NCBI GenBank assembly: GCA_029265715.1
Contig: JAJUGZ010000005.1
Span: forward strand, 1-64,000
Origin: Bacteroidota bacterium
GTDB lineage: Bacteria > Bacteroidota > Bacteroidia > Bacteroidales > Prolixibacteraceae
Reading direction: 5' to 3'
Length of the DNA: 64,000 nucleotides
Below are positions 1-64,000 of this stretch, in pieces (within the stretch, counting starts at the first letter, position 1; each line of letters opens with the position of its first letter). The notes under the pieces are model-generated. The model was not told the DNA's origin and ran no database searches. It was given only the letters and a program-made list of their open reading frames with translations. The translations under genes were made by a program, and so were the position numbers.

Positions 1-274
1 AGGCCTAGCATATTGATATTCTTCATTGTTGCTCTTTTTTGTACTGTAAAATAGGCAATCTAACCATATATCCCATGCTTAAAATATTAACAATTAAACA
101 AATATATTAACATTGGGTTTTTAGAGATGCCCTTTAATTAATTTCCACCTTTGGTTTTCTCATGCGATAAGCCTTCCCCAAAAACATGAGCGGTTAGAAA
201 ACGGCTGTGTTTTGTTTTGGTTTTTCAATGTATAGGCAATCGGTGTTCTGATTAGTTTTGTTTTTGTATCTTGA

Positions 275-1399
275 ATGATTATGAATGTAATTTTAAAGCA
301 GGTTCAGTCGAAGAAAGAGTTTACCGAGTTTATTTTTCTTCCGGAGAAAATTCACAAAGGGCACTCAAACTGGCTTCCTCCGGTTTATTTAGATGAACGT
401 ACATTTTTTAATCCGGAGAAAAATCATTCGTTTCGTGATTGTGATACCCGCATGATCTTAGCCTATCAAAATGGGAAGGTGGGGGGCCGTATCATGGGGA
501 TTATTCATCATGCCTACAATCAGTCGCATGGTGTTCGGGATGCCCGCTTTGGGTACCTTGAATGCCCAAACAATCAGGAGATAGCGCACGCGCTCATACA
601 AGATATTGAAACATGGGCCAGGGGAAAAGGGATGGAACGGCTCATCGGGCCATACGGATTTTCAGACAAGGATGTGCAGGGGCTGATGATTGAGGGCTTT
701 GAACATCAACCCATTTTAGATAGTGCCTGTAATTTCCCGTATTTGGTCGAGCTGGTTCGAAATGAGGGATTTGAAAAGGAGGTTGACTGTTTGGTTTACA
801 GATACAAATTAAATGGGTTCCCGCCTGACATTTATCGGCAGATTCATGACCGGATTGAAAATAAAAATGGGTACCGGTTGATTGAGTTTACTACGCGCAG
901 GGAACTGAAACCCTATATCTTACCGGTTCTTCGGGTTGTAAACGAAACCTATAGCGACTTGTATGGCTTTGTTAAGATGGAAGAAGATGTGATGCTGGAA
1001 TTGGCTAACCGGTATTTGCCGGTGCTCGATCCACGTTTTGTGAAAGTAGTCATGTGTGGCGAGCAACTGGTAGGTTTTTTAGTTGGGATCCCCAATTTTA
1101 CCCCGGGGCTGCAAAAAGCACGGGGCCGTATGTTGCCTTTCGGATGGTACCACATCCTGAGATCGATGAAAACGTCCCGTCAGTTGGATTTGATGATGGG
1201 GGGCGTTTTGCCAAAGTTTCAGAACCGGGGGCTCGAAATTTATATGGCTATGCGGTTGATCGAATCGTGCAAGCGGGCCGGATTTAAACAAATTGAGGTG
1301 CACCTGGTCCTTGAAACAAACCAACGTATGCTGGCCGAGCTACATAAGATTGGGGCTGTGCCACACAAGCGGTTTCGGGTATTTCAAAAAGCGCTTTAG
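275..1399 (+). CDS. GNAT-like N-acetyltransferase family protein (hypothetical)
   Basis: Long ORF of 374 aa; acetyltransferase-like C-terminal region (…GGVLPKFQNRGLEIYMAMRLIESCKRAGFKQIEVHLVLETNQRMLAELHKIGA…). Confidence 0.65.
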   Translation: MIMNVILKQVQSKKEFTEFIFLPEKIHKGHSNWLPPVYLDERTFFNPEKNHSFRDCDTRMILAYQNGKVGGRIMGIIHHAYNQSHGVRDARFGYLECPNNQEIAHALIQDIETWARGKGMERLIGPYGFSDKDVQGLMIEGFEHQPILDSACNFPYLVELVRNEGFEKEVDCLVYRYKLNGFPPDIYRQIHDRIENKNGYRLIEFTTRRELKPYILPVLRVVNETYSDLYGFVKMEEDVMLELANRYLPVLDPRFVKVVMCGEQLVGFLVGIPNFTPGLQKARGRMLPFGWYHILRSMKTSRQLDLMMGGVLPKFQNRGLEIYMAMRLIESCKRAGFKQIEVHLVLETNQRMLAELHKIGAVPHKRFRVFQKAL

Positions 1400-1403
1400 T
1401 AAA

Positions 1404-2291
1404 TCAGAACTTTCTTCTGCCGGTATCAACCACCAGCAATCGAGCAGGGTGAATCTGGATGGTTACCGGGCTGTTTAACCGGGTCGGTTCCCCGTCGATA
1501 TGAAATTGGTTTTCAGGCGTAGAAATAATTACGGGTTGGGTACTCCGGATTATTCTCAGATAACTGGTCGGTTTTAGTTTCCCTAAAAAAAGGCGCAAGA
1601 CGATTTGAGGAAACATCCAAAGCGGAAACGGATAGGCCAGAATAACTTCAAACTGTCCGTCGGTAGGGTTTGATTGGGCTGAAATAATGGCATTGTTTCC
1701 GAACTGACGGGTATTGGCGACCGTGAGCATGAAAAATTCGCCAGAAATTTCTTCCGTATCAGTTTTTACAACAGCCTGGATGGGATGGAAGGAACGGATA
1801 TTTTTCAGCGTGCTGACCACGTAATTTCGGAAGCCCCGTTTTTTGCGGTGGGCGAAATTTACAGCCACGGCGCTGTCGAACCCGATACCTGAGACATTGA
1901 CACTTTTCTGGTTGTTGAACGACAGTACATCACAGGCAACCGATTTTTGTTCGCGGATTGCTTTCATTAGCTGGTTGAGATTCCGGTTAAACCCGAATTC
2001 GCGGGCAAAGCCGTTTCCGGAGCCTGTGGGGTAAACGGCCAGTTTTTTCCCGGTCCCTGAGAGGGCAGAGGCTATCTCGCTGACAGTCCCGTCGCCGCCA
2101 ACAGCTACGAACACATCATAATTTTCAAGCTCTTCTCCGACGATTTGTATGCTATGCCCCGCATACTCTGAAAAGCGGATTGTTGTTTCGTCGCCCAAAT
2201 CTTGTATTTCCCGAAGAAGTTTTTTATGCTTCTTCTTGCCTGAATTCGGATTCAGGATAAAAAGAGCTTTCGGATAATCGGTTTCCAGCAT
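1404..2291 (-). CDS. Diacylglycerol kinase / YegS-type lipid kinase family protein
   Basis: NPNSGKKK and GGDGTVSEIASAL…YPTGSGNGFAREFG motifs of the DAGK catalytic domain. Confidence 0.85.
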   Translation of the reverse strand: MLETDYPKALFILNPNSGKKKHKKLLREIQDLGDETTIRFSEYAGHSIQIVGEELENYDVFVAVGGDGTVSEIASALSGTGKKLAVYPTGSGNGFAREFGFNRNLNQLMKAIREQKSVACDVLSFNNQKSVNVSGIGFDSAVAVNFAHRKKRGFRNYVVSTLKNIRSFHPIQAVVKTDTEEISGEFFMLTVANTRQFGNNAIISAQSNPTDGQFEVILAYPFPLWMFPQIVLRLFLGKLKPTSYLRIIRSTQPVIISTPENQFHIDGEPTRLNSPVTIQIHPARLLVVDTGRRKF

Positions 2292-2348
2292 CGGTTTTTG
2301 ATATGGGGTTGGGAAGAGAAGGCCGGGGGAAGCCCGGCTCTTGGTTTA

Positions 2349-2954
2349 TTATTTGTGCCTTTTCTTTAGTTCGCGCGCCAAATCTTCGATGCGGTAGCCT
2401 TTATGGCTCAGCAGCACAATCAGGTGGTACAGCAAATCGGCTCCCTCGTACAAAAAGTTTTCATCGTCGTTGGCCATGGCCCCGATGATGGTTTCAACAG
2501 CTTCTTCGCCCACTTTCTGTGCAATTTTGCGTGTGCCATTTCTGAACAGCGAGGTGGTGTACGAACCTTCCGGCATTTCTTCTTTTCGTTTATCGATAAA
2601 GTCTTGAAGATACTCGAGGAACATCAGGTCGCTTTCTTCGTTTTCTTCGTTCCAGCAGGTGTCGGCACCAGTGTGGCAAGTCGGCCCTACCGGATTTACT
2701 TTAATTAGAAGTGTATCGTTGTCGCAATCGCTCAGTATTTCAACCACGTTCAGGAAATGCCCCGACTCTTCGCCTTTGGTCCAAAGCCGGTTCTTGGTGC
2801 GGCTGAAAAAGGTCACCTGGCCGGTTTCTTCGGTTTTGGCCACGGCTTCTTCGTTCATGAATCCGAGCATGAGCACTTTCAGGGTGGTATTGTCTTGAAT
2901 AATAGCCGGAATCAGGCCATTTAGTTTGGTGAAATCAAGTTTTGTACTTTCCAT
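2349..2954 (-). CDS. hisIE: Bifunctional phosphoribosyl-AMP cyclohydrolase / phosphoribosyl-ATP diphosphatase
   Basis: HisI motifs (FFSRTKNRLWTKGEESGHFLNV, DTLLIKVNPVGPTCHTG) fused to HisE (GEEAVETIIGAMANDDENFLYEGADLLYHLIVLL). Confidence 0.95.
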   Translation of the reverse strand: MESTKLDFTKLNGLIPAIIQDNTTLKVLMLGFMNEEAVAKTEETGQVTFFSRTKNRLWTKGEESGHFLNVVEILSDCDNDTLLIKVNPVGPTCHTGADTCWNEENEESDLMFLEYLQDFIDKRKEEMPEGSYTTSLFRNGTRKIAQKVGEEAVETIIGAMANDDENFLYEGADLLYHLIVLLSHKGYRIEDLARELKKRHK

Positions 2955-3019
2955 TTTATAACTCGTTTAGATATTTCTTATTTTATAAAGTCACAGCTCC
3001 AATCAGGGGCTCCAAACAT

Positions 3020-3236
3020 GTTTCATTCGTATAAATTTTCAAAGCCGGTTCGTACAATTTTCGTAACAGCTTTTTCTTTTCAATCAAATTAGCACCGACA
3101 TGGAATAGCCATTTGTACATCTTCGGGTGGTGTGAACTTTGGCGCACATGGCTATTTCATCTGTAAATGAGTTGTTTTTAACTTGTCAGATGGAATAGCC
3201 ATTTATTCATTCTCGTGCTCTTATGGCTATTTCGTG
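3020..3236 (+). repeat. Structured repeat, locus A: conserved flank + 61-nt hairpin unit (3100-3160) + 29-nt spacer + 46-nt hairpin unit (3190-3235)
   Basis: ATTCGTATAAATTTTCAA…GTTCGTACAATTTTCGTAAC flank; ATGGAATAGCCAT…ATGGCTATTTCAT inverted repeats; same blocks recur at ~12803-12941 and, in reverse orientation, at ~54955-55277. Confidence 0.85.
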
Positions 3237-3241
3237 GTTGG

Positions 3242-3997
3242 CTAAAGGCGAATAGGGATATTTTTCGAACGAAGATAGTTCTTCAGATCGGGTATCGCAA
3301 TTTCTTTGTAGTGGAAAATGCTGGCTGCCAGTCCGGCATCGGCTTTCCCGGTTGTAAACACATCAACAAAATGATCCATGTTCCCGGCCCCGCCCGATGC
3401 AATGATCGGTATTTTCAGCATATCGGCCATTTGTGCCAGTTCGTTGTTGGCAAAGCCGGCTTTGGTTCCGTCGTGGTCCATCGAGGTAAACAGGATTTCG
3501 CCGGCGCCGCGGCTTTCGGCTTCTTTGGCCCACGAAAACAGTTCCTTGTCGGTAAGTATCCGGCCCCCGTTTACCGTGACAGTCCAGCGTCCTCCACAGT
3601 TTTTTGCGTCGATGGCTACCACAACGAACTGGGTCCCGAAGTTGAGCGCCAGCTCATCAATGAATTTCGGGTTGCGCACGGCCGACGAGTTGATACTGAT
3701 CTTGTCTGCCCCGGCGCTTAGCAACGCCTCAGCATCTTTCAGTTCACTAATGCCACCACCTACCGTAAAGGGGATATTTAGTTCGCGGGCAATGCGTTTT
3801 ACCAGTTCGACGAACGTTTTCCGGCCTTCGTGTGTGGCAGTGATGTCGAGGAAAACCAGTTCGTCGGCTCCCTGTTCTGCATACATGGCGCCAAGTTCGA
3901 CCGGGTCGCCTACGCTTTTAATATTCAGAAAGTTGATACCCTTCACGGTCTGACCGTCTTTGATATCCAGGCATGGGATGATTCGTTTTGCTAACAT
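3242..3997 (-). CDS. hisF: Imidazole glycerol phosphate synthase cyclase subunit
   Basis: [20 protein letters not shown] start and full HisF TIM-barrel motifs. Confidence 0.97.
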
Positions 3998-4024
3998 TTT
4001 TTAGTTCCTGAGGCACTTTAATGC

Positions 4025-4747
4025 TTATCGTATAAATTTACTAATCTCCTCTAATTTAATTCGTCCTTCGTAAATTGCTTTTCCGGTAATGACGCCCGGA
4101 ACGCCCATTTCGTTGAGGTCGTGAATGTCTTTCATTGATGCAATTCCACCGCTGGCGATCAATTCCAGATCAGGAAACTGTTCCATGATTTCTTTATACA
4201 GGTCAATGCTTGGCCCGGTTAACATGCCGTCGCGGGCAATGTCGGTCGAGATGACTTTTCGGATCCCGTTGCTGGTGTAGCTTTCGATGAAATCAAGAAT
4301 CGGCAGTTCCGAAACCTCGAGCCAGCCGCTTACGGCAATCTTTTTGTCTTTGGCGTCGGCCCCCAGAATGATTTTCTCCGGACCATATTTTTCAATCCAG
4401 TGCAGAAATGTGTTGCGGTCTTTCACCGCAATGCTTCCGCCGGTTACCATTTGTGCCCCGCTCTCGAAGGCAATCCGAAGATCTTCGTCTGATTTCAGTC
4501 CTCCTCCAAAGTCGATGACCAGCCCGGTTCGGGTGGCAATGGTCTCGAGCACCTTATAGTTGACAATGTGTTTGGCTTTGGCTCCATCCAGGTCGACCAG
4601 ATGCAAGCGTGTTATTCCGGCGCCTTCAAACATCTTGGCTACTTCCAATGGATTTTCGTTGTACACCGTTTTCTGGCTGTAATCGCCCTGAGACAGGCGG
4701 ACACACTTGGCGTCGATCAGGTCAATGGCTGGAATAATTGTTATCAT
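4025..4747 (-). CDS. hisA: Phosphoribosylformimino-5-aminoimidazole carboxamide ribotide isomerase
   Basis: [20 protein letters not shown]…[10 protein letters not shown]… HisA motifs; operon context. Confidence 0.97.
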
Positions 4748-4765
4748 TTTTTAATAGTTGCAAAG

Positions 4766-5131
4766 TTACAGGGGTCCTAAGTATTCATTAGTTTTCTGTT
4801 GTTGAAATGAAGAAAGCATCCTTTCTATTTCTCCTTGTTTCTTCAAACAGAGAATTAAATTCTGATTCTTCAAAGAATCCGATATTTCTTGAAATTCTTA
4901 ACTGGTTCTGCGGTTCGGATAGTACCCCCATTGAAATTTTCGAGAATCGGACGAAATCAGATTTTGTTTTTCGTCCAAAGCCTTCCGCAATATTTGATGG
5001 GATAGAAATTGAGTATCGTCCGATCAGACTCGTTAATCCGTAAATTCCTTCTTTCGGAGATGCTTGTGTGATTTTGTAAATATTGGTTACTAAATCCATC
5101 GATTTTTGCCAAACAGTAAGTTTTCAATTTC
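4766..5131 (-). pseudogene. Frameshifted four-helix-bundle protein (S23 rRNA intervening-sequence protein family)
   Basis: Core ORF 4788-5099 MDLVTNIYKIT…LIGRYSISIPSNIAEGFGRKTKSDFVRF… is typical of the family. Upstream IENL and TVWQKSM lie in different frames (near 5117-5122), and downstream EIERMLSSFQQQKTNEYLGPL* lies in another frame (near 4829-4836). Confidence 0.75.
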
Positions 5132-5155
5132 TCTGCTAGTTTGTTCCTCTGTTTC

Positions 5156-5755
5156 TCAAATTCGTAAAAAATTTTCTAATATTTTAGAACCGACAGTCCC
5201 GCTTTTTTCGGGGTGAAACTGGGTAGCATAAAAGTTATCGCGGTGCAACGCAGCACTGAATGGATTGATATAATCGCCAAGGGCTGCCGTGTGTTCGCCA
5301 ACCGTGGCATAATAGGAGTGCACGAAATAGACATATTGATTTTCGAGCGACGGATCGAAAATGGCGCTTTTCAGCTTGGTAATGGTATTCCATCCCATGT
5401 GTGGGACTTTGGTTACGAACTCCATTCCGGGGTCAGGAACAAACCGTCTTACCTTTTCTTCAAAGATGCCCAAGCAGGGTGTGTCGCCTTCTTCCGAATG
5501 CGTACACATCAGTTGCAATCCCAGGCAAATACCTAAAACAGGTTGTTTAAGTTGCGGGATCAGTACATCCAGGCCTTCTTTTCTCAGGTAAGCCATTGTG
5601 GTGCTGGCCTCGCCAACGCCCGGGAAAATAACCTTATCGGCCGCTTTAATTTTTTCATGGTCGCCGGTTATTTGGGCCGAAACTCCCAATCGGAGCAAGG
5701 CATTGCTTACCGATTCAATATTTCCGGCGTTGTACTTTATAATGACGATGTTCAT
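5156..5755 (-). CDS. hisH: Imidazole glycerol phosphate synthase glutamine amidotransferase subunit
   Basis: Class-I GATase motifs PVLGICLGLQLM and QFHPEKSG; operon context. Confidence 0.96.
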   Translation of the reverse strand: MNIVIIKYNAGNIESVSNALLRLGVSAQITGDHEKIKAADKVIFPGVGEASTTMAYLRKEGLDVLIPQLKQPVLGICLGLQLMCTHSEEGDTPCLGIFEEKVRRFVPDPGMEFVTKVPHMGWNTITKLKSAIFDPSLENQYVYFVHSYYATVGEHTAALGDYINPFSAALHRDNFYATQFHPEKSGTVGSKILENFLRI

Positions 5756-5827
5756 AACTGTAATTTTTTGCGTTTTTCGGTAACAACGAACGAGCGCTTG
5801 CTTTACATTTGTATTGTTATTTTTCAG

Positions 5828-5899
5828 GGCGCGTTCTTCTAACGGTTAGGAATCCGGTTTCTCAATCCGGCAATGGCAGTTCGATTCTGCTACGCGCTA
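5828..5899 (+). tRNA. tRNA-Glu(CUC)-like gene
   Basis: Folds by hand: acceptor GGCGCGT/ACGCGCT (G1.U72), D-arm TTCT/GGAA, anticodon arm CCGGT-TTCTCAA-TCCGG (U.U at 31-39, anticodon CTC at 5861-5863), T-arm GGCAG-TTCGATT-CTGCT; no encoded CCA. Confidence 0.7.
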
Positions 5900-5908
5900 C
5901 ATTTTTGT

Positions 5909-6439
5909 TCATTTTAGAAGATTAGCAATTACTTCTTTCATTTCCTGAAACTCTTCTTCTTTGTAAAGTCTGGTCATGTAAACAATCTTCCCGGTTTTAT
6001 CAATGATAACATTTCGTATTACTCCTGCGCCTTTTTCAGCAAATTGGTAAAAAATACCCCCTTTCGGATCGAGTGTTAACGGGTAAGTTACCGGAATTTC
6101 TTTGGCAAATTTCTCGACTTTGGCTTTGGGTTCATCCAGATCAATTCCATAGAGTGCGAACTGAGGGTTGTTTTTATATTTGTTCCAGATGTCGGCTTCG
6201 ATGTGTGGCATTTCTTTCCGGCAAACCGAACACCAGCTGGCCGTAAATTGCAACATCACAACTTTCCCTTTCAGGTCGGATATTTGAACCTTCTTCCCAT
6301 CGGTAGTGGTCATGGTAAAATCAGGGACCTGTTGCCCGATTTTGACAATGTATCCGTAGTCGGCCGGAATTTCTTTAACCGGCGTTTGGGCTTTTGCAGC
6401 GAAAGCCAGAAGCAGAAAGGTAAATGTTAAAAGCTTCAT
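5909..6439 (-). CDS. TlpA-like thioredoxin-fold protein, secreted
   Basis: Signal peptide; FTASWCSVCRKEMPHIE (CxxC) motif. Confidence 0.85.
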   Translation of the reverse strand: MKLLTFTFLLLAFAAKAQTPVKEIPADYGYIVKIGQQVPDFTMTTTDGKKVQISDLKGKVVMLQFTASWCSVCRKEMPHIEADIWNKYKNNPQFALYGIDLDEPKAKVEKFAKEIPVTYPLTLDPKGGIFYQFAEKGAGVIRNVIIDKTGKIVYMTRLYKEEEFQEMKEVIANLLK

Positions 6440-6463
6440 TGTTTAGTTTTTTTAAGTGTCGGA

Positions 6464-7348
6464 TTAATTAAATACCACAGTTTTGTTTTTGTAAACCAAT
6501 ATTTTGCGTTGCAGGTGCTTGAAGACGGCGTGCGAAAGCACGATTTTTTCCAGGTCGCGTCCTTTGCGCACCAGGCGTTCGACCGTATCGATGTGGCTGC
6601 AACGTGTTACATCCTGCTCAATAATGGGCCCGCCATCCAGTTCGCTGGTCACGTAATGGCTGGTTGCCCCGATAATTTTCACTCCGCGTTCGTAGGCCGC
6701 GTGGTACGGTTTGGCCCCTGCAAACGCCGGAAGGAATGAGTGGTGGATGTTGATGATTTTGTTTGGGTATTGGGCTACAAATTCGGGCGATAGTACCTGC
6801 ATGTACCGGGCCAGTACAATGAAGTCGATCTTGTGCTGCTTAAGCAATTCGATTTCTTTGGCCTCCTGTTCTGCTTTATTTTCTCCATTTACCGGGATGT
6901 ACTGGAACTCGATGTCGAAACGGCGAGCCACTGGTTCCAGGTCCATGTGGTTGCTGATGATCAGCGGGATGTCGACATCCCATTCTCCGGCCGTATAACG
7001 CGAAAGGATATCGAACAGGCAGTGAGGCATTTTGGATACAAAAATGGCCATGCGCGGAATGCGTTTCGAGAAATGAAGGGAATAAACCATCTCCAGTTTC
7101 GATGCGATTAGCGTATCGAAGTATTCGTTGATTTTATCGGGAGGAATGGCAAATCCTTCCAGCTCCCATTCAACACGCATGTAAAAAATCTTCTGGACAC
7201 GGTCGACGTATTGGTCGAGGTAAATAATATTTCCGTTGTTCTTGTTCAGAAACTCGGTAACGGTAGCCAAAATTCCCTGTCGGTCGGGGCAGTGGATCAA
7301 TAAAATGGCTGTATTCTTTTTTTCCCTTAACGGTTTGATGCTTTTCAT
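6464..7348 (-). CDS. purU: Formyltetrahydrofolate deformylase
   Basis: N-terminal ACT domain (LIHCPDRQGILATVTEFL) plus formyltransferase-type domain (NIHHSFLPAFAGAKPYHAAYERGVKIIGATSHYVTSELDGGPIIEQ). Confidence 0.95.
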   Translation of the reverse strand: MKSIKPLREKKNTAILLIHCPDRQGILATVTEFLNKNNGNIIYLDQYVDRVQKIFYMRVEWELEGFAIPPDKINEYFDTLIASKLEMVYSLHFSKRIPRMAIFVSKMPHCLFDILSRYTAGEWDVDIPLIISNHMDLEPVARRFDIEFQYIPVNGENKAEQEAKEIELLKQHKIDFIVLARYMQVLSPEFVAQYPNKIINIHHSFLPAFAGAKPYHAAYERGVKIIGATSHYVTSELDGGPIIEQDVTRCSHIDTVERLVRKGRDLEKIVLSHAVFKHLQRKILVYKNKTVVFN

Positions 7349-7350
7349 TT

Positions 7351-8472
7351 TTATAATGCTCCCTTTGTTGATGGTAGTTCGAAATTAAACACGTCTTTTT
7401 TTATTGCCATTTTGATGGCTCTTGCCAACGCCTTAAAGATACCTTCAATTTTATGATGTTCGTTGGTCCCTTCGGCCTGAATGTTCAGGTTTGCGAGCGA
7501 TGTGTCGGAGAACGACTTAAAGAAATGAAAGAACATTTCGGTTGGCATGTCGCCCACTTTTTCTCTTTTGAACTCGGCGTTCCAAACAATCCACGGGCGG
7601 CCTCCAAAATCGATTGCAACCTGGGCCAGACAGTCGTCCATGGGCAGGCAATAACCGTAGCGCTCAACGCCGCGCTTGTCGCCCAAGGCCAGTTTAAAAG
7701 CTTCGCCCAGGGCCAGGCCGGTATCTTCAATGGTGTGGTGCTCGTCAACTTCCAGGTCGCCGTCAACCTGAATGGTTAGGTTAACTCCGGAGTGGCGGGC
7801 AATCTGGTCGAGCATGTGGTCGAAAAAGCCCAGGCCGGTGTGGATATTGCCTTTTCCGGTTCCGTCCAGGTTTAGTTCAACTTTGATTTTTGTCTCTTTG
7901 GTATTGCGCTCCACAACGGCTATGCGTTCGGGGGCGGCAACTTTGGCGTAAATATCGTCCCAGTCGTTGGTAATTAGCACACAATATTCAGCCAATCCTT
8001 TTTCCCGAAGTAGCTCCTTGAGCGAACCATCATTCAACAAGATTCCTTTTGCGCCCAGGTTTTTAGCCAGTTCAATATCTGTCAGGCGGTCGCCGATCAC
8101 GAAACTATTGGCCAGGTCGTAACTGCCATCCATATATTTCCCGAGCAATCCGGTCCGGGGCTTTCTTGTTGGGGCATTATCAGCCGGGAAGCTCCGGTCG
8201 ATCAGGATATCGTCGAAAACGATGCCTTCGTTTTTTAGTGTTGTAAGCATTTTGTTATGGGCAGGCCAAAAGGTGTCTTCCGGGAAACTGCTGGTTCCCA
8301 GACCATCCTGGTTGGTGACCATCACCAGTTCGTACGAAAGATTTTTGGCAATGAAGTGCATGTTCCTGAAAACTTTGGGGATGAATTCCAGTTTCTCCAG
8401 CGAATCAATCTGTTCGTCGGCTGGCTCCACGATCAGGGTTCCGTCACGGTCGATAAAAAGGGCTCGTTTCAT
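7351..8472 (-). CDS. hisB: Bifunctional histidinol-phosphatase / imidazoleglycerol-phosphate dehydratase
   Basis: HAD motif FIDRDGTLI and IGPD motifs [31 protein letters not shown]. Confidence 0.97.
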
Positions 8473-8564
8473 GAGTTGTAAATATTGAATATCGAATAAG
8501 AAATCAGAAATGTGGAATGTGTACTTCGATGTTTCTTATTTTCGTATTCGGTGTTTCTTCTTTT

Positions 8565-9596
8565 TTAAATCAGTTCATTCAATGCATCCAGCAATCGTTC
8601 GTTTTCTTCCGGAGAGCCAACGGTGATTCGCAGGCTGTCTTCGCAAAGGGTTACTTTGGAACGGTCGCGGACGATTATCCGGTTTTCTGTCAGGTATTCG
8701 TAGATACCTCTGGCATCGTGCATTTTTACGAGGATAAAGTTAGCATCGGAAGGATAAACTTTTTGCACAAACGGGAATTTTGGCAACGTTTCGATCAGTT
8801 TTAGCCTTTCGGTTAAAATGATATTTACCCATTCGGCTTTTTCCGGAGCTTTTTCCAATAGCTCAAGTGCTTTTTGCTGGGTCAGGATATTGATGTTGTA
8901 CGGGTATTTGATTTTATTGAATATGTGGATAATCTCTGGTTGTGCAAAGGCCATTCCCAGTCGGATTCCTGCCATTCCCCAAGCTTTCGAGAAAGTTTGA
9001 AGGATGATCAGGTTTGGATATTGGTCTAATTGGGGCAGGAAGCTGCTTTCCGGGGCAAAATCAATGTAGGCCTCGTCAAGCACCACAATTCCATCGAATC
9101 CCGAAAGCAATTTTTCAATTTCTCCACGATCCAGCAGATTGCCTGTCGGGTTGTTGGGCGAGCAGATGAAAATGGCTTTGGTGTACAGGTTCGCTGCATT
9201 GAGCAAATCTTGCGCTTTGAAATTGTAATTTTTGTCGAGCTTTACTTTTCGCACTTCCACGTTGTTGATGTCGGCTGCCACCTGGTACATTCCGTAAGTT
9301 GGGTCGATTGAGACGATGTTGTCGACACCTGGCTCGCAAAATGAGCGGAAAACAATATCGATCGGTTCATCACTGCCATTCCCCAGAAAAATTTTTTCCG
9401 GGGGCACCTGTTTAATCTCGGCGATTTTGGTTTTCAGCCTCCATTGCAGCGGATCCGGATAGCGGTTGTAGGGGGCGTTGTACGGATTTTCGTTGGCATC
9501 GAGAAAAACCTCGGCTTCACCCGAAAACTCATCACGGGCTGAAGAGTATGGTTTCAATGCCTTTATATTGTTGCGAAGTAATTTTTCGAGATTCAT
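8565..9596 (-). CDS. hisC: Histidinol-phosphate aminotransferase
   Basis: Class-II aminotransferase motifs ([27 protein letters not shown]). Confidence 0.95.
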
Positions 9597-9607
9597 TGTT
9601 GTATATT

Positions 9608-10900
9608 TTAGTTGCTTTTCCTGATATCATTCAACCTTACCGTCACTGCATTTTTGTGGGCATTTAGTTGTTCGGCAGCAGCCATCGTTTCAATAACCGG
9701 TCCAAGTGTTTTCATCCCTTCCGAGGTTATTTCCTGAAAGGTAATTTTTCTCAGATAACTGTCGAGATTGACACCGCTGAACGAGCGGGCCCATCCGTTG
9801 GTGGGCAGTGTGTGGTTTGTTCCCGAAGCATAATCGCCGGCGCTTTCGGGGGTGTAATTTCCCAGGAAGACCGAGCCGGCATTGGTAATCTGTTCGGCTA
9901 CTTCCAGATAATTTTTCATCGAAATGATCAAGTGTTCCGGCGCATACGAATTGATCAGGTTTATCATCGCCTGAACGTCGTTTAATACAATGGCCTGACT
10001 ATTGGCCAGTGCTTTTTCGGCAATGGCTTTTCTGGGGAGCTCGTTTAACTGGCGGGTAAGTTCTTGTTCTACTTGCCCGATCAGCAAAGCATCGTTGGTA
10101 ATCAGCACAACCTGCGAGTCGGGGCCGTGTTCGGCTTGCGAGAGTAGATCAGCTGCAATGAAGGCCGGATTGGCACCCGAGTCGGCCATGACAGCTACCT
10201 CGGAAGGACCAGCCGGCATGTCGATCGCCACATCATTGATGCTGACCAATTGTTTGGCTGCCATGACGTATTGATTGCCAGGGCCAAAAATTTTGTTCAC
10301 ACGAGGTACGCAATCCACGCCGTAAGCCATTGCCCCGATGGCCTGAATTCCGCCGAGTTTGAAAATTTTAGTAACGCCAACCACCTTGGCCGCAAACAGG
10401 ATAGCCGGGTTGATTTTGCCTTCTTTATCAGGAGGCGTGCATAAAATAATTTCTTTGCACCCTGCAATTTTAGCCGGAATAGCCAACATCAACACGGTTG
10501 AAAAAAGTGGGGCAGAACCTCCCGGAATGTACAATCCGACTTTTTCGATGGGCACAGGTTTTTGCCAGCAAATAACGCCTGGTGTTGTCTCTATTTTGCT
10601 GGTTTGTGGAATTTGTGACTCGTGAAATTTTCGGATATTTCCGGCTGCTGTTAGTATAGATTCTTTCAGGGTCTCATCCACCAAATTAATTGCTTCGGTA
10701 ATTTCTTCCTGACCGACAGCGATATCGCTGATAAAAACGCCATCGAATTTCTCGGTGTATTTTCGGATAGCCTTAATCCCCGACGTCTTGATATCGTTCA
10801 GGATAACCTGTACTTGTTGTGTAAGTTCCCCAACGTTGAATAAAGGACGCTTCAGAATATCGTCCCAAGTGTTTTCTTCCGGATTTATGTAGGTTTTCAT
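9608..10900 (-). CDS. hisD: Histidinol dehydrogenase
   Basis: [28 protein letters not shown]…GPGNQYV…[11 protein letters not shown]…[12 protein letters not shown] HisD motifs. Confidence 0.97.
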
Positions 10901-11793
10901 ACGCGTTGTGTTTTTGCATTTTTCGTTTTCAAAGCCAGAAAGTTTCCGGCGAACAGGAACAATATGCCCAGAGCAACGATTGCTCCCCAGTGGTAATTTT
11001 CAAAGAATGAAGAAATAATCAGCGCAATGACCGGAGCAACCAGGGTTGTATAGCCGGCGCGGTCGGGGCCGATGTCGCCAACCAGTTTTAAATAGAGGGT
11101 GAATGCGACAATAGAGCCAAGAACAGACAGGTACAGCAGTGAACCAATGTATGGAAGGGAGACATCGAGCGAGAAACTTCTTCCTGAAAGCGGAACCATT
11201 AGCATCATCGCCAGGCTCCCATAAGTCATGCTAAACGCGTTCGTTTGAATGACCGGTAGCTTTTTTGTTTGATTGTAGGCTGAGAGAATGTTTCCTAACG
11301 AAGCCAGGATGATTGACGCAAAGCAGAACAGAAGCGCCTGGTATGCCTTTGAAATTTGCGTTGCATTGGAAAGTTCATGGTTAAAAATCATGACTGTGCC
11401 GGCAATACCCAAGATCGCGCCAAGCATTACCTCTTTTTTGATTTTGCCTTTCAGTAACAGATAATTGAAAAGAATATTGGTAAAAATGGAAAACGAGAAG
11501 ATGATTGCGACAACTCCGCTTGTCAGTTTTGTTTCGGCCAAATAAACCAGCCAATAATTAAATCCGAACAAGATTATTCCCTGAAGCATCATCCGGAGGT
11601 GTTCGGCGAGGGTGTACCGCAGATTGAGTTTGCGGATCAGGCTAAATGCCATCAACAGCAATCCTGCAACCAGGAACCGATAGACCACAGATACCAGCGG
11701 GTCGACTTTGCCTAGCTGGAGTTTGATGGCAAACCAGGTCGAGCCCCAGATAAAACAGGGGATAATAAAATACAGTAGTTGTCGTGTCTTCAT
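10897..11793 (-). CDS. EamA/DMT-family membrane transporter
   Basis: About ten hydrophobic segments; IIPCFIWGSTWFAIK start typical of EamA; overlaps the hisD start by 4 nt. Confidence 0.85.
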   Translation of the reverse strand: MKTRQLLYFIIPCFIWGSTWFAIKLQLGKVDPLVSVVYRFLVAGLLLMAFSLIRKLNLRYTLAEHLRMMLQGIILFGFNYWLVYLAETKLTSGVVAIIFSFSIFTNILFNYLLLKGKIKKEVMLGAILGIAGTVMIFNHELSNATQISKAYQALLFCFASIILASLGNILSAYNQTKKLPVIQTNAFSMTYGSLAMMLMVPLSGRSFSLDVSLPYIGSLLYLSVLGSIVAFTLYLKLVGDIGPDRAGYTTLVAPVIALIISSFFENYHWGAIVALGILFLFAGNFLALKTKNAKTQRV

Positions 11794-11798
11794 AATTG

Positions 11799-12656
11799 TT
11801 ACAGGATCATTTTCTCGATCGGGATTACCAGGATGCCCTGAGCGCCGGCGGCTTTCAGCTTGCTGATAATTTCCCAGAAATATTTTTCTTCGATCACTGA
11901 GTGGATCGAACTCCAGCCTTCTTCGGCCAATGGCATGACTGTTGGGCTTTTCATGCCAGGGAGCAGCGACTCGATTTCTTTGAGTTTTTCATTCGGGGCA
12001 TTCAGTAAAATGTATTTTTTCTTGTCGGCCCGCTGAACCGATTCCATCCGGAATATCATTTCGTCGAGGATAGCCTGTTTTTCTGGCGAAAGATTGGGAG
12101 TAGCAATCAGTAAGGCTTCTGAGTTAATCACTACTTCAACTTCTTTCAGTCGGTTGCTGACCAGTGTGCTTCCTGAACTTACAATGTCGAAGATGGCATC
12201 GGCCAGGCCAATCCCGGGCGCGATTTCTACCGATCCGGTGATGACGTGGATATCGGCTTTTACGTTTTTCTGGTCAAGAAAATCTTTCAGGATAACCGGA
12301 TACGAAGTGGCGATTTTTTTCCCGTTGAAATATTCGATCCCGTTATAGACATCGTCTTTCGGAATTGCCAGTGATAGGCGGCATTTGCTGAATCCCAGTC
12401 GTTTGGCAATGATCACATTTTCTTTCTTTTCGAGCATTTCGTTTTCGCCCACAATGCCTACGTCGGCCACTCCGTCGGCCACTGCCTGGGGAATATCATC
12501 GTCGCGGAGGAATAAAACCTCTAACGGGAAATTGCTTGCTGCAGCAATTAGTTTCCGGGAACTGAGGGGGAGTTTAATTCCTGCGTCATCGATTAATTTT
12601 ACTGAATCTTCGTTGAGGCGTCCTTTTGTCTGGATCGCAATTTTTAAAATACTCAT
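11799..12656 (-). CDS. hisG: ATP phosphoribosyltransferase (long form)
   Basis: LKIAIQTKGRLNEDSVKLI…DDIPQAVADGVADVGIVGENEM…ATSYPVILKDFL and C-terminal regulatory domain. Confidence 0.96.
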   Translation of the reverse strand: MSILKIAIQTKGRLNEDSVKLIDDAGIKLPLSSRKLIAAASNFPLEVLFLRDDDIPQAVADGVADVGIVGENEMLEKKENVIIAKRLGFSKCRLSLAIPKDDVYNGIEYFNGKKIATSYPVILKDFLDQKNVKADIHVITGSVEIAPGIGLADAIFDIVSSGSTLVSNRLKEVEVVINSEALLIATPNLSPEKQAILDEMIFRMESVQRADKKKYILLNAPNEKLKEIESLLPGMKSPTVMPLAEEGWSSIHSVIEEKYFWEIISKLKAAGAQGILVIPIEKMIL

Positions 12657-12674
12657 TTTGAAACGGGTTTTAAA

Positions 12675-12710
12675 TAAAAAAGGCTTACCTGATGTGGTAA
12701 GCCTTTTTTT
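12675..12710 (-). terminator. his operon attenuator terminator hairpin
   Basis: Minus strand GGCTTACC-ACATCA-GGTAAGCC followed by TTTTTT, ~20 nt upstream of the hisG ATG. Confidence 0.9.
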
Positions 12711-12745
12711 GGGTTAATATCTTTTTTGAAATTCAGACAAAACAA

Positions 12746-12808
12746 TTACGGCCTACCGGTTGACAGGTTCATGTGATGATGGCCGTAATGAGTAAATCCG
12801 TTTTTCAT
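12746..12808 (-). CDS. his operon leader peptide, MKNGFTHYGHHHMNLSTGRP
   Basis: 20-codon ORF with His-Tyr-Gly-His-His-His run; lies between a 9-bp inverted repeat (ATTACGGCC/GGCCGTAAT) and the terminator upstream of hisG. Confidence 0.85.
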   Translation of the reverse strand: MKNGFTHYGHHHMNLSTGRP

Positions 12809-12941
12809 TCGTATAAATTTTCAATGTAAGTTCGTACAATTTTTGTAACCGTGTTCGCTTTTCAAGCTGAATTCCAACGGATGGAATAACCAGTTATACA
12901 TTTTCGGTTTGTATGAGCGATGGCTCTTCTGGTTATTTCAT
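12803..12941 (+). repeat. Structured repeat, locus B: conserved flank + 61-nt hairpin unit (12881-12941)
   Basis: TTCATTCGTATAAATTTTCAATGTAAGTTCGTACAATTTTTGTAAC flank; ATGGAATAACCAG…CTGGTTATTTCAT stem with two compensated pairs relative to locus A. Confidence 0.85.
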
Positions 12942-13129
12942 ATGTTTTATTAATTCGGCTGCAATGTTAGTAATAAATTGAAAGCAATCCAAACGAACAG
13001 GCGTTAAATTATAATTAAGTGTGACGAAAGAGGCAATGTATTTTATATGTAGTCGTACAATCGATTGCATAATTCTGTTCTTTTCCTATTTTTGTGGCTG
13101 ATAACCTATACCGATTTAAACAGTTATTT

Positions 13130-14239
13130 ATGAAAAAACGAATCATTTCCCTTGTTTTGTGTCAACTTGTATTTGCATTTTTCACCTTTGCATCAGAAAA
13201 AGGAAACGACAGCAAATATTTCTCGAAGCCGTACATAAAAAGTGTAATGGAGAAGGCCGCTTACTGGCAACTCGCTCACCCCAAACATGAGCTCTACGAT
13301 TGGACTAACGGCGCCTTTTATGCCGGCGTTAGCGCTGCGTATGAAACGACGCATTCAAAAAAGATCCTGGACGCGATGATCAGAATGGGAGAGGCCAATC
13401 AGTGGAAACCCGGGCCGCGGTTGCACCATGCCGATGATTATGCTATCTGTCAGACTTATGTCGATGTGTACCGGATAAAAAAGGATGAGAAAATGATTAC
13501 GCCTTTCAAAAAGGCGACCGACGAATTTATGGCTACTCCTTATCCGTCTGAAATGAAGATGCGTCCTATTACATGGTGGTGGTGCGATGCTTTGTTTATG
13601 GCCCCTCCGGCTTTGGTAAAGTTGGGAGTTACTCTGAATGAACCCAGATATCTGGAATTGAGCGATAAACTTTTTAAAGAAACGTACGATTTGCTTTACG
13701 ATAAGGATGAACATTTGTTTGCTCGCGACAAGAGTTATCAAACAAACTGGGAAAAACCAATTTTGGAGGCTAACGGTAAAAAGATTTTTTGGTCGCGAGG
13801 AAATGGTTGGGTCATGGGTGGCTTGGTCCGTATCTTAAGCGAACTGCCAAAAGATTATCAGGGGCGTGCATTTTATGTGCAAATTTTTAAAGAAATGGCT
13901 GAAAAAATTGTTTCTTTGCAGCAGCCTGACGGATTGTGGAGGGCAAGTTTGCTCGATCCCGATTCTTACCCCGGAGGTGAAGCCAGTGGTTCAGGTTTTT
14001 ACTGTTATGCATTGGCGTGGGGTGTTAATAATGGACTTTTATCGAAAAGTGCATTTCTACCGGCTGTCAAAAAAGCTTGGGTTGGCTTGAATGGATTAGT
14101 TCATACGGATGGAATGGTTGGATGGTGCCAGCCAATTGGAGCTGATCCGAAGAAAAATTTCAATGCTGATAGCTGGGAAGTTTATGGTGCTGGTGCCTTC
14201 CTGTTAGCAGGAAGTGAAATCATAAAGATGCGTGATTAG
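13130..14239 (+). CDS. Glycoside hydrolase family 105/88-like (unsaturated rhamnogalacturonyl hydrolase-type)
   Basis: Signal peptide MKKRIISLVLCQLVFAFF; HADDYAICQTYVDVY, WWWCDALFMAPP, FWSRGNGWVMGGL motifs. Confidence 0.88.
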   Translation: MKKRIISLVLCQLVFAFFTFASEKGNDSKYFSKPYIKSVMEKAAYWQLAHPKHELYDWTNGAFYAGVSAAYETTHSKKILDAMIRMGEANQWKPGPRLHHADDYAICQTYVDVYRIKKDEKMITPFKKATDEFMATPYPSEMKMRPITWWWCDALFMAPPALVKLGVTLNEPRYLELSDKLFKETYDLLYDKDEHLFARDKSYQTNWEKPILEANGKKIFWSRGNGWVMGGLVRILSELPKDYQGRAFYVQIFKEMAEKIVSLQQPDGLWRASLLDPDSYPGGEASGSGFYCYALAWGVNNGLLSKSAFLPAVKKAWVGLNGLVHTDGMVGWCQPIGADPKKNFNADSWEVYGAGAFLLAGSEIIKMRD

Positions 14240-14305
14240 CTATTTATTTAGCTAGGTTTTTTATTAACCAATAGTTTGAATTGGTTGATCTTGTTTGTGG
14301 TATGA

Positions 14306-14331
14306 AAAAGCCGACCAGAGGGTCGGCTTTT
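14306..14331. terminator. Bidirectional terminator between GH105 gene and dnaJ
   Basis: AAAAGCCGACC-AGAG-GGTCGGCTTTT. Confidence 0.85.
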
Positions 14332-14358
14332 CTATTCTATATATTGTTGCTCTTTTTT

Positions 14359-15513
14359 TTAGTCAAATATGTCGCGCATTTTCTCGAAAAAGCTCTTGGT
14401 CGATTGGTCTGGTCCTTCGGTGAAATTGGGAGAACTTTGCAGTTTTTCCAAAAGTTTCTTTTCTTCCGAGTTTAACTTTTTGGGAACCCAGACATGAACC
14501 CGAACCAGCAGGTCTCCTTTTCCATAGCCATTTACATCGGGTAAGCCTTTGCCTCTCAAGCGGAGTATTTTTTCAGGCTGGGTGCCCGGTTCAATTTTGA
14601 CCTTTACACGGCTATCTACAGTTGGGATTTCGGTGGTCGTTCCGAGCGTAATTTCAGGGAATGACAGGAATAGGTTGTATATCAAGTTGTTGCCGTCGCG
14701 GGTCAGTTCGGGGTGTTCTTCTTCCTGGATGACAACAAATAAATCGCCATTTACGCCTCCTCTGCGACCGGCATTTCCTTTACCGGATACATTTAGTTGC
14801 ATGCCTTCGCCAACTCCAGCCGGGATTTTAATAGAGATTACTTCTTCGTCGCGAACCACTCCTTCTCCCTGGCAGGCTGTACATTTGTTGGTAATTATTT
14901 GGCCTTCGCCATTGCAGGTCGGACAAGTTGTTGTTGTTTGCATCTGTCCCAGCAAGGTGTTGGTAATACGGGTTACGTGCCCGCTTCCGCGACAGGTTGA
15001 ACAGGTTGAGAACGACGATCCGCCTTGCGCCCCGGTACCGTGGCAGGTTGAACAGGAAACGTATTTTTTTACCTTGATCTTCTTTTCAACACCATTGGCA
15101 ATTTCGTTCAGGTTGAGCGTAACTTTTACACGCAGGTCTGATCCGCGATGAACGCGGGGGCCACGGCTGCGCGAGCCTCCAAAACCACCGAACCCGCCAA
15201 AGCCACCGCCTCCAAAAATATCGCCAAACATGGAGAAGATATCGTCCATCGACATGTCGTGACCCCCGGTAAAACCGTTGGCTCCACCCATTCCGGCGTG
15301 ACCAAACTGGTCGTAACGTTGTTTTTTCTCCGGGTTGCTCAGCACTTCGTAAGCTTCGGCTGCTTCTTTGAACTTTTCTTCAGCCTCTTTGTTCCCCGGG
15401 TTTTTATCCGGATGGTACTGGATAGCCTTTTTTCGGTAAGCTTTTTTTATTTCTTCCGGAGAGGCATTCCTGCTTACTTCAAGTATTTCGTAATAATCCC
15501 TTTTTGTTGTCAT
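14359..15513 (-). CDS. dnaJ: Molecular chaperone DnaJ
   Basis: J-domain HPD motif, G/F-rich region, four CxxCxGxG zinc-finger motifs. Confidence 0.98.
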
Positions 15514-15533
15514 TTTCCGATTTTATGATTGGC

Positions 15534-16103
15534 CTATTCGCCGATAACTACTTTTGAGAAGCGTATGACTTTGTCGTTCAGGTAATATCCTTTTTGGATT
15601 ACATCAACGACTTTGCCTTTTAGTTCTTCGGTTGGTGCCGGTATTTTGGTAATGGCTTCGTGCAAGTCTGTATCGAAATCTTTTTCTTTGGCTTCGATTT
15701 CTTTAACTCCGTTTTGTTTCAGAAAATCCTGAAATTTATTGTAAATCAATAAAACGCCATCTTTTACTGGGTTTTCCCCCTCGATGCTTTGCAGGGATTG
15801 AAGTGCCCGTTCAAAATCATCTATTACCGGAAGGATAGAAACTAAAACGCCTTCGCTGGCCGATTTAAGCAGTTCCATCTTTTCTTTCATGGTCCGTTTC
15901 CGGTAGTTATCGAATTCTGCCTGAAGCCGAAGATGTTTGTCTTTTATTTCGAGCAGCTCGGCTTCCAGTTTTTCGCATTGTTCTTCTTTTTTCGATTTTC
16001 TGTGCGTTTTTTTATGTTCGTCTTTATGGTCGGTCTCCACATGAGTTTCCGGAGTTTCCTTTACTTCGTTTTCCAATTCGTTGTTCAGTTTTTCGTCTGT
16101 CAT
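15534..16103 (-). CDS. grpE: Nucleotide exchange factor GrpE
   Basis: RLQAEFDNYRKRTMKEK…VLPVIDDFERAL…VDVIQKGYYLNDKVIRFSKVVIG; start set at MTDEKL. Confidence 0.95.
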   Translation of the reverse strand: MTDEKLNNELENEVKETPETHVETDHKDEHKKTHRKSKKEEQCEKLEAELLEIKDKHLRLQAEFDNYRKRTMKEKMELLKSASEGVLVSILPVIDDFERALQSLQSIEGENPVKDGVLLIYNKFQDFLKQNGVKEIEAKEKDFDTDLHEAITKIPAPTEELKGKVVDVIQKGYYLNDKVIRFSKVVIGE

Positions 16104-16290
16104 ATTTCGTTTCATTAAATTTCTGTCAGTTGAAGGACACAAAAATACTGCCATTGCCAATACGTGGGACAAATTGACATTTCATTTTGCCAATTTTCTG
16201 TCAGAGTGTACAGAATGGATTTTTATGCCAGACAGGAAGAAGGCAATTCGGGCTGGAATGTGAATAGCCTGTCGAGTATTGTGCATAAAA

Positions 16291-16318
16291 AAAGCAGCCA
16301 TCTTTTTTTGATAGCTGC
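16291..16318 (-). terminator. Rho-independent terminator downstream of tlpA-like gene
   Basis: Minus strand GGCAGCTATC-AAAAAAA-GATGGCTGC-TTTTTTT. Confidence 0.8.
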
Positions 16319-16345
16319 CTGATTTATTTGTTGTTGCATCGTTTT

Positions 16346-16891
16346 TTACTTCAGCAGGTTGTTTAATGCCTGTTCCAGAAGCGGGCCTCTCAGGTTGCGG
16401 GCAATGATCACGCCATCGCCATCAATCAGGAAATTTGAAGGGATTGAACGAACTCCGTAAATCATGGCATATTTCGACTGCCACCATTTCAGGTCGCTGA
16501 CATGAAATTTCCAGCTTAAATTGTCATCGGCAATCGCTTTTTCCCAAGCTTCCTTACTTTTGTCGAGCGAAACACTGAACACGGTAAATCCGTTCCCGTT
16601 CTTGAATTTTTTATCCTTGTATTTTTCGTACGCCTGGACAACGTTTGGATTTTCCCTGCGACATGGGCCGCACCACGAGGCCCAGAAATCGATCAGGACC
16701 AATTGCCCTTTCAATGAAGAGAGTTTCAGTTCTTTGCCATCGACTCCTTGTTCTATAATTTCGGGTGCTTTGTTTCCTACGTTCAGGCCAATGGATGCAT
16801 CGTCATCATTATTTTTCGGACCACCATTCCCTGCAAAAACGGAGAGGCTTGCCAAAAAAAACATCGCTGCAAAAATTATTCTTCCTTTCAT
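16346..16891 (-). CDS. TlpA-like thioredoxin-fold protein
   Basis: Signal peptide; DFWASWCGPCRRENPNVV. Confidence 0.9.
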   Translation of the reverse strand: MKGRIIFAAMFFLASLSVFAGNGGPKNNDDDASIGLNVGNKAPEIIEQGVDGKELKLSSLKGQLVLIDFWASWCGPCRRENPNVVQAYEKYKDKKFKNGNGFTVFSVSLDKSKEAWEKAIADDNLSWKFHVSDLKWWQSKYAMIYGVRSIPSNFLIDGDGVIIARNLRGPLLEQALNNLLK

Positions 16892-17043
16892 ATCGTCCCT
16901 ATGTTTGGTTTGACAATGTTAAAATGTAAACAACTGTTTAAAAATAGCAAAAAAGCATTATTAATCGGATTGTTACAGATTTCAATTAAGATTTATTAAC
17001 AGTTTGACCCTGCCAATCCGAACGAGGCAAGGGTTCTCGTAAG

Positions 17044-18354
17044 TTAATTATCGATTCGCGTTATATGCGCTCCGATGGCGTTCAGGCGCAGGTCGATCGC
17101 TTCGTAGCCACGGTCGATTTGTTCAATGTTCGAAATTTTGCTTACCCCTTTTGCCGAAAGGGCTGCAATCAGCAGGGCAACTCCGGCGCGGATATCCGGA
17201 GAACTCATGTTTGTTCCGCGCAGCTGGTATTTGTGGTCGAGCCCGATAACGGTGGCGCGGTGCGGGTCGCACAAAATAATCTGGGCTCCCATGTCGATTA
17301 GTTTATCGACGAAAAACAAACGGCTTTCAAACATTTTTTGGTGAATCAGCACGCTGCCCTGTGCTTGTGTGGCAACGACCAGAAAGATGCTCAGCAGGTC
17401 GGGCGTCAAACCGGGCCAGGGAGCGTCGGCAATGGTCATGATCGAGCCATCGATGAACGTTTCTATTTCGTAATGTTTCTGCTCCGGAATAAAAATATCG
17501 TCGTTCTTTTGCTCTAAGGAGATTCCCAGTCGTTTGAACTGGTCGGGGATAATTCCCAAGTGTTGTATGCCGGCATTTTTTATAGTGATTTCAGAGCCGG
17601 TCATGGCGGCCAGTCCGATAAAACTGCCAACCTCGATCATGTCGGGCAATATTTGGTGTGAGCATCCTGATAAGGATGGCACTCCGTTGATGGTCAATAA
17701 ATTGGATCCGATTCCGGAGATTTTGGCGCCCATGCTGACAAGCATTTTGCTCAGTTGCTGCAAATATGGTTCACAAGCAGCATTGTAGATGGTGGTTGTG
17801 CCTTCGGCCATAACGGCAGCCATCAGAATGTTGGCCGTGCCGGTTACCGATGCTTCATCGAGGAGCATATAACAGCCTTTCAGTTTTTTTGCATTGACGC
17901 GGTAAAATGCATGTTCTGCGTCGTATTCAAAGTCGGCGCCTAATTTCTGCAAGCCGCTAAAGTGGGTATCAAGTCGGCGGCGTCCGATTTTGTCGCCGCC
18001 GGGTTGAGGGATGTATCCAATTCCGAAGCGGGCGAGCAGCGGCCCCAGGATCATGATCGATCCGCGAAGACTGGCTGCCTGTTTGGCAAATTTTTCTGTT
18101 TTCAGATAATCCAGTTTTACATCAGAAGCCTTAAAACTGTACTTGCCCTTTCCTTGTTTGGTAACAGAAACGCCGAGTTCTCCGATAATTTCTATCAGTT
18201 TCAAGACATCTCTGATTTCGGGAATGTTTGAAACAACAACTTCGTCGGAGGTGAGCAAAGTGGCGCAAATAATCTGAAGTGCTTCGTTTTTTGCTCCCTG
18301 TGGTGTGAGCTCGCCTTTTAGCTGATAACCTCCTTCAATCCGGAATGTTGCCAT
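17044..18354 (-). CDS. murA: UDP-N-acetylglucosamine 1-carboxyvinyltransferase
   Basis: EPSP-synthase fold motifs (GAKNEALQIICATLLTSDEV…SLRGSIMILGPLLARFG). Confidence 0.95.
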   Translation of the reverse strand: MATFRIEGGYQLKGELTPQGAKNEALQIICATLLTSDEVVVSNIPEIRDVLKLIEIIGELGVSVTKQGKGKYSFKASDVKLDYLKTEKFAKQAASLRGSIMILGPLLARFGIGYIPQPGGDKIGRRRLDTHFSGLQKLGADFEYDAEHAFYRVNAKKLKGCYMLLDEASVTGTANILMAAVMAEGTTTIYNAACEPYLQQLSKMLVSMGAKISGIGSNLLTINGVPSLSGCSHQILPDMIEVGSFIGLAAMTGSEITIKNAGIQHLGIIPDQFKRLGISLEQKNDDIFIPEQKHYEIETFIDGSIMTIADAPWPGLTPDLLSIFLVVATQAQGSVLIHQKMFESRLFFVDKLIDMGAQIILCDPHRATVIGLDHKYQLRGTNMSSPDIRAGVALLIAALSAKGVSKISNIEQIDRGYEAIDLRLNAIGAHITRIDN

Positions 18355-18386
18355 CCTGAAAATAGTTTTGGGGTTATTGATTTACT

Positions 18387-19016
18387 TTATCGCTGTTGCT
18401 TTTTCTGAAAGTTTTTGCCGTCTTTCTTTTTGTTCCGGTTGACATTTGTTCCGGGCTGGGCATTTCGCGACAAGATGTCTTTGGTTTCTGTTAATTGCAG
18501 CTCGGTGCATTTTATCCGGCCATGCGATAGTTCTTCAATGTCCTGAAAAATTTTATCGTCGGTAACCGAATCCTTGTTCCAGACCAGATAGCTCTTTTTC
18601 ATGTGGTTGGCAATCAAGCTGATCAGGATTTTTCGTTCTTCCTCGTTTTCATAAACAGCGGCTTTTTCAATCAGCGATTCCAGGATTTTCCCGTAATGGC
18701 GGTATTTAATTTTATTGTCTTCGTAAGGAATCCGGTTGGGTGTTGACTGAAAAAATTCAGGCTGCGGCGGGTCATAAGGATAATCAATATCCAGTTTAAA
18801 ATCGGCCATAATGGCCAAGTGGTCCCATAATTTATGTTTAAAGTCGTTGATATCACGCAGATATGGGTACATATTGCCCATAATGTCAATGATGGTGCGT
18901 GCTGCGCGGTTGCGTTCAGCCCGGTCTTCGATCGTCAGGATGTGATCGACCATGTTTTGCAGGTTTCTGCCATATTCAGGCAATGACAGTTTACTGCGAT
19001 TCGAATTGTAATCCAT
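18387..19016 (-). CDS. DUF4290-type conserved protein
   Basis: MDYNSNRSKLSLPEYGRNLQNMVDHI… resembles the Bacteroidota DUF4290 family. Confidence 0.75.
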   Translation of the reverse strand: MDYNSNRSKLSLPEYGRNLQNMVDHILTIEDRAERNRAARTIIDIMGNMYPYLRDINDFKHKLWDHLAIMADFKLDIDYPYDPPQPEFFQSTPNRIPYEDNKIKYRHYGKILESLIEKAAVYENEEERKILISLIANHMKKSYLVWNKDSVTDDKIFQDIEELSHGRIKCTELQLTETKDILSRNAQPGTNVNRNKKKDGKNFQKKQQR

Positions 19017-19179
19017 GCAAAATAATAATAAACGTCTTTAATATCAGGCTATTATCTCTGAGAATAAGGAAATTTCCGGATAATCAGGTTGAAGGTGATT
19101 TTGCTGCAAATTAAACTAAAATACTTTGTAATGCCAAAAAATCCTGAAAAATCTGTAAATAAAGGCTTTTTCGTAGATT

Positions 19180-21624
19180 TCAATCAATTATCCTCAGTTT
19201 TGCAAATTTCAGCAAAAGTTGCTTTTTCCCGGTATTTTGGAAAAAAACAGTTGCTTTAATGTCTGGAGCTGTTCCTTCGATTTGCAAGACTTTGCCGCGT
19301 CCAAACCGCTGGTGTTCAACAATCATGCCTGTCTGAATATCAGCCGGGTTGCTTTCAACGAACGAGTTGGGATTTTGCTTCGATTCCCGCAGTTTGGTTA
19401 GCTTTTGCTGAACTTCGGCCTGCGAGTTTTGCACCATCCGTTGGTTAAAAACGCTGTTATTACCCTGAAAGTTTCGTTGTGGGCGCTGAAATGTTGAATG
19501 ATCGTCCTGAAATAATCGTCCGGAGAACGAAATTGTGTTGTCTTCTGCTGAATTGTCCAAATATTGAGGATCGATTTCATTGATAAACCGGCTTTTATTG
19601 CAGAATTCCAGTTTGCCCCATTTGTAGCGCTGTTTAGCGTAACTGAGGTAGGCGTTTTGTTCGGCGCGGGTTAAAGCAACATAAAACAAGCGGCGTTCTT
19701 CTTCCAGGTCGTCGCCGGTTTTTTGGCCGTTCATGGCCGACGGGAACAGGTTTTCTTCCACTCCCACGATGAATACGTTTTTAAATTCCAGACCTTTGGC
19801 CGAGTGAATGGTCATCAGGGTAACCTTGTCTGCATCTTCCGGTTTGTCTGTATCCTGATCGGTCAGCAGGGCTACGTCTTCCATGTAGTTGTTCAGCTTA
19901 TTTGGAGCGCCTTCTTCGCGGGCATTGATGGTGAATTCCTGGATACCGTTCAATAATTCCTGAATGTTTTCAAAGCGGCTTAATCCTTCGGGCGACTGGT
20001 CTTTGTAAAGGTCTTTCATAATTCCGGAAACCGTAGCTATTTCGGTTGCCACTTCGTAAGCGTCGCCGGCGGCGTGTTTTTCCTGAAACTGACGAATCAG
20101 ATCGGTAAAGCTCCGGATCTTGGCGATAGTCCCCTTGTTGAAATCAGCGGCCAGATGGGCGTCAGAGATTGCAATGTCCCAAATACTTTTTTCATTTGAT
20201 GACGCTGCAAGTTCAAGTTTCGACAAACTTGTTTCGCCGATGCCTCGCGCCGGATAATTGATGACCCGCTTGAATGCCTCATTGTCTTTGGGGTTAATAA
20301 CCAGTCGGAAGTAAGCCAGGATGTCTTTGATCTCCTTTCGCTGGTAGAACGACAAACCTCCATAAATTTTATACGGAATATTGCGCTTCCGGAGCGATTC
20401 TTCGAAAATACGCGACTGGGCATTGGTACGGTACAAAATGGCGTAATCCTGATAGCGGTAATGATTGCGCATCCGGGTTTCCGAAATTTCGTTGGCAATC
20501 AGATAGCCTTCTTCATTGTCGGTCAACGCCGGAATTACTTTGATGCGCGAACCTTTGTCTTTTTCAGAAAATACTTTTTTGTGGATCTGCCTTTTGTTTT
20601 TAGCGATGATGCTGTTGGCCGCATCCACAATGGTTTGGGTTGAGCGGTAATTTTGTTCCAGTTTAAAAACCTTATGTTCCGGATAATCTTTCTGAAAATT
20701 CAGGATGTTTTCAATTCGTGCGCCTCGGAAAGAATAGATACTTTGGGCATCGTCGCCAACTACGCAAATGTTGTTGTGCTTTTCGGCTAACCGTTTAATG
20801 ATCAGGTATTGCGCATGGTTGGTGTCCTGGTATTCATCGACCAGGATATACTGGAACATTTCCTGATACTTGGCCAGTACTTCAGGATGGTTCCGAAACA
20901 GAATATTGGTTTTCATCAGCAAGTCATCGAAATCCATGGCGCCCGACATGAAGCAGCGTTTGGCGTATTCCTTATAAATCTGACCGATCAGGGGCATCTT
21001 GATGCTTTGATCGTATTCGTATATTTCAGGAATTTGCGTGTAAGATGCAGGAACAATCAGATTGTTTTTTGCCTGGGAAATACGTCCGGCGACAATGCTG
21101 GGTTTATACACCTTGTCGTCGAGGTTCATTTCTTTCAGAATGGTTTTGATCAGGCTTTTGGAATCGGCCGAGTCGTATATGGTAAAGTTTGACGGATAAC
21201 CTAAAATTTCGGATTCAGAACGAAGAATGCGTGCAAAGATCGAGTGGAATGTTCCCATCCAGAGATATTTGGCAGTGTTTTGACCAACGACAGAAGCGAT
21301 ACGGTCTTTCATTTCTTTGGCTGCTTTGTTGGTAAATGTTAATGCCAGAATAGACCAGGGCTTCACTCCCGACCGCAGCAGGTGCGTAATACGGTAGGTC
21401 AATACACGTGTTTTCCCCGAGCCGGCGCCGGCAATAATCAACGAAGCTCCGTTAATCTGCTCAACGGCCTGTCGCTGAGCGTTATTTAATTCATTCAGGT
21501 AATCTTGCACTTCAATCCAATTTTCTTCGAAAAACTTCCCAAAAGTAAAACTACTTTTCGAGTTACATGGCAGGGTATGCCGGGAGTTTTCAACAATAGA
21601 GCGCCGGAAAATTTTAAAAGGCAC
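19180..21624 (-). CDS. UvrD/PcrA-type ATP-dependent DNA helicase
   Basis: Walker A AGAGSGKTRVLTYRI; DEYQDTN; QNYRSTQTI; VTLMTIHSAKGLEF. True start probably near DYLNELNNAQRQAV, downstream of the ORF start. Confidence 0.95.
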   Translation of the reverse strand: MPFKIFRRSIVENSRHTLPCNSKSSFTFGKFFEENWIEVQDYLNELNNAQRQAVEQINGASLIIAGAGSGKTRVLTYRITHLLRSGVKPWSILALTFTNKAAKEMKDRIASVVGQNTAKYLWMGTFHSIFARILRSESEILGYPSNFTIYDSADSKSLIKTILKEMNLDDKVYKPSIVAGRISQAKNNLIVPASYTQIPEIYEYDQSIKMPLIGQIYKEYAKRCFMSGAMDFDDLLMKTNILFRNHPEVLAKYQEMFQYILVDEYQDTNHAQYLIIKRLAEKHNNICVVGDDAQSIYSFRGARIENILNFQKDYPEHKVFKLEQNYRSTQTIVDAANSIIAKNKRQIHKKVFSEKDKGSRIKVIPALTDNEEGYLIANEISETRMRNHYRYQDYAILYRTNAQSRIFEESLRKRNIPYKIYGGLSFYQRKEIKDILAYFRLVINPKDNEAFKRVINYPARGIGETSLSKLELAASSNEKSIWDIAISDAHLAADFNKGTIAKIRSFTDLIRQFQEKHAAGDAYEVATEIATVSGIMKDLYKDQSPEGLSRFENIQELLNGIQEFTINAREEGAPNKLNNYMEDVALLTDQDTDKPEDADKVTLMTIHSAKGLEFKNVFIVGVEENLFPSAMNGQKTGDDLEEERRLFYVALTRAEQNAYLSYAKQRYKWGKLEFCNKSRFINEIDPQYLDNSAEDNTISFSGRLFQDDHSTFQRPQRNFQGNNSVFNQRMVQNSQAEVQQKLTKLRESKQNPNSFVESNPADIQTGMIVEHQRFGRGKVLQIEGTAPDIKATVFFQNTGKKQLLLKFAKLRIID

Positions 21625-21679
21625 AAAAGATTAATCGATTTTTAGCGTTAATATTGTGTTTTAATTACCGTAGATAAGC

Positions 21680-22957
21680 ATGAAGAACGTTAACGTACTG
21701 TGTTTTTGGCTATCTGTAGTTGCTTTTTGTTTGCTCCCAACAATCGTAAATGCACAAATAACAGCCAATGCCGATGCCGATGAGCTAACCCAATATCAAA
21801 CCGGTTCGACACCCGATCATATTTATATCTTTTGCGGACAGGAAGGCGAGCAAAATGGTATTTTAACTGCCAGTGGAGGAAATACGTATGAATGGCAAAA
21901 ATATAACCGGCAGACCAATCAGTTCGATTTTTATTTTTCAGAGGCGGGTTCTAGTTCAACAATTGGGAACCTGGGCGATGGCTGTTACCGGGTCCGGGTT
22001 AGTTCCGGAACTCAGGTTCAGGAATACACGGCCTGGGTGTTCAATAACTACTATAGTGTAACGGCAAAAATTACGGATAAGGACTGTGAGTCGGTTACAA
22101 TCGATGGGGCATTTAATTCTCCCTATTTTGAATATATCGATCTGATAACCGGACAGCCAGTTATCTTGACCAAAGACATCAAAGTAACGTGGAAAAATGG
22201 TGACGAGACTGTTGCTGCAGTGCTTTCATCCAAGATTTATAATCCTCCGACACGGGATACCGATTATAAATTGATTGTTTCCGATCGGTTTGGGTGTTCG
22301 GGAGAGGCGACTGTGACCTATGAGTCAATTGTCACAAAGGCGTCTTTTACGGTCGATCCATCTTCGGGCGAAGCGCCCTTGAAAGTGACTTTTACCAATA
22401 CATCCGAGAACGGGACTCCCGGGAAATATGAATGGTTTTTTTACAAATCAGTCGAGGAGCTGTCGAAAGAAGCCGATCGGAATGGGTCGGTCGCTGATAG
22501 TATCAAGGATATTGCCTATGACGATTCGCCGGTTTACATCTATGAAAAATCGGGTTATTATAAGGTAAAGCTGGTGTCAAAAAAAGTAAGCGGGGGAACA
22601 ACCTGCACCGATACCTTTTATTATGATGGTTACATCAAGGCAGACACCTCTTTTTTTGATGCCCCCAATGTGTTTTCTCCAAACGGAGATGGAGAGAACG
22701 ATGAGTTTGTCGTGAAATTCTGGTCGATGAAAAAAGTGAAGTTTACGGTCGTGAACCGTTGGGGGAAAGTTGTTCATAAGTGGGAGAGCGGCAACGTCGA
22801 AGGGTTTCCGGATACCTGGTCGGCTGCTGCCTGGGATGGGAAAATTGGAGGACGTTACGCCAGTCCGGGCGTCTATTTCTATGTAATCGAAGGTTACGGA
22901 CGCGACGATAAAAAACGATGGGCCCACGGATTTTTCCACCTTTTTAGGGATAAATGA
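21680..22957 (+). CDS. Secreted protein with PKD-like domain and gliding-motility-associated C-terminal (T9SS type B) domain
   Basis: Signal peptide; FTVDPSSGEAPLKVTFTNTSENG (PKD); NVFSPNGDGENDEFVVKFWSMKKVKFTVVNRWGKVVHKW…. Confidence 0.88.
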   Translation: MKNVNVLCFWLSVVAFCLLPTIVNAQITANADADELTQYQTGSTPDHIYIFCGQEGEQNGILTASGGNTYEWQKYNRQTNQFDFYFSEAGSSSTIGNLGDGCYRVRVSSGTQVQEYTAWVFNNYYSVTAKITDKDCESVTIDGAFNSPYFEYIDLITGQPVILTKDIKVTWKNGDETVAAVLSSKIYNPPTRDTDYKLIVSDRFGCSGEATVTYESIVTKASFTVDPSSGEAPLKVTFTNTSENGTPGKYEWFFYKSVEELSKEADRNGSVADSIKDIAYDDSPVYIYEKSGYYKVKLVSKKVSGGTTCTDTFYYDGYIKADTSFFDAPNVFSPNGDGENDEFVVKFWSMKKVKFTVVNRWGKVVHKWESGNVEGFPDTWSAAAWDGKIGGRYASPGVYFYVIEGYGRDDKKRWAHGFFHLFRDK

Positions 22958-22989
22958 TAATTGGTTAATTTGCAAGTTTCTATAGAATG

Positions 22990-23018
22990 AAGGCGTCTGA
23001 TTGGGGCGCCTTTTTTTT
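22990..23018 (+). terminator. Terminator downstream of T9SS-type protein gene
   Basis: AAGGCG…CGCCTTTTTTTT. Confidence 0.75.
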
Positions 23019-23294
23019 GTGTGTTAGAATTGGGTTTTTCAGGTTTATTCATGGCGGTGTATGTATTTCCGTGTGCGTTTTTGTATTTTAAATTTTAAAA
23101 CAAAAGCTTTAATAGTTCGAATATGTAATTAGAATACGCCTATTTCTTTCAATATGAAAGTTTGAATGTTAAAAAATTGAAAACTGCCGGTATTTGTTAT
23201 TTGATTTTAGATAATGGGGGGAAATATTTGGTAATATTACTGTCATTATTTAACGTGGGAAAAATTTTTAAATCAAAAACTAATACTAACTGAT

Positions 23295-23552
23295 ATGAAT
23301 GAACTTAACCTCGCATTAGAGCTTTTAGGTGTTGGAATGATCACTGTGTTTGTGATTCTGGCTCTGGTGGTTGTAATCGGAAACCTTATCATTCGTTTTG
23401 TAAACCGGTTTATTCCTGAAGAAGTTCAGGAAGTGGTAAAAAAAGTGGAAAAAGCAGTTGGTCCTGACCGGAAAAAAATGGCGGCAATTGTCTCGGCGGT
23501 CAATATCGTTACAAACGGGAAAGGGAAAGTTACAAACATCGAAAAAATCTAA
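23295..23552 (+). CDS. OadG-like sodium pump decarboxylase gamma subunit
   Basis: Short single-TM protein ahead of OadA/OadB-like genes. Confidence 0.75.
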   Translation: MNELNLALELLGVGMITVFVILALVVVIGNLIIRFVNRFIPEEVQEVVKKVEKAVGPDRKKMAAIVSAVNIVTNGKGKVTNIEKI

Positions 23553-23722
23553 TCTGAATAGTAATCCCGACCAACTCACTCGTAAAGCCTTGGGGCAAGG
23601 TTGGTCGATCGTATGGAAACTTCGGTTGTTTTTCAGTATAAATCATATTAAATCTAACTTATTCTGTAAAAAATAACGTGTAGTTGAATTTTTTAGGAGA
23701 AACTGATAAAGACTAATTACTT

Positions 23723-25639
23723 ATGAACAAGAAAAAAATTCAATTTTCATTGGTTTACCGGGATATGTGGCAGTCATCCGGGAAATATGTGCCACGGGTT
23801 GATCAATTAGTGAAAGTGGCTCCGCATATTGTGGAGATGGGATGTTTTGCCCGCGTTGAAACCAATGGAGGAGGTTTTGAACAAATCAATTTGTTGTTTG
23901 GCGAAAACCCAAATAAGTCAGTTCGTGAATGGACTAAACCATTCAATGAAGCCGGGATCCAAACCCACATGCTTGAGCGTGCCCTGAACGGAATCCGCAT
24001 GTCGCCGGTTCCGGCTGATGTGCGTAAGCTCATGTTTAAAGTGAAGAAAAAACAGGGAACCGATATTGCCCGTTCTTTCTGTGGGTTGAACGATCCTCGG
24101 AACATTATCGACTCGGTTCGCTATGCCAAAGAAGGTGGGATGATTGCCCAGGCGACATTGAGTCTGACCTATTCAAAAGTTCATACAGCCGAAAGTTATA
24201 TTGCCCTGGCTGATGAGCTGATTCAGGCCGGCGCTGACGAAATCTGCCTGAAAGATATGGCTGGCATTGGCCGTCCGGCATGGTTGGGCAAGATTGTGAA
24301 AGGGATACGCGCCAAATATCCTGATATCCCGCTTGAATATCACTCACATTCCGGGCCCGGTTTTGCAATGGCCAATATCCTGGAAGTGTGCCGCGCCGGC
24401 GTAGACTATATCGACGTGGCCATGGAGCCGCTTTCGTGGGGAACAGGCCACGTGGATTTGCTGGCAGTTCATGCTATGCTGAAAGACGACGGGTTCGACG
24501 TTCCGGATATCAATATGGAGGCCTACATGAAAGTGCGTTCGCTGACCCAGGAGTTTATCGACGATTTCCTGGGCTACTACATCGATCCGAAAAACCGGTA
24601 TATGAATTCGATGCTCATTGGTCCGGGTTTGCCGGGAGGTATGATGGGATCGCTGATGGCCGATCTTGAAAACAACCTGGCGAGCTTGAACAAATGGTTG
24701 GCGAAACGCAACAAACCACAGTTGACCCAAGACGATTTGTTGATCAAACTATTCAATGAAGTAGAATATATATGGCCCATGCTGGGGTATCCGCCGCTGG
24801 TAACACCGTACAGCCAGTATGTGAAAAACCTGGCCCTGATGAATGTGATGCAGCTCGAAAAAGGCGAAGAACGCTGGAGCATGATTGCCGACAACATCTG
24901 GGATATGTTGCTGGGTAAAGGCGGAAAACTTCCGGGGGAACTACATCCTGAAATTATAGCGCTGGCTAAAAAGGCAGGAAAAGAATTCTATACCGGTCAT
25001 CCTCAGGATCTGTATCCGGACAAATTAGACGAATTCAGGAAAGAAATGATTGAGAAAGGCTGGGATTTTGGTCAGGATGACGAAGAGTTATTTGAACTGG
25101 CCATGCACCCCGAACAATATCGTGCCTATAAATCGGGAGCTGCCAAAAAAGCTTTTGAAGAAGATCTGGCCAAACGCCGTGCCGAAGGCGGGGGTTTGAA
25201 TGCTCCGGTTAATCCGCCTGCCGTAGTTGCAGTTGCGCCTGAAGCATCTTCTGCCCCGGCAAACTTTGCGCCAACAACCATGTATATTGACGTAGAAGGC
25301 GAAAAATACCGCGTGACTGTTTCGTATGGAGAACAAGCTGCTTCGGGTCTGGCTCCTGCTGCGCCAGCTGCAAAAGCAGAGGTTGCTGCGCCGGTTATTA
25401 CCGGAGAGCTAAAGGAAATCCTGGCCCCGCTTGAAGGCAAATTCTACCTGACCAAAGAAAGCTCGGAAACAGCCCTGAAAGTTGGAGATATTATCAAGCC
25501 GGGCGACCTGATCGGGTATGTTGAGGCGATGAAGACATTCAATGCAATCCGATCGGATAAGGCAGGGAAAGTCGTCGAAATTTGCTGTACAAGCGGTTCG
25601 GAAATCGAAGAAGATGATGTTTTGGTTAAAATAGGGTAG
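23723..25639 (+). CDS. OadA-like carboxyltransferase with C-terminal biotinyl domain
   Basis: Carboxyltransferase domain (DEICLKDMAGIG, YHSHSGPGFAMAN) and biotinylation site VEAMKT. Confidence 0.9.
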   Translation: MNKKKIQFSLVYRDMWQSSGKYVPRVDQLVKVAPHIVEMGCFARVETNGGGFEQINLLFGENPNKSVREWTKPFNEAGIQTHMLERALNGIRMSPVPADVRKLMFKVKKKQGTDIARSFCGLNDPRNIIDSVRYAKEGGMIAQATLSLTYSKVHTAESYIALADELIQAGADEICLKDMAGIGRPAWLGKIVKGIRAKYPDIPLEYHSHSGPGFAMANILEVCRAGVDYIDVAMEPLSWGTGHVDLLAVHAMLKDDGFDVPDINMEAYMKVRSLTQEFIDDFLGYYIDPKNRYMNSMLIGPGLPGGMMGSLMADLENNLASLNKWLAKRNKPQLTQDDLLIKLFNEVEYIWPMLGYPPLVTPYSQYVKNLALMNVMQLEKGEERWSMIADNIWDMLLGKGGKLPGELHPEIIALAKKAGKEFYTGHPQDLYPDKLDEFRKEMIEKGWDFGQDDEELFELAMHPEQYRAYKSGAAKKAFEEDLAKRRAEGGGLNAPVNPPAVVAVAPEASSAPANFAPTTMYIDVEGEKYRVTVSYGEQAASGLAPAAPAAKAEVAAPVITGELKEILAPLEGKFYLTKESSETALKVGDIIKPGDLIGYVEAMKTFNAIRSDKAGKVVEICCTSGSEIEEDDVLVKIG

Positions 25640-25641
25640 TC

Positions 25642-26853
25642 ATGGAAATATTACAACGTTTATATGAAATGACAGCCTTCCGGGATATTCTTGCGAATCC
25701 CGGTTATATTCTCATGTTGTGCATCGGTGCTTTTTTGCTTTATCTAGGCATAAAAAAGCAATACGAACCCTTATTGCTGGTCCCGATTGCCTTTGGTGTG
25801 ATCCTGGCCAACCTGCCGGGTGGTGCGATGGGTGTGGTCCCTGCCGAGAACATCGATCTCGGAAATGGGCACTATAAAAACCTGTTCGAAATTGCCCATG
25901 AGTACGGGATTATGAACTTTGTTTATTATTCCCTGATCAAAACCGGCTTTCTTCCACCCATCATTTTCATGGGAGTTGGCGCATTGACCGATTTTGGCCC
26001 GATGCTCCGGAACCTGAAGCTGGCCTTTTTCGGGGCAGCTGCCCAGTTGGGAATTTTCATCGTGCTGATTTCTGCAATTCTGCTGGGTTTTACAGCCAAA
26101 GAAGCTGCTTCGCTTGGTATTATCGGCGGCGCCGATGGGCCGACAGCCATTTACACAACCATCAAGCTGGCGCCACACCTGCTGGGGCCAATCGCGATCG
26201 CGGCCTATTCGTACATGGCGCTGGTGCCGGTGATTATTCCTTTGGTGGCCAAATTTACATGCACTAAAAAGGAGTTGCTGATTAACATGAAAGAAATGGA
26301 TAAATTATATCCTCCGAAAGTGAAAATCAAAAACATCCGCGCGGTGAAAATTGCCTTCCCGATTGTGCTGGGTATTATTATTTCCATTTTTGTGCCATCG
26401 GCTGTTCCGCTGTTGGGCATGTTGCTGTTCGGTAACCTGATCAAGGAAATCGGGGTCAATGTGGCCCGGTTGAGCGAAGCTGCTACCGGTTCAATTTTAA
26501 ATACCGCAACCATTTTCCTTGGCCTTTCGGTTGGGGCAACCATGACCGCTGAAGTCTTTCTGAATTTCAAGACCATCATGATTGTGGTTGGCGGGTTCCT
26601 GGCTTTTGCCGTTTCCATTTTCGGCGGGATTATTGCCGTGAAGATTACCAATCTGTTTTCGAAGAAGAAAATCAACCCGCTGGTTGGCGCAACCGGCCTG
26701 AGCGCTGTGCCCATGGCCTCGCGTGTGGCCAACGAAATTGCGTTGAAGCACGACCCAACCAACCATATTCTGCAATATTGCATGTCGAGCAATATTTCCG
26801 GGGTAATTGGTTCGGCTGTTGCTGCCGGTGTGCTGATTTCGTTCCTGAGTTAG
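25642..26853 (+). CDS. OadB-like sodium-translocating decarboxylase beta subunit
   Basis: Polytopic; IIGGADGPTAIYTTIKLAP, SAVPMASRVANEIALK motifs. Confidence 0.95.
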   Translation: MEILQRLYEMTAFRDILANPGYILMLCIGAFLLYLGIKKQYEPLLLVPIAFGVILANLPGGAMGVVPAENIDLGNGHYKNLFEIAHEYGIMNFVYYSLIKTGFLPPIIFMGVGALTDFGPMLRNLKLAFFGAAAQLGIFIVLISAILLGFTAKEAASLGIIGGADGPTAIYTTIKLAPHLLGPIAIAAYSYMALVPVIIPLVAKFTCTKKELLINMKEMDKLYPPKVKIKNIRAVKIAFPIVLGIIISIFVPSAVPLLGMLLFGNLIKEIGVNVARLSEAATGSILNTATIFLGLSVGATMTAEVFLNFKTIMIVVGGFLAFAVSIFGGIIAVKITNLFSKKKINPLVGATGLSAVPMASRVANEIALKHDPTNHILQYCMSSNISGVIGSAVAAGVLISFLS

Positions 26854-26878
26854 TATTGTATTCATCCAAAATAGGGAT

Positions 26879-26919
26879 AGGTCCGACCGTTAACCGGGTT
26901 CGGACCTATTTTTTTTTCG
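26879..26919 (+). terminator. Terminator downstream of oad-like operon
   Basis: AGGTCCGACC-N-GGTTCGGACCTATTTTTTTT. Confidence 0.85.
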
Positions 26920-26957
26920 TTTTTGCACGGTGGTGCCTGTCCGGAGAATTGTGAAAT

Positions 26958-29900
26958 TTGAGGTATCTTTGGTTCCATATGGAGGCGAAACGAACATATT
27001 TGACCTGTCATTTCCTACTTGTATTCCTGATCTTGTTTTCAGGGAAATTTGCCCTTGCTGCGATTCATCCCTCTTTGCGTTTCCAGTATTTGACCACCGA
27101 AGAAGGACTGGCCCAGAATACCGTCGATTGTATTTTTCAGGACAGCCGTGGGTTTATGTGGTTTGGAACTTGGAACGGCCTGTGCCGCTACGATGGTTAC
27201 AACTTCCGGACATTCAGAAAATCGGATGGGGAAAATGGGTTGCCCAACAATTTCATCCGGGCCATTTGCCAGGATGAATCGGATCATTTGTGGATCGGGA
27301 CGGCACAGGGCGCTGTTATGTACAGTTTAAAAAGCGAGCGGTTCTTTTTGCCTGATAACCTGAAGTCCCTTAAAAATATAGCGGTAACCGGACTGGCCTG
27401 TGATCGGGAAGGCGGAGTGTGGGTGTCGGCCGAAAATGGCGGGTTGTTTCATGTCAAGCCTGTTCCCGGAGATGAACAATCATTTGACTGTAAGAAAATA
27501 GATGCCGAACTTATCGGAATGGCCGACGTCAATACGGTTTGTGTACTGAAAAACGGGCAGGTTCTGGCAGGAACAGAGAGTGGGCCATTTTCAGTAGAGA
27601 ATGGTAAGCTCCAACGCTTGTTTGCCGCCGGATATGCTTCCGGAGGATTAGAAACTCAAAATATTCGTTGTATTTATGAATCGTCTCACGGCGACTGGTT
27701 CTTCGGAACCGATAACGGACTGTTCCGCTATCAGCAGGCGTTGCGAAAAATGAGTGTTTACACAACCCGGGCAAACGATCAGGGAACTATTTCGCACGAT
27801 ATTGTGATGGCCGTTGCCGAAGATCTGTCGGGTTTAATATTGGTCGGTAATCTGGGCGGGTTGGACTTTTTCGATCCGACGACTGCTACCGTTTTCCGCA
27901 TCAGGGGGCGGCTGGATGAACGCGAGACACTGAACAATGAATTTGTCAATTCACTGTTTACCGACCGGAACGGCAATGTCTGGATCGGGACAGAAAAGGG
28001 CGGGGTGAATAAATTTAGCCTGTTTCAGAAGCCATTTTATTCGTACCGTAATCATCCTGATGATTTGAACAGTTTGAGCCACAATACAGTAAATTCGATT
28101 CAGAACGATGGCGATGTGCTTTGGGTGGGAACGGCAGGTGGTGGGCTAAACCGGATCGATAAACGGACCGGGAAGGTTGTGCATTTCATGCAATCGCCTC
28201 AAAATCCGCAGGGGATTTGCAGCAATTTTATCGATGCTATTTGTCTTGCGCCCGATCGCCAGCTTTGGGTTAGTTCGTGGGGCGATGGCTTCGGGAGGTT
28301 GGTTTCAGAGACGGCCAAAACATTTAAGAACTACCAGCATGTGCCCGGAAACCCGAATAGCTTAGTTAGTAATTTTGTATCCGGGATTTATCCGGACGAC
28401 CGCGGATTTTTTCTGGTTGGAACCGTTGCCGGCTTGGATTTGTTTGATCCGAAGTCGGAGTCGTTTTTTCATTTTCAGGGAAAGTTTGACCAGTCGGTCG
28501 AAGCACCCTCGGTGGGCTGTATCCTGAAAGACCGGCGCGATTATTATTGGATTGGCTCACGAAAAGGACTTTTCCGTATTCCGGCGAAACTGGTTGTGCC
28601 TACACCCGCCAAACTAGGCACATCCGATTACCAGTTTTTTACCAATATTCCGGGCGATTCGCTTTCGATACCCGGGAATTATGTGATTTCTTTATTGGAA
28701 GACCATCAGGGGACGATTTGGATTGGAACCTACGGCAATGGCATTTGTAAAGTGCTGGATGAAAATGACGGGAGAATCCAGTTTAAAACATATACAAAGG
28801 CCGATGGCTTGTGCAACGATGTGGTTTACGCCATGGAAGAAGACCGCCAGGGAAACATTTGGATCAGCACCGATAACGGATTGTCGAAAATCAATCCGGG
28901 AACCGGGACTTTTCAGAATTTTTACACCAAAGATGGTTTGCTGAACGATCAGTTTTACTGGACTTCGTCGGACTCTGATGAACAGGGGAACCTCTATTTC
29001 GGTGGAATTAACGGGTTGAACTACTTTAATCCGGAGCAGATTAATTATTACCCCAACTTGCCGAAAGTTGTTTTTACCGATTTTCAGGTATTCAACCAGT
29101 CGGTCCCGATCGGCGAGAAACGGCATGGCAACGTAATCCTGAAACAATCTATTGCGGATACCCGGGTTATTAACCTCTCGTATAAAGACAATGTTTTTTC
29201 CATCGAGTTTTCGGCACTCGATTACTTTCTTCCGGATAAAGTGTTGTATTCGTACAAACTGGAAGGCGTTGACCAGAACTGGGTTACTGTAAGCGCTGCC
29301 CGGCGGTTTGCCACCTACACCAACCTCTCGGGAGGAGAATACCGCTTCCTGGTTAAAGCGGCCAACAGCGATGGGATCTGGTCTGACGAGCCTGCCGAAT
29401 TGCGCATTGTGGTTACCCCGCCATTTTGGGAAACCGCCTGGTTCCGTTTGGGTGCGGTTTTATTTCTGGCTTTTGCCGTGATGGGGTACATTCGTTACCG
29501 GACCCGTTACCTGCACGAGCAGAAACGCAAACTTGAGTTACAGGTGCAGGAACGCACCGAGCAGATCGAAGAACAAAAGGAGAAACTGCGCGAGCAGGCC
29601 GATATCCTGCAGCACTCGAACAACGAACTGGCCGAACGGCAAAAGTTAATCGAGGGGCAGAAGTTAGAGCTGGAAAAACAGAATAAGTTAATTGCCGAAC
29701 AACGCGACGAAGTGATCGAGCTGAATAAGAAAGTAAACCTGATCAATCAGTTGCGTTTGCGTTTCTTTACCAATATTTCGCATGAATTCCGCACGCCGCT
29801 CACCCTGATTATCGACCCGCTCGAGTCGCTGATCAACTCGTTTAAAAACGACCCGCCGACCCTGCAAACCCTGAAACTGATTAACCGGAACGCACAGCGT

Positions 29901-31346
29901 TTGTTACACCTGATCAATCAATTGATGTATTTCCGGAAAATTGAATCGGGGAAAATGGAACTGCGCGTGGTAAAAGGCGACCTGGTTTCGTTTCTGGAAG
30001 ATGTGTTTAATTCGTTTCACGATCTGGCAAACCATAACCGGATATGGTATTCATTTTCATCGGCTGTTGCCGACCGGGCAACGTGGTTCGATCCGGAGAA
30101 GATCGAAAATATCTTTTATAACCTGTTGTCGAATGCGTTTAAGTTTACGCCGGAAGGGGGGCGGATCTCGATGCAGGTACAGTTTTGCAAACCGTTTGAA
30201 TTCAAGGCCGGATTGTCATTCCCCTATGTGCGGATTGTTGTCTCCGATTCAGGAACAGGAATTGCCCCGGAGCATCTGCCGTATGTGTTCGATCGGTTTT
30301 ATCAGGCCGATGCGCCGCCCGATAACCGGCAAAAAGGGTCCGGAGTCGGGCTAGCGCTGACCCAGGAGCTGGTGCAGGCGCTCCATGGCGAAATTTCGGT
30401 TGAAAGCAAGATCGGGCAGGGGACTACGTTTGTTGTTTCGTTGCCTTATCGCGACGATGATTTTACGGTCCATGAAATCGACCTGACAGGCTCAGTCCAG
30501 GCGGTTAATTTACAGTCGAAAGTTGATGTCATCACCGAAGAATTGATGCAAACAGGTTGGGGGAGTGACGAGGCCGCCGGGATCGACAAATCGAAACCTC
30601 TGCTTCTGATTGTAGAAGACAACTACGACCTGCGTTCGTTTTTGGTGCATACCCTGAAAAACGACTTTCGCTTGCTGGGTGCCGGGAATGGGAAAGAGGG
30701 TTATGACCTGGCCCGGAAATATACGCCCGATTTGGTTGTCAGCGACGTAATGATGCCTGTAATGGATGGACTGGAAATGTGCAGCCGTTTGAAGAACGAC
30801 ATTCAGACCAGTCATATCCCGGTGATCCTGCTCACGGCAAAGGCGATGGTTGAACATTGGGCCGAGGGTCTGGAAACAGGGGCCGACGATTATATTCCCA
30901 AACCGTTTAACCTGAAAATCCTTCAGCTTAAGATTCATAACCTGATCGAATCGCGGCGGAAATTACGCCAGCTTTTTGGCCGGCACGGCAATCCTATGCC
31001 GGAAGAATCCACTGTCAGCCCGCTCGATAGTAAGTTTCTGGTTAAAGCTTACGACGTGATCGGGAAAAACCTGCAGAATGAAAATTTCTCGGTTGAGTTT
31101 TTTGCCCGCGAAATGGCCGTCAGTAAGAGTTTGCTGTTCAAAAAAATAAAGGCGATAACCGGCCGTTCTGTCACCGATTTTATCAACCTGTACAAATTAG
31201 AGAAAGCCGCATCGATGATCGCCGATAATCCGGAAGCGAATATAACCGATGTGGCCTATGTTTCGGGGTTTAACGATCCGAAGTACTTCAGCCGGATGTT
31301 CCGGAGGGTTTATGGTGTTCCGCCGAGCGATTACCTGAAAAAATAG
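26958..31346 (+). CDS. Hybrid two-component system regulator (HTCS)
   Basis: Reg_prop propeller repeats, Y_Y_Y-like domain, HisKA (NISHEFRTPLTLI), HATPase, receiver (VSDVMMPVMDG), AraC HTH C-terminus. Confidence 0.96.
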   Translation: MRYLWFHMEAKRTYLTCHFLLVFLILFSGKFALAAIHPSLRFQYLTTEEGLAQNTVDCIFQDSRGFMWFGTWNGLCRYDGYNFRTFRKSDGENGLPNNFIRAICQDESDHLWIGTAQGAVMYSLKSERFFLPDNLKSLKNIAVTGLACDREGGVWVSAENGGLFHVKPVPGDEQSFDCKKIDAELIGMADVNTVCVLKNGQVLAGTESGPFSVENGKLQRLFAAGYASGGLETQNIRCIYESSHGDWFFGTDNGLFRYQQALRKMSVYTTRANDQGTISHDIVMAVAEDLSGLILVGNLGGLDFFDPTTATVFRIRGRLDERETLNNEFVNSLFTDRNGNVWIGTEKGGVNKFSLFQKPFYSYRNHPDDLNSLSHNTVNSIQNDGDVLWVGTAGGGLNRIDKRTGKVVHFMQSPQNPQGICSNFIDAICLAPDRQLWVSSWGDGFGRLVSETAKTFKNYQHVPGNPNSLVSNFVSGIYPDDRGFFLVGTVAGLDLFDPKSESFFHFQGKFDQSVEAPSVGCILKDRRDYYWIGSRKGLFRIPAKLVVPTPAKLGTSDYQFFTNIPGDSLSIPGNYVISLLEDHQGTIWIGTYGNGICKVLDENDGRIQFKTYTKADGLCNDVVYAMEEDRQGNIWISTDNGLSKINPGTGTFQNFYTKDGLLNDQFYWTSSDSDEQGNLYFGGINGLNYFNPEQINYYPNLPKVVFTDFQVFNQSVPIGEKRHGNVILKQSIADTRVINLSYKDNVFSIEFSALDYFLPDKVLYSYKLEGVDQNWVTVSAARRFATYTNLSGGEYRFLVKAANSDGIWSDEPAELRIVVTPPFWETAWFRLGAVLFLAFAVMGYIRYRTRYLHEQKRKLELQVQERTEQIEEQKEKLREQADILQHSNNELAERQKLIEGQKLELEKQNKLIAEQRDEVIELNKKVNLINQLRLRFFTNISHEFRTPLTLIIDPLESLINSFKNDPPTLQTLKLINRNAQRLLHLINQLMYFRKIESGKMELRVVKGDLVSFLEDVFNSFHDLANHNRIWYSFSSAVADRATWFDPEKIENIFYNLLSNAFKFTPEGGRISMQVQFCKPFEFKAGLSFPYVRIVVSDSGTGIAPEHLPYVFDRFYQADAPPDNRQKGSGVGLALTQELVQALHGEISVESKIGQGTTFVVSLPYRDDDFTVHEIDLTGSVQAVNLQSKVDVITEELMQTGWGSDEAAGIDKSKPLLLIVEDNYDLRSFLVHTLKNDFRLLGAGNGKEGYDLARKYTPDLVVSDVMMPVMDGLEMCSRLKNDIQTSHIPVILLTAKAMVEHWAEGLETGADDYIPKPFNLKILQLKIHNLIESRRKLRQLFGRHGNPMPEESTVSPLDSKFLVKAYDVIGKNLQNENFSVEFFAREMAVSKSLLFKKIKAITGRSVTDFINLYKLEKAASMIADNPEANITDVAYVSGFNDPKYFSRMFRRVYGVPPSDYLKK

Positions 31347-31489
31347 CCATCCTGTTTTCATTACCCCAACAGGGGTGTTTTTCTCCTTTTTTTTCTGTGT
31401 TGAATGAAGACTTTGTTGGGCTAATGAGTTGATTGTTAGTTTAGTGTTGCTTTGTTTTCGGGTGTTTTGTTTTACCGATTTATCGAATA

Positions 31490-31524
31490 GTCCACCTGAA
31501 TTGTTTATTTGTCCACCTGAATTG
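31490..31524 (+). promoter_or_regulatory. Tandem 14-bp direct repeat GTCCACCTGAATTG (31490-31503, 31511-31524), 21-bp period, putative activator site
   Basis: Exact duplicate 14-mers immediately upstream of a TAATTTTG box at 31539-31546. Confidence 0.7.
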
Positions 31525-31538
31525 CTTTGGGGTCGTCG

Positions 31539-31546
31539 TAATTTTG
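31539..31546 (+). promoter_or_regulatory. Putative Bacteroidota -7 element TAATTTTG (TAnnTTTG)
   Basis: Exact match to the TAnnTTTG consensus, ~85 bp upstream of the first PUL gene. Confidence 0.5.
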
Positions 31547-31631
31547 ATTGTTGGATTAAATCTGACTTAAAAAATCGAAGGCTAACGAACCAGATAGATT
31601 ATTAAGAATAAGTTCAATCAAATTTAAATTT

Positions 31632-33338
31632 ATGAAAAAAACTAAACTGATTAGGTGCGCTTTGTGCGCAGCAGTTTTGGCAGCATTTGGCTTAGTTGGG
31701 TGCGAGAAGTTGGACCTGTATTCAATTGATGCACCCGCCGACCTGCAGAGCAGGATCGACTCAATTGCCGCTTCGAAACCTGATACAGGAGACACTACTT
31801 ATGTCACCATTTCCACAGCGATAGTCGGAGCTGAGGATAACAGTTCCGGTTGGTGGACTGCATTCTCTGATTACTTCACCATTCCGACAAACAAGCTACT
31901 GCACTTAGAGTTTATTAACCACGGTTCCGGCGTTAACAACTGGAATAACTGGAACCTTTGCGTCTGCAATGTAGCAAATCGTTCTGCAGCCGACTACAAA
32001 GAATACTTTGTTCTCCGTTCTGATGCCTACGGCTGGGGAGGTGGAATGGCAGCTGAAGGTTATGCTTACGACTCCAAAATGATCTCTCAAAACTATCCCG
32101 ATACGGATGGAGATGGCGATATTTGGAACGACTTCCGCACAACCATGCAGGGCGCTCGTGTTTCGCTCGACATTGACCATTCGGCTACCGGCAATGTCTA
32201 TGTAACAGCTACTGCCGTTGGAACAAATGGCATAACCCTGGTCGAAACATATCAACAACCGGTTTCTTCTACTGCCGATATCGTGGCTTTCTTAGTTGCC
32301 GATGGCAGTTATTTCGAGATGAAAAAAGCATACCTGATACCTTCTAAAGTCACCGTTATCGAAGATGTTAGTCCGGTTTCTATTACAGTTGAAGGAGCTC
32401 CTGCTTTTGTTGAATTAGGCAACACAAACTTCTGGGGTGATGCAACAGCTACTGTTACGTATGCCGACGGATCTTCTGCTCAGGTTGATTCTTCAGATAT
32501 ATCATTCAACGTTATTCCTGATATGACTACACTCGGGAAAAAGACAGTAGTTGTAGCTTATAGCAAAACGAAGCAAGGGGCATATGGCAAAGCTGTATCA
32601 ACTTTCTATACGCTTGAAGTAACGAACCCTGTTGTAAGCCTGGAAGTTACTACTTTGCCAAATATAACCACATATTATTACTACAACAGCGACCCGATCC
32701 TGTTCAATACGGCCGGTATTGTCGTAACAGCTACCTATTCCGACGGTACAAAAGGGATCATCCCAACCGGGAATCTTCAGTTTGGCAAGATTCCGGCAGC
32801 CACGGGTTCTCAGTCTGTTGTCATTACGTATGTTGGTGCAACAAAGACAGTTACTACAACCTGCCCGGTAACTCTTGTAAAAGGTGTTAGTCAGGTTGGC
32901 GCTACCGACTTCTCTTCCGGTTGGTGGACGGCATTCTCTGCTGACTATACAGTCGCATCAGGTTCGAGTAAGACATTTACAATGTACTGCTACTCCGACA
33001 ATCTGGCTAACTGGCACAGCCCGTGTACCATTCTTCGCAAAGCCGACAAGACTGAATATGCTGTAGTTCGCATGGACAACTTCGGATGGGGTTCCGGCTA
33101 TAGCACAGCCACCCTTACATCTGACTGGAACTGGGATAAATTCCAGTCAAACATAAATGGCTCCAAGGTAGTCATCACAGTTACCAATAATGGCAACAAT
33201 ACGGCTGATGTACTTTACAATGTGACTTACGCCAACGGCGAAACGCATTTCCAAAAGTATGCGGGTGTAACGGTTGACAGTTCTGATTTGAATTGCGCAC
33301 TCGTAACAGAAGAGTCTTATCTCGTAATTGTCCAATAA
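31632..33338 (+). CDS. Secreted lipoprotein with two Ig-like domains flanked by duplicated SSGWWTAFS modules; putative surface glycan-binding protein
   Basis: Lipobox GLVGC; repeated SSGWWTAFS module at N- and C-terminus; position directly upstream of susC. Confidence 0.7.
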   Translation: MKKTKLIRCALCAAVLAAFGLVGCEKLDLYSIDAPADLQSRIDSIAASKPDTGDTTYVTISTAIVGAEDNSSGWWTAFSDYFTIPTNKLLHLEFINHGSGVNNWNNWNLCVCNVANRSAADYKEYFVLRSDAYGWGGGMAAEGYAYDSKMISQNYPDTDGDGDIWNDFRTTMQGARVSLDIDHSATGNVYVTATAVGTNGITLVETYQQPVSSTADIVAFLVADGSYFEMKKAYLIPSKVTVIEDVSPVSITVEGAPAFVELGNTNFWGDATATVTYADGSSAQVDSSDISFNVIPDMTTLGKKTVVVAYSKTKQGAYGKAVSTFYTLEVTNPVVSLEVTTLPNITTYYYYNSDPILFNTAGIVVTATYSDGTKGIIPTGNLQFGKIPAATGSQSVVITYVGATKTVTTTCPVTLVKGVSQVGATDFSSGWWTAFSADYTVASGSSKTFTMYCYSDNLANWHSPCTILRKADKTEYAVVRMDNFGWGSGYSTATLTSDWNWDKFQSNINGSKVVITVTNNGNNTADVLYNVTYANGETHFQKYAGVTVDSSDLNCALVTEESYLVIVQ

Positions 33339-33363
33339 TCACTAAGATAAAAATATTTGAACT

Positions 33364-36300
33364 ATGAAATATATATTTTTGATCCTGTTGGGATTGCTGG
33401 TGCTCGCATCAGCAACATACGCTGAAGGTAACGGCAAAGCCGGCCAGATGTCAATGACTCAAGCAGGTAATATAACTGTAAAAGGTAAAATTGTTGACGA
33501 AGAAGGAGAACCGCTTCCGGGCGCAACTGTACAGCAAAAAGGTACAAGCAATGGCAGCATTACCGACATGAATGGGAACTTCTCTCTTTCTGTTCCTTCA
33601 GATGCTACGCTGATCGTATCTTTTATCGGATTCAAAAGTATTGAGGTTCCCGTTGGCGGAAAAACTGATCTCGGCAACATCACCTTGGTTTCTGAATCAA
33701 AAGAACTCGACCAGGTGGTTGTAATCGGTTACGGAACACAACGCAAGGTTGACCTCACAGGTTCTGTTGCCGTTGTCAACACCGAAGAGATGAAGAAGGT
33801 ATCACACTCAAACATCTCAACCATGCTCGAAGGGAAAGTAGCCGGCGTTCAAATTACAACCGACGGACAACCGGGAGCCGACCCTACGGTACGTATTCGT
33901 GGTATCGGTTCGTTCGGCAGCACCGCACCGCTCTACGTTATTGATGGGGTACCCATGGGAACAACCATACGCGACTTCTCGCCAAACGATATCGAAACCC
34001 TTCAGGTACTTAAGGATGCTTCTGCTGCCGCAATCTACGGTTCGCGTGCTGCTAACGGCGTGGTCATCATCACCACAAAGCAAGGCGCAAAGAACCAGGC
34101 GATGAAGATAAACTACAGCGGCTACTATGGTTTCGACCAGGTGCAGAAGGGTGTGTATGACGTTATGGATGCAAAACAATATGGTCAATACGTCACCATG
34201 GCATACACGAACAGTGGCATGGATGTTCCTGCCGGATATAATCCTGCAAGCGAAAAATATTTGTATAACGCCGACGGTACAGCCAAAGTGAACACCAATT
34301 GGTTCGAAGAGGCGTTCAAAACAGGTATTCGTCAGAATCATAACATCAATCTCTCAGGAGGTGGCGTTAACAATACGTACAACATCGCGCTTGACTACTA
34401 TAGCCAGAACGGGACAATGGTAGGTGCCGGTCCGAACTTCGACCGTTACACGGCCCGTGTTAACAATTCGATGGATGTTAAGTTTGTTAAATTCAAAACG
34501 AACATCGTGTATAGCCACAGCAATCAGGATAATATGGCTCTCAGTAACGCCAACGAGTGGGTGCAGGGGCTGTATGGCGCACAATATCCGGTGATGGCTT
34601 CGGCTCTGATTTTACCTCCGACCATCAAGGCTTACGATGAATCGACCTGGTGCCTCGACGACAAAATTTCGGCTGCATCAGAATACAGCTACGACTCGTA
34701 TGGTTTTGGTACTTACTATGACGACGTTCATGGAGACTTGCGTGTCACAAACGTTCTGCTCGAAAATAGTTTAATAAAGAGGAACTCAACTGTTGACCGC
34801 GTTGTTGCTTCAGGTTCAGCAAATGTTGATCTCATAAACATGGTTGGCCTCAAGAGCAGCAATCATAAGTTAGATTACAACCTGAACTTGTCGTACAGTA
34901 AGACCTTGGCAAAGGACTTTACGTTTGTGCCTGCATTTATACAGAGTACAACAAACTACTTGTCGAAGAGCAATGAGAACCTGACAGAGGGCTATCGTAA
35001 CTATAGCGATGCACTTATCGAAAACACGATAACCTACGATGGTAAATTGGGGCGCAATCACATCAATGCAGTTGTTGGCCAAACATTCGAGCGCGAACTG
35101 TTCCATACACTCACCGGCAAAGGTGTTACCATGCCTGAACCATACTATCTGCAGGTAAACAACGCCGAGGAGACATCATCAACAAGCTATGAAAGCGAAC
35201 ACGTATTGGCATCGTATATCGGCCGTATCAACTACGATTTCGATGAGAAATACCTTATTTCGGCAACCGCACGGCGTGATGGGTCCAGCCGTCTTTCTTC
35301 GGATGACCGTTGGGATTGGTTCCCATCGGTATCAGCAGGTTGGCGTATCGAACGTGAAAACTTCTTTCCGGTAGCCAAATCGATTATCAACCTGCTCAAG
35401 TTCCGGGGCAGCTATGGTGTACTTGGGAATGAGAACATAGGCGAATACCAATACATGGATGTGATGTCGAGAGGTAACTATACCTATAGCTTTGGAAATA
35501 CAAAGGTTACCGGCTCGGCCATATCAAACTATGTAAATACAGCCATCCGGTGGGAAAAGAAGAAAACAGTTGACTTTGGCTTCGACCTCGGCATGCTCGA
35601 CAATCAGTTGGAATTTACGTTCGACTGGTATAAATCAACATCAGAAGACCTTCTTTATAGTGTAGCAGTTCCGTCCAATGCCGGCGCTACAAACGGAACC
35701 GTAACGATGAACGCTGCAACCATGCAAAACTCAGGCCTTGAGTTCCTGCTTGCCTATCACAATCATAACCATGCTGTTAAGTTTGACATTTCTTCAAACT
35801 TATCGACTCTCAAAAACAAGGTGACTAAGTTGGGCGTTTCAGGCGAACCGCGTACCGACGGATACTGCCGCACAGAGGTAGGCCGTGAAGTTGGTTCATT
35901 CTATGGCTACGTTTCCGAAGGTATCTACCAGTCGCAGCAAGAGATCGATACCCGGGTCAACTCTGAAGGCGAATACATCAACCAGAGCGGAGCACAACCG
36001 GGTGACGTTAAATATGCCGACCTCAACAACGATGGCGAAATTACCAACGCCGACCAAAAATTCCTGGGCAGCGGTATCGCAAAGGTTCATTACGGCTTGA
36101 ATGCCCGTGCCGAATGGAAAGGTTTTGACTTGAGCATATCGACATATGGAGCAGCTGGTTTCAAGGCCGTCGATTTTGTTGATGTTACATTGCACAGCTC
36201 ATACGGAGCGCTCAACAAAAGCGTTGATCTGTTGAATGCATGGAGATCGGATAACACAAACACCGATGTGCCGCGCGTGGCATATAAATCGACAGGTTCA

Positions 36301-36573
36301 ATTACCAACGATATGTTCAGCCAGCGTTTCATTCAAAATGCATCCTATCTGAAAATTGCCAACATCGAATTGGGCTATAACTTCCCTGACAGATGGTTTG
36401 GTGGCTATGTCAATGGCGTTCGCATATACACATCGGCTCAAAATGTGGCCACATTGTCTAAGTACAAAGGTTACAACGTAGACTTTGCCGGAGGTACGTT
36501 TACTCCCGGTTACAACTATTGTTCGTATCCAACACCACGGACTATCATGTTCGGAGTACACTTCTCATTCTAA
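33364..36573 (+). CDS. SusC/RagA-family TonB-linked outer membrane protein
   Basis: CarboxypepD_reg-like domain, VVIGYGTQRKVDLTGSVAVV, AAIYGSRAANGVVIITTK, C-terminal aromatic residue. Confidence 0.97.
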   Translation: MKYIFLILLGLLVLASATYAEGNGKAGQMSMTQAGNITVKGKIVDEEGEPLPGATVQQKGTSNGSITDMNGNFSLSVPSDATLIVSFIGFKSIEVPVGGKTDLGNITLVSESKELDQVVVIGYGTQRKVDLTGSVAVVNTEEMKKVSHSNISTMLEGKVAGVQITTDGQPGADPTVRIRGIGSFGSTAPLYVIDGVPMGTTIRDFSPNDIETLQVLKDASAAAIYGSRAANGVVIITTKQGAKNQAMKINYSGYYGFDQVQKGVYDVMDAKQYGQYVTMAYTNSGMDVPAGYNPASEKYLYNADGTAKVNTNWFEEAFKTGIRQNHNINLSGGGVNNTYNIALDYYSQNGTMVGAGPNFDRYTARVNNSMDVKFVKFKTNIVYSHSNQDNMALSNANEWVQGLYGAQYPVMASALILPPTIKAYDESTWCLDDKISAASEYSYDSYGFGTYYDDVHGDLRVTNVLLENSLIKRNSTVDRVVASGSANVDLINMVGLKSSNHKLDYNLNLSYSKTLAKDFTFVPAFIQSTTNYLSKSNENLTEGYRNYSDALIENTITYDGKLGRNHINAVVGQTFERELFHTLTGKGVTMPEPYYLQVNNAEETSSTSYESEHVLASYIGRINYDFDEKYLISATARRDGSSRLSSDDRWDWFPSVSAGWRIERENFFPVAKSIINLLKFRGSYGVLGNENIGEYQYMDVMSRGNYTYSFGNTKVTGSAISNYVNTAIRWEKKKTVDFGFDLGMLDNQLEFTFDWYKSTSEDLLYSVAVPSNAGATNGTVTMNAATMQNSGLEFLLAYHNHNHAVKFDISSNLSTLKNKVTKLGVSGEPRTDGYCRTEVGREVGSFYGYVSEGIYQSQQEIDTRVNSEGEYINQSGAQPGDVKYADLNNDGEITNADQKFLGSGIAKVHYGLNARAEWKGFDLSISTYGAAGFKAVDFVDVTLHSSYGALNKSVDLLNAWRSDNTNTDVPRVAYKSTGSITNDMFSQRFIQNASYLKIANIELGYNFPDRWFGGYVNGVRIYTSAQNVATLSKYKGYNVDFAGGTFTPGYNYCSYPTPRTIMFGVHFSF

Positions 36574-36590
36574 AAACTGTAATCTAAAAA

Positions 36591-38357
36591 ATGGATATCA
36601 ATATGAAAAGTTTAAATATAATTCTAACAATGTTGGCGCTTATTGGAGGCATGACAGCCTGCAATGAAGAACTCGATGTGCAGAACCCGAACAATCAGAC
36701 AACCTACGATTTTGGCAATACAGAGTCTGATCTTCAGGAAGCGATCATCGCGTGCTACAACCGCATACGCCTCGAAGGTACCTTTTCACGCGTTGGCTAC
36801 ACGTTGGATGCTGTGCGTGGCGACGAAGTCTGGAACTCGTCTCAACAGTGGTATCTGGAGTACGACAACCTTAATTCTCCGGGTACAATCGGAATCGGTG
36901 ATGAGTGGCCATGGCGCGACAACTACCATGTGGTAAACCGCACAAACTTTGTATTGTCGAAAGTAGATGGGGTTAAAATGTCGGATGCTTCGTATAAGCA
37001 GATAGCCGGACAGGCTCTCTTTCTCAGGGCTTTGGCCTACTATCACCTGGCTACCTATTACCAGACTGTTCCATTGATCACAGACTATGCGTCGTATTCC
37101 GATATCAACACCATGTATGCAGCCAACAGTACGCAAGACGAAGTGTTCGATCAAATAGAGGCTGACCTCACAAAAGCAATGCAAATGCTGCCATCGCGCG
37201 ACAAAGGTGGCGAATGGGCCAAAGGCCGGGCTACTTGTGGCGCTGCTGCCGGATATTTGGCTCGCGCACTGATGTTCCGCCATAAATATGCTGAGGCTTA
37301 TACTGTTCTGAAAGACATCATCGCCGGTAAGTACGGGCATTATGAACTGACTGCCGATTATGGCGACAACTTCAGAGAAGGGTCGGCTTATGAAAATAAC
37401 TCGGAGAGCCTTTTTGAAGTTCAATTTATGGACTATGGCACCGGTGGCACCGACGAAGAGTGGACCCCGGTAAATATAAGCTCGCAGGCAACTCAGGGGC
37501 ACGCTGTTGAAAGCAACTATGCTTCACAACAAATGGGTAGCTGGGGCGACCTGGCCGGCTCACCCTGGTTATATAACCTGTTCAAAAAAGAGAACTGTAC
37601 CGATGGCCGTCTCGATCCCCGCTTATACTGGACATTGGTCACATTCGAGCCTGAATACAACACCTATACCGGCCTGAAAACGGCAGCATATCCGAATGGG
37701 GATCCTCGTTGCAACAAAATTTATCAAAAAGACATTACTGCAACTCCTCTATCGAACAGTGCCCAGGGTGGTGTATCAATTGCCAAGTTCACCAATGCCA
37801 GAAATAATATCTATAGTTCGATTACTACCGGGTTGCATTGCGGAATCAACCTGCGCCTGATGCGCTATAGCGATGTGTTATTGCGTGCAGCAGAATGCGA
37901 AAATGAAATCAATGGCCCGACCCAAACGGCTATCGATTATATCAACATCGTACGTCGGCGTGTTGCCCTTAAAGATCTTAAAGTTTCCGACTTCCCGTCG
38001 GCTGATGCTCTTTTCGAACAAATCGCAAATGTTGAACGTCCGAAAGAATTCGGTTGCGAAAACGGACGAGGTATCGACTTGCTCCGTTGGGGATTCTTCT
38101 ATAGTGCAGATCGTCTGAATCAGTTGGTTCAGCATGGTTATTATAAGCTCGATGGCAAAGCCTCAACCGAAGAGCTTACCGCTGAAACTGCCAGCGCTTC
38201 ATCGTTCCAATACTTTTATAAGGGGCATGAGTATTTCCCAATATATCAGGGTACTCTTAATGCCAACCCGAACCTTACAGGTAACTCGGCAAACAAGAAT
38301 GAAGATAATGGACCTGCTTTCACGGCTAAATGGACTATTCATCCTGTTGTAAAATAG
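36591..38357 (+). CDS. SusD/RagB-family lipoprotein
   Basis: Lipobox GMTAC; SusD-type sequence (FLRALAYYHLATYYQTVPLITDY); adjacent to SusC. Confidence 0.95.
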   Translation: MDINMKSLNIILTMLALIGGMTACNEELDVQNPNNQTTYDFGNTESDLQEAIIACYNRIRLEGTFSRVGYTLDAVRGDEVWNSSQQWYLEYDNLNSPGTIGIGDEWPWRDNYHVVNRTNFVLSKVDGVKMSDASYKQIAGQALFLRALAYYHLATYYQTVPLITDYASYSDINTMYAANSTQDEVFDQIEADLTKAMQMLPSRDKGGEWAKGRATCGAAAGYLARALMFRHKYAEAYTVLKDIIAGKYGHYELTADYGDNFREGSAYENNSESLFEVQFMDYGTGGTDEEWTPVNISSQATQGHAVESNYASQQMGSWGDLAGSPWLYNLFKKENCTDGRLDPRLYWTLVTFEPEYNTYTGLKTAAYPNGDPRCNKIYQKDITATPLSNSAQGGVSIAKFTNARNNIYSSITTGLHCGINLRLMRYSDVLLRAAECENEINGPTQTAIDYINIVRRRVALKDLKVSDFPSADALFEQIANVERPKEFGCENGRGIDLLRWGFFYSADRLNQLVQHGYYKLDGKASTEELTAETASASSFQYFYKGHEYFPIYQGTLNANPNLTGNSANKNEDNGPAFTAKWTIHPVVK

Positions 38358-38444
38358 GAATCATTCTCTAATGTCAGAGACTTCCTTGTCGGCATGTTTT
38401 TGATTGTTGATAAGGAAGTCTTTTAAATATAAAACATAGTAGCC

Positions 38445-40112
38445 ATGAGACTAAAGTTAACGTATTTACTGATTTTATCTGTCAGTATAATTACTCTGTC
38501 GGTTGTAGGGTGCAAAGACGATGATGTTGAACCGAACGATAAGCCAGACACCGATACAAAATTCACCATTCCAACATACGCCGACGACTATTCATCGATA
38601 GCATCGTGGTCGAACCGGAACAAATGGAACCTGGCCAACGTTCACGACCCATCGGTTGCCTACTACAAGGGATATTACTATATGTATGGCACCGATGCCT
38701 CGTATGGTAATGAAGCCGTAGGACATGGCCATTTTCAAGGGAAACGTTCAACCGATTTGGTGAATTGGGAATGGGTAGGCGGACCTTTTTATGACCCGCC
38801 CTCCTGGGTAGCCGATTCGCTCAACGCCATTCGTTCGCGCATGGGGCTCGCTGCCATTGCCAAAGATAACATCGTCTATGGCTACTGGGCTCCGGTAGTA
38901 CGCCGGGTAAACGTTGGAGGGCAAGAGATCTTGCGTATGTACTACAGTATCGTTATCGATAACTACATCAAAACGGGCAAAGCCAACACCTCGGCCAACT
39001 TTGACGGGAGCTGGACCGAACGTGCCTTTATCGGCATGTGCGAATCGACCGATCCAGCCGGGGCTGTATGGACCGACAAGGGGTTTGTTACCTGTTCATC
39101 ATCCGATCGTGGCTTAAACTACAGTCGTTCCAGTTTATCGGATTGGAGCGCCTATTTCTACTACAACGCCATCGACCCCACGTATATCGTAACCCCCGAA
39201 GGGAAACATTACCTGATACATGGCTCGTGGCACAGCGGCTTTGCCCTGTTGCAACTCGATGCAACAACCGGTAAGCCTCTTAATAAACTCGGTGAGCCAT
39301 ACGCGAACAGTGCAAGTGAGCTGACAGCCCGATATGGCGTGAGAATTGGCACACGCACAGCCTCATCGCGTTGGCAAGGCAGCGAAGCTCCCGAAATCAT
39401 ATACAAAAATGGTTACTACTATTTATTCATGGCCTACGATGCCCTTGATGTACCTTACAACACGAGGGTGGTCAGGAGCACAAATATCGAAGGGCCATAT
39501 CTCGACATCACCGGGCGCAACTTTACCAGCGGAAGCGGCGACTGCTATCCCATTGTAACCCACCCGTACAAATTCAATCTTAGTTACGGATGGGTAGGCA
39601 TTTCACACTGCTGTGTTTTCCAAAAGGAAAATACCAACGAATGGTTCTACATGTCGCAGGGACGATTGCCTGTCAACGTGGGAGGCAACGCCTACTCCAA
39701 TGCCATTATGATGGGGCACGTACGCCGCCTTGTTTGGTGCCCGGCCTCTGCGAGCGAACCCGACAACCTGTGGCCGATAGCATTGCCCGAGCGTTACGCC
39801 GCTGTGCCTGATTGGGGTACGATAACCAAAGATTCGCTGGTAGGAACATGGGAGCATATAAACCTTAAATACAACTATGGGCAACAAGATGGCGCCACTG
39901 CCCTGACCCTTAATGCCAACGGCACGATGTCGGGAGCACTGACAGGCAATTGGAGTTACGATGCGACAAAAAAGCAACTCACATTGGGCAACGTGGTGGT
40001 TTGCGTCGAGCGCGAAGTTGATTGGGAAGCTACCCCGCGACATGTAACATTTGTGTATGCCGGGACCGAAAAAAATCTAAACGCAACCTATTGGGGCAAA
40101 AAGAAAAAATAA
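38445..40112 (+). CDS. Glycoside hydrolase family 43, arabinan endo-1,5-alpha-L-arabinosidase-like, with C-terminal beta domain
   Basis: Lipobox VVGC; HDPSVAYYKGYYYMYGT; SEAPEIIYKNGYYYLFMAYDAL; YGWVGISHCCVF. Confidence 0.9.
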   Translation: MRLKLTYLLILSVSIITLSVVGCKDDDVEPNDKPDTDTKFTIPTYADDYSSIASWSNRNKWNLANVHDPSVAYYKGYYYMYGTDASYGNEAVGHGHFQGKRSTDLVNWEWVGGPFYDPPSWVADSLNAIRSRMGLAAIAKDNIVYGYWAPVVRRVNVGGQEILRMYYSIVIDNYIKTGKANTSANFDGSWTERAFIGMCESTDPAGAVWTDKGFVTCSSSDRGLNYSRSSLSDWSAYFYYNAIDPTYIVTPEGKHYLIHGSWHSGFALLQLDATTGKPLNKLGEPYANSASELTARYGVRIGTRTASSRWQGSEAPEIIYKNGYYYLFMAYDALDVPYNTRVVRSTNIEGPYLDITGRNFTSGSGDCYPIVTHPYKFNLSYGWVGISHCCVFQKENTNEWFYMSQGRLPVNVGGNAYSNAIMMGHVRRLVWCPASASEPDNLWPIALPERYAAVPDWGTITKDSLVGTWEHINLKYNYGQQDGATALTLNANGTMSGALTGNWSYDATKKQLTLGNVVVCVEREVDWEATPRHVTFVYAGTEKNLNATYWGKKKK

Positions 40113-41158
40113 TGTTAACAAGAATGCAACGACAAATGAAAGTGCTTAGACGCTTTGTATTCGCCCTTCTTGGGTTTGCAATAGGGGTGCAGGTTCAGGC
40201 ACAATCCATCAGTGTACACGACCCGGTGATGATCAGGCAAAACGATACCTACTATATTTTCTGTACCGGTTGGGGTATTTCCGTTTATGCGTCTCCAGAT
40301 ATGAAAAGCTGGAAGCCCGAGGCCCCTGTTTTCGCAACGGCTCCGCAATGGGCCGTCGATGCAATCCCCGGGTTTAAGGGTCATATATGGGCTCCGGATA
40401 TTTCCTATTTCAACAACCAATATTACCTGTATTATTCGGTTTCGGCATTTGGAAAGAATACCTCGTGTATCGGGTTGGCAACCAATAAAACGCTCGACCC
40501 GTCTGATCCGGAGTTTGCCTGGGTCGATCATGGAAAAGTCATTCAGTCTTTCCCTGGCAAAACCAACTGGAATGCGATCGACCCCAATCTGACCGTCGAT
40601 ACTGACGGGACACCTTACCTGGTGTTTGGTTCGTTTTGGGATGGTTTGAAGATGGTGAAACTATCTCCTGACGGGATGAGCGTTGCAGAAGATATTAACC
40701 AAATACCGACGGTTGCGTCGCGTAAGTTGAACCCGGACGATCCGAATCCGCCGGCCATCGACGATAATCCGGTTGACGCCGGGGGAAATGCCATCGAAGC
40801 GCCTTTTATCTTTAAAAAGAATGGTTTTTACTATTTATTCGCTTCGATCGATTATTGCTGCAAGGGCCCCAAAAGTACTTACAAAATGATCGTTGGCCGC
40901 TCCGAAAAATTGACCGGACCGTATATCGACCGCTCCGGGAAACCGATGGCTGCCGGAGGTGGTTCGATTGTGCTGAAAGGGGATGAAAACTGGTATGGGG
41001 TCGGGCACAATGCGGTGGTGAGTTTCGACGGCGTTGATTATCTGGTTTTTCATGGGTATGATGCGCACGATGCAGGCAAGCCTAAACTGAACATCCGGGC
41101 GCTGACCTGGGACCGTGAAGGTTGGCCTGTTGTTGGGAATGAAAATTACAATAGATAA
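40112..41158 (+). CDS. Glycoside hydrolase family 43, arabinan endo-1,5-alpha-L-arabinosidase-like
   Basis: VHDPVMIRQNDTYYIFCTG; WAPDISYFNNQYYLYYSVSAFGKN; IEAPFIFKKNGFYYLFAS; start overlaps the previous stop (TAATG). Confidence 0.92.
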   Translation: MLTRMQRQMKVLRRFVFALLGFAIGVQVQAQSISVHDPVMIRQNDTYYIFCTGWGISVYASPDMKSWKPEAPVFATAPQWAVDAIPGFKGHIWAPDISYFNNQYYLYYSVSAFGKNTSCIGLATNKTLDPSDPEFAWVDHGKVIQSFPGKTNWNAIDPNLTVDTDGTPYLVFGSFWDGLKMVKLSPDGMSVAEDINQIPTVASRKLNPDDPNPPAIDDNPVDAGGNAIEAPFIFKKNGFYYLFASIDYCCKGPKSTYKMIVGRSEKLTGPYIDRSGKPMAAGGGSIVLKGDENWYGVGHNAVVSFDGVDYLVFHGYDAHDAGKPKLNIRALTWDREGWPVVGNENYNR

Positions 41159-41169
41159 ACAAATTTGAA

Positions 41170-42768
41170 ATGGATAAAAAGAAACTAAGCGGAATGAGGA
41201 CGCTGTCGGCTGCGTTGCTGATGGGACTGACGATTCCTTTGGGGGCGCAAAATGCCCGTATAAAAATTGATATTGACCGGAAAATCGGCGAGGTGGACAA
41301 GCATATCTACGGAAATTTTGTTGAACACCTTGGGCGGTGTGTGTATGGCGGAATTTATGACGAAGGATCGAAACTGGCCGACGAAAAGGGAATCCGTCTC
41401 GATGTGTTGGAAGCCGTGAAAGGGCTGAACGTGTCGATTACCCGTTATCCGGGCGGAAACTTTGTGTCGAATTATCACTGGCAGGATGGGATTGGCCCGA
41501 AAGACCAGCGCCCGCCACGCATGGAGCTGGCCTGGTCGCGGTTGGAAACCAACCGTTTTGGCACCGATGAGTTTGTCGATTTTGCCAAACGCGTGGGCAC
41601 CGAACCCTATTTTTCGGTAAACATGGGAACCGGTACAATTGAAGAAGCCCAGCAATGGGTTGAATATTGCAATGTGAAAGAAGGGCCGTACTTCGCCGAG
41701 TTGCGCAAAAAGAATGGTCATCCGGAGCCTTATGGGATTAAATACTGGAGCCTGGGCAACGAGATGGATGGCTTCTGGCAGATGGGGCACCTGAATGCCG
41801 AAGATTATGCGAAAAAAGCCCGTGAAGCAGCCAAACTGATGAAGCTAACCTCTCCGGATATCAAGCTGGTAGCTGCCGGTTCGTCGAACTATCGGCCCAA
41901 TGCCGACCCGAACGAGTGGAATGCAACAATATTGCACGAACTGCGCGATGTGGTTGATTACATTGCCCTGCACATGTATGTCGGAAATCCGGACAACAAC
42001 TACTATAATTTTGTTTCAACGCCGCTTGTGCTGGAAGAACGGACCCGGGTTGTGAAAGGCCTGATCGACCGCGAAATGGAACAGGCCGATCGGGGGAACC
42101 GCCCGCCGATTTATATTGCCTGGGACGAGTATAACATCTGGTACCGCGCGCGAAACGAAGAAACCATGGCCGGGACCCGGGCTTTGGAAGAACATTACAA
42201 TCTCGAAGACGCCCTGGTTATTGCCGGCTTCCTGAATGCGTTTATCCGCAATGCCGACGTGGTGAAAATGGCCAACATGGCCCAGCTGGTCAATGTGATT
42301 GCCCCGGTTTTTACCAACGAAACCGGGATGTTTAAGCAAACCATTTATTATCCGTTGCAGTTGTTTGCGAACAATGTCCATGGCACGGCCCTGGATGTGC
42401 TGGTTGATTGTGATACATACGATACCGACCGGTTCTTTATCGGGTTGGGCGAATCAACAACTCAGCAGAAGAACGTTCCTTATCTCGATGTTTCGGCTAC
42501 CTACAACAATGGTGAAGTAATTATTTGTGTGGTAAACCGCAATAAAGACAAAGCCATTACGACCGACCTGATTTTGCAGGAAGGTAAGTTTACCGGCGAT
42601 TTTCAGGTATTTGAAGTGAATGGGCCTGATATTAAATCGGGAAACGATTTCGGGAAAACGACGGTTGAAACGGTTCAAAAACCGGCGTTAAAAGTAAAAG
42701 CAGCCGATAAGGTAACTTACTCATTCCCGCCGCATTCATTTACCATGCTAAAAGGAAAGATTCAATAA
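41170..42768 (+). CDS. Glycoside hydrolase family 51 alpha-L-arabinofuranosidase
   Basis: YGNFVEHLGRCVYGGIYDEGS; RYPGGNFVSNYHWQDGIGP; YWSLGNEMDGFWQMGH; IYIAWDEYNIWY. Confidence 0.96.
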   Translation: MDKKKLSGMRTLSAALLMGLTIPLGAQNARIKIDIDRKIGEVDKHIYGNFVEHLGRCVYGGIYDEGSKLADEKGIRLDVLEAVKGLNVSITRYPGGNFVSNYHWQDGIGPKDQRPPRMELAWSRLETNRFGTDEFVDFAKRVGTEPYFSVNMGTGTIEEAQQWVEYCNVKEGPYFAELRKKNGHPEPYGIKYWSLGNEMDGFWQMGHLNAEDYAKKAREAAKLMKLTSPDIKLVAAGSSNYRPNADPNEWNATILHELRDVVDYIALHMYVGNPDNNYYNFVSTPLVLEERTRVVKGLIDREMEQADRGNRPPIYIAWDEYNIWYRARNEETMAGTRALEEHYNLEDALVIAGFLNAFIRNADVVKMANMAQLVNVIAPVFTNETGMFKQTIYYPLQLFANNVHGTALDVLVDCDTYDTDRFFIGLGESTTQQKNVPYLDVSATYNNGEVIICVVNRNKDKAITTDLILQEGKFTGDFQVFEVNGPDIKSGNDFGKTTVETVQKPALKVKAADKVTYSFPPHSFTMLKGKIQ

Positions 42769-42842
42769 ACAGATTGGTTTGATATTGGGAGCGAGAGGCT
42801 GGTTTCATATTCGGTGAACCAGCCTTTTTGTTGTCTCCTGAT

Positions 42843-43160
42843 CTACTCCGCATCGGATGGTTCTTCGGACAACGATTGCCTGAGTTTCTCAAAAAAAGGA
42901 TTGTTAAAAGGCTGGTACGTTTGCTCGAAAGGCTTTTCGCAAATTGCCCGATAGATCGATTCAACCCGGGCATCGGTTAAATCCAGGTTGGTTTGTCGCG
43001 CTATCAGGGTGCAAACCTGATCATGACCGGGTTCTGTTTCGGTTGCCGTAATGACATTGGTAATAAGTTCGCCGGCTGATACACGAGCCGCATCGCTTCC
43101 GAGTATCTCCTGAACTTTGGACAGAAGTTCTTCAAACTGATTTTGGTTGTTTTTCTGCAT
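42843..43160 (-). CDS. Small hypothetical protein
   Basis: 105-aa ORF with plausible composition, no recognised family. Confidence 0.5.
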   Translation of the reverse strand: MQKNNQNQFEELLSKVQEILGSDAARVSAGELITNVITATETEPGHDQVCTLIARQTNLDLTDARVESIYRAICEKPFEQTYQPFNNPFFEKLRQSLSEEPSDAE

Positions 43161-43356
43161 AGCGTTTAATTTCCTGGGTAAATATCCGGATTCTCATCTA
43201 AAAATGAAACGAACCATGAGATTTTAAAACCACATACGGTGGGATGATCTCATTCTGACGGGTTCCATGCCTTGGGAACTTAATCTGACGAGAGTTCGCT
43301 CTGACACGTAAACACAAAATGGCAAGCGAAATAATTTCATTATCGCATCGTAAACG

Positions 43357-43449
43357 CCACTCACCCTACGTCCTGTCCTGTGCAGAACATTGCTCCTCTC
43401 TATGCGTAGAGAGGGTTGAAGCGAGAGTAGCGGGCCTGGGGAGAGTTGG
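43357..43449. repeat. ~90-nt imperfect palindromic intergenic repeat, copy 1
   Basis: CACTCACCC…CCTCTCTATGCGTAGAGAGG…GGGCCTGGGGAGAGT, resembling the element at 54717-54800. Confidence 0.5.
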
Positions 43450-43525
43450 TAATCATTTAATAAAAACATCCCTTCCCCTTATTTTTCACATCGAACTCAC
43501 GTTAATCTAAAAAAAACGGGCACAA

Positions 43526-43556
43526 GAAAGCCCCGGGATGGCATCCCCGAGGCTTC
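43526..43556 (-). terminator. Terminator downstream of EF-G-like gene
   Basis: Minus strand GAAGCCTCGGGGATGCCATCCCGGGGCTTTC hairpin. Confidence 0.65.
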
Positions 43557-43597
43557 TCATCATAGTGTTTGATATAGTAAAAGGATTAGAATTGGTT

Positions 43598-45754
43598 CTA
43601 TTCTTCTTTTTGTTCGGCTGCGTAAGCGGCCAGCAGTTCATCCTGAACCTCCTGAGGCACTTTTTCATAGCCAGAGAACTTCATGTTGAAGATGCCGCGC
43701 CCTCCGGTCAGCGAACTTAATGAGGTTGAGTATTTATTCATTTCTTTTAGAGGGACGCGGGCCGAGATTTTCTCAAACCCTTTTTCGCTGCCCATTCCCA
43801 TAATCAGGGCGCGGCGCCCCTGCAGGTCGCTCATCACGTCGCCCATGCGTTCGCCGGGAACCCAAACGTCCAGATCGTAGATGGGCTCCAGAATTTTTGG
43901 GCCGGCGTTTTTGAAGGCCATGCTGAAGGCATTTCGTCCGGCTAATTTGAATGAGATTTCATTCGAGTCAACCGGGTGCATTTTGCCGTCGTACACATAT
44001 ACGCGGATATCGCGGGCGTACGAACCGGTAAGCGGCCCTTCTTCCATCTTTTCCATGATGCCTTTCAGGATAGCCGGCATAAAGCGGGCGTCGATCGATC
44101 CGCCCACGATGCAGTTGCAGAATGTCAGTTTACCTCCCCATTGCAACGGGTATTCCTGGGTGTCGCGGATCGAAAGTTTGAATTCTTTCCCGTTTAGTTT
44201 GAAGTCGGCATGAGGCGCAGTTCCGTCGTCAATGGGCTCGATGATCATGTGTACCTCGCCAAACTGGCCGGCTCCGCCCGATTGTTTTTTATGGCGGTAA
44301 TCAGCCTGGGCTGCCTTCGTGATGGTTTCCCTGTAAGGGATCTTAGGCGCTTTGAACTCAATCGGGATTTTATGGACATGGTCGAAATACCATTTCAGGG
44401 TGTTGATGTGATATTCGCCTTGTCCTTCGACGATCAGCTGTTTCAGCTCTTTTGAATAGTTTACCAGATAGGTAGGATCTTCGTCTTTAATCCGGTGCAG
44501 TATTTCTCCGACTTTTTCGTCGTCGGTTTCAGAAACGGCTTTTACGGCTACCCTGAATTTTGGGTCCGGAAATTTAATCGGTGCGAAGATGACATCCAGC
44601 TCCTTGTCGCACAGTGTCTGGTTAAATTTGGTTTCTTTTAGTTTGACTGTACAGCCAATGTCGCCTGCAACCATTTCCGGAACGGCAATCCGGTTTTTCC
44701 CGGCTGTAACAAATATTTGTGATATACGTTCTTTTGCCCCGTTTTTTGTGTTGATCAAATCTTTGCCTTCGGTTACTTTTCCCGACATTACTTTAAAATA
44801 GGTAATCTCGCCCACATGCGATTCGAGCGATGTTTTGAAGACAAACAGCGAAGTTGGTTTGTTTTCGTTCATGACTACTTCTTTGCCCTGGGTTGTAGCC
44901 CTCATCGGAACTTCGCTCGGGGCGGGAGCGATGTTGCAAATGAATTCAAGTAAGCGGTGAACGCCAATATTTTTCTTTGCCGCGGTGCAGAATACCGGGA
45001 AAAGGTCGCGGTGTACCATGCCCATTTTCATCCCTTTGCGCATTTCGTCTTCAGTCAGGGTACCTTTTTCGAAATAAAGCTCCATCAGCGATTCTTCATT
45101 TTCGGCGGCTACTTCAACTAATTGGTTGTGTAATTCTTCGGCCTTTTCAATTTCACTGGCCGGAATTTCCAGAACTTCGGGTTTGCCGCCGTTCGGGCCG
45201 TATTTATACATTTTCATTTTCAATACATCGATGATTGTATTGAATCCGGCGCCGGTTTCAACCGGATATTGAACGACGGTTACTTTGTTCCCGAAACGAG
45301 CTTTGGCTTGTTCAACGGCCTGCTCGAAGTGTGCATTTTCGTGGTCGAGGTGGTTAAAAACAAAGATGAGGGGGGTTTTTGAATTTTCGGCGTGTCGCCC
45401 GGCCGATTCGGTTCCGGCTTCAATACCGTTGGCGGTGTTAATGACCATCAGGCCTAAGCCTGTAACCTGAAGCGAAGAAACAACCCCGCCGCAAAAATCG
45501 TCCATGCCGGGCGTGTCGAGGATGTTGATCTTTTTGTCGTTGAATTCGGTGTAGAGCAGAGAAGAGAAAACTGAGTTACCATATTCCTGCTCAATCAGAT
45601 GGTAGTCCGATACGGTGTTTTTGCTCTGTACGTCACCTCTGCGGTTTATAACTCCACCCTCGAAGAGCATGGCCTCCGCAAGGGTGGTTTTCCCACTGCC
45701 GGCATTGCCTATTAAGGTAATGTTCCGGATCTGATCAGTTTTATAGACTTTCAT
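43598..45754 (-). CDS. Elongation factor G-like translational GTPase paralog (EF-G2-type)
   Basis: P-loop GNAGSGKTTL, DTPGMDDF (G3), FNHLDHE (G4) and full-length EF-G architecture. Confidence 0.9.
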   Translation of the reverse strand: MKVYKTDQIRNITLIGNAGSGKTTLAEAMLFEGGVINRRGDVQSKNTVSDYHLIEQEYGNSVFSSLLYTEFNDKKINILDTPGMDDFCGGVVSSLQVTGLGLMVINTANGIEAGTESAGRHAENSKTPLIFVFNHLDHENAHFEQAVEQAKARFGNKVTVVQYPVETGAGFNTIIDVLKMKMYKYGPNGGKPEVLEIPASEIEKAEELHNQLVEVAAENEESLMELYFEKGTLTEDEMRKGMKMGMVHRDLFPVFCTAAKKNIGVHRLLEFICNIAPAPSEVPMRATTQGKEVVMNENKPTSLFVFKTSLESHVGEITYFKVMSGKVTEGKDLINTKNGAKERISQIFVTAGKNRIAVPEMVAGDIGCTVKLKETKFNQTLCDKELDVIFAPIKFPDPKFRVAVKAVSETDDEKVGEILHRIKDEDPTYLVNYSKELKQLIVEGQGEYHINTLKWYFDHVHKIPIEFKAPKIPYRETITKAAQADYRHKKQSGGAGQFGEVHMIIEPIDDGTAPHADFKLNGKEFKLSIRDTQEYPLQWGGKLTFCNCIVGGSIDARFMPAILKGIMEKMEEGPLTGSYARDIRVYVYDGKMHPVDSNEISFKLAGRNAFSMAFKNAGPKILEPIYDLDVWVPGERMGDVMSDLQGRRALIMGMGSEKGFEKISARVPLKEMNKYSTSLSSLTGGRGIFNMKFSGYEKVPQEVQDELLAAYAAEQKEE

Positions 45755-46336
45755 GTTTCAAAAATTTAGTTTGTCCTTGATAATCAGGTTTAGTTTATGA
45801 AACTTCCAGGCCTCTCCGCTTTCATTCTTCCGATGGAAATGTTGAATTATGGTCGTTTCATCTGCTAAATCGCTTCATGTTTAAATTCATTAGTTTTCAG
45901 ATTGATACTGTCGTTTGTTAACGAAGCCTTTCAAAATTAGTAATAAAAATTTAACAATCAAGGCGCGGGAAACCCGTGAAAAATAGCTATGGTTTTTTGT
46001 GATTTTCTGGTTTTAATAAAATGAAGATTATCAGTCGTATGATGATTTTTAGATATTTTAGGCGTTTTCTGTAAGTAACAGGATGTGAGGTTTGTACCTT
46101 TTGGTTATGTTGTTGGAAAGGTTTTGTCGCTTGGAGGTATGTCTGCAGGGGATATGCTCGTTTGGGAGGAAACTCGGTCGAACTGAAATTTCGGCAATAT
46201 TGGCTCCCTTCGAACGATTGTGTTTTTTTACTTGGCAGCAAAAAAAGATAAGAAGCCTTTTACTGGCGATAACACGTCAATAACACGGGCTTTGTTTTAC
46301 ATCAGAAATGAAAATAGAAAGGCCGCAAGTTGTTGG

Positions 46337-47020
46337 TTATAAGATTAATTTATACCCGATGCCGTGTACGGTGACAATGTGTTGGCTGTCGGGGGTGTCG
46401 ATTTTGTCGCGCAGACGGACGATGAAATTATCGACCGTCCGGGCACTTGGCTGATAATCCATTCCCCAAACTTTATCCAGAATATCGTCGCGGCTAACAA
46501 TCCGCCCGGCATTGCGGTACAAAAAGTGCAGGATTTCGAATTCTTTATGCGACATACGAACAGGCGTTTGTTCCCGGAATGCCTCGTATCCATCGAACGA
46601 AACCTGGAGAAGCCCGATTTGTACCAGGTTGTTGGGCGATGGAATTGCCCCGGTCTGTTTTGTCCGGCGCAGAATAACTTTGATCCGGGCCAGCAGTTCC
46701 CGTAAACTGAACGGTTTGGTCACGTAATCGTCGGCTCCCAGTTCAAGTCCCAGCACCCGGTCGAGTTCCTCGCCACGGGCTGTTAAAAGGATAATAGGTG
46801 TTTCAATACCGCCAGCCCGGGCTTTTTTACAGACATCAAAACCCGACATGCCGGGCAGCATGACATCCAAAAGAACCAGATCAAACTCGCCGGTTGTCAG
46901 CTTTTTCAGACCCTCGTCGCCACGGTCGGCTGTATCAACCAGGTAGCCTTCAAATTCGAGGTTGTCGCGCAGGCCGGTCAGCATGGCCCGCTCGTCTTCG
47001 ATGATTAGGATTTTATACAT
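46337..47020 (-). CDS. OmpR-family response regulator
   Basis: Receiver domain (DLVLLDVMLPGMSGFDVCK) and winged-helix output domain (RIVSRDDILDKVWGMDYQPSARTVDNFIVRLRDKI). Confidence 0.95.
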   Translation of the reverse strand: MYKILIIEDERAMLTGLRDNLEFEGYLVDTADRGDEGLKKLTTGEFDLVLLDVMLPGMSGFDVCKKARAGGIETPIILLTARGEELDRVLGLELGADDYVTKPFSLRELLARIKVILRRTKQTGAIPSPNNLVQIGLLQVSFDGYEAFREQTPVRMSHKEFEILHFLYRNAGRIVSRDDILDKVWGMDYQPSARTVDNFIVRLRDKIDTPDSQHIVTVHGIGYKLIL

Positions 47021-48554
47021 GGGTTTGTGTTTTTGCCGGGAACTTTAAAATAAAGGTACTGCCATCGCCCAGTTTACTTCGTACCGAAACCGAACCGCCG
47101 TGTGCATTCATCATCCGTTTTACGAGGTTGAGGCCCAGTCCGGAGCCTTTTGCTTTATGGGCGAGGTCGCCTTCGGTAACCCGGTAGAACTGGTCGAAAA
47201 TGTATTTCTGGTTTTTTGCCGAGATGCCAATCCCGTTGTCTTCCACTTCAATCAGGTAACTGGCTTTTCGGGCGATGGTCCGGATCGTAATTTTTTTGTG
47301 GTCTTCGGAGCCGTATTTAATTGCGTTGTCAATCAGGTTAACCAGTATGTCTTTCACGGCATCGCGGTCGGCCGATACAAGGGCCGGCCCCGGGGTGGGG
47401 AAAAACTGGTAATCGACATCCGCTTTTTCTAAATGTGCCCTGACAGATTCGACAATCTCGGGAATAAGTTTGTTCAGGTCGACTTCTGAAAAGCGGAATG
47501 TCTGCTTGTTCTTTTCCAGACGTGAGAAATTCAGGATCCGGTTGACAATGCCTGTCAGCCGGACACTTTCCTGTTGGATAGTTTTCAGGTATTCTTCTTG
47601 TTTTTGTTCGGTTTTTACCCGTTTCAGGAGCAAGGTCTCGGCATACATGCTGATCAGGGCCAGCGGAGTGCGTATTTCGTGCGAAACATTCGATACAAAT
47701 TCTGATTTGAGCTCGGCCAGTTTTATTTCTTTCCGGATGTTGAAAATTACGAACAAGAACCCCAGTATAACCAATATCCCGATGCCAAGCAACAGATAAT
47801 TATCGCGTTGGGTCCGCTCCGAAGCAAGGTCGGTAAGGGTTTTTGATTTTAACCGGATGCCCAGTTCGTAGCCTGGGACATACCACATGTCGGCCGATTG
47901 GAGCGAGTCGTTGGGCTCGGCCCGCTCGCCGGTGTAAAAAACGATCCGGCCTGATTCTTTTTGCTTGATCTGAATATAGAAAAGCTCCTGCGAAATTTGT
48001 TGGATCTGGGCCCGGAGGTTTTGGTCGATGAATGTGTCGGGGTTGATGATGAGCTGACAAGCCAGCTTGCCTTTATTGACCGAGGGCAGGAAGCAGATCT
48101 GGGTGTAGGTTCCGGCAGAAGCTGCGTTGAGCCGCTGATAATTGTTTTCGAGATATTCTCGCAAGGTTTTGATTTTGTCCGGCCCTGGCCATTCGTTGAA
48201 CGTTGCAGTAGCCCCAGGCCGTTCAACTTGCGCGATTACTGCGTGTTCGTCAAGGTCGAGAAAACGGATGGATTGTATGGCCGGGTTGTTTTGAAGCAGG
48301 TTTTCTTCGAGCGAAAGCATCAATTGTCCTTCCGGATCGATGGGCTGGTTTAGCATTTGGCTCCATTGGCCCAGAACATTTTCGGAATGCTGGTTGACCG
48401 AGAATAAAATTGAATTGAGCTGGGTAGAAAAAACCCGTTCTACCATCTGCTCATTCTGGCTCATGGACGAATACTCTTTAACCAGATAAAAACTGATCGG
48501 GAGGGCGACGATAATCAGTAAAACGAGGCTTATTTTGGCAAGTGTCCGTACCAT
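47013..48554 (-). CDS. Membrane sensor histidine kinase
   Basis: Two TM segments, HisKA (VSNVSHEIRTPLALISMYAETL), HATPase (EVEDNGIGI, GSGLGLNLVKRMM); overlaps the RR gene by 8 nt. Confidence 0.95.
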   Translation of the reverse strand: MVRTLAKISLVLLIIVALPISFYLVKEYSSMSQNEQMVERVFSTQLNSILFSVNQHSENVLGQWSQMLNQPIDPEGQLMLSLEENLLQNNPAIQSIRFLDLDEHAVIAQVERPGATATFNEWPGPDKIKTLREYLENNYQRLNAASAGTYTQICFLPSVNKGKLACQLIINPDTFIDQNLRAQIQQISQELFYIQIKQKESGRIVFYTGERAEPNDSLQSADMWYVPGYELGIRLKSKTLTDLASERTQRDNYLLLGIGILVILGFLFVIFNIRKEIKLAELKSEFVSNVSHEIRTPLALISMYAETLLLKRVKTEQKQEEYLKTIQQESVRLTGIVNRILNFSRLEKNKQTFRFSEVDLNKLIPEIVESVRAHLEKADVDYQFFPTPGPALVSADRDAVKDILVNLIDNAIKYGSEDHKKITIRTIARKASYLIEVEDNGIGISAKNQKYIFDQFYRVTEGDLAHKAKGSGLGLNLVKRMMNAHGGSVSVRSKLGDGSTFILKFPAKTQTHV

Positions 48555-48696
48555 CTTATTTGTTCAGGTTTATTTAAGCTTGATAAAGATATTGAATTGA
48601 ACGGAAACTTTATGTCCCGACAGCCTAACAACAGGTTATGGCCGGTGAATGAAATATTTGGACTGGTATTATTGGTAAAATTTTTACAGAGGGCAT

Positions 48697-48729
48697 AAAA
48701 AAACCTCCGGAGAAAGTCCGAAGGTTTTT
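48697..48729 (-). terminator. Terminator downstream of TonB-dependent receptor gene
   Basis: Minus strand AAAAACCTTCGG-ACTTTCT-CCGGAGGTTTTTTT. Confidence 0.8.
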
Positions 48730-48797
48730 GTACAAAATCCTGTTTCAGAATTTTGGGAGGAGACAAATGAAAATCTGGCAAAAAGAAGGTCTCCGTA

Positions 48798-51272
48798 TTA
48801 AAAGCTAAAGTCGATCCCGAACATAACATTGGTTCCTACCTGCGGAAAATAACCATCCATTTTAAAGCGCTTTCCATTCAGAATATAGGAATACACCCAG
48901 GCGTTGCTTTCGTATTCGGCGTTCAGCAGGTTGTTTACCTGGGCGTGTAGTTTTACCTCTTTGAATAATTTCTGTTTCAGGATGTAATCCAGTTTCAGGT
49001 TGTTTACAACGTAGGCGTCCAGTTTGCGGTCTTCGTTCGAGGTGTTGTCGATGTATTGTTCCCCGACATAATTCGACTGTAAACTGAGATTTAGTCCGGG
49101 CATTGCCGTCAGGACCAGTTGGCTGTTGGCGATCACATTGGGCGAGAACGACAGGTCTGTTGTTCCCAGATCGAACTGTTGCTGGCCCCCGTTGTCCCAA
49201 TCGTCAACATATTCGGTAAAGTTTTTGATTTTGTTCCGGCTGAACGTTGCGTTTATATCCCAGCGGAGCGTGCTGGTCAGTTTAGCGGCTAAAGTTAATT
49301 CGATACCGGCACGGTAGCTGTCGTCGAAATTTTCCATGATGGGCGATCCCACATCATTGATTTGTCCGGTCAGGACAAGCTGATTTTGGTAAAGCATGTA
49401 ATAGAGATTCGCTCCGGTGGCTATGCGTTTGTTTTTGTAATTGTATCCGAACTCGAAATCGTTTAGCACTTCTTCAACCGGCTGGTGGTTGGCATCGGCA
49501 TCCACATAATTATCGCGGTTTGGCTCGCGGCTGGCGCGGGCAAAGTTGAAAAATATTTCTTCCCGATCGTTGGGGTGATAGAATAACCCGACTTTTGGAT
49601 TGAAAAACTCGAACTGGTGTTCCTGGGTCAAGTCGCGCAAATCGTCGTCGATCCCGGAGATTGAGTAATTGATGCTTCGGTACTGAAAATCGACAAATAA
49701 ATTCAGGTTGGTAACCACTTCGTAGTTATACCTGGCAAACAGGTTGAAATCTTTCTTCAATCCGTTCCCGCGGTACCATTCGTGGTTGATGCCGGAATCT
49801 CCGTAAAAGCGCGCCCAGATTACGTTCCCGTAATGATCGCCGTCGTACACGTTGTAGCCTCCGCCAAACGTAAATTCGCGTGCTTCTGTTTTGCTGTTTA
49901 ACGAGAAAGTCCCTCCGTAAAAATCGTTGTCAAGCCATTTGCGCCTGACCAAGTCGGTGCTTTCCAGCGTTGTTCCGTTAATAACCGGAGCGGTCATCAG
50001 GTAATCATTGTAGCTTTCTCCTTCTTTATACTCTTCGTAGTAGCCCTTTCCCCGGGTATAAAACAGGGCTGCATTCAGGTGCAACGTCGGGTCGAACCGA
50101 TGTGAATATAATAATTGATAGTGGTCCTGTTGATAATGATCGACCTGGTTCGGATAGGTGTAATAGTTGTAAGTCCGGTTATTTGAGTTCACCATTTCGT
50201 CGACTTGTTGCTGGGTGTACAACCCGTGGTCGGCATAGCGTTGCATCCCGGCGAAATCGTTGTTTAGGCGCACCGATGGAACTCCCCACCATGCCTGATA
50301 GGTTTCCTCAAATCCGGAGAAGATATTGGTCTTCAGGATTGTGTTTTCAGTAAAGTATCCTCCGGAAACAAAGAATGATTTTAAGTCGGATGATGCGCGG
50401 TCGATAAAACCGTCGGATTTGACCCTGGAGAGGCGCGCGTCGAAAGTATATTTACCGTTGATAAGCCCGGATCCGGCGCTGACCGTATTTTTAAATGTAT
50501 TGAACGAACCGGCAGCCGAGGTATATTCGGCGTGGGCATCCTTGTTTAAGGTCATGGTCTGCAGGTTGATACTGGCCCCGAAAGCAGCAGCTCCGTTGGT
50601 CGAAGTCCCGACGCCGCGCTGAACCTGGATGTTGTCGGTCGATGCGGCCAAATCCGGGATGTCGACCCACCAGGTTCCGTGCGATTCGGCGTCGTTCATC
50701 GGGATGCCATTGATCGTTACATTGATACGGTTCAAATCGGTTCCGCGAATCCTGAAGTTGGTGTAACCCACGCCGGCCCCGGCATCGGAAGTTACGACAA
50801 ACGACGGGGTCTGACTGAGCAAATATGGAATATCCTGTCCCATGTTGTTGTCCTGGATCTGTTTTTTCCCAACTGTGGTAAACGCCACTGGCATTTTGTT
50901 GTTGGCGCGGGTGGCCGAGATTAGAACTTCCTCGGTCATGACCGGATTGGGTTTCATTACCACGTCCAAGACTTTGTTGCCCGAGAGTTCGACTTTAACG
51001 ATCTGCGATTCGTAACCAATAAAAGAAAATTGGAGAGAATAGGTTCCGCCCTTCAGGTTTTTAAATTCAAAATTTCCGTTCAGGTCGGACGAAACACCCT
51101 GAAATGTTCCGGCAATTACAACACTTGTGCCGGGCAACTGTTCTCCGGCTTCATTTTTTACAGTTCCTTTCAGCGAGAACTGTGCAAAGGCAAAAACCAC
51201 TGCAATTTGCAGGAGCAATACCAATGTCAGCTTTTTCATTTTTTGATTTTTAATGGTTAATACAATAACCAA
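48798..51272 (-). CDS. TonB-dependent receptor, probably for thiamine or a thiamine derivative
   Basis: CarboxypepD_reg-like N-terminus, plug and beta-barrel, C-terminal Phe; TPP riboswitch immediately upstream. Confidence 0.9.
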   Translation of the reverse strand: MVIVLTIKNQKMKKLTLVLLLQIAVVFAFAQFSLKGTVKNEAGEQLPGTSVVIAGTFQGVSSDLNGNFEFKNLKGGTYSLQFSFIGYESQIVKVELSGNKVLDVVMKPNPVMTEEVLISATRANNKMPVAFTTVGKKQIQDNNMGQDIPYLLSQTPSFVVTSDAGAGVGYTNFRIRGTDLNRINVTINGIPMNDAESHGTWWVDIPDLAASTDNIQVQRGVGTSTNGAAAFGASINLQTMTLNKDAHAEYTSAAGSFNTFKNTVSAGSGLINGKYTFDARLSRVKSDGFIDRASSDLKSFFVSGGYFTENTILKTNIFSGFEETYQAWWGVPSVRLNNDFAGMQRYADHGLYTQQQVDEMVNSNNRTYNYYTYPNQVDHYQQDHYQLLYSHRFDPTLHLNAALFYTRGKGYYEEYKEGESYNDYLMTAPVINGTTLESTDLVRRKWLDNDFYGGTFSLNSKTEAREFTFGGGYNVYDGDHYGNVIWARFYGDSGINHEWYRGNGLKKDFNLFARYNYEVVTNLNLFVDFQYRSINYSISGIDDDLRDLTQEHQFEFFNPKVGLFYHPNDREEIFFNFARASREPNRDNYVDADANHQPVEEVLNDFEFGYNYKNKRIATGANLYYMLYQNQLVLTGQINDVGSPIMENFDDSYRAGIELTLAAKLTSTLRWDINATFSRNKIKNFTEYVDDWDNGGQQQFDLGTTDLSFSPNVIANSQLVLTAMPGLNLSLQSNYVGEQYIDNTSNEDRKLDAYVVNNLKLDYILKQKLFKEVKLHAQVNNLLNAEYESNAWVYSYILNGKRFKMDGYFPQVGTNVMFGIDFSF

Positions 51273-51298
51273 TGAGGCAGGATTTTATCCTTGTTTTC

Positions 51299-51392
51299 GC
51301 CATCCCTTCGCCGGCATTACCCGGAGCAGGTTCGGTGGGTATGATCTCAGCCTGTTATTATTCCAGCTTGCGCCGGATAGGCACCCCATTGC
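51299..51392 (-). promoter_or_regulatory. TPP riboswitch (THI element)
   Basis: Minus strand GGGGTGCC…GGCTGAGATCATACCCACCGAACCTGCTCCGGGTAATGCCGGCGAAGGGAT. Confidence 0.95.
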
Positions 51393-51606
51393 GTAAAATT
51401 ATCGGTTCAAAGATAGGGCAATCTGAGATAGGATTCAAAGTTTATTGTTTGGGAGAAGCAGTTTTAAAATAAAATTAAGCAAGGCGCGATGAGAAGGGAC
51501 TCAACATTTATGAGTAAATAATGACGCTTTGTGGTATTATTTTCGATGAATTTTCGCATATAACGCTATTTTTATGCCGTTGATTTTTTTACCTAAACCA
51601 CATTTA

Positions 51607-53886
51607 ATGAAACGAAAAATTTTCTCTGTTCTCGCTTTATGTCTGTTCTTTCTGGGCGGGTTTGCCCAGTCTGAAAGTCTGGTCGATTATGTGAACCCAT
51701 TGATGGGCACCGATTCGGAGTATAAGCTGTCAACCGGAAATACCTATCCGGCCATTGCGCTTCCATGGGGCATGAATTTTTGGACCCCGCAAACCGGCAA
51801 AATGGGCGACGGATGGGTTTACGGCTACGATGCTACTAAAATTCAGGGAATTAAACAAACCCACCAGCCAAGCCCGTGGATTAACGATTACGGGCAGTTT
51901 TCGTTATTCGCCGAAACCGGTGATTTAAAAATTGCAGGAGAAGACCGGGCCAGTTGGTTTTCCCACAAAGCCGAAACGGTAAAACCAAATTATTACAGCG
52001 TTTATCTGGCCGATTATGACGTGTTGGCCGAAATTACACCAACCGAACGGGCTGCCATGTTCCGGTTCACTTTCCCGAAGAATGAAAAATCGTATGTCCT
52101 GATCGACGCTTTTGACCGGGGTTCTTACATTAAAATTATTCCTTCAGAAAATAAGGTGATCGGTTATACGACCCGGAATAGCGGTGGGGTGCCCGAAAAT
52201 TTTAAAAACTATTTTGTTGTTGTTTTCGATAAACCTTTTGCCGAAAGCCAGGTCTGGAGCGACTCGAAGGTTGTTGGTGGTATAACCGAGCTTCAGGCGA
52301 ATCATGTGGGCGCAGCCCTTCGGTTTACCACCCGGAAGGGCGAACAGGTGCATGCAAAAGTAGCTTCCTCATTTATTAGCTTCGATCAGGCCGAGCTGAA
52401 CCTGAAAGAGCTTGGATCAGACAATTTCGATCAGGTTTGCCAGAATGGGAAAAACGTTTGGAATAAAGAGCTGTCGCGGATTCAGGTTGATGGCGGGACC
52501 ATTGATCAAACGCGCGTGTTTTATTCTTGCTTATACCGGACCATGTTGTTCCCCAGAAAATTCTATGAATTTGATGCGACCGGTAAGGTTGTGCATTACA
52601 GTCCGTACAACGGGAAAGTTTTGCCGGGGTACATGTTTACTGATAATGGTTTTTGGGACACATTCAGGGCTGTTTTCCCATTTTTTAACCTGATGTACCC
52701 TTCGTTGAATGCCCACATTCAGGAAGGATTGGTCAATGCTTACAAAGAAAGTGGCTGGTTGCCCGAATGGGCCAGTCCCGGCCACCGCGATTGCATGATC
52801 GGCTCCAACTCGGCTTCTTTGATTGCCGATGCATATTTGAAAGGAGCCCGGGGCTATGATATCAATACGTTATACGAAGCAGTCCTGAAAAATTCTGAAA
52901 ATGCGGGGCCATTAAGTTCGGTAGGCCGCAAAGGTGTTGAGTATTACAATAAGCTGGGGTATATTCCGTACGATGTTAAAATTAACGAGAATACAGCCCG
53001 CACGCTCGAATATGCTTACGACGACTGGTGTATTTATCGATTGGCAAAAGAGTTGAAGCGTCCGAAGAAAGAAATCGACTTATTTGCCAAACGCTGTCAG
53101 AATTATCGGAATGTGTTCGATCCGGAAACCAAACTGATGCGCGGGCGCAACCAGGACGGAACGTTCCAGTCGCCGTTTAACCCGTTTAAGTGGGGCGATG
53201 CGTTTACCGAAGGCAACAGCTGGCACTACACCTGGTCGGTATTTCACGATGTGCAAGGGTTGATTGATTTGATGGGAGGAAAAACCGAATTTGTAAAAAT
53301 GCTCGATTCGGTATTTGTAGTTCCCCCAATTTTCGACGATTCGTATTACGGACAGGTTATCCACGAGATTCGCGAAATGCAGATCATGAACATGGGCAAT
53401 TATGCGCACGGGAACCAACCCATACAACACATGATTTATTTATATAATTATGCCGGTCAGCCCTGGAAAACCCAGTATTGGGTCCGTGAAGTGATGAACC
53501 GTTTGTATACCCCGGCTCCGGATGGATACTGCGGTGACGAAGACAATGGGCAAACATCGGCTTGGTATGTGTTTTCTGCGATGGGTTTTTATCCGGTTTG
53601 TCCGGGAGCTGATCAGTATGTAATCGGGTCTCCGTTATTTAAGAACGTAGTTGTTTCGCTCGAAAACGGGAATAAAATAACGATCGATGCTCCGGGAAAT
53701 AGCGATCAAAACCGGTATATCCAATCGGTCAGTTTCAATGGGAAAAATTACTCACGGAATTGGTTAGGTTATGCCGATTTGATGAAAGGAGCTATGCTTG
53801 GCTTTAAAATGGGAGATAAACCAAATACCTCAAGAGGAATTAATCCGGAAGATTTCCCGTATTCATTCTCTGTCGAGAAAAAATAG
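51607..53886 (+). CDS. Glycoside hydrolase family 92 (alpha-mannosidase-type), secreted
   Basis: VNPLMGTDSEYKLSTGNTYPAIALPWGMNFWTPQTG; GFWDTFRAVFPFFNLMYP; YCGDEDNGQTSAWYVFSAMGFYPVCPG. Confidence 0.96.
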   Translation: MKRKIFSVLALCLFFLGGFAQSESLVDYVNPLMGTDSEYKLSTGNTYPAIALPWGMNFWTPQTGKMGDGWVYGYDATKIQGIKQTHQPSPWINDYGQFSLFAETGDLKIAGEDRASWFSHKAETVKPNYYSVYLADYDVLAEITPTERAAMFRFTFPKNEKSYVLIDAFDRGSYIKIIPSENKVIGYTTRNSGGVPENFKNYFVVVFDKPFAESQVWSDSKVVGGITELQANHVGAALRFTTRKGEQVHAKVASSFISFDQAELNLKELGSDNFDQVCQNGKNVWNKELSRIQVDGGTIDQTRVFYSCLYRTMLFPRKFYEFDATGKVVHYSPYNGKVLPGYMFTDNGFWDTFRAVFPFFNLMYPSLNAHIQEGLVNAYKESGWLPEWASPGHRDCMIGSNSASLIADAYLKGARGYDINTLYEAVLKNSENAGPLSSVGRKGVEYYNKLGYIPYDVKINENTARTLEYAYDDWCIYRLAKELKRPKKEIDLFAKRCQNYRNVFDPETKLMRGRNQDGTFQSPFNPFKWGDAFTEGNSWHYTWSVFHDVQGLIDLMGGKTEFVKMLDSVFVVPPIFDDSYYGQVIHEIREMQIMNMGNYAHGNQPIQHMIYLYNYAGQPWKTQYWVREVMNRLYTPAPDGYCGDEDNGQTSAWYVFSAMGFYPVCPGADQYVIGSPLFKNVVVSLENGNKITIDAPGNSDQNRYIQSVSFNGKNYSRNWLGYADLMKGAMLGFKMGDKPNTSRGINPEDFPYSFSVEKK

Positions 53887-53968
53887 AAATTGCTATAAAT
53901 TATTGATTAAGAGGCTGTTCTTGACATAGAATGGCCTTGTTTCTTATGTAAATAACGATAAAAAAAGA

Positions 53969-54088
<120 letters not shown>

Positions 54089-54346
54089 TCAGGCGCGACA
54101 AAAGTAGAACAATTTTTCAGAACGCAAAAATTTGGGGTGAAAAAAACTTGGAAAATTCAACAAAAAAAGATTGGTGATGGGTTGCTTTTTTCTGACATAT
54201 TGTAGAATTTAGTAAGATGTAAAAATCAATTGTCTGAAAGCATTGATTTTACTATGGTTTCAACTAAAATTAAATACCAATCTGTACTTGGCGGGAAAAT
54301 TTCACTAAATAATACGTTTATTTTTTAACCCTAAACACGTTTTCTT

Positions 54347-54616
54347 ATGAACAAAGCTCAATTAATTGACGCAATTGCTGAAAAAGCAGGTTTGACTAAA
54401 GCTGATGCTAAAAAATCGTTGGATGCTTTTGTTGAAGCGACTACCGATGCATTAAAAAATGGTGACCGTGTTGCCCTGATCGGCTTCGGTTCATTCTCTG
54501 TTGCTACCCGTAGTTCCCGTACAGGAAGAAACCCTCAATCGGGCGCTACCATCGAAATTCCGGAAAAGAAAGTGGTAAAATTCAAACCAGGTGCAGAATT
54601 GACTGATGCCATTTAA
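54347..54616 (+). CDS. HU-family DNA-binding protein
   Basis: MNKAQLIDAIAEKAGLTKADAKKSLDAFVEATTDALKNGDRVALIGFGSFSV…. Confidence 0.97.
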   Translation: MNKAQLIDAIAEKAGLTKADAKKSLDAFVEATTDALKNGDRVALIGFGSFSVATRSSRTGRNPQSGATIEIPEKKVVKFKPGAELTDAI

Positions 54617-54640
54617 TGTCTCGTCAGTAAAAAATTGCAA

Positions 54641-54673
54641 AAAGGAGGGCAAACCGGTTGCCCTCCTTTTTTT
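54641..54673 (+). terminator. Terminator downstream of HU gene
   Basis: AAAGGAGGGCAA-ACCGG-TTGCCCTCCTTTTTTT. Confidence 0.9.
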
Positions 54674-54716
54674 ATATTTGCCCGGGATTTTAGAAACTGG
54701 TTAAATTTTATTTGTC

Positions 54717-54800
54717 CCACCTCCCCCTGTTGCATCTTCGATGCGTCGCCCCTCTGTATAGTGAGGGGAAAAGACTGGGTTACCGGGCTTGGGGTGAGTG
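54717..54800. repeat. ~85-nt imperfect palindromic intergenic repeat, copy 2
   Basis: CACCTCCCCC…CCCCTCTGTATAGTGAGGGG…GGGCTTGGGGTGAGTG, resembling 43357-43449. Confidence 0.5.
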
Positions 54801-54954
54801 AAAAATGGTAAAATTGAGTTTAAAATTTTTTGATGAACTAATTTTAACAGTCACTAAGATTCAAGATAAAAGGCAAAAGAAGGAAGATAATAGAAGAGTC
54901 CTTCGCCTTGTGGCTTGTAGCTTGATAATGACATTAAACAAAAGACAAAAACAG

Positions 54955-55277
54955 ATGAAATAGCCATAAAAGCTAAAGCTTATACCAACCGGGAATGTAT
55001 AAATGGCTATTCCATCTCGTTGAAAAACCATTTTGAAAAACAGAAATAGATACGAAAATTGTACGAACTAACATTGAAAATTTATACACATGAAATAGCC
55101 ATGATTTGCAAACACCAACAGATAATGAAAATAATAACCGGATCATGGCTATTCCATCTGACAACTTAAAAACAAATTATTTACAGATGAAATGAGCATG
55201 ATCTGGAAAACCCCAAACGGAATGATTAACAAATAATTATTTTTAATTGGCGTTTCTGCTAACCATGCTCATTTCAT
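54955..55277 (-). repeat. Structured repeat, locus C: 61-nt unit (54955-55015), flank, 68-nt unit (55090-55157), 29-nt spacer, 91-nt unit (55187-55277)
   Basis: Reverse-orientation copies of the locus A/B flank, spacer and hairpins; outer unit has a compensated stem ATGAAATGAGCATG/CATGCTCATTTCAT. Confidence 0.85.
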
Positions 55278-55311
55278 CATACGTTGTACCAAAAAAAATA
55301 TCAGGTTTCTC

Positions 55312-56004
55312 ATGAAGAGGGAACTCGTTGATTTTCTTGTTGAATTTATTACCCCGGAACGGTCTGACTTATACGATAAAATATTAAAAGACCGGACACG
55401 CTACCTGACTGTTGTCTTCGAAGATATTTATCAGCCTCAAAATGCCAGCGCTGTTTTACGGTCGGCCGATTGTTTCGGGGTTCAGGATGTATATGTCATT
55501 GAAAATAAAAACCGATTTGAAGTGGATACCGAAGTGGCCATGGGTTCTTCGAAATGGATTGATATACATCGGTTTAATAAAAAAGAACAAAATACGCTTG
55601 ACGCCATAACGCATCTGAAAGAAAAAGGGTATCGTATTGTGGCAACCAGCCCGCATATTCAGGATACCAATTTGGAAGATTTCGATCTTTCCAAAGGAAA
55701 AACTGCGTTTGTTTTTGGAACAGAGAAACTGGGGATTTCGGATGTTGTGAAATCGGAAGCCGATGAGTTTATGAAAATTCCGATGTACGGTTTTACCGAA
55801 AGTTTCAATATTTCGGTGACTGTTGCCCTAACCTTGCACCTTTTGACACACAAGTTACGTCAGGAAAATACGATCGATTGGCACCTGACAGAAGACGAAA
55901 TGGTTGATGTTAAGCTGGAGTGGATCCGGAGAACTCTTAAAAGTGTCCGGTTGATCGAAGAAGTGTTTTATCGCGATCATCCGGAGGCACGTGGAAATTG
56001 TTAA
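55312..56004 (+). CDS. TrmH/SpoU-family tRNA/rRNA 2'-O-ribose methyltransferase
   Basis: PQNASAVLRSADCFGVQDVYVIE; FVFGTEKLGISD; SFNISVTVALTLHLL. Confidence 0.9.
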   Translation: MKRELVDFLVEFITPERSDLYDKILKDRTRYLTVVFEDIYQPQNASAVLRSADCFGVQDVYVIENKNRFEVDTEVAMGSSKWIDIHRFNKKEQNTLDAITHLKEKGYRIVATSPHIQDTNLEDFDLSKGKTAFVFGTEKLGISDVVKSEADEFMKIPMYGFTESFNISVTVALTLHLLTHKLRQENTIDWHLTEDEMVDVKLEWIRRTLKSVRLIEEVFYRDHPEARGNC

Positions 56005-56026
56005 TCTGTATGACTAAAAAGTTTGT

Positions 56027-57991
56027 GTGATGGAAAACGTGTTTGTCGAGAAATTTGCTGATATAAAAATATTGAAGTATGAAGTTCCTGGGTTCGATAA
56101 ATTTTCGCTTCAGAAAAAGCTTTACATCTATTATCTGAGCCGGGCCGCCTTGTGCGGGCGCGATATCCTATGGGACCAGAACAATCGGTATAACCTGCGG
56201 GTCAGGGCGGTGTTAGAACAGATTTATAAAACGTTTGCCGGAAACCGCGCATGCCAGGATTTCGAACGATTTGTTGTTTTCCTGAAGCGGGTCTGGTTCT
56301 CCAACGGGATCCACCATCATTATTCGACCGAGAAAATTGAGCCGGGCTTTTCGCCGGATTATTTTCAAACGCTGGTCTGGCAATCGGATTGGAATGGGTT
56401 CCCACTTCCTGACAATGCGGAACGGGAACGCTTGTTTCGGGAAATTTCAACCATCTTGTTTTCTTCTGAAAAAGAGATGAAACGTGTTTGCTTAGACCCC
56501 GACAAGGACGTAATTCGCTCGTCGGCTAATAATTTCTATCGGGGTTTAACTCAGCTTGAGGCCGAAGCATACTATGCTGCATTAAAGAAAGAGGCCGGCG
56601 AAAATCCTGTTTCGTTTGGGCTGAATTCCCGTTTGGAAAAGAATGACGGGAAAATTGTGGAAAAAGTCTGGAAGTCGGGCGGGCTGTATGGCGCTGCCAT
56701 CGATCAGATTATCTTCTGGCTCGAAAAAGCATCAGAATATGCCGAAACTGAGTATCAGAAGCAGGTTATCGAAAAGCTTGTTGCCTATTACAGGACTGGC
56801 GATTTGCGGTTGTTCGACGAATATTGCATTGACTGGGTGAAAGAATTGGATGGTGAAGTGGATTTTATAAACGGGTTTATCGAAGTGTATGGCGATGCCC
56901 TCGGGATAAAAGCAACCTGGGAATCGATCGTGAATTTCAAAGATCATGAAGCCAGCCACCGGGCCGACGTGCTGAGCCAAAATGCCTGGTGGTTCGAACA
57001 GAACTCGCCGGTTGGCGACAGGTTTAAGAAAGAAGACGTAAGAGGGGTCAGTGCCAGGGTGATCCATGTGGCCATCCTGGGCGGCGACTGCTACCCGGCC
57101 ACCCCGATTGGGATTAATCTGCCAAATTCGGAGTGGATCCGCGAAATACACGGATCAAAATCAGTAACCATCGAGAATATTACCTATTCGTATTTCCTCG
57201 ATTCGCTGGGTAACGGTATGCTCGAAGAGTTTGCCTTTTCGGAAGAAGAAAAAGCCCGCGCCCGTGAGTTTGGCTATTTAGCCGGAAACCTGCATACCGA
57301 CCTGCACGAGTGCCTGGGGCATGGCTCGGGCCGGATGATGGACGGGATAACCTCCGAACATTTAAAAAACTATTATTCGACCATCGAAGAAGCCCGGGCC
57401 GACTTGTTCGCCCTGTATTATATGATGGATGAAAAACTTCTGGATTTGGGATTGCTTCCCTCCCCCGATGCCGCGCTGGCCGAATATGATGCGTATCTCC
57501 GGAACGGGCTGATAACCCAGCTTACCCGCATCGAACCGGGCAAAGACCTGGAAGAATCGCACATGCGAAACCGGCAGTTGATATGCCGTTGGGCTTATGA
57601 GCATGGAAAAGCCGACGGGGTAGTTGATTTTGTCAGCAGGGATGAGAAAACCTATGTCCGGATCAATGATTATCAGCAGCTCCGGAATTTATTCGGACAA
57701 TTGCTGGCCGAAGTGCAGCGCATTAAGTCGGAAGGCGATTTTGAGGCGGCCCAGGCGTTGGTCGAATCGTATGGCGTCCGGGTCGACCTCCCGTTGCACA
57801 ACGAAATCCTGGCCCGGTTTAAAAAGCTTGATATAGCTCCTTATGCAGGCTTTATAAATCCCGAGTATGAACTGATATGCGATGAGTCTGGAAATCCGGT
57901 TGATGTCAGGATTAGTTATACGGACGATTATGCCGGGCAGATGCTGAAATACAGCCGGGAATATGGCTTTTTACCTTTGATAAACGATTAA
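56027..57991 (+). CDS. Dipeptidyl-peptidase III-like metallopeptidase (M49 family)
   Basis: HECLGHGSGRM zinc motif (HExxGH type) and downstream EEARADLFALYYM. Confidence 0.9.
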   Translation: MMENVFVEKFADIKILKYEVPGFDKFSLQKKLYIYYLSRAALCGRDILWDQNNRYNLRVRAVLEQIYKTFAGNRACQDFERFVVFLKRVWFSNGIHHHYSTEKIEPGFSPDYFQTLVWQSDWNGFPLPDNAERERLFREISTILFSSEKEMKRVCLDPDKDVIRSSANNFYRGLTQLEAEAYYAALKKEAGENPVSFGLNSRLEKNDGKIVEKVWKSGGLYGAAIDQIIFWLEKASEYAETEYQKQVIEKLVAYYRTGDLRLFDEYCIDWVKELDGEVDFINGFIEVYGDALGIKATWESIVNFKDHEASHRADVLSQNAWWFEQNSPVGDRFKKEDVRGVSARVIHVAILGGDCYPATPIGINLPNSEWIREIHGSKSVTIENITYSYFLDSLGNGMLEEFAFSEEEKARAREFGYLAGNLHTDLHECLGHGSGRMMDGITSEHLKNYYSTIEEARADLFALYYMMDEKLLDLGLLPSPDAALAEYDAYLRNGLITQLTRIEPGKDLEESHMRNRQLICRWAYEHGKADGVVDFVSRDEKTYVRINDYQQLRNLFGQLLAEVQRIKSEGDFEAAQALVESYGVRVDLPLHNEILARFKKLDIAPYAGFINPEYELICDESGNPVDVRISYTDDYAGQMLKYSREYGFLPLIND

Positions 57992-58118
57992 TAACCAGGC
58001 CGGGCAGGTCAAAATAATTTTGGATGGAGAAATTTTGGTTTCATTCCTGATGAGGTGATAAATATTCAGAATTTGCAAAATATTCATTTATTTGTGAATA
58101 ATTTGTAATTTTTGGGGT

Positions 58119-58754
58119 GTGAAAAAGGAAAGAGGAGATATAGATGTTATTGCAGTTTGGAACCAAATGAAAAAGGGGGAGGAGCAATGTCTGTCTCAAA
58201 TCTTTACTTTATATTATTCTGACTTATACCATTATGGCATTAAAATTTGTAATATGCCTGAATTGGTAAAAGACTCGATCCAGGATGTTTTTTTTCGGAT
58301 ATGGGAACGCCGGAATTTTTTGGGAAATGTTCAGAGTCCGAAAGCATATTTAATTTCTTCGCTTCGCCGCAAATTATTTGCAAATAAGGAGACTCCGGTT
58401 GGTGAATTATCAGATCAGGTGATAAAAGCAGCTGAGAAGGACAATTTCTCGTTTACAGACTCCGAATTTCTGGAGATCGCTGAAATTTCCTCTCAACTCC
58501 GGGGAATGATCATTAACTCGATTAATGCTTTGCCCGAAAAACAACGCGAACTGGTTTTTTTGCGGTTTTATTATGGCCTTCGGTATCACGAAATTGCGCA
58601 GATAATGGCGGTTAATGAACAAACCGTGAAGAATCTGATGCAGCGTACAATTGCGAACCTCCGGACCAAAATAGACCAGCGGCTTTGGGATGGAATTGAC
58701 CACATCGACGATTTATTGATTACCCTTTTTTATTTTTTTGAAAAAAAAGTTTGA
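58119..58754 (+). CDS. ECF-type RNA polymerase sigma-70 factor (GTG start)
   Basis: Sigma region 2 (LVKDSIQDVFFRIWERR) and region 4 (LPEKQRELVFLRFYYGLRYHEIAQIMAVNEQTVKNLMQRTIANLR). Confidence 0.92.
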   Translation: MKKERGDIDVIAVWNQMKKGEEQCLSQIFTLYYSDLYHYGIKICNMPELVKDSIQDVFFRIWERRNFLGNVQSPKAYLISSLRRKLFANKETPVGELSDQVIKAAEKDNFSFTDSEFLEIAEISSQLRGMIINSINALPEKQRELVFLRFYYGLRYHEIAQIMAVNEQTVKNLMQRTIANLRTKIDQRLWDGIDHIDDLLITLFYFFEKKV

Positions 58755-58788
58755 TTTTGCCTAGTACCAAATTTTCTTCCGGCTCTCT

Positions 58789-59922
58789 ATGATAGTAGAA
58801 GCAGGAAAGAAGATTATGAGTGTACAAGATAAAATAGACCGTCTGCTGGCCGAAGAGCAATTTCAGGATGATGTATTGAACTCCGGAAGCCTTTCTGAAT
58901 ATCAGAAAGCAGTTCTTCTTGAAAAGTACGGCATCAACGAAAACGAATTAATGGCCGCCCAACGGTTTCTGTTTGGTTTTTCTTTTAATAAAAGCGAAAT
59001 CGGACAAGAAGAAATTAACTTTTCACTAAACCGGTTGAGGCGGAGAATCTCCGGGGATCGTGTTTCTTTTGGTCCTTACCCAATCAGGAAAACATCGGTT
59101 GTTGGCTGGATTACCCGGATTGCAGCGGTTTTATCTATTCCATTGCTGCTGGCCACCATTTACTTATACCAAAAATCGCAACAAACAAGTCCTGATTTTG
59201 ATGCAGGGGCTTTAGAAGTAAAGCAAACCAATACGTTTACGGCGCCCAAAGGAGCAAAAACCCAGATTGTATTACCTGATGGATCATTGGTTTGGCTGAA
59301 TTCAGGGAGCAGCATCTCCTGTCCGGCCAAATTCAACAGTAGTTTAAGGGAAGTCAGTATAACCGGGGAAGCCTACTTTGAGGTGGTAAAAAACGAAAAA
59401 GTACCAATGGTCGTTTCTGCCGGCAAAATAGCTGTTAAGGTTTATGGGACAAAATTTAATATCGATGCTTTTGCCGACGATGGAAAAATTGTAACAACCC
59501 TGGTAGAAGGCAAGGTTTCGCTAATCCCGGAAGGAAGTAGGGGGGAATATAAATTGGAACCGGGCAACAAGGCGACCTACAATGAATTAGAAAAAGGAGA
59601 AATACAGTTTACCCGGGTTGAAGACATGGATGTATATACGGGCTGGAAAGACGGGAAGCTTTATCTGCGCAATGTTCGTTTTGTCGACATCCTGAAAAAA
59701 CTGGAGCGTTGGTATAATGTTGATATTCAGTTGATTGATGCTAGTCTGGGTGAATACACCCTTTATGCCACTTTTATAGATGAGAACATTGAGCAGGTTT
59801 TGGCAATTTTGTCAAACTCAATACCGATCAAAGTCGAATATCAAAATCGGAAGCTACAGCCCGATGGAACGTTTTCTGAACGCAAGATATTAGTCAGTAG
59901 GGATTTCGACAAAAAGATATGA
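58789..59922 (+). CDS. FecR-family anti-sigma factor
   Basis: Single TM, FecR domain (KGAKTQIVLPDGSLVWLNSGSSISCPAKFN), DUF4974-like C-terminus. Confidence 0.95.
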   Translation: MIVEAGKKIMSVQDKIDRLLAEEQFQDDVLNSGSLSEYQKAVLLEKYGINENELMAAQRFLFGFSFNKSEIGQEEINFSLNRLRRRISGDRVSFGPYPIRKTSVVGWITRIAAVLSIPLLLATIYLYQKSQQTSPDFDAGALEVKQTNTFTAPKGAKTQIVLPDGSLVWLNSGSSISCPAKFNSSLREVSITGEAYFEVVKNEKVPMVVSAGKIAVKVYGTKFNIDAFADDGKIVTTLVEGKVSLIPEGSRGEYKLEPGNKATYNELEKGEIQFTRVEDMDVYTGWKDGKLYLRNVRFVDILKKLERWYNVDIQLIDASLGEYTLYATFIDENIEQVLAILSNSIPIKVEYQNRKLQPDGTFSERKILVSRDFDKKI

Positions 59923-60093
59923 AAATCAAATAACCTCTTAAATAACAAATTTTCTGTAACCTAAATAAAATATAGCCTATGCCTTAAATTACTCAAATTA
60001 AGACCACAGACAAAAACAGGAAAGGGGTGCCGCCCTCTCCCGTTTATAAAGCAATCTCGTGATTTATTAATACTAACAAATCAAATCAAAAGT

Positions 60094-63000
60094 ATGAAAA
60101 AAACTGATGTAAACATCGGGAAGCTATCTTATTGGCTTTCCTCGAAAATCGTGTTGAAGATGAAACTAACAACCTTATTCTTATTGCTGGGAATTATTCA
60201 GGCCCTTGCAGTGACCGGATATTCCCAATCGACTAAACTGACAGTGGAGCTTAGCAATGTAACCGTACTGGATGTGCTGAAAGCTGTTGAAGGGCAAAGT
60301 GAATTTTATTTTGTTTATAACCGGGATGCCATTGATTTGGATCGAAGAGTGAATATAGATGCAAAGAATAAGTCAATTAATGAGATCTTAGACAATCTTT
60401 TCAAAGACTCGAATGTAAGTTATAAGCAGGTAGACCGACATATTATTTTGTCTACGCTCCAAAGTGTCCAACAACAAAAAAGCATAAGCGGGAAGGTCAT
60501 AGACAATACCGGTTCCCCTTTGCCAGGGGTAACTGTTTCTGTAAAGGGGACCACTAATGGGACGATTACCGACAACGATGGTGGCTTTCGTTTATCGGGT
60601 GTTAACGCTGACGGGGTGCTTGTGTTTTCGTTTGTAGGGATGCAAACCCAGGAGGTTAAGATAGCCGGGAAAATGTCGATAACCGTAACCATGGAAGAAG
60701 AAGCCATTGGCATTGACGAAGTTGTTGCGATTGGTTATGGCACCGTGAAAAAGTCGAACCTGACCAGCTCGGTTTCAAAAATTACCAACGAAGCGATGGA
60801 AAGCAGGCCTGTTTCTTCGATCAGCGAAGTATTCCAGGGGCAATTGGCCGGAGTTAATGCACAAGCAGCCAATGGTGGTACCCCGGGCGAAGAACTTACA
60901 ATCCGAATTCGCGGTGTTAACACCATCAACGGGAACAGTAGCCCGCTATATGTGATCGATGGTGTCCCACGCGATAACATGAGCGATATCAATCCTTCCG
61001 ATATTGCAACGGTTCAAATCCTGAAAGATGCTTCGGCAACAGCTATTTATGGTTCGCGCGGAGCAAATGGGGTTGTACTTATTGAAACGAAAGCGGGTTC
61101 TGGCAAACCGACAATTACATTCGACAGTTATTATGGGTTGCAGACTCCGGAGAAAAAGCTTGACCTGATGACCGGTCCGGAGTGGGTTGCATACAATATG
61201 TACATGCGGAATGCGACTTATATTCGTTCCGGAGGCTCGATGAGCGATCCGATGTCTTCCAGACCTAAGATATACCAAATACCGAGTTTCTGGAACACGT
61301 TTACCAATTTTACGGATTGGCAGAGTGAAATATTGCGGACTGCTCCGATTCAGAACTATGAAGCATCTGCATCAGCAAGCGGCGATATCGGAAGTATTTT
61401 CATGTCGCTTGGTTACATGGAACAGGAAGGTATTATAAAGGCTACCGGGTACAACCGTTACAATATGCGCCTGAATGGGGCTTTGAATATTACCAAGACG
61501 TTCAAAGTAGGAACGAATATGTCATTTTCAGATTCGAAACAGGGCGAGGGCAGCGCCAATCTGGGCGACCGCCAGGGGAAGGACTCGCCGGTTCACCATG
61601 CCCTGATGATGTCGCCGCTGGTGGCTCCGGGTGTTTGTATCCGGACTTCAGATAATAATTATACTGGTGTGCCGATATCAACAGAAACCTCAGATGATTG
61701 GGGAGCTACCTGGATTGATCCGCTGGCTCAGTTGGAAAAAACAACCGACGATACCCGAACGACACGTGTACAGGCTTCTATCTGGGGCGAGTGGAAAGTT
61801 TTACCATCGTTGACCTATAAAGTACAATACAGCAATAATTACGACGGTATCACTTATGAATACTTCCAGCCTGCATCAGTAAACCGGAGCGCTTACAAAT
61901 CGTCGGGGAACAGCTCATCGTCCCGTGCAAATGATAAGGTGGTCCAGAATATTCTTACGTTTGATAAGCAGTTCGGGAAACACAGTTTAAACATCTTATT
62001 GGGACAAAGCGCTGAGAAGCAGAATTATTATATAGCCAAATTAGAGGCTGCCGGATGGCCTTACGAAAATATTACTACATTGAATATGGCATCAACTGCA
62101 GTAACGGCAATCACCCAAAAGACAACATATACCAACGCTTCGTTCTTTGGTCGTGTCAGCTATGATTTCAAGGAAAAATACCTTTTTACTGCCAGCGTGC
62201 GCCGCGATGGTTCGTCTCGCTTCGGGATGGATGCCAAATGGGGAACATTCCCTTCTTTTTCAGCAGGATGGAAGATCAATGAGGAGAATTTCATGAAAGA
62301 TATAAAATCGATTAATTTGCTGAAACTGCGTGCTTCTTTGGGTACTTCAGGGAACGACCGTATTGGCGATTATGCGTATTTGTCTCAATTAGGGACCTAT
62401 TATTCTGCTTTTGGCGGAACCAAACAATCGGGGGCGGCAGCTTCAAACATTGCCAATCCTGATTTGAAATGGGAGGAAACACAATCTCTTGACCTTGGTT
62501 TTGACCTGTCGGCCTTCAAAAACCGCATTCAGTTTAATTTCGATTATTACCGGAATATTACCAAAAACCTGCTGTTTGATGTTCCAGTGCCATACACTAC
62601 GGGCTTCAGCTCAACGCTTACCAATATCGGTAAGATCCGAAACAGTGGTTGGGAAGTTGATCTGACCTCTCATAATACCGATGGGAGATTTAAATGGGAT
62701 ACGAATTTAAACCTGTCGCGCAATAGCAATGAAGTCCTTGAAATGGGGAAAAATACGACCCAGATCATTTCCTCGATCAATGGAGGCCAGTTTATTACAA
62801 AAGTTGGTGGCCAGGTTTCTCAGTTCTACATTTTGCCTACTGACGGGTTTCTGTCTGCAAGCGACTTTGACGCCAATGGGAATGCTTTAGTGCCTATTCT
62901 GGCAGGCGAAGAAGAAGGTAACTTCAAGTATGTGGACACCAGTAAAGACGGTAAGATAAATTCAGATGATTTTGTCCCATACGGAAGTAATTTGCCTGAT

Positions 63001-63534
63001 CTGACCTGGGGGTTAACCAATAAATTTTCCTATAAAAACTTTGAATTAAGCGTGCTTTTGCAAGGCCAGGTGGGTGGCGATATCTATTTCCTTGGCGCCC
63101 GTCATATTGACTGCGGATTCCCGGGACGAACATCATACGCCCGTTGGCTCAGAACTTACAAGCCGGATTATTTAAAGGCCGCAATCCCGACTGAGTATAA
63201 CGAAGCGCACGGCATCGATATGTCGTGGGACGGCAAAACGCAGAATTTCTTCAACTGGGCTGATGATACAAACTCACGGGTTTATGATGCTACATACGTC
63301 AGGATCAAGAATATCACTTTAAGTTATAACTTATCATCAAAAGCCATTCGAACCCTGAAGGTACAGCGGTTAAAGCTATACGGTTCAATTGACAATGTGT
63401 ATACTTTCAGTAATTATCCGGGGTATACGCCAGAAACAAGCAGTTATGGCAACGGAACGACACAGCTTGGTGTTGATTACAGTACATATCCTCTCAGCAG
63501 GAGATATACGTTAGGTGTCAATTTAATTTTTTAA
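60094..63534 (+). CDS. SusC/RagA-family TonB-linked outer membrane protein with N-terminal STN (secretin/TonB) domain
   Basis: STN-type region VTVLDVLKAVEGQSEFYFVYNRDAID, CarboxypepD_reg-like domain, SusC signature. Confidence 0.96.
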   Translation: MKKTDVNIGKLSYWLSSKIVLKMKLTTLFLLLGIIQALAVTGYSQSTKLTVELSNVTVLDVLKAVEGQSEFYFVYNRDAIDLDRRVNIDAKNKSINEILDNLFKDSNVSYKQVDRHIILSTLQSVQQQKSISGKVIDNTGSPLPGVTVSVKGTTNGTITDNDGGFRLSGVNADGVLVFSFVGMQTQEVKIAGKMSITVTMEEEAIGIDEVVAIGYGTVKKSNLTSSVSKITNEAMESRPVSSISEVFQGQLAGVNAQAANGGTPGEELTIRIRGVNTINGNSSPLYVIDGVPRDNMSDINPSDIATVQILKDASATAIYGSRGANGVVLIETKAGSGKPTITFDSYYGLQTPEKKLDLMTGPEWVAYNMYMRNATYIRSGGSMSDPMSSRPKIYQIPSFWNTFTNFTDWQSEILRTAPIQNYEASASASGDIGSIFMSLGYMEQEGIIKATGYNRYNMRLNGALNITKTFKVGTNMSFSDSKQGEGSANLGDRQGKDSPVHHALMMSPLVAPGVCIRTSDNNYTGVPISTETSDDWGATWIDPLAQLEKTTDDTRTTRVQASIWGEWKVLPSLTYKVQYSNNYDGITYEYFQPASVNRSAYKSSGNSSSSRANDKVVQNILTFDKQFGKHSLNILLGQSAEKQNYYIAKLEAAGWPYENITTLNMASTAVTAITQKTTYTNASFFGRVSYDFKEKYLFTASVRRDGSSRFGMDAKWGTFPSFSAGWKINEENFMKDIKSINLLKLRASLGTSGNDRIGDYAYLSQLGTYYSAFGGTKQSGAAASNIANPDLKWEETQSLDLGFDLSAFKNRIQFNFDYYRNITKNLLFDVPVPYTTGFSSTLTNIGKIRNSGWEVDLTSHNTDGRFKWDTNLNLSRNSNEVLEMGKNTTQIISSINGGQFITKVGGQVSQFYILPTDGFLSASDFDANGNALVPILAGEEEGNFKYVDTSKDGKINSDDFVPYGSNLPDLTWGLTNKFSYKNFELSVLLQGQVGGDIYFLGARHIDCGFPGRTSYARWLRTYKPDYLKAAIPTEYNEAHGIDMSWDGKTQNFFNWADDTNSRVYDATYVRIKNITLSYNLSSKAIRTLKVQRLKLYGSIDNVYTFSNYPGYTPETSSYGNGTTQLGVDYSTYPLSRRYTLGVNLIF

Positions 63535-63557
63535 CTAACCCCTAATAATATTCAAAA

Positions 63558-64000
63558 TGAAAAATATATCGAAAATAATTTGGCTTTTTATACTAAGTAT
63601 TTCGGGTTCGTTGATCACAAGCTGCAGCGAATTTCTTAATCCGGATCCGGAATCATTGTACACAACGAAAACGTTCTATACGTCCCAGTCTGATTTTAAA
63701 CTGGCAATTTCGGCTGTTTATGCCAAGCTGCAGGATGTTTACGATGGGCAAACCGGAATGCTGCATTTCCTGATCGCACGCAGCGATGATGCAAATGCTG
63801 TCAATACAAATACATACTCTGACGGGGCCGATACGTTTACAGATACGTCAAACGGCACATGTATCGCCAACGTTTGGCAAAGCATGTTTGTGATTATCAC
63901 GCGCTGTAACAGCATTCTGATACGTATCGACGATGTAACTTTTGATAACGAAGCAACAAAAAAATATATCAAAGGAGAGGCTTATGCCATGCGTGCCTGG
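63558..64000 (+). CDS. SusD/RagB-family lipoprotein, truncated by the window end
   Basis: MKNISKIIWLFILSISGSLITSCSEFLNPDPESLYT… lipobox and SusD-like N-terminus, directly after SusC. Confidence 0.9.

Follow-up and report, generated by a model that had tools for sequence, protein, structure and literature searches.

A candidate ribosome-mediated histidine attenuator ahead of hisG in Prolixibacteraceae, with a mobile repeat at the leader start codon

Known his attenuators and the hisG leader

The his attenuators of enterobacteria (hisL of E. coli and Salmonella; Rfam RF00514) lie before hisG, carry a cluster of His codons in a short open reading frame (ORF), and offer three alternative pairings, 1:2, 2:3, and 3:4, ending in an intrinsic terminator; their leader peptide contains a run of seven His residues. 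The minus strand upstream of hisG in the window, by which we mean the whole 64,000-nucleotide stretch of DNA analyzed here, has all of these features, but its four His residues are split by Tyr-Gly instead of forming a run of seven, the 1:2 pairing is optional in relatives, and a mobile repeat occupies the 5' end. In the Bacillus cereus group, Peptostreptococcaceae, and Erysipelotrichales, candidate His-leader attenuators have been reported (PMC9413887); they were also discovered comparatively and also combine a His-rich leader with attenuator and terminator hairpins before his operons, but they belong to another phylum and contain three to five consecutive His codons. A structured 5' element without an Rfam match has been described before hisG in Flavobacterium psychrophilum and other Flavobacteriaceae, along with clues of leader peptide attenuation before amino acid operons in F. 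psychrophilum (PMC9723704). That element concerns the same phylum and the same gene, although a different lineage of the phylum, and the main text of the study presents it without leader sequence, pairing, or covariation. The mechanism that we propose is a classic one; the window element is a new instance of it, and a hisG 5' element had already been noted in Flavobacterium. We found no description of His attenuators in Prolixibacteraceae in the open-access literature. The wide attenuation survey by Lopatovskaya et al. (2010; cited in PMC4833913) may contain earlier predictions for Bacteroidota.

The leader ORF (12746 to 12808, minus strand) encodes the peptide MKNGFTHYGHHHMNLSTGRP in 20 codons, and direct reading of the sequence places its ATG at 12808 and the end of its stop codon at 12746. 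The regulatory His codons are codons 7, 10, 11, and 12 (12773 to 12790), that is, four within six codons; when ATG ORFs of 8 to 45 codons were screened on both strands of the 64 kb for at least four His in six codons, this leader alone was found. Strand 1 (ATTACGGCC, 12781 to 12789) overlaps the His codons and forms a perfect inverted repeat with strand 2 (GGTAGGCCGTAAT, 12745 to 12757), which begins 15 nt past the last His codon and of which 12757 to 12750 is the part that pairs with strand 3. Strand 3 (GGCTTACC, 12696 to 12703) pairs in turn with strand 4 (GGTAAGCC, 12682 to 12689), and six T residues (12676 to 12681) form the U tract of an intrinsic terminator. The 2:3 pairing, between GGTAGGCC and GGCTTACC, amounts to 8 bp including one G.U. 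The preliminary description of this DNA, made from the letters alone, had claimed a 20-residue His-rich ORF, a 1:2 repeat over its His codons, a 3:4 terminator with a T tract, and a 2:3 antiterminator with one G.U, and the sequence confirmed each of them. The leader RNA folded at −42.8 kcal/mol, compared to −22.0 kcal/mol for dinucleotide shuffles (z = −6.4; 0/200).

On this basis, the hisG operon is very probably under the control of a ribosome-mediated histidine attenuator acting on its transcription. RNA polymerase would start near 12955 and transcribe the leader. When charged tRNA-His is ample, the ribosome would reach the stop codon and mask strand 2, and 3:4 would then pair and terminate transcription ahead of hisG. 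Under a shortage of charged tRNA-His, the ribosome would stall at His codons 7 to 12, mask strand 1, and leave strand 2 exposed; strand 2 would then pair with strand 3, and the polymerase would continue into hisG. If the leader were not translated, 1:2 would pair, leading to termination. The size of the ribosome footprint is such that a stall at codons 10 to 12 exposes strand 2, while a ribosome at the stop codon masks it. Leader translation, stalling, and the histidine response, as well as the promoter, are what we infer from the arrangement of these parts.

No leader family matched the hisG leader in Rfam searches, whether at gathering or at relaxed thresholds; His_leader (RF00514) did not reach its gathering threshold and was not among the matches listed, even at E ≤ 10. 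Matches to Phe_leader and Thr_leader were weak, lay on the terminator stem far under the cutoffs, and were rejected. The layout nevertheless agrees with the enterobacterial ribosome-stalling type proposed earlier for this leader, and that interpretation is supported. A T-box or a riboswitch sensing tRNA-His or histidine directly is conceivable insofar as T-boxes control his genes in Firmicutes (PMC9413887), but neither the gathering-level search nor the relaxed matches listed contained one, and what is conserved here is instead a coding His cluster, so that the probability of such a sensor is practically negligible.

Downstream of the attenuator, the genes follow each other on one strand in the order hisG-EamA-hisD-hisC-hisB, a PurU-like gene, a thioredoxin-like gene, and then hisH, hisA, hisF, and hisIE. 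The first structural gene, hisG (11799 to 12656, minus strand; PF01634 and PF08029), is separated from hisD (9608 to 10900, minus strand) by a gene for an EamA-family transporter (10897 to 11793, minus strand; PF00892), which overlaps hisD by 4 nt, lies inside the his operon, and possibly has a role in the transport of histidine or a precursor. The ORFs of hisC (8565 to 9596) and of a bifunctional hisB (7351 to 8472) come next, both on the minus strand. The hisH-hisA-hisF-hisIE stretch (2349 to 5755, minus strand) has PF00977 matches at 4058 to 4738 and 3299 to 3985; copies of the repeat and a small, unrelated ORF lie between its genes. The names of hisD, hisC, hisB, hisH, and hisIE and of the PurU-like and thioredoxin-like genes were assigned from sequence. 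The small ORF in the hisH/hisA gap (4788 to 5099, minus strand) resembles, by eye, the four-helix-bundle proteins of 23S rRNA intervening sequences. Elsewhere in the window, a TPP riboswitch (51286 to 51398, minus strand) scored over the Rfam gathering threshold.

Conservation and alternative pairings among relatives

The source genome belongs to the Prolixibacteraceae lineage, and the nearest public hisG loci are those of Prolixibacteraceae. We found 61 hisG loci and read the upstream region in 60, the remaining one (L059) beginning within hisG. An H-x-G-H-H leader was present in 55 of the 60 readable relatives. Each of three His positions was occupied by His in 53/55 sequences, with T or C as the third base, and the distance from the last His codon to strand 2 was 12 to 19 nt. 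In five loci (L001, L031, L034, L050, and L052), the stop codon falls within or at strand 2 and GGTRGG is still kept; in three others (L025, L035, and L060), the ORF ends earlier, yet GGTRGG remains. Since this part of strand 2 is kept despite a shifted stop or frame, the constraint there acts on the RNA, and the comparison indicates that the His codons are constrained as codons and strand 2 as RNA.

These observations bear on another mode of control, a TnaC-like arrest of the nascent peptide through a conserved end, GR(P/L/Q)*, rather than starvation stalling at the His codons. Most relatives do conserve that end as GRP, GRL, or GRQ. However, GGTAGGC is kept in the other frame or past an earlier stop, which points to RNA constraint, and in distant relatives the His codons persist while the peptide end does not. 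Peptide arrest is thus very improbable.

We then aligned the window leader with 53 distinct leaders of relatives (n = 54). The 3:4 helix was paired in 100% of the cells and showed 22 double-change cells; compensatory change occurred at three pairs, and the covariation score was reached by 0/500 shuffles. The 2:3 helix was paired in 96.5% of the cells, versus at most 57% in slid controls. All of its changes were one-sided and went through G-U, strand 3 changing from A to G and strand 2 retaining a U that pairs with either, as expected because the shared strand must pair with two partners. For 1:2, 86.4% of the cells were paired, versus at most 42% in slid controls, but no covariation over shuffles was detected in the 54 aligned leaders, and this pairing, perfect in the source genome, has not been retained by about half of the relatives. 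For all three helices, kinship makes the leaders nonindependent, so that these counts are inflated and overstate the number of events. Sequence comparison establishes in this way the parts of the attenuator, how they are spaced, that they are conserved, and that 3:4 covaries; of all parts, the 1:2 arm is conserved least.

The switch was also examined with minimum-energy folds, which are not a kinetic model. With strand 1 masked and the transcript ending after strand 3, 2:3 formed in 54/54 leaders; with strand 2 masked, 3:4 formed in 54/54. In the unmasked fold, corresponding to the absence of a ribosome, 1:2 was best in 25/54, including the window, and 2:3 in most of the others. The proposed check in relatives, namely, that the His-codon ORF and the three pairings should be conserved, held for the ORF, 2:3, and 3:4; the picture for 1:2 is divided, since it is paired in most cells yet is the best fold in fewer than half of the aligned leaders. 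The check did not refute the interpretation. Taken together, the attenuator interpretation of the hisG leader is well supported.

A covariance model of the leader matched 113 of 140 genomes of the family, representing 21 of 23 genera, and matched the source genome once; this model found no second His leader there, the next best match having an E value of 0.15. The model could become an Rfam family. At the level of the order, a His-rich leader was found in 64 of 80 hisG upstream regions and a leader with a terminator in 62 of 80, compared to 0/80 in the antisense control and, in mononucleotide shuffles, 1.15% for the leader and 0.025% for leader and terminator. Outside the order, the corresponding figures were 16/20 and 14/20. 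By these counts, the His attenuator switch is conserved across Bacteroidota.

The same data leave scarcely any credibility to a constitutive terminator, such as one that ends a small RNA or some other transcript, next to an ORF that is His rich by chance. The stem alone does give weak, subthreshold matches to several unrelated Rfam models, but both the aligned relatives and the phylum as a whole conserve the leader with its spacing, and a leader together with a terminator occurred in only 3 of 3,620 shuffled regions. The ribosome-mediated attenuator provides a concrete, conserved case for a whole phylum that usually does without Shine-Dalgarno sequences, and it suggests that coupled transcription-translation control operates in Bacteroidota.

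Across the order, 28 of 68 leaders contained, 3' of the His codons, a sequence significantly complementary to the strand 3 arm (P ≤ 0.05); most of these have GGCTTACC or GGCTTGCC arms. A second terminator class at this level, with AAGGTTTGCA arms, showed mostly nonsignificant 2:3 pairing. Loci with AAGGTTTGCA arms, such as L093, L102, L116, and L119, look like a second class of his leader in which the antiterminator is not evident; in these leaders, UUUGCA of strand 3 has a possible partner in a short UGCAG close to the stop codon.

Two successive His leader-terminator units were found in 11 of 181 hisG upstream regions. In seven of these (L096, L108, L122, L124, L137, L260, and L261), the second leader follows the first terminator at a distance of less than 50 nt, so that one transcript probably spans both units; the other four are L110, L131, L135, and L263, and in L110 a separate promoter seems to serve the second leader. 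Tandem attenuators with two different short ORFs are known before the Mg2+ transport and virulence operon mgtCBR of Salmonella (PMC3641672). Both arrangements have two leader ORFs per leader region, but only in the relatives studied here are both members of the pair His rich. How a series of two His attenuators shapes the response can be tested.

The predicted promoter and the repeat at the leader start codon

The best Bacteroidota-type promoter between 12640 and 13100 is predicted upstream of the leader, with a −33 element, TTTG, at 12990 to 12993 and a −7 element, TAACATTG, at 12962 to 12969 (minus strand), 20 nt apart. Transcription is expected to start at about 12955. A promoter score of this height is equaled by chance in about 4% of random window stretches (12/300), and the alignment with relatives is thus stronger evidence for the promoter than the score: TAnnnTTG lies 6 to 25 nt (median, 18) before the leader ATG in 53/54 relatives. 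A transcription start below the leader, which would speak against attenuation, is not what this placement indicates. It also brings the sole correction to the preliminary description, whose anatomy was right but which confined the element to 12660 to 12808, while the element reaches upstream to about 12993; the mobile repeat lying between promoter and leader had also gone unnoticed there.

In the window, the −7 element precedes an ATGAA at 12941 by 20 nt; it does not stand directly in front of the leader ATG at 12808. The promoter region aligned to relatives with a mean score of 14.1 when taken before 12941 but only 2.4 when taken before 12808. A promoter directly upstream of 12808 was rejected, the sequence there being the end of a repeat. 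This repeat, a 133-bp type A unit (12804 to 12936, minus strand) with boundaries defined from 43 aligned copies, has 49 blastn matches in its own genome and is absent from the leader in relatives, which display the empty site. Behind the host ATGAA, the unit opens with the hairpin ATAGCCAT...ATGGCTAT, and it finishes in ATGAA. Its insertion at ATGAA thus split the leader start site, leaving the original start (12933 to 12941, minus strand) as a two-codon micro-ORF, ATG AAA TAA, and recreating a start codon for the leader, with the promoter now farther upstream. The insertion lengthened the 5' end and left the sequence of the switch untouched.

The insertion puts 133 extra bases and the two-codon ORF ahead of the leader, and these could lower leader translation. 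In the extreme case, the repeat would have uncoupled the switch, and the attenuator would be a decaying relic whose leader is translated inefficiently or transcribed from a different site. In line with this, the distance from promoter to leader is now about 150 bases, with a hairpin and a two-codon ORF in between. Nevertheless, the start codon is intact, as are the His codons and strands 1 to 4; 1:2 is better than in most relatives, and the same repeats precede many intact genes. We therefore regard decay as unlikely, and because the attenuator sequence is intact, the switch likely still works after the insertion.

A repeat family with a Y1 transposase

The source genome contains 114 exact core hairpins, and GATGAA or ATGAA precedes the hairpin in the unit. 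The units are of two types, A of 133 bp and B of about 97 bp, both ending in ATGAA. Besides the copy in the leader, the window contains copies at about 3027 to 3160 (minus strand) and at 54955 to 55157 (plus strand), and further copies were found in this and other Prolixibacteraceae genomes (loci L150 to L187, L210 to L239, and L284 to L310), very often exactly at the start codon of a gene. A single Y1 transposase gene was found (PF01797; L209:2642-3142, plus strand), the coding 3' end of which runs into a type A unit. Its motifs, DHLH, WQ, and YIQNQEHHH, resemble those of subclass 1.2 of TnpA-Y1, for which a survey lists no terminal or associated structures (PMC6006769). As in REP/RAYT systems (PMC6006769), many palindromic copies, here more than 100, accompany a single-copy Y1 transposase gene flanked by one of them. 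In contrast to REP/RAYT, the unit overlaps the transposase 3' end, the foot of the hairpin carries GATGAA or ATGAA and no GTAG-type tag, and copies lie at start codons.

We consider it fairly probable that these repeats form an undescribed Y1 transposase-associated element family of Prolixibacteraceae, which targets ATGAA, accumulates at start codons and recreates them, acts as a portable 5' leader, and in the window captured the start of the leader peptide. The open-access literature yielded no account of repeats that target start codons, and a repeat family at start codons is a more surprising matter than the attenuator itself. The effect of such insertions on translation of the downstream genes can be tested.

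In the source genome, 24 of 42 distinct array ends open a long ORF, defined as one of at least 80 codons, or 60 if cut by the end of the locus; the 42 are the 56 ends minus 14 directly followed by another unit, counted by hand from the listing. In comparison, among the 225 ATGAA sites in the window, 27 provide the initial ATG of an 80-codon ORF (Fisher test, 1e-9). The genes opened by array ends, named from sequence, include enolase, galE, recQ, rlmH, and biotin carboxylase. A second repeat insertion, at an enolase paralogue, could be compared to one orthologue, which lacks a repeat at its start codon and whose upstream region is not alignable with the array. A preference of the element for ATGAA, together with selection against intragenic insertion, would explain the pattern without any recognition of start codons. 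A long ORF is opened by 23 of the 28 copies from four other genomes (2e-14), a count favored by taking, for each copy, the longest ORF among the nearby ATGAA sites, but nearly all of these ORFs start at +132 to +135.
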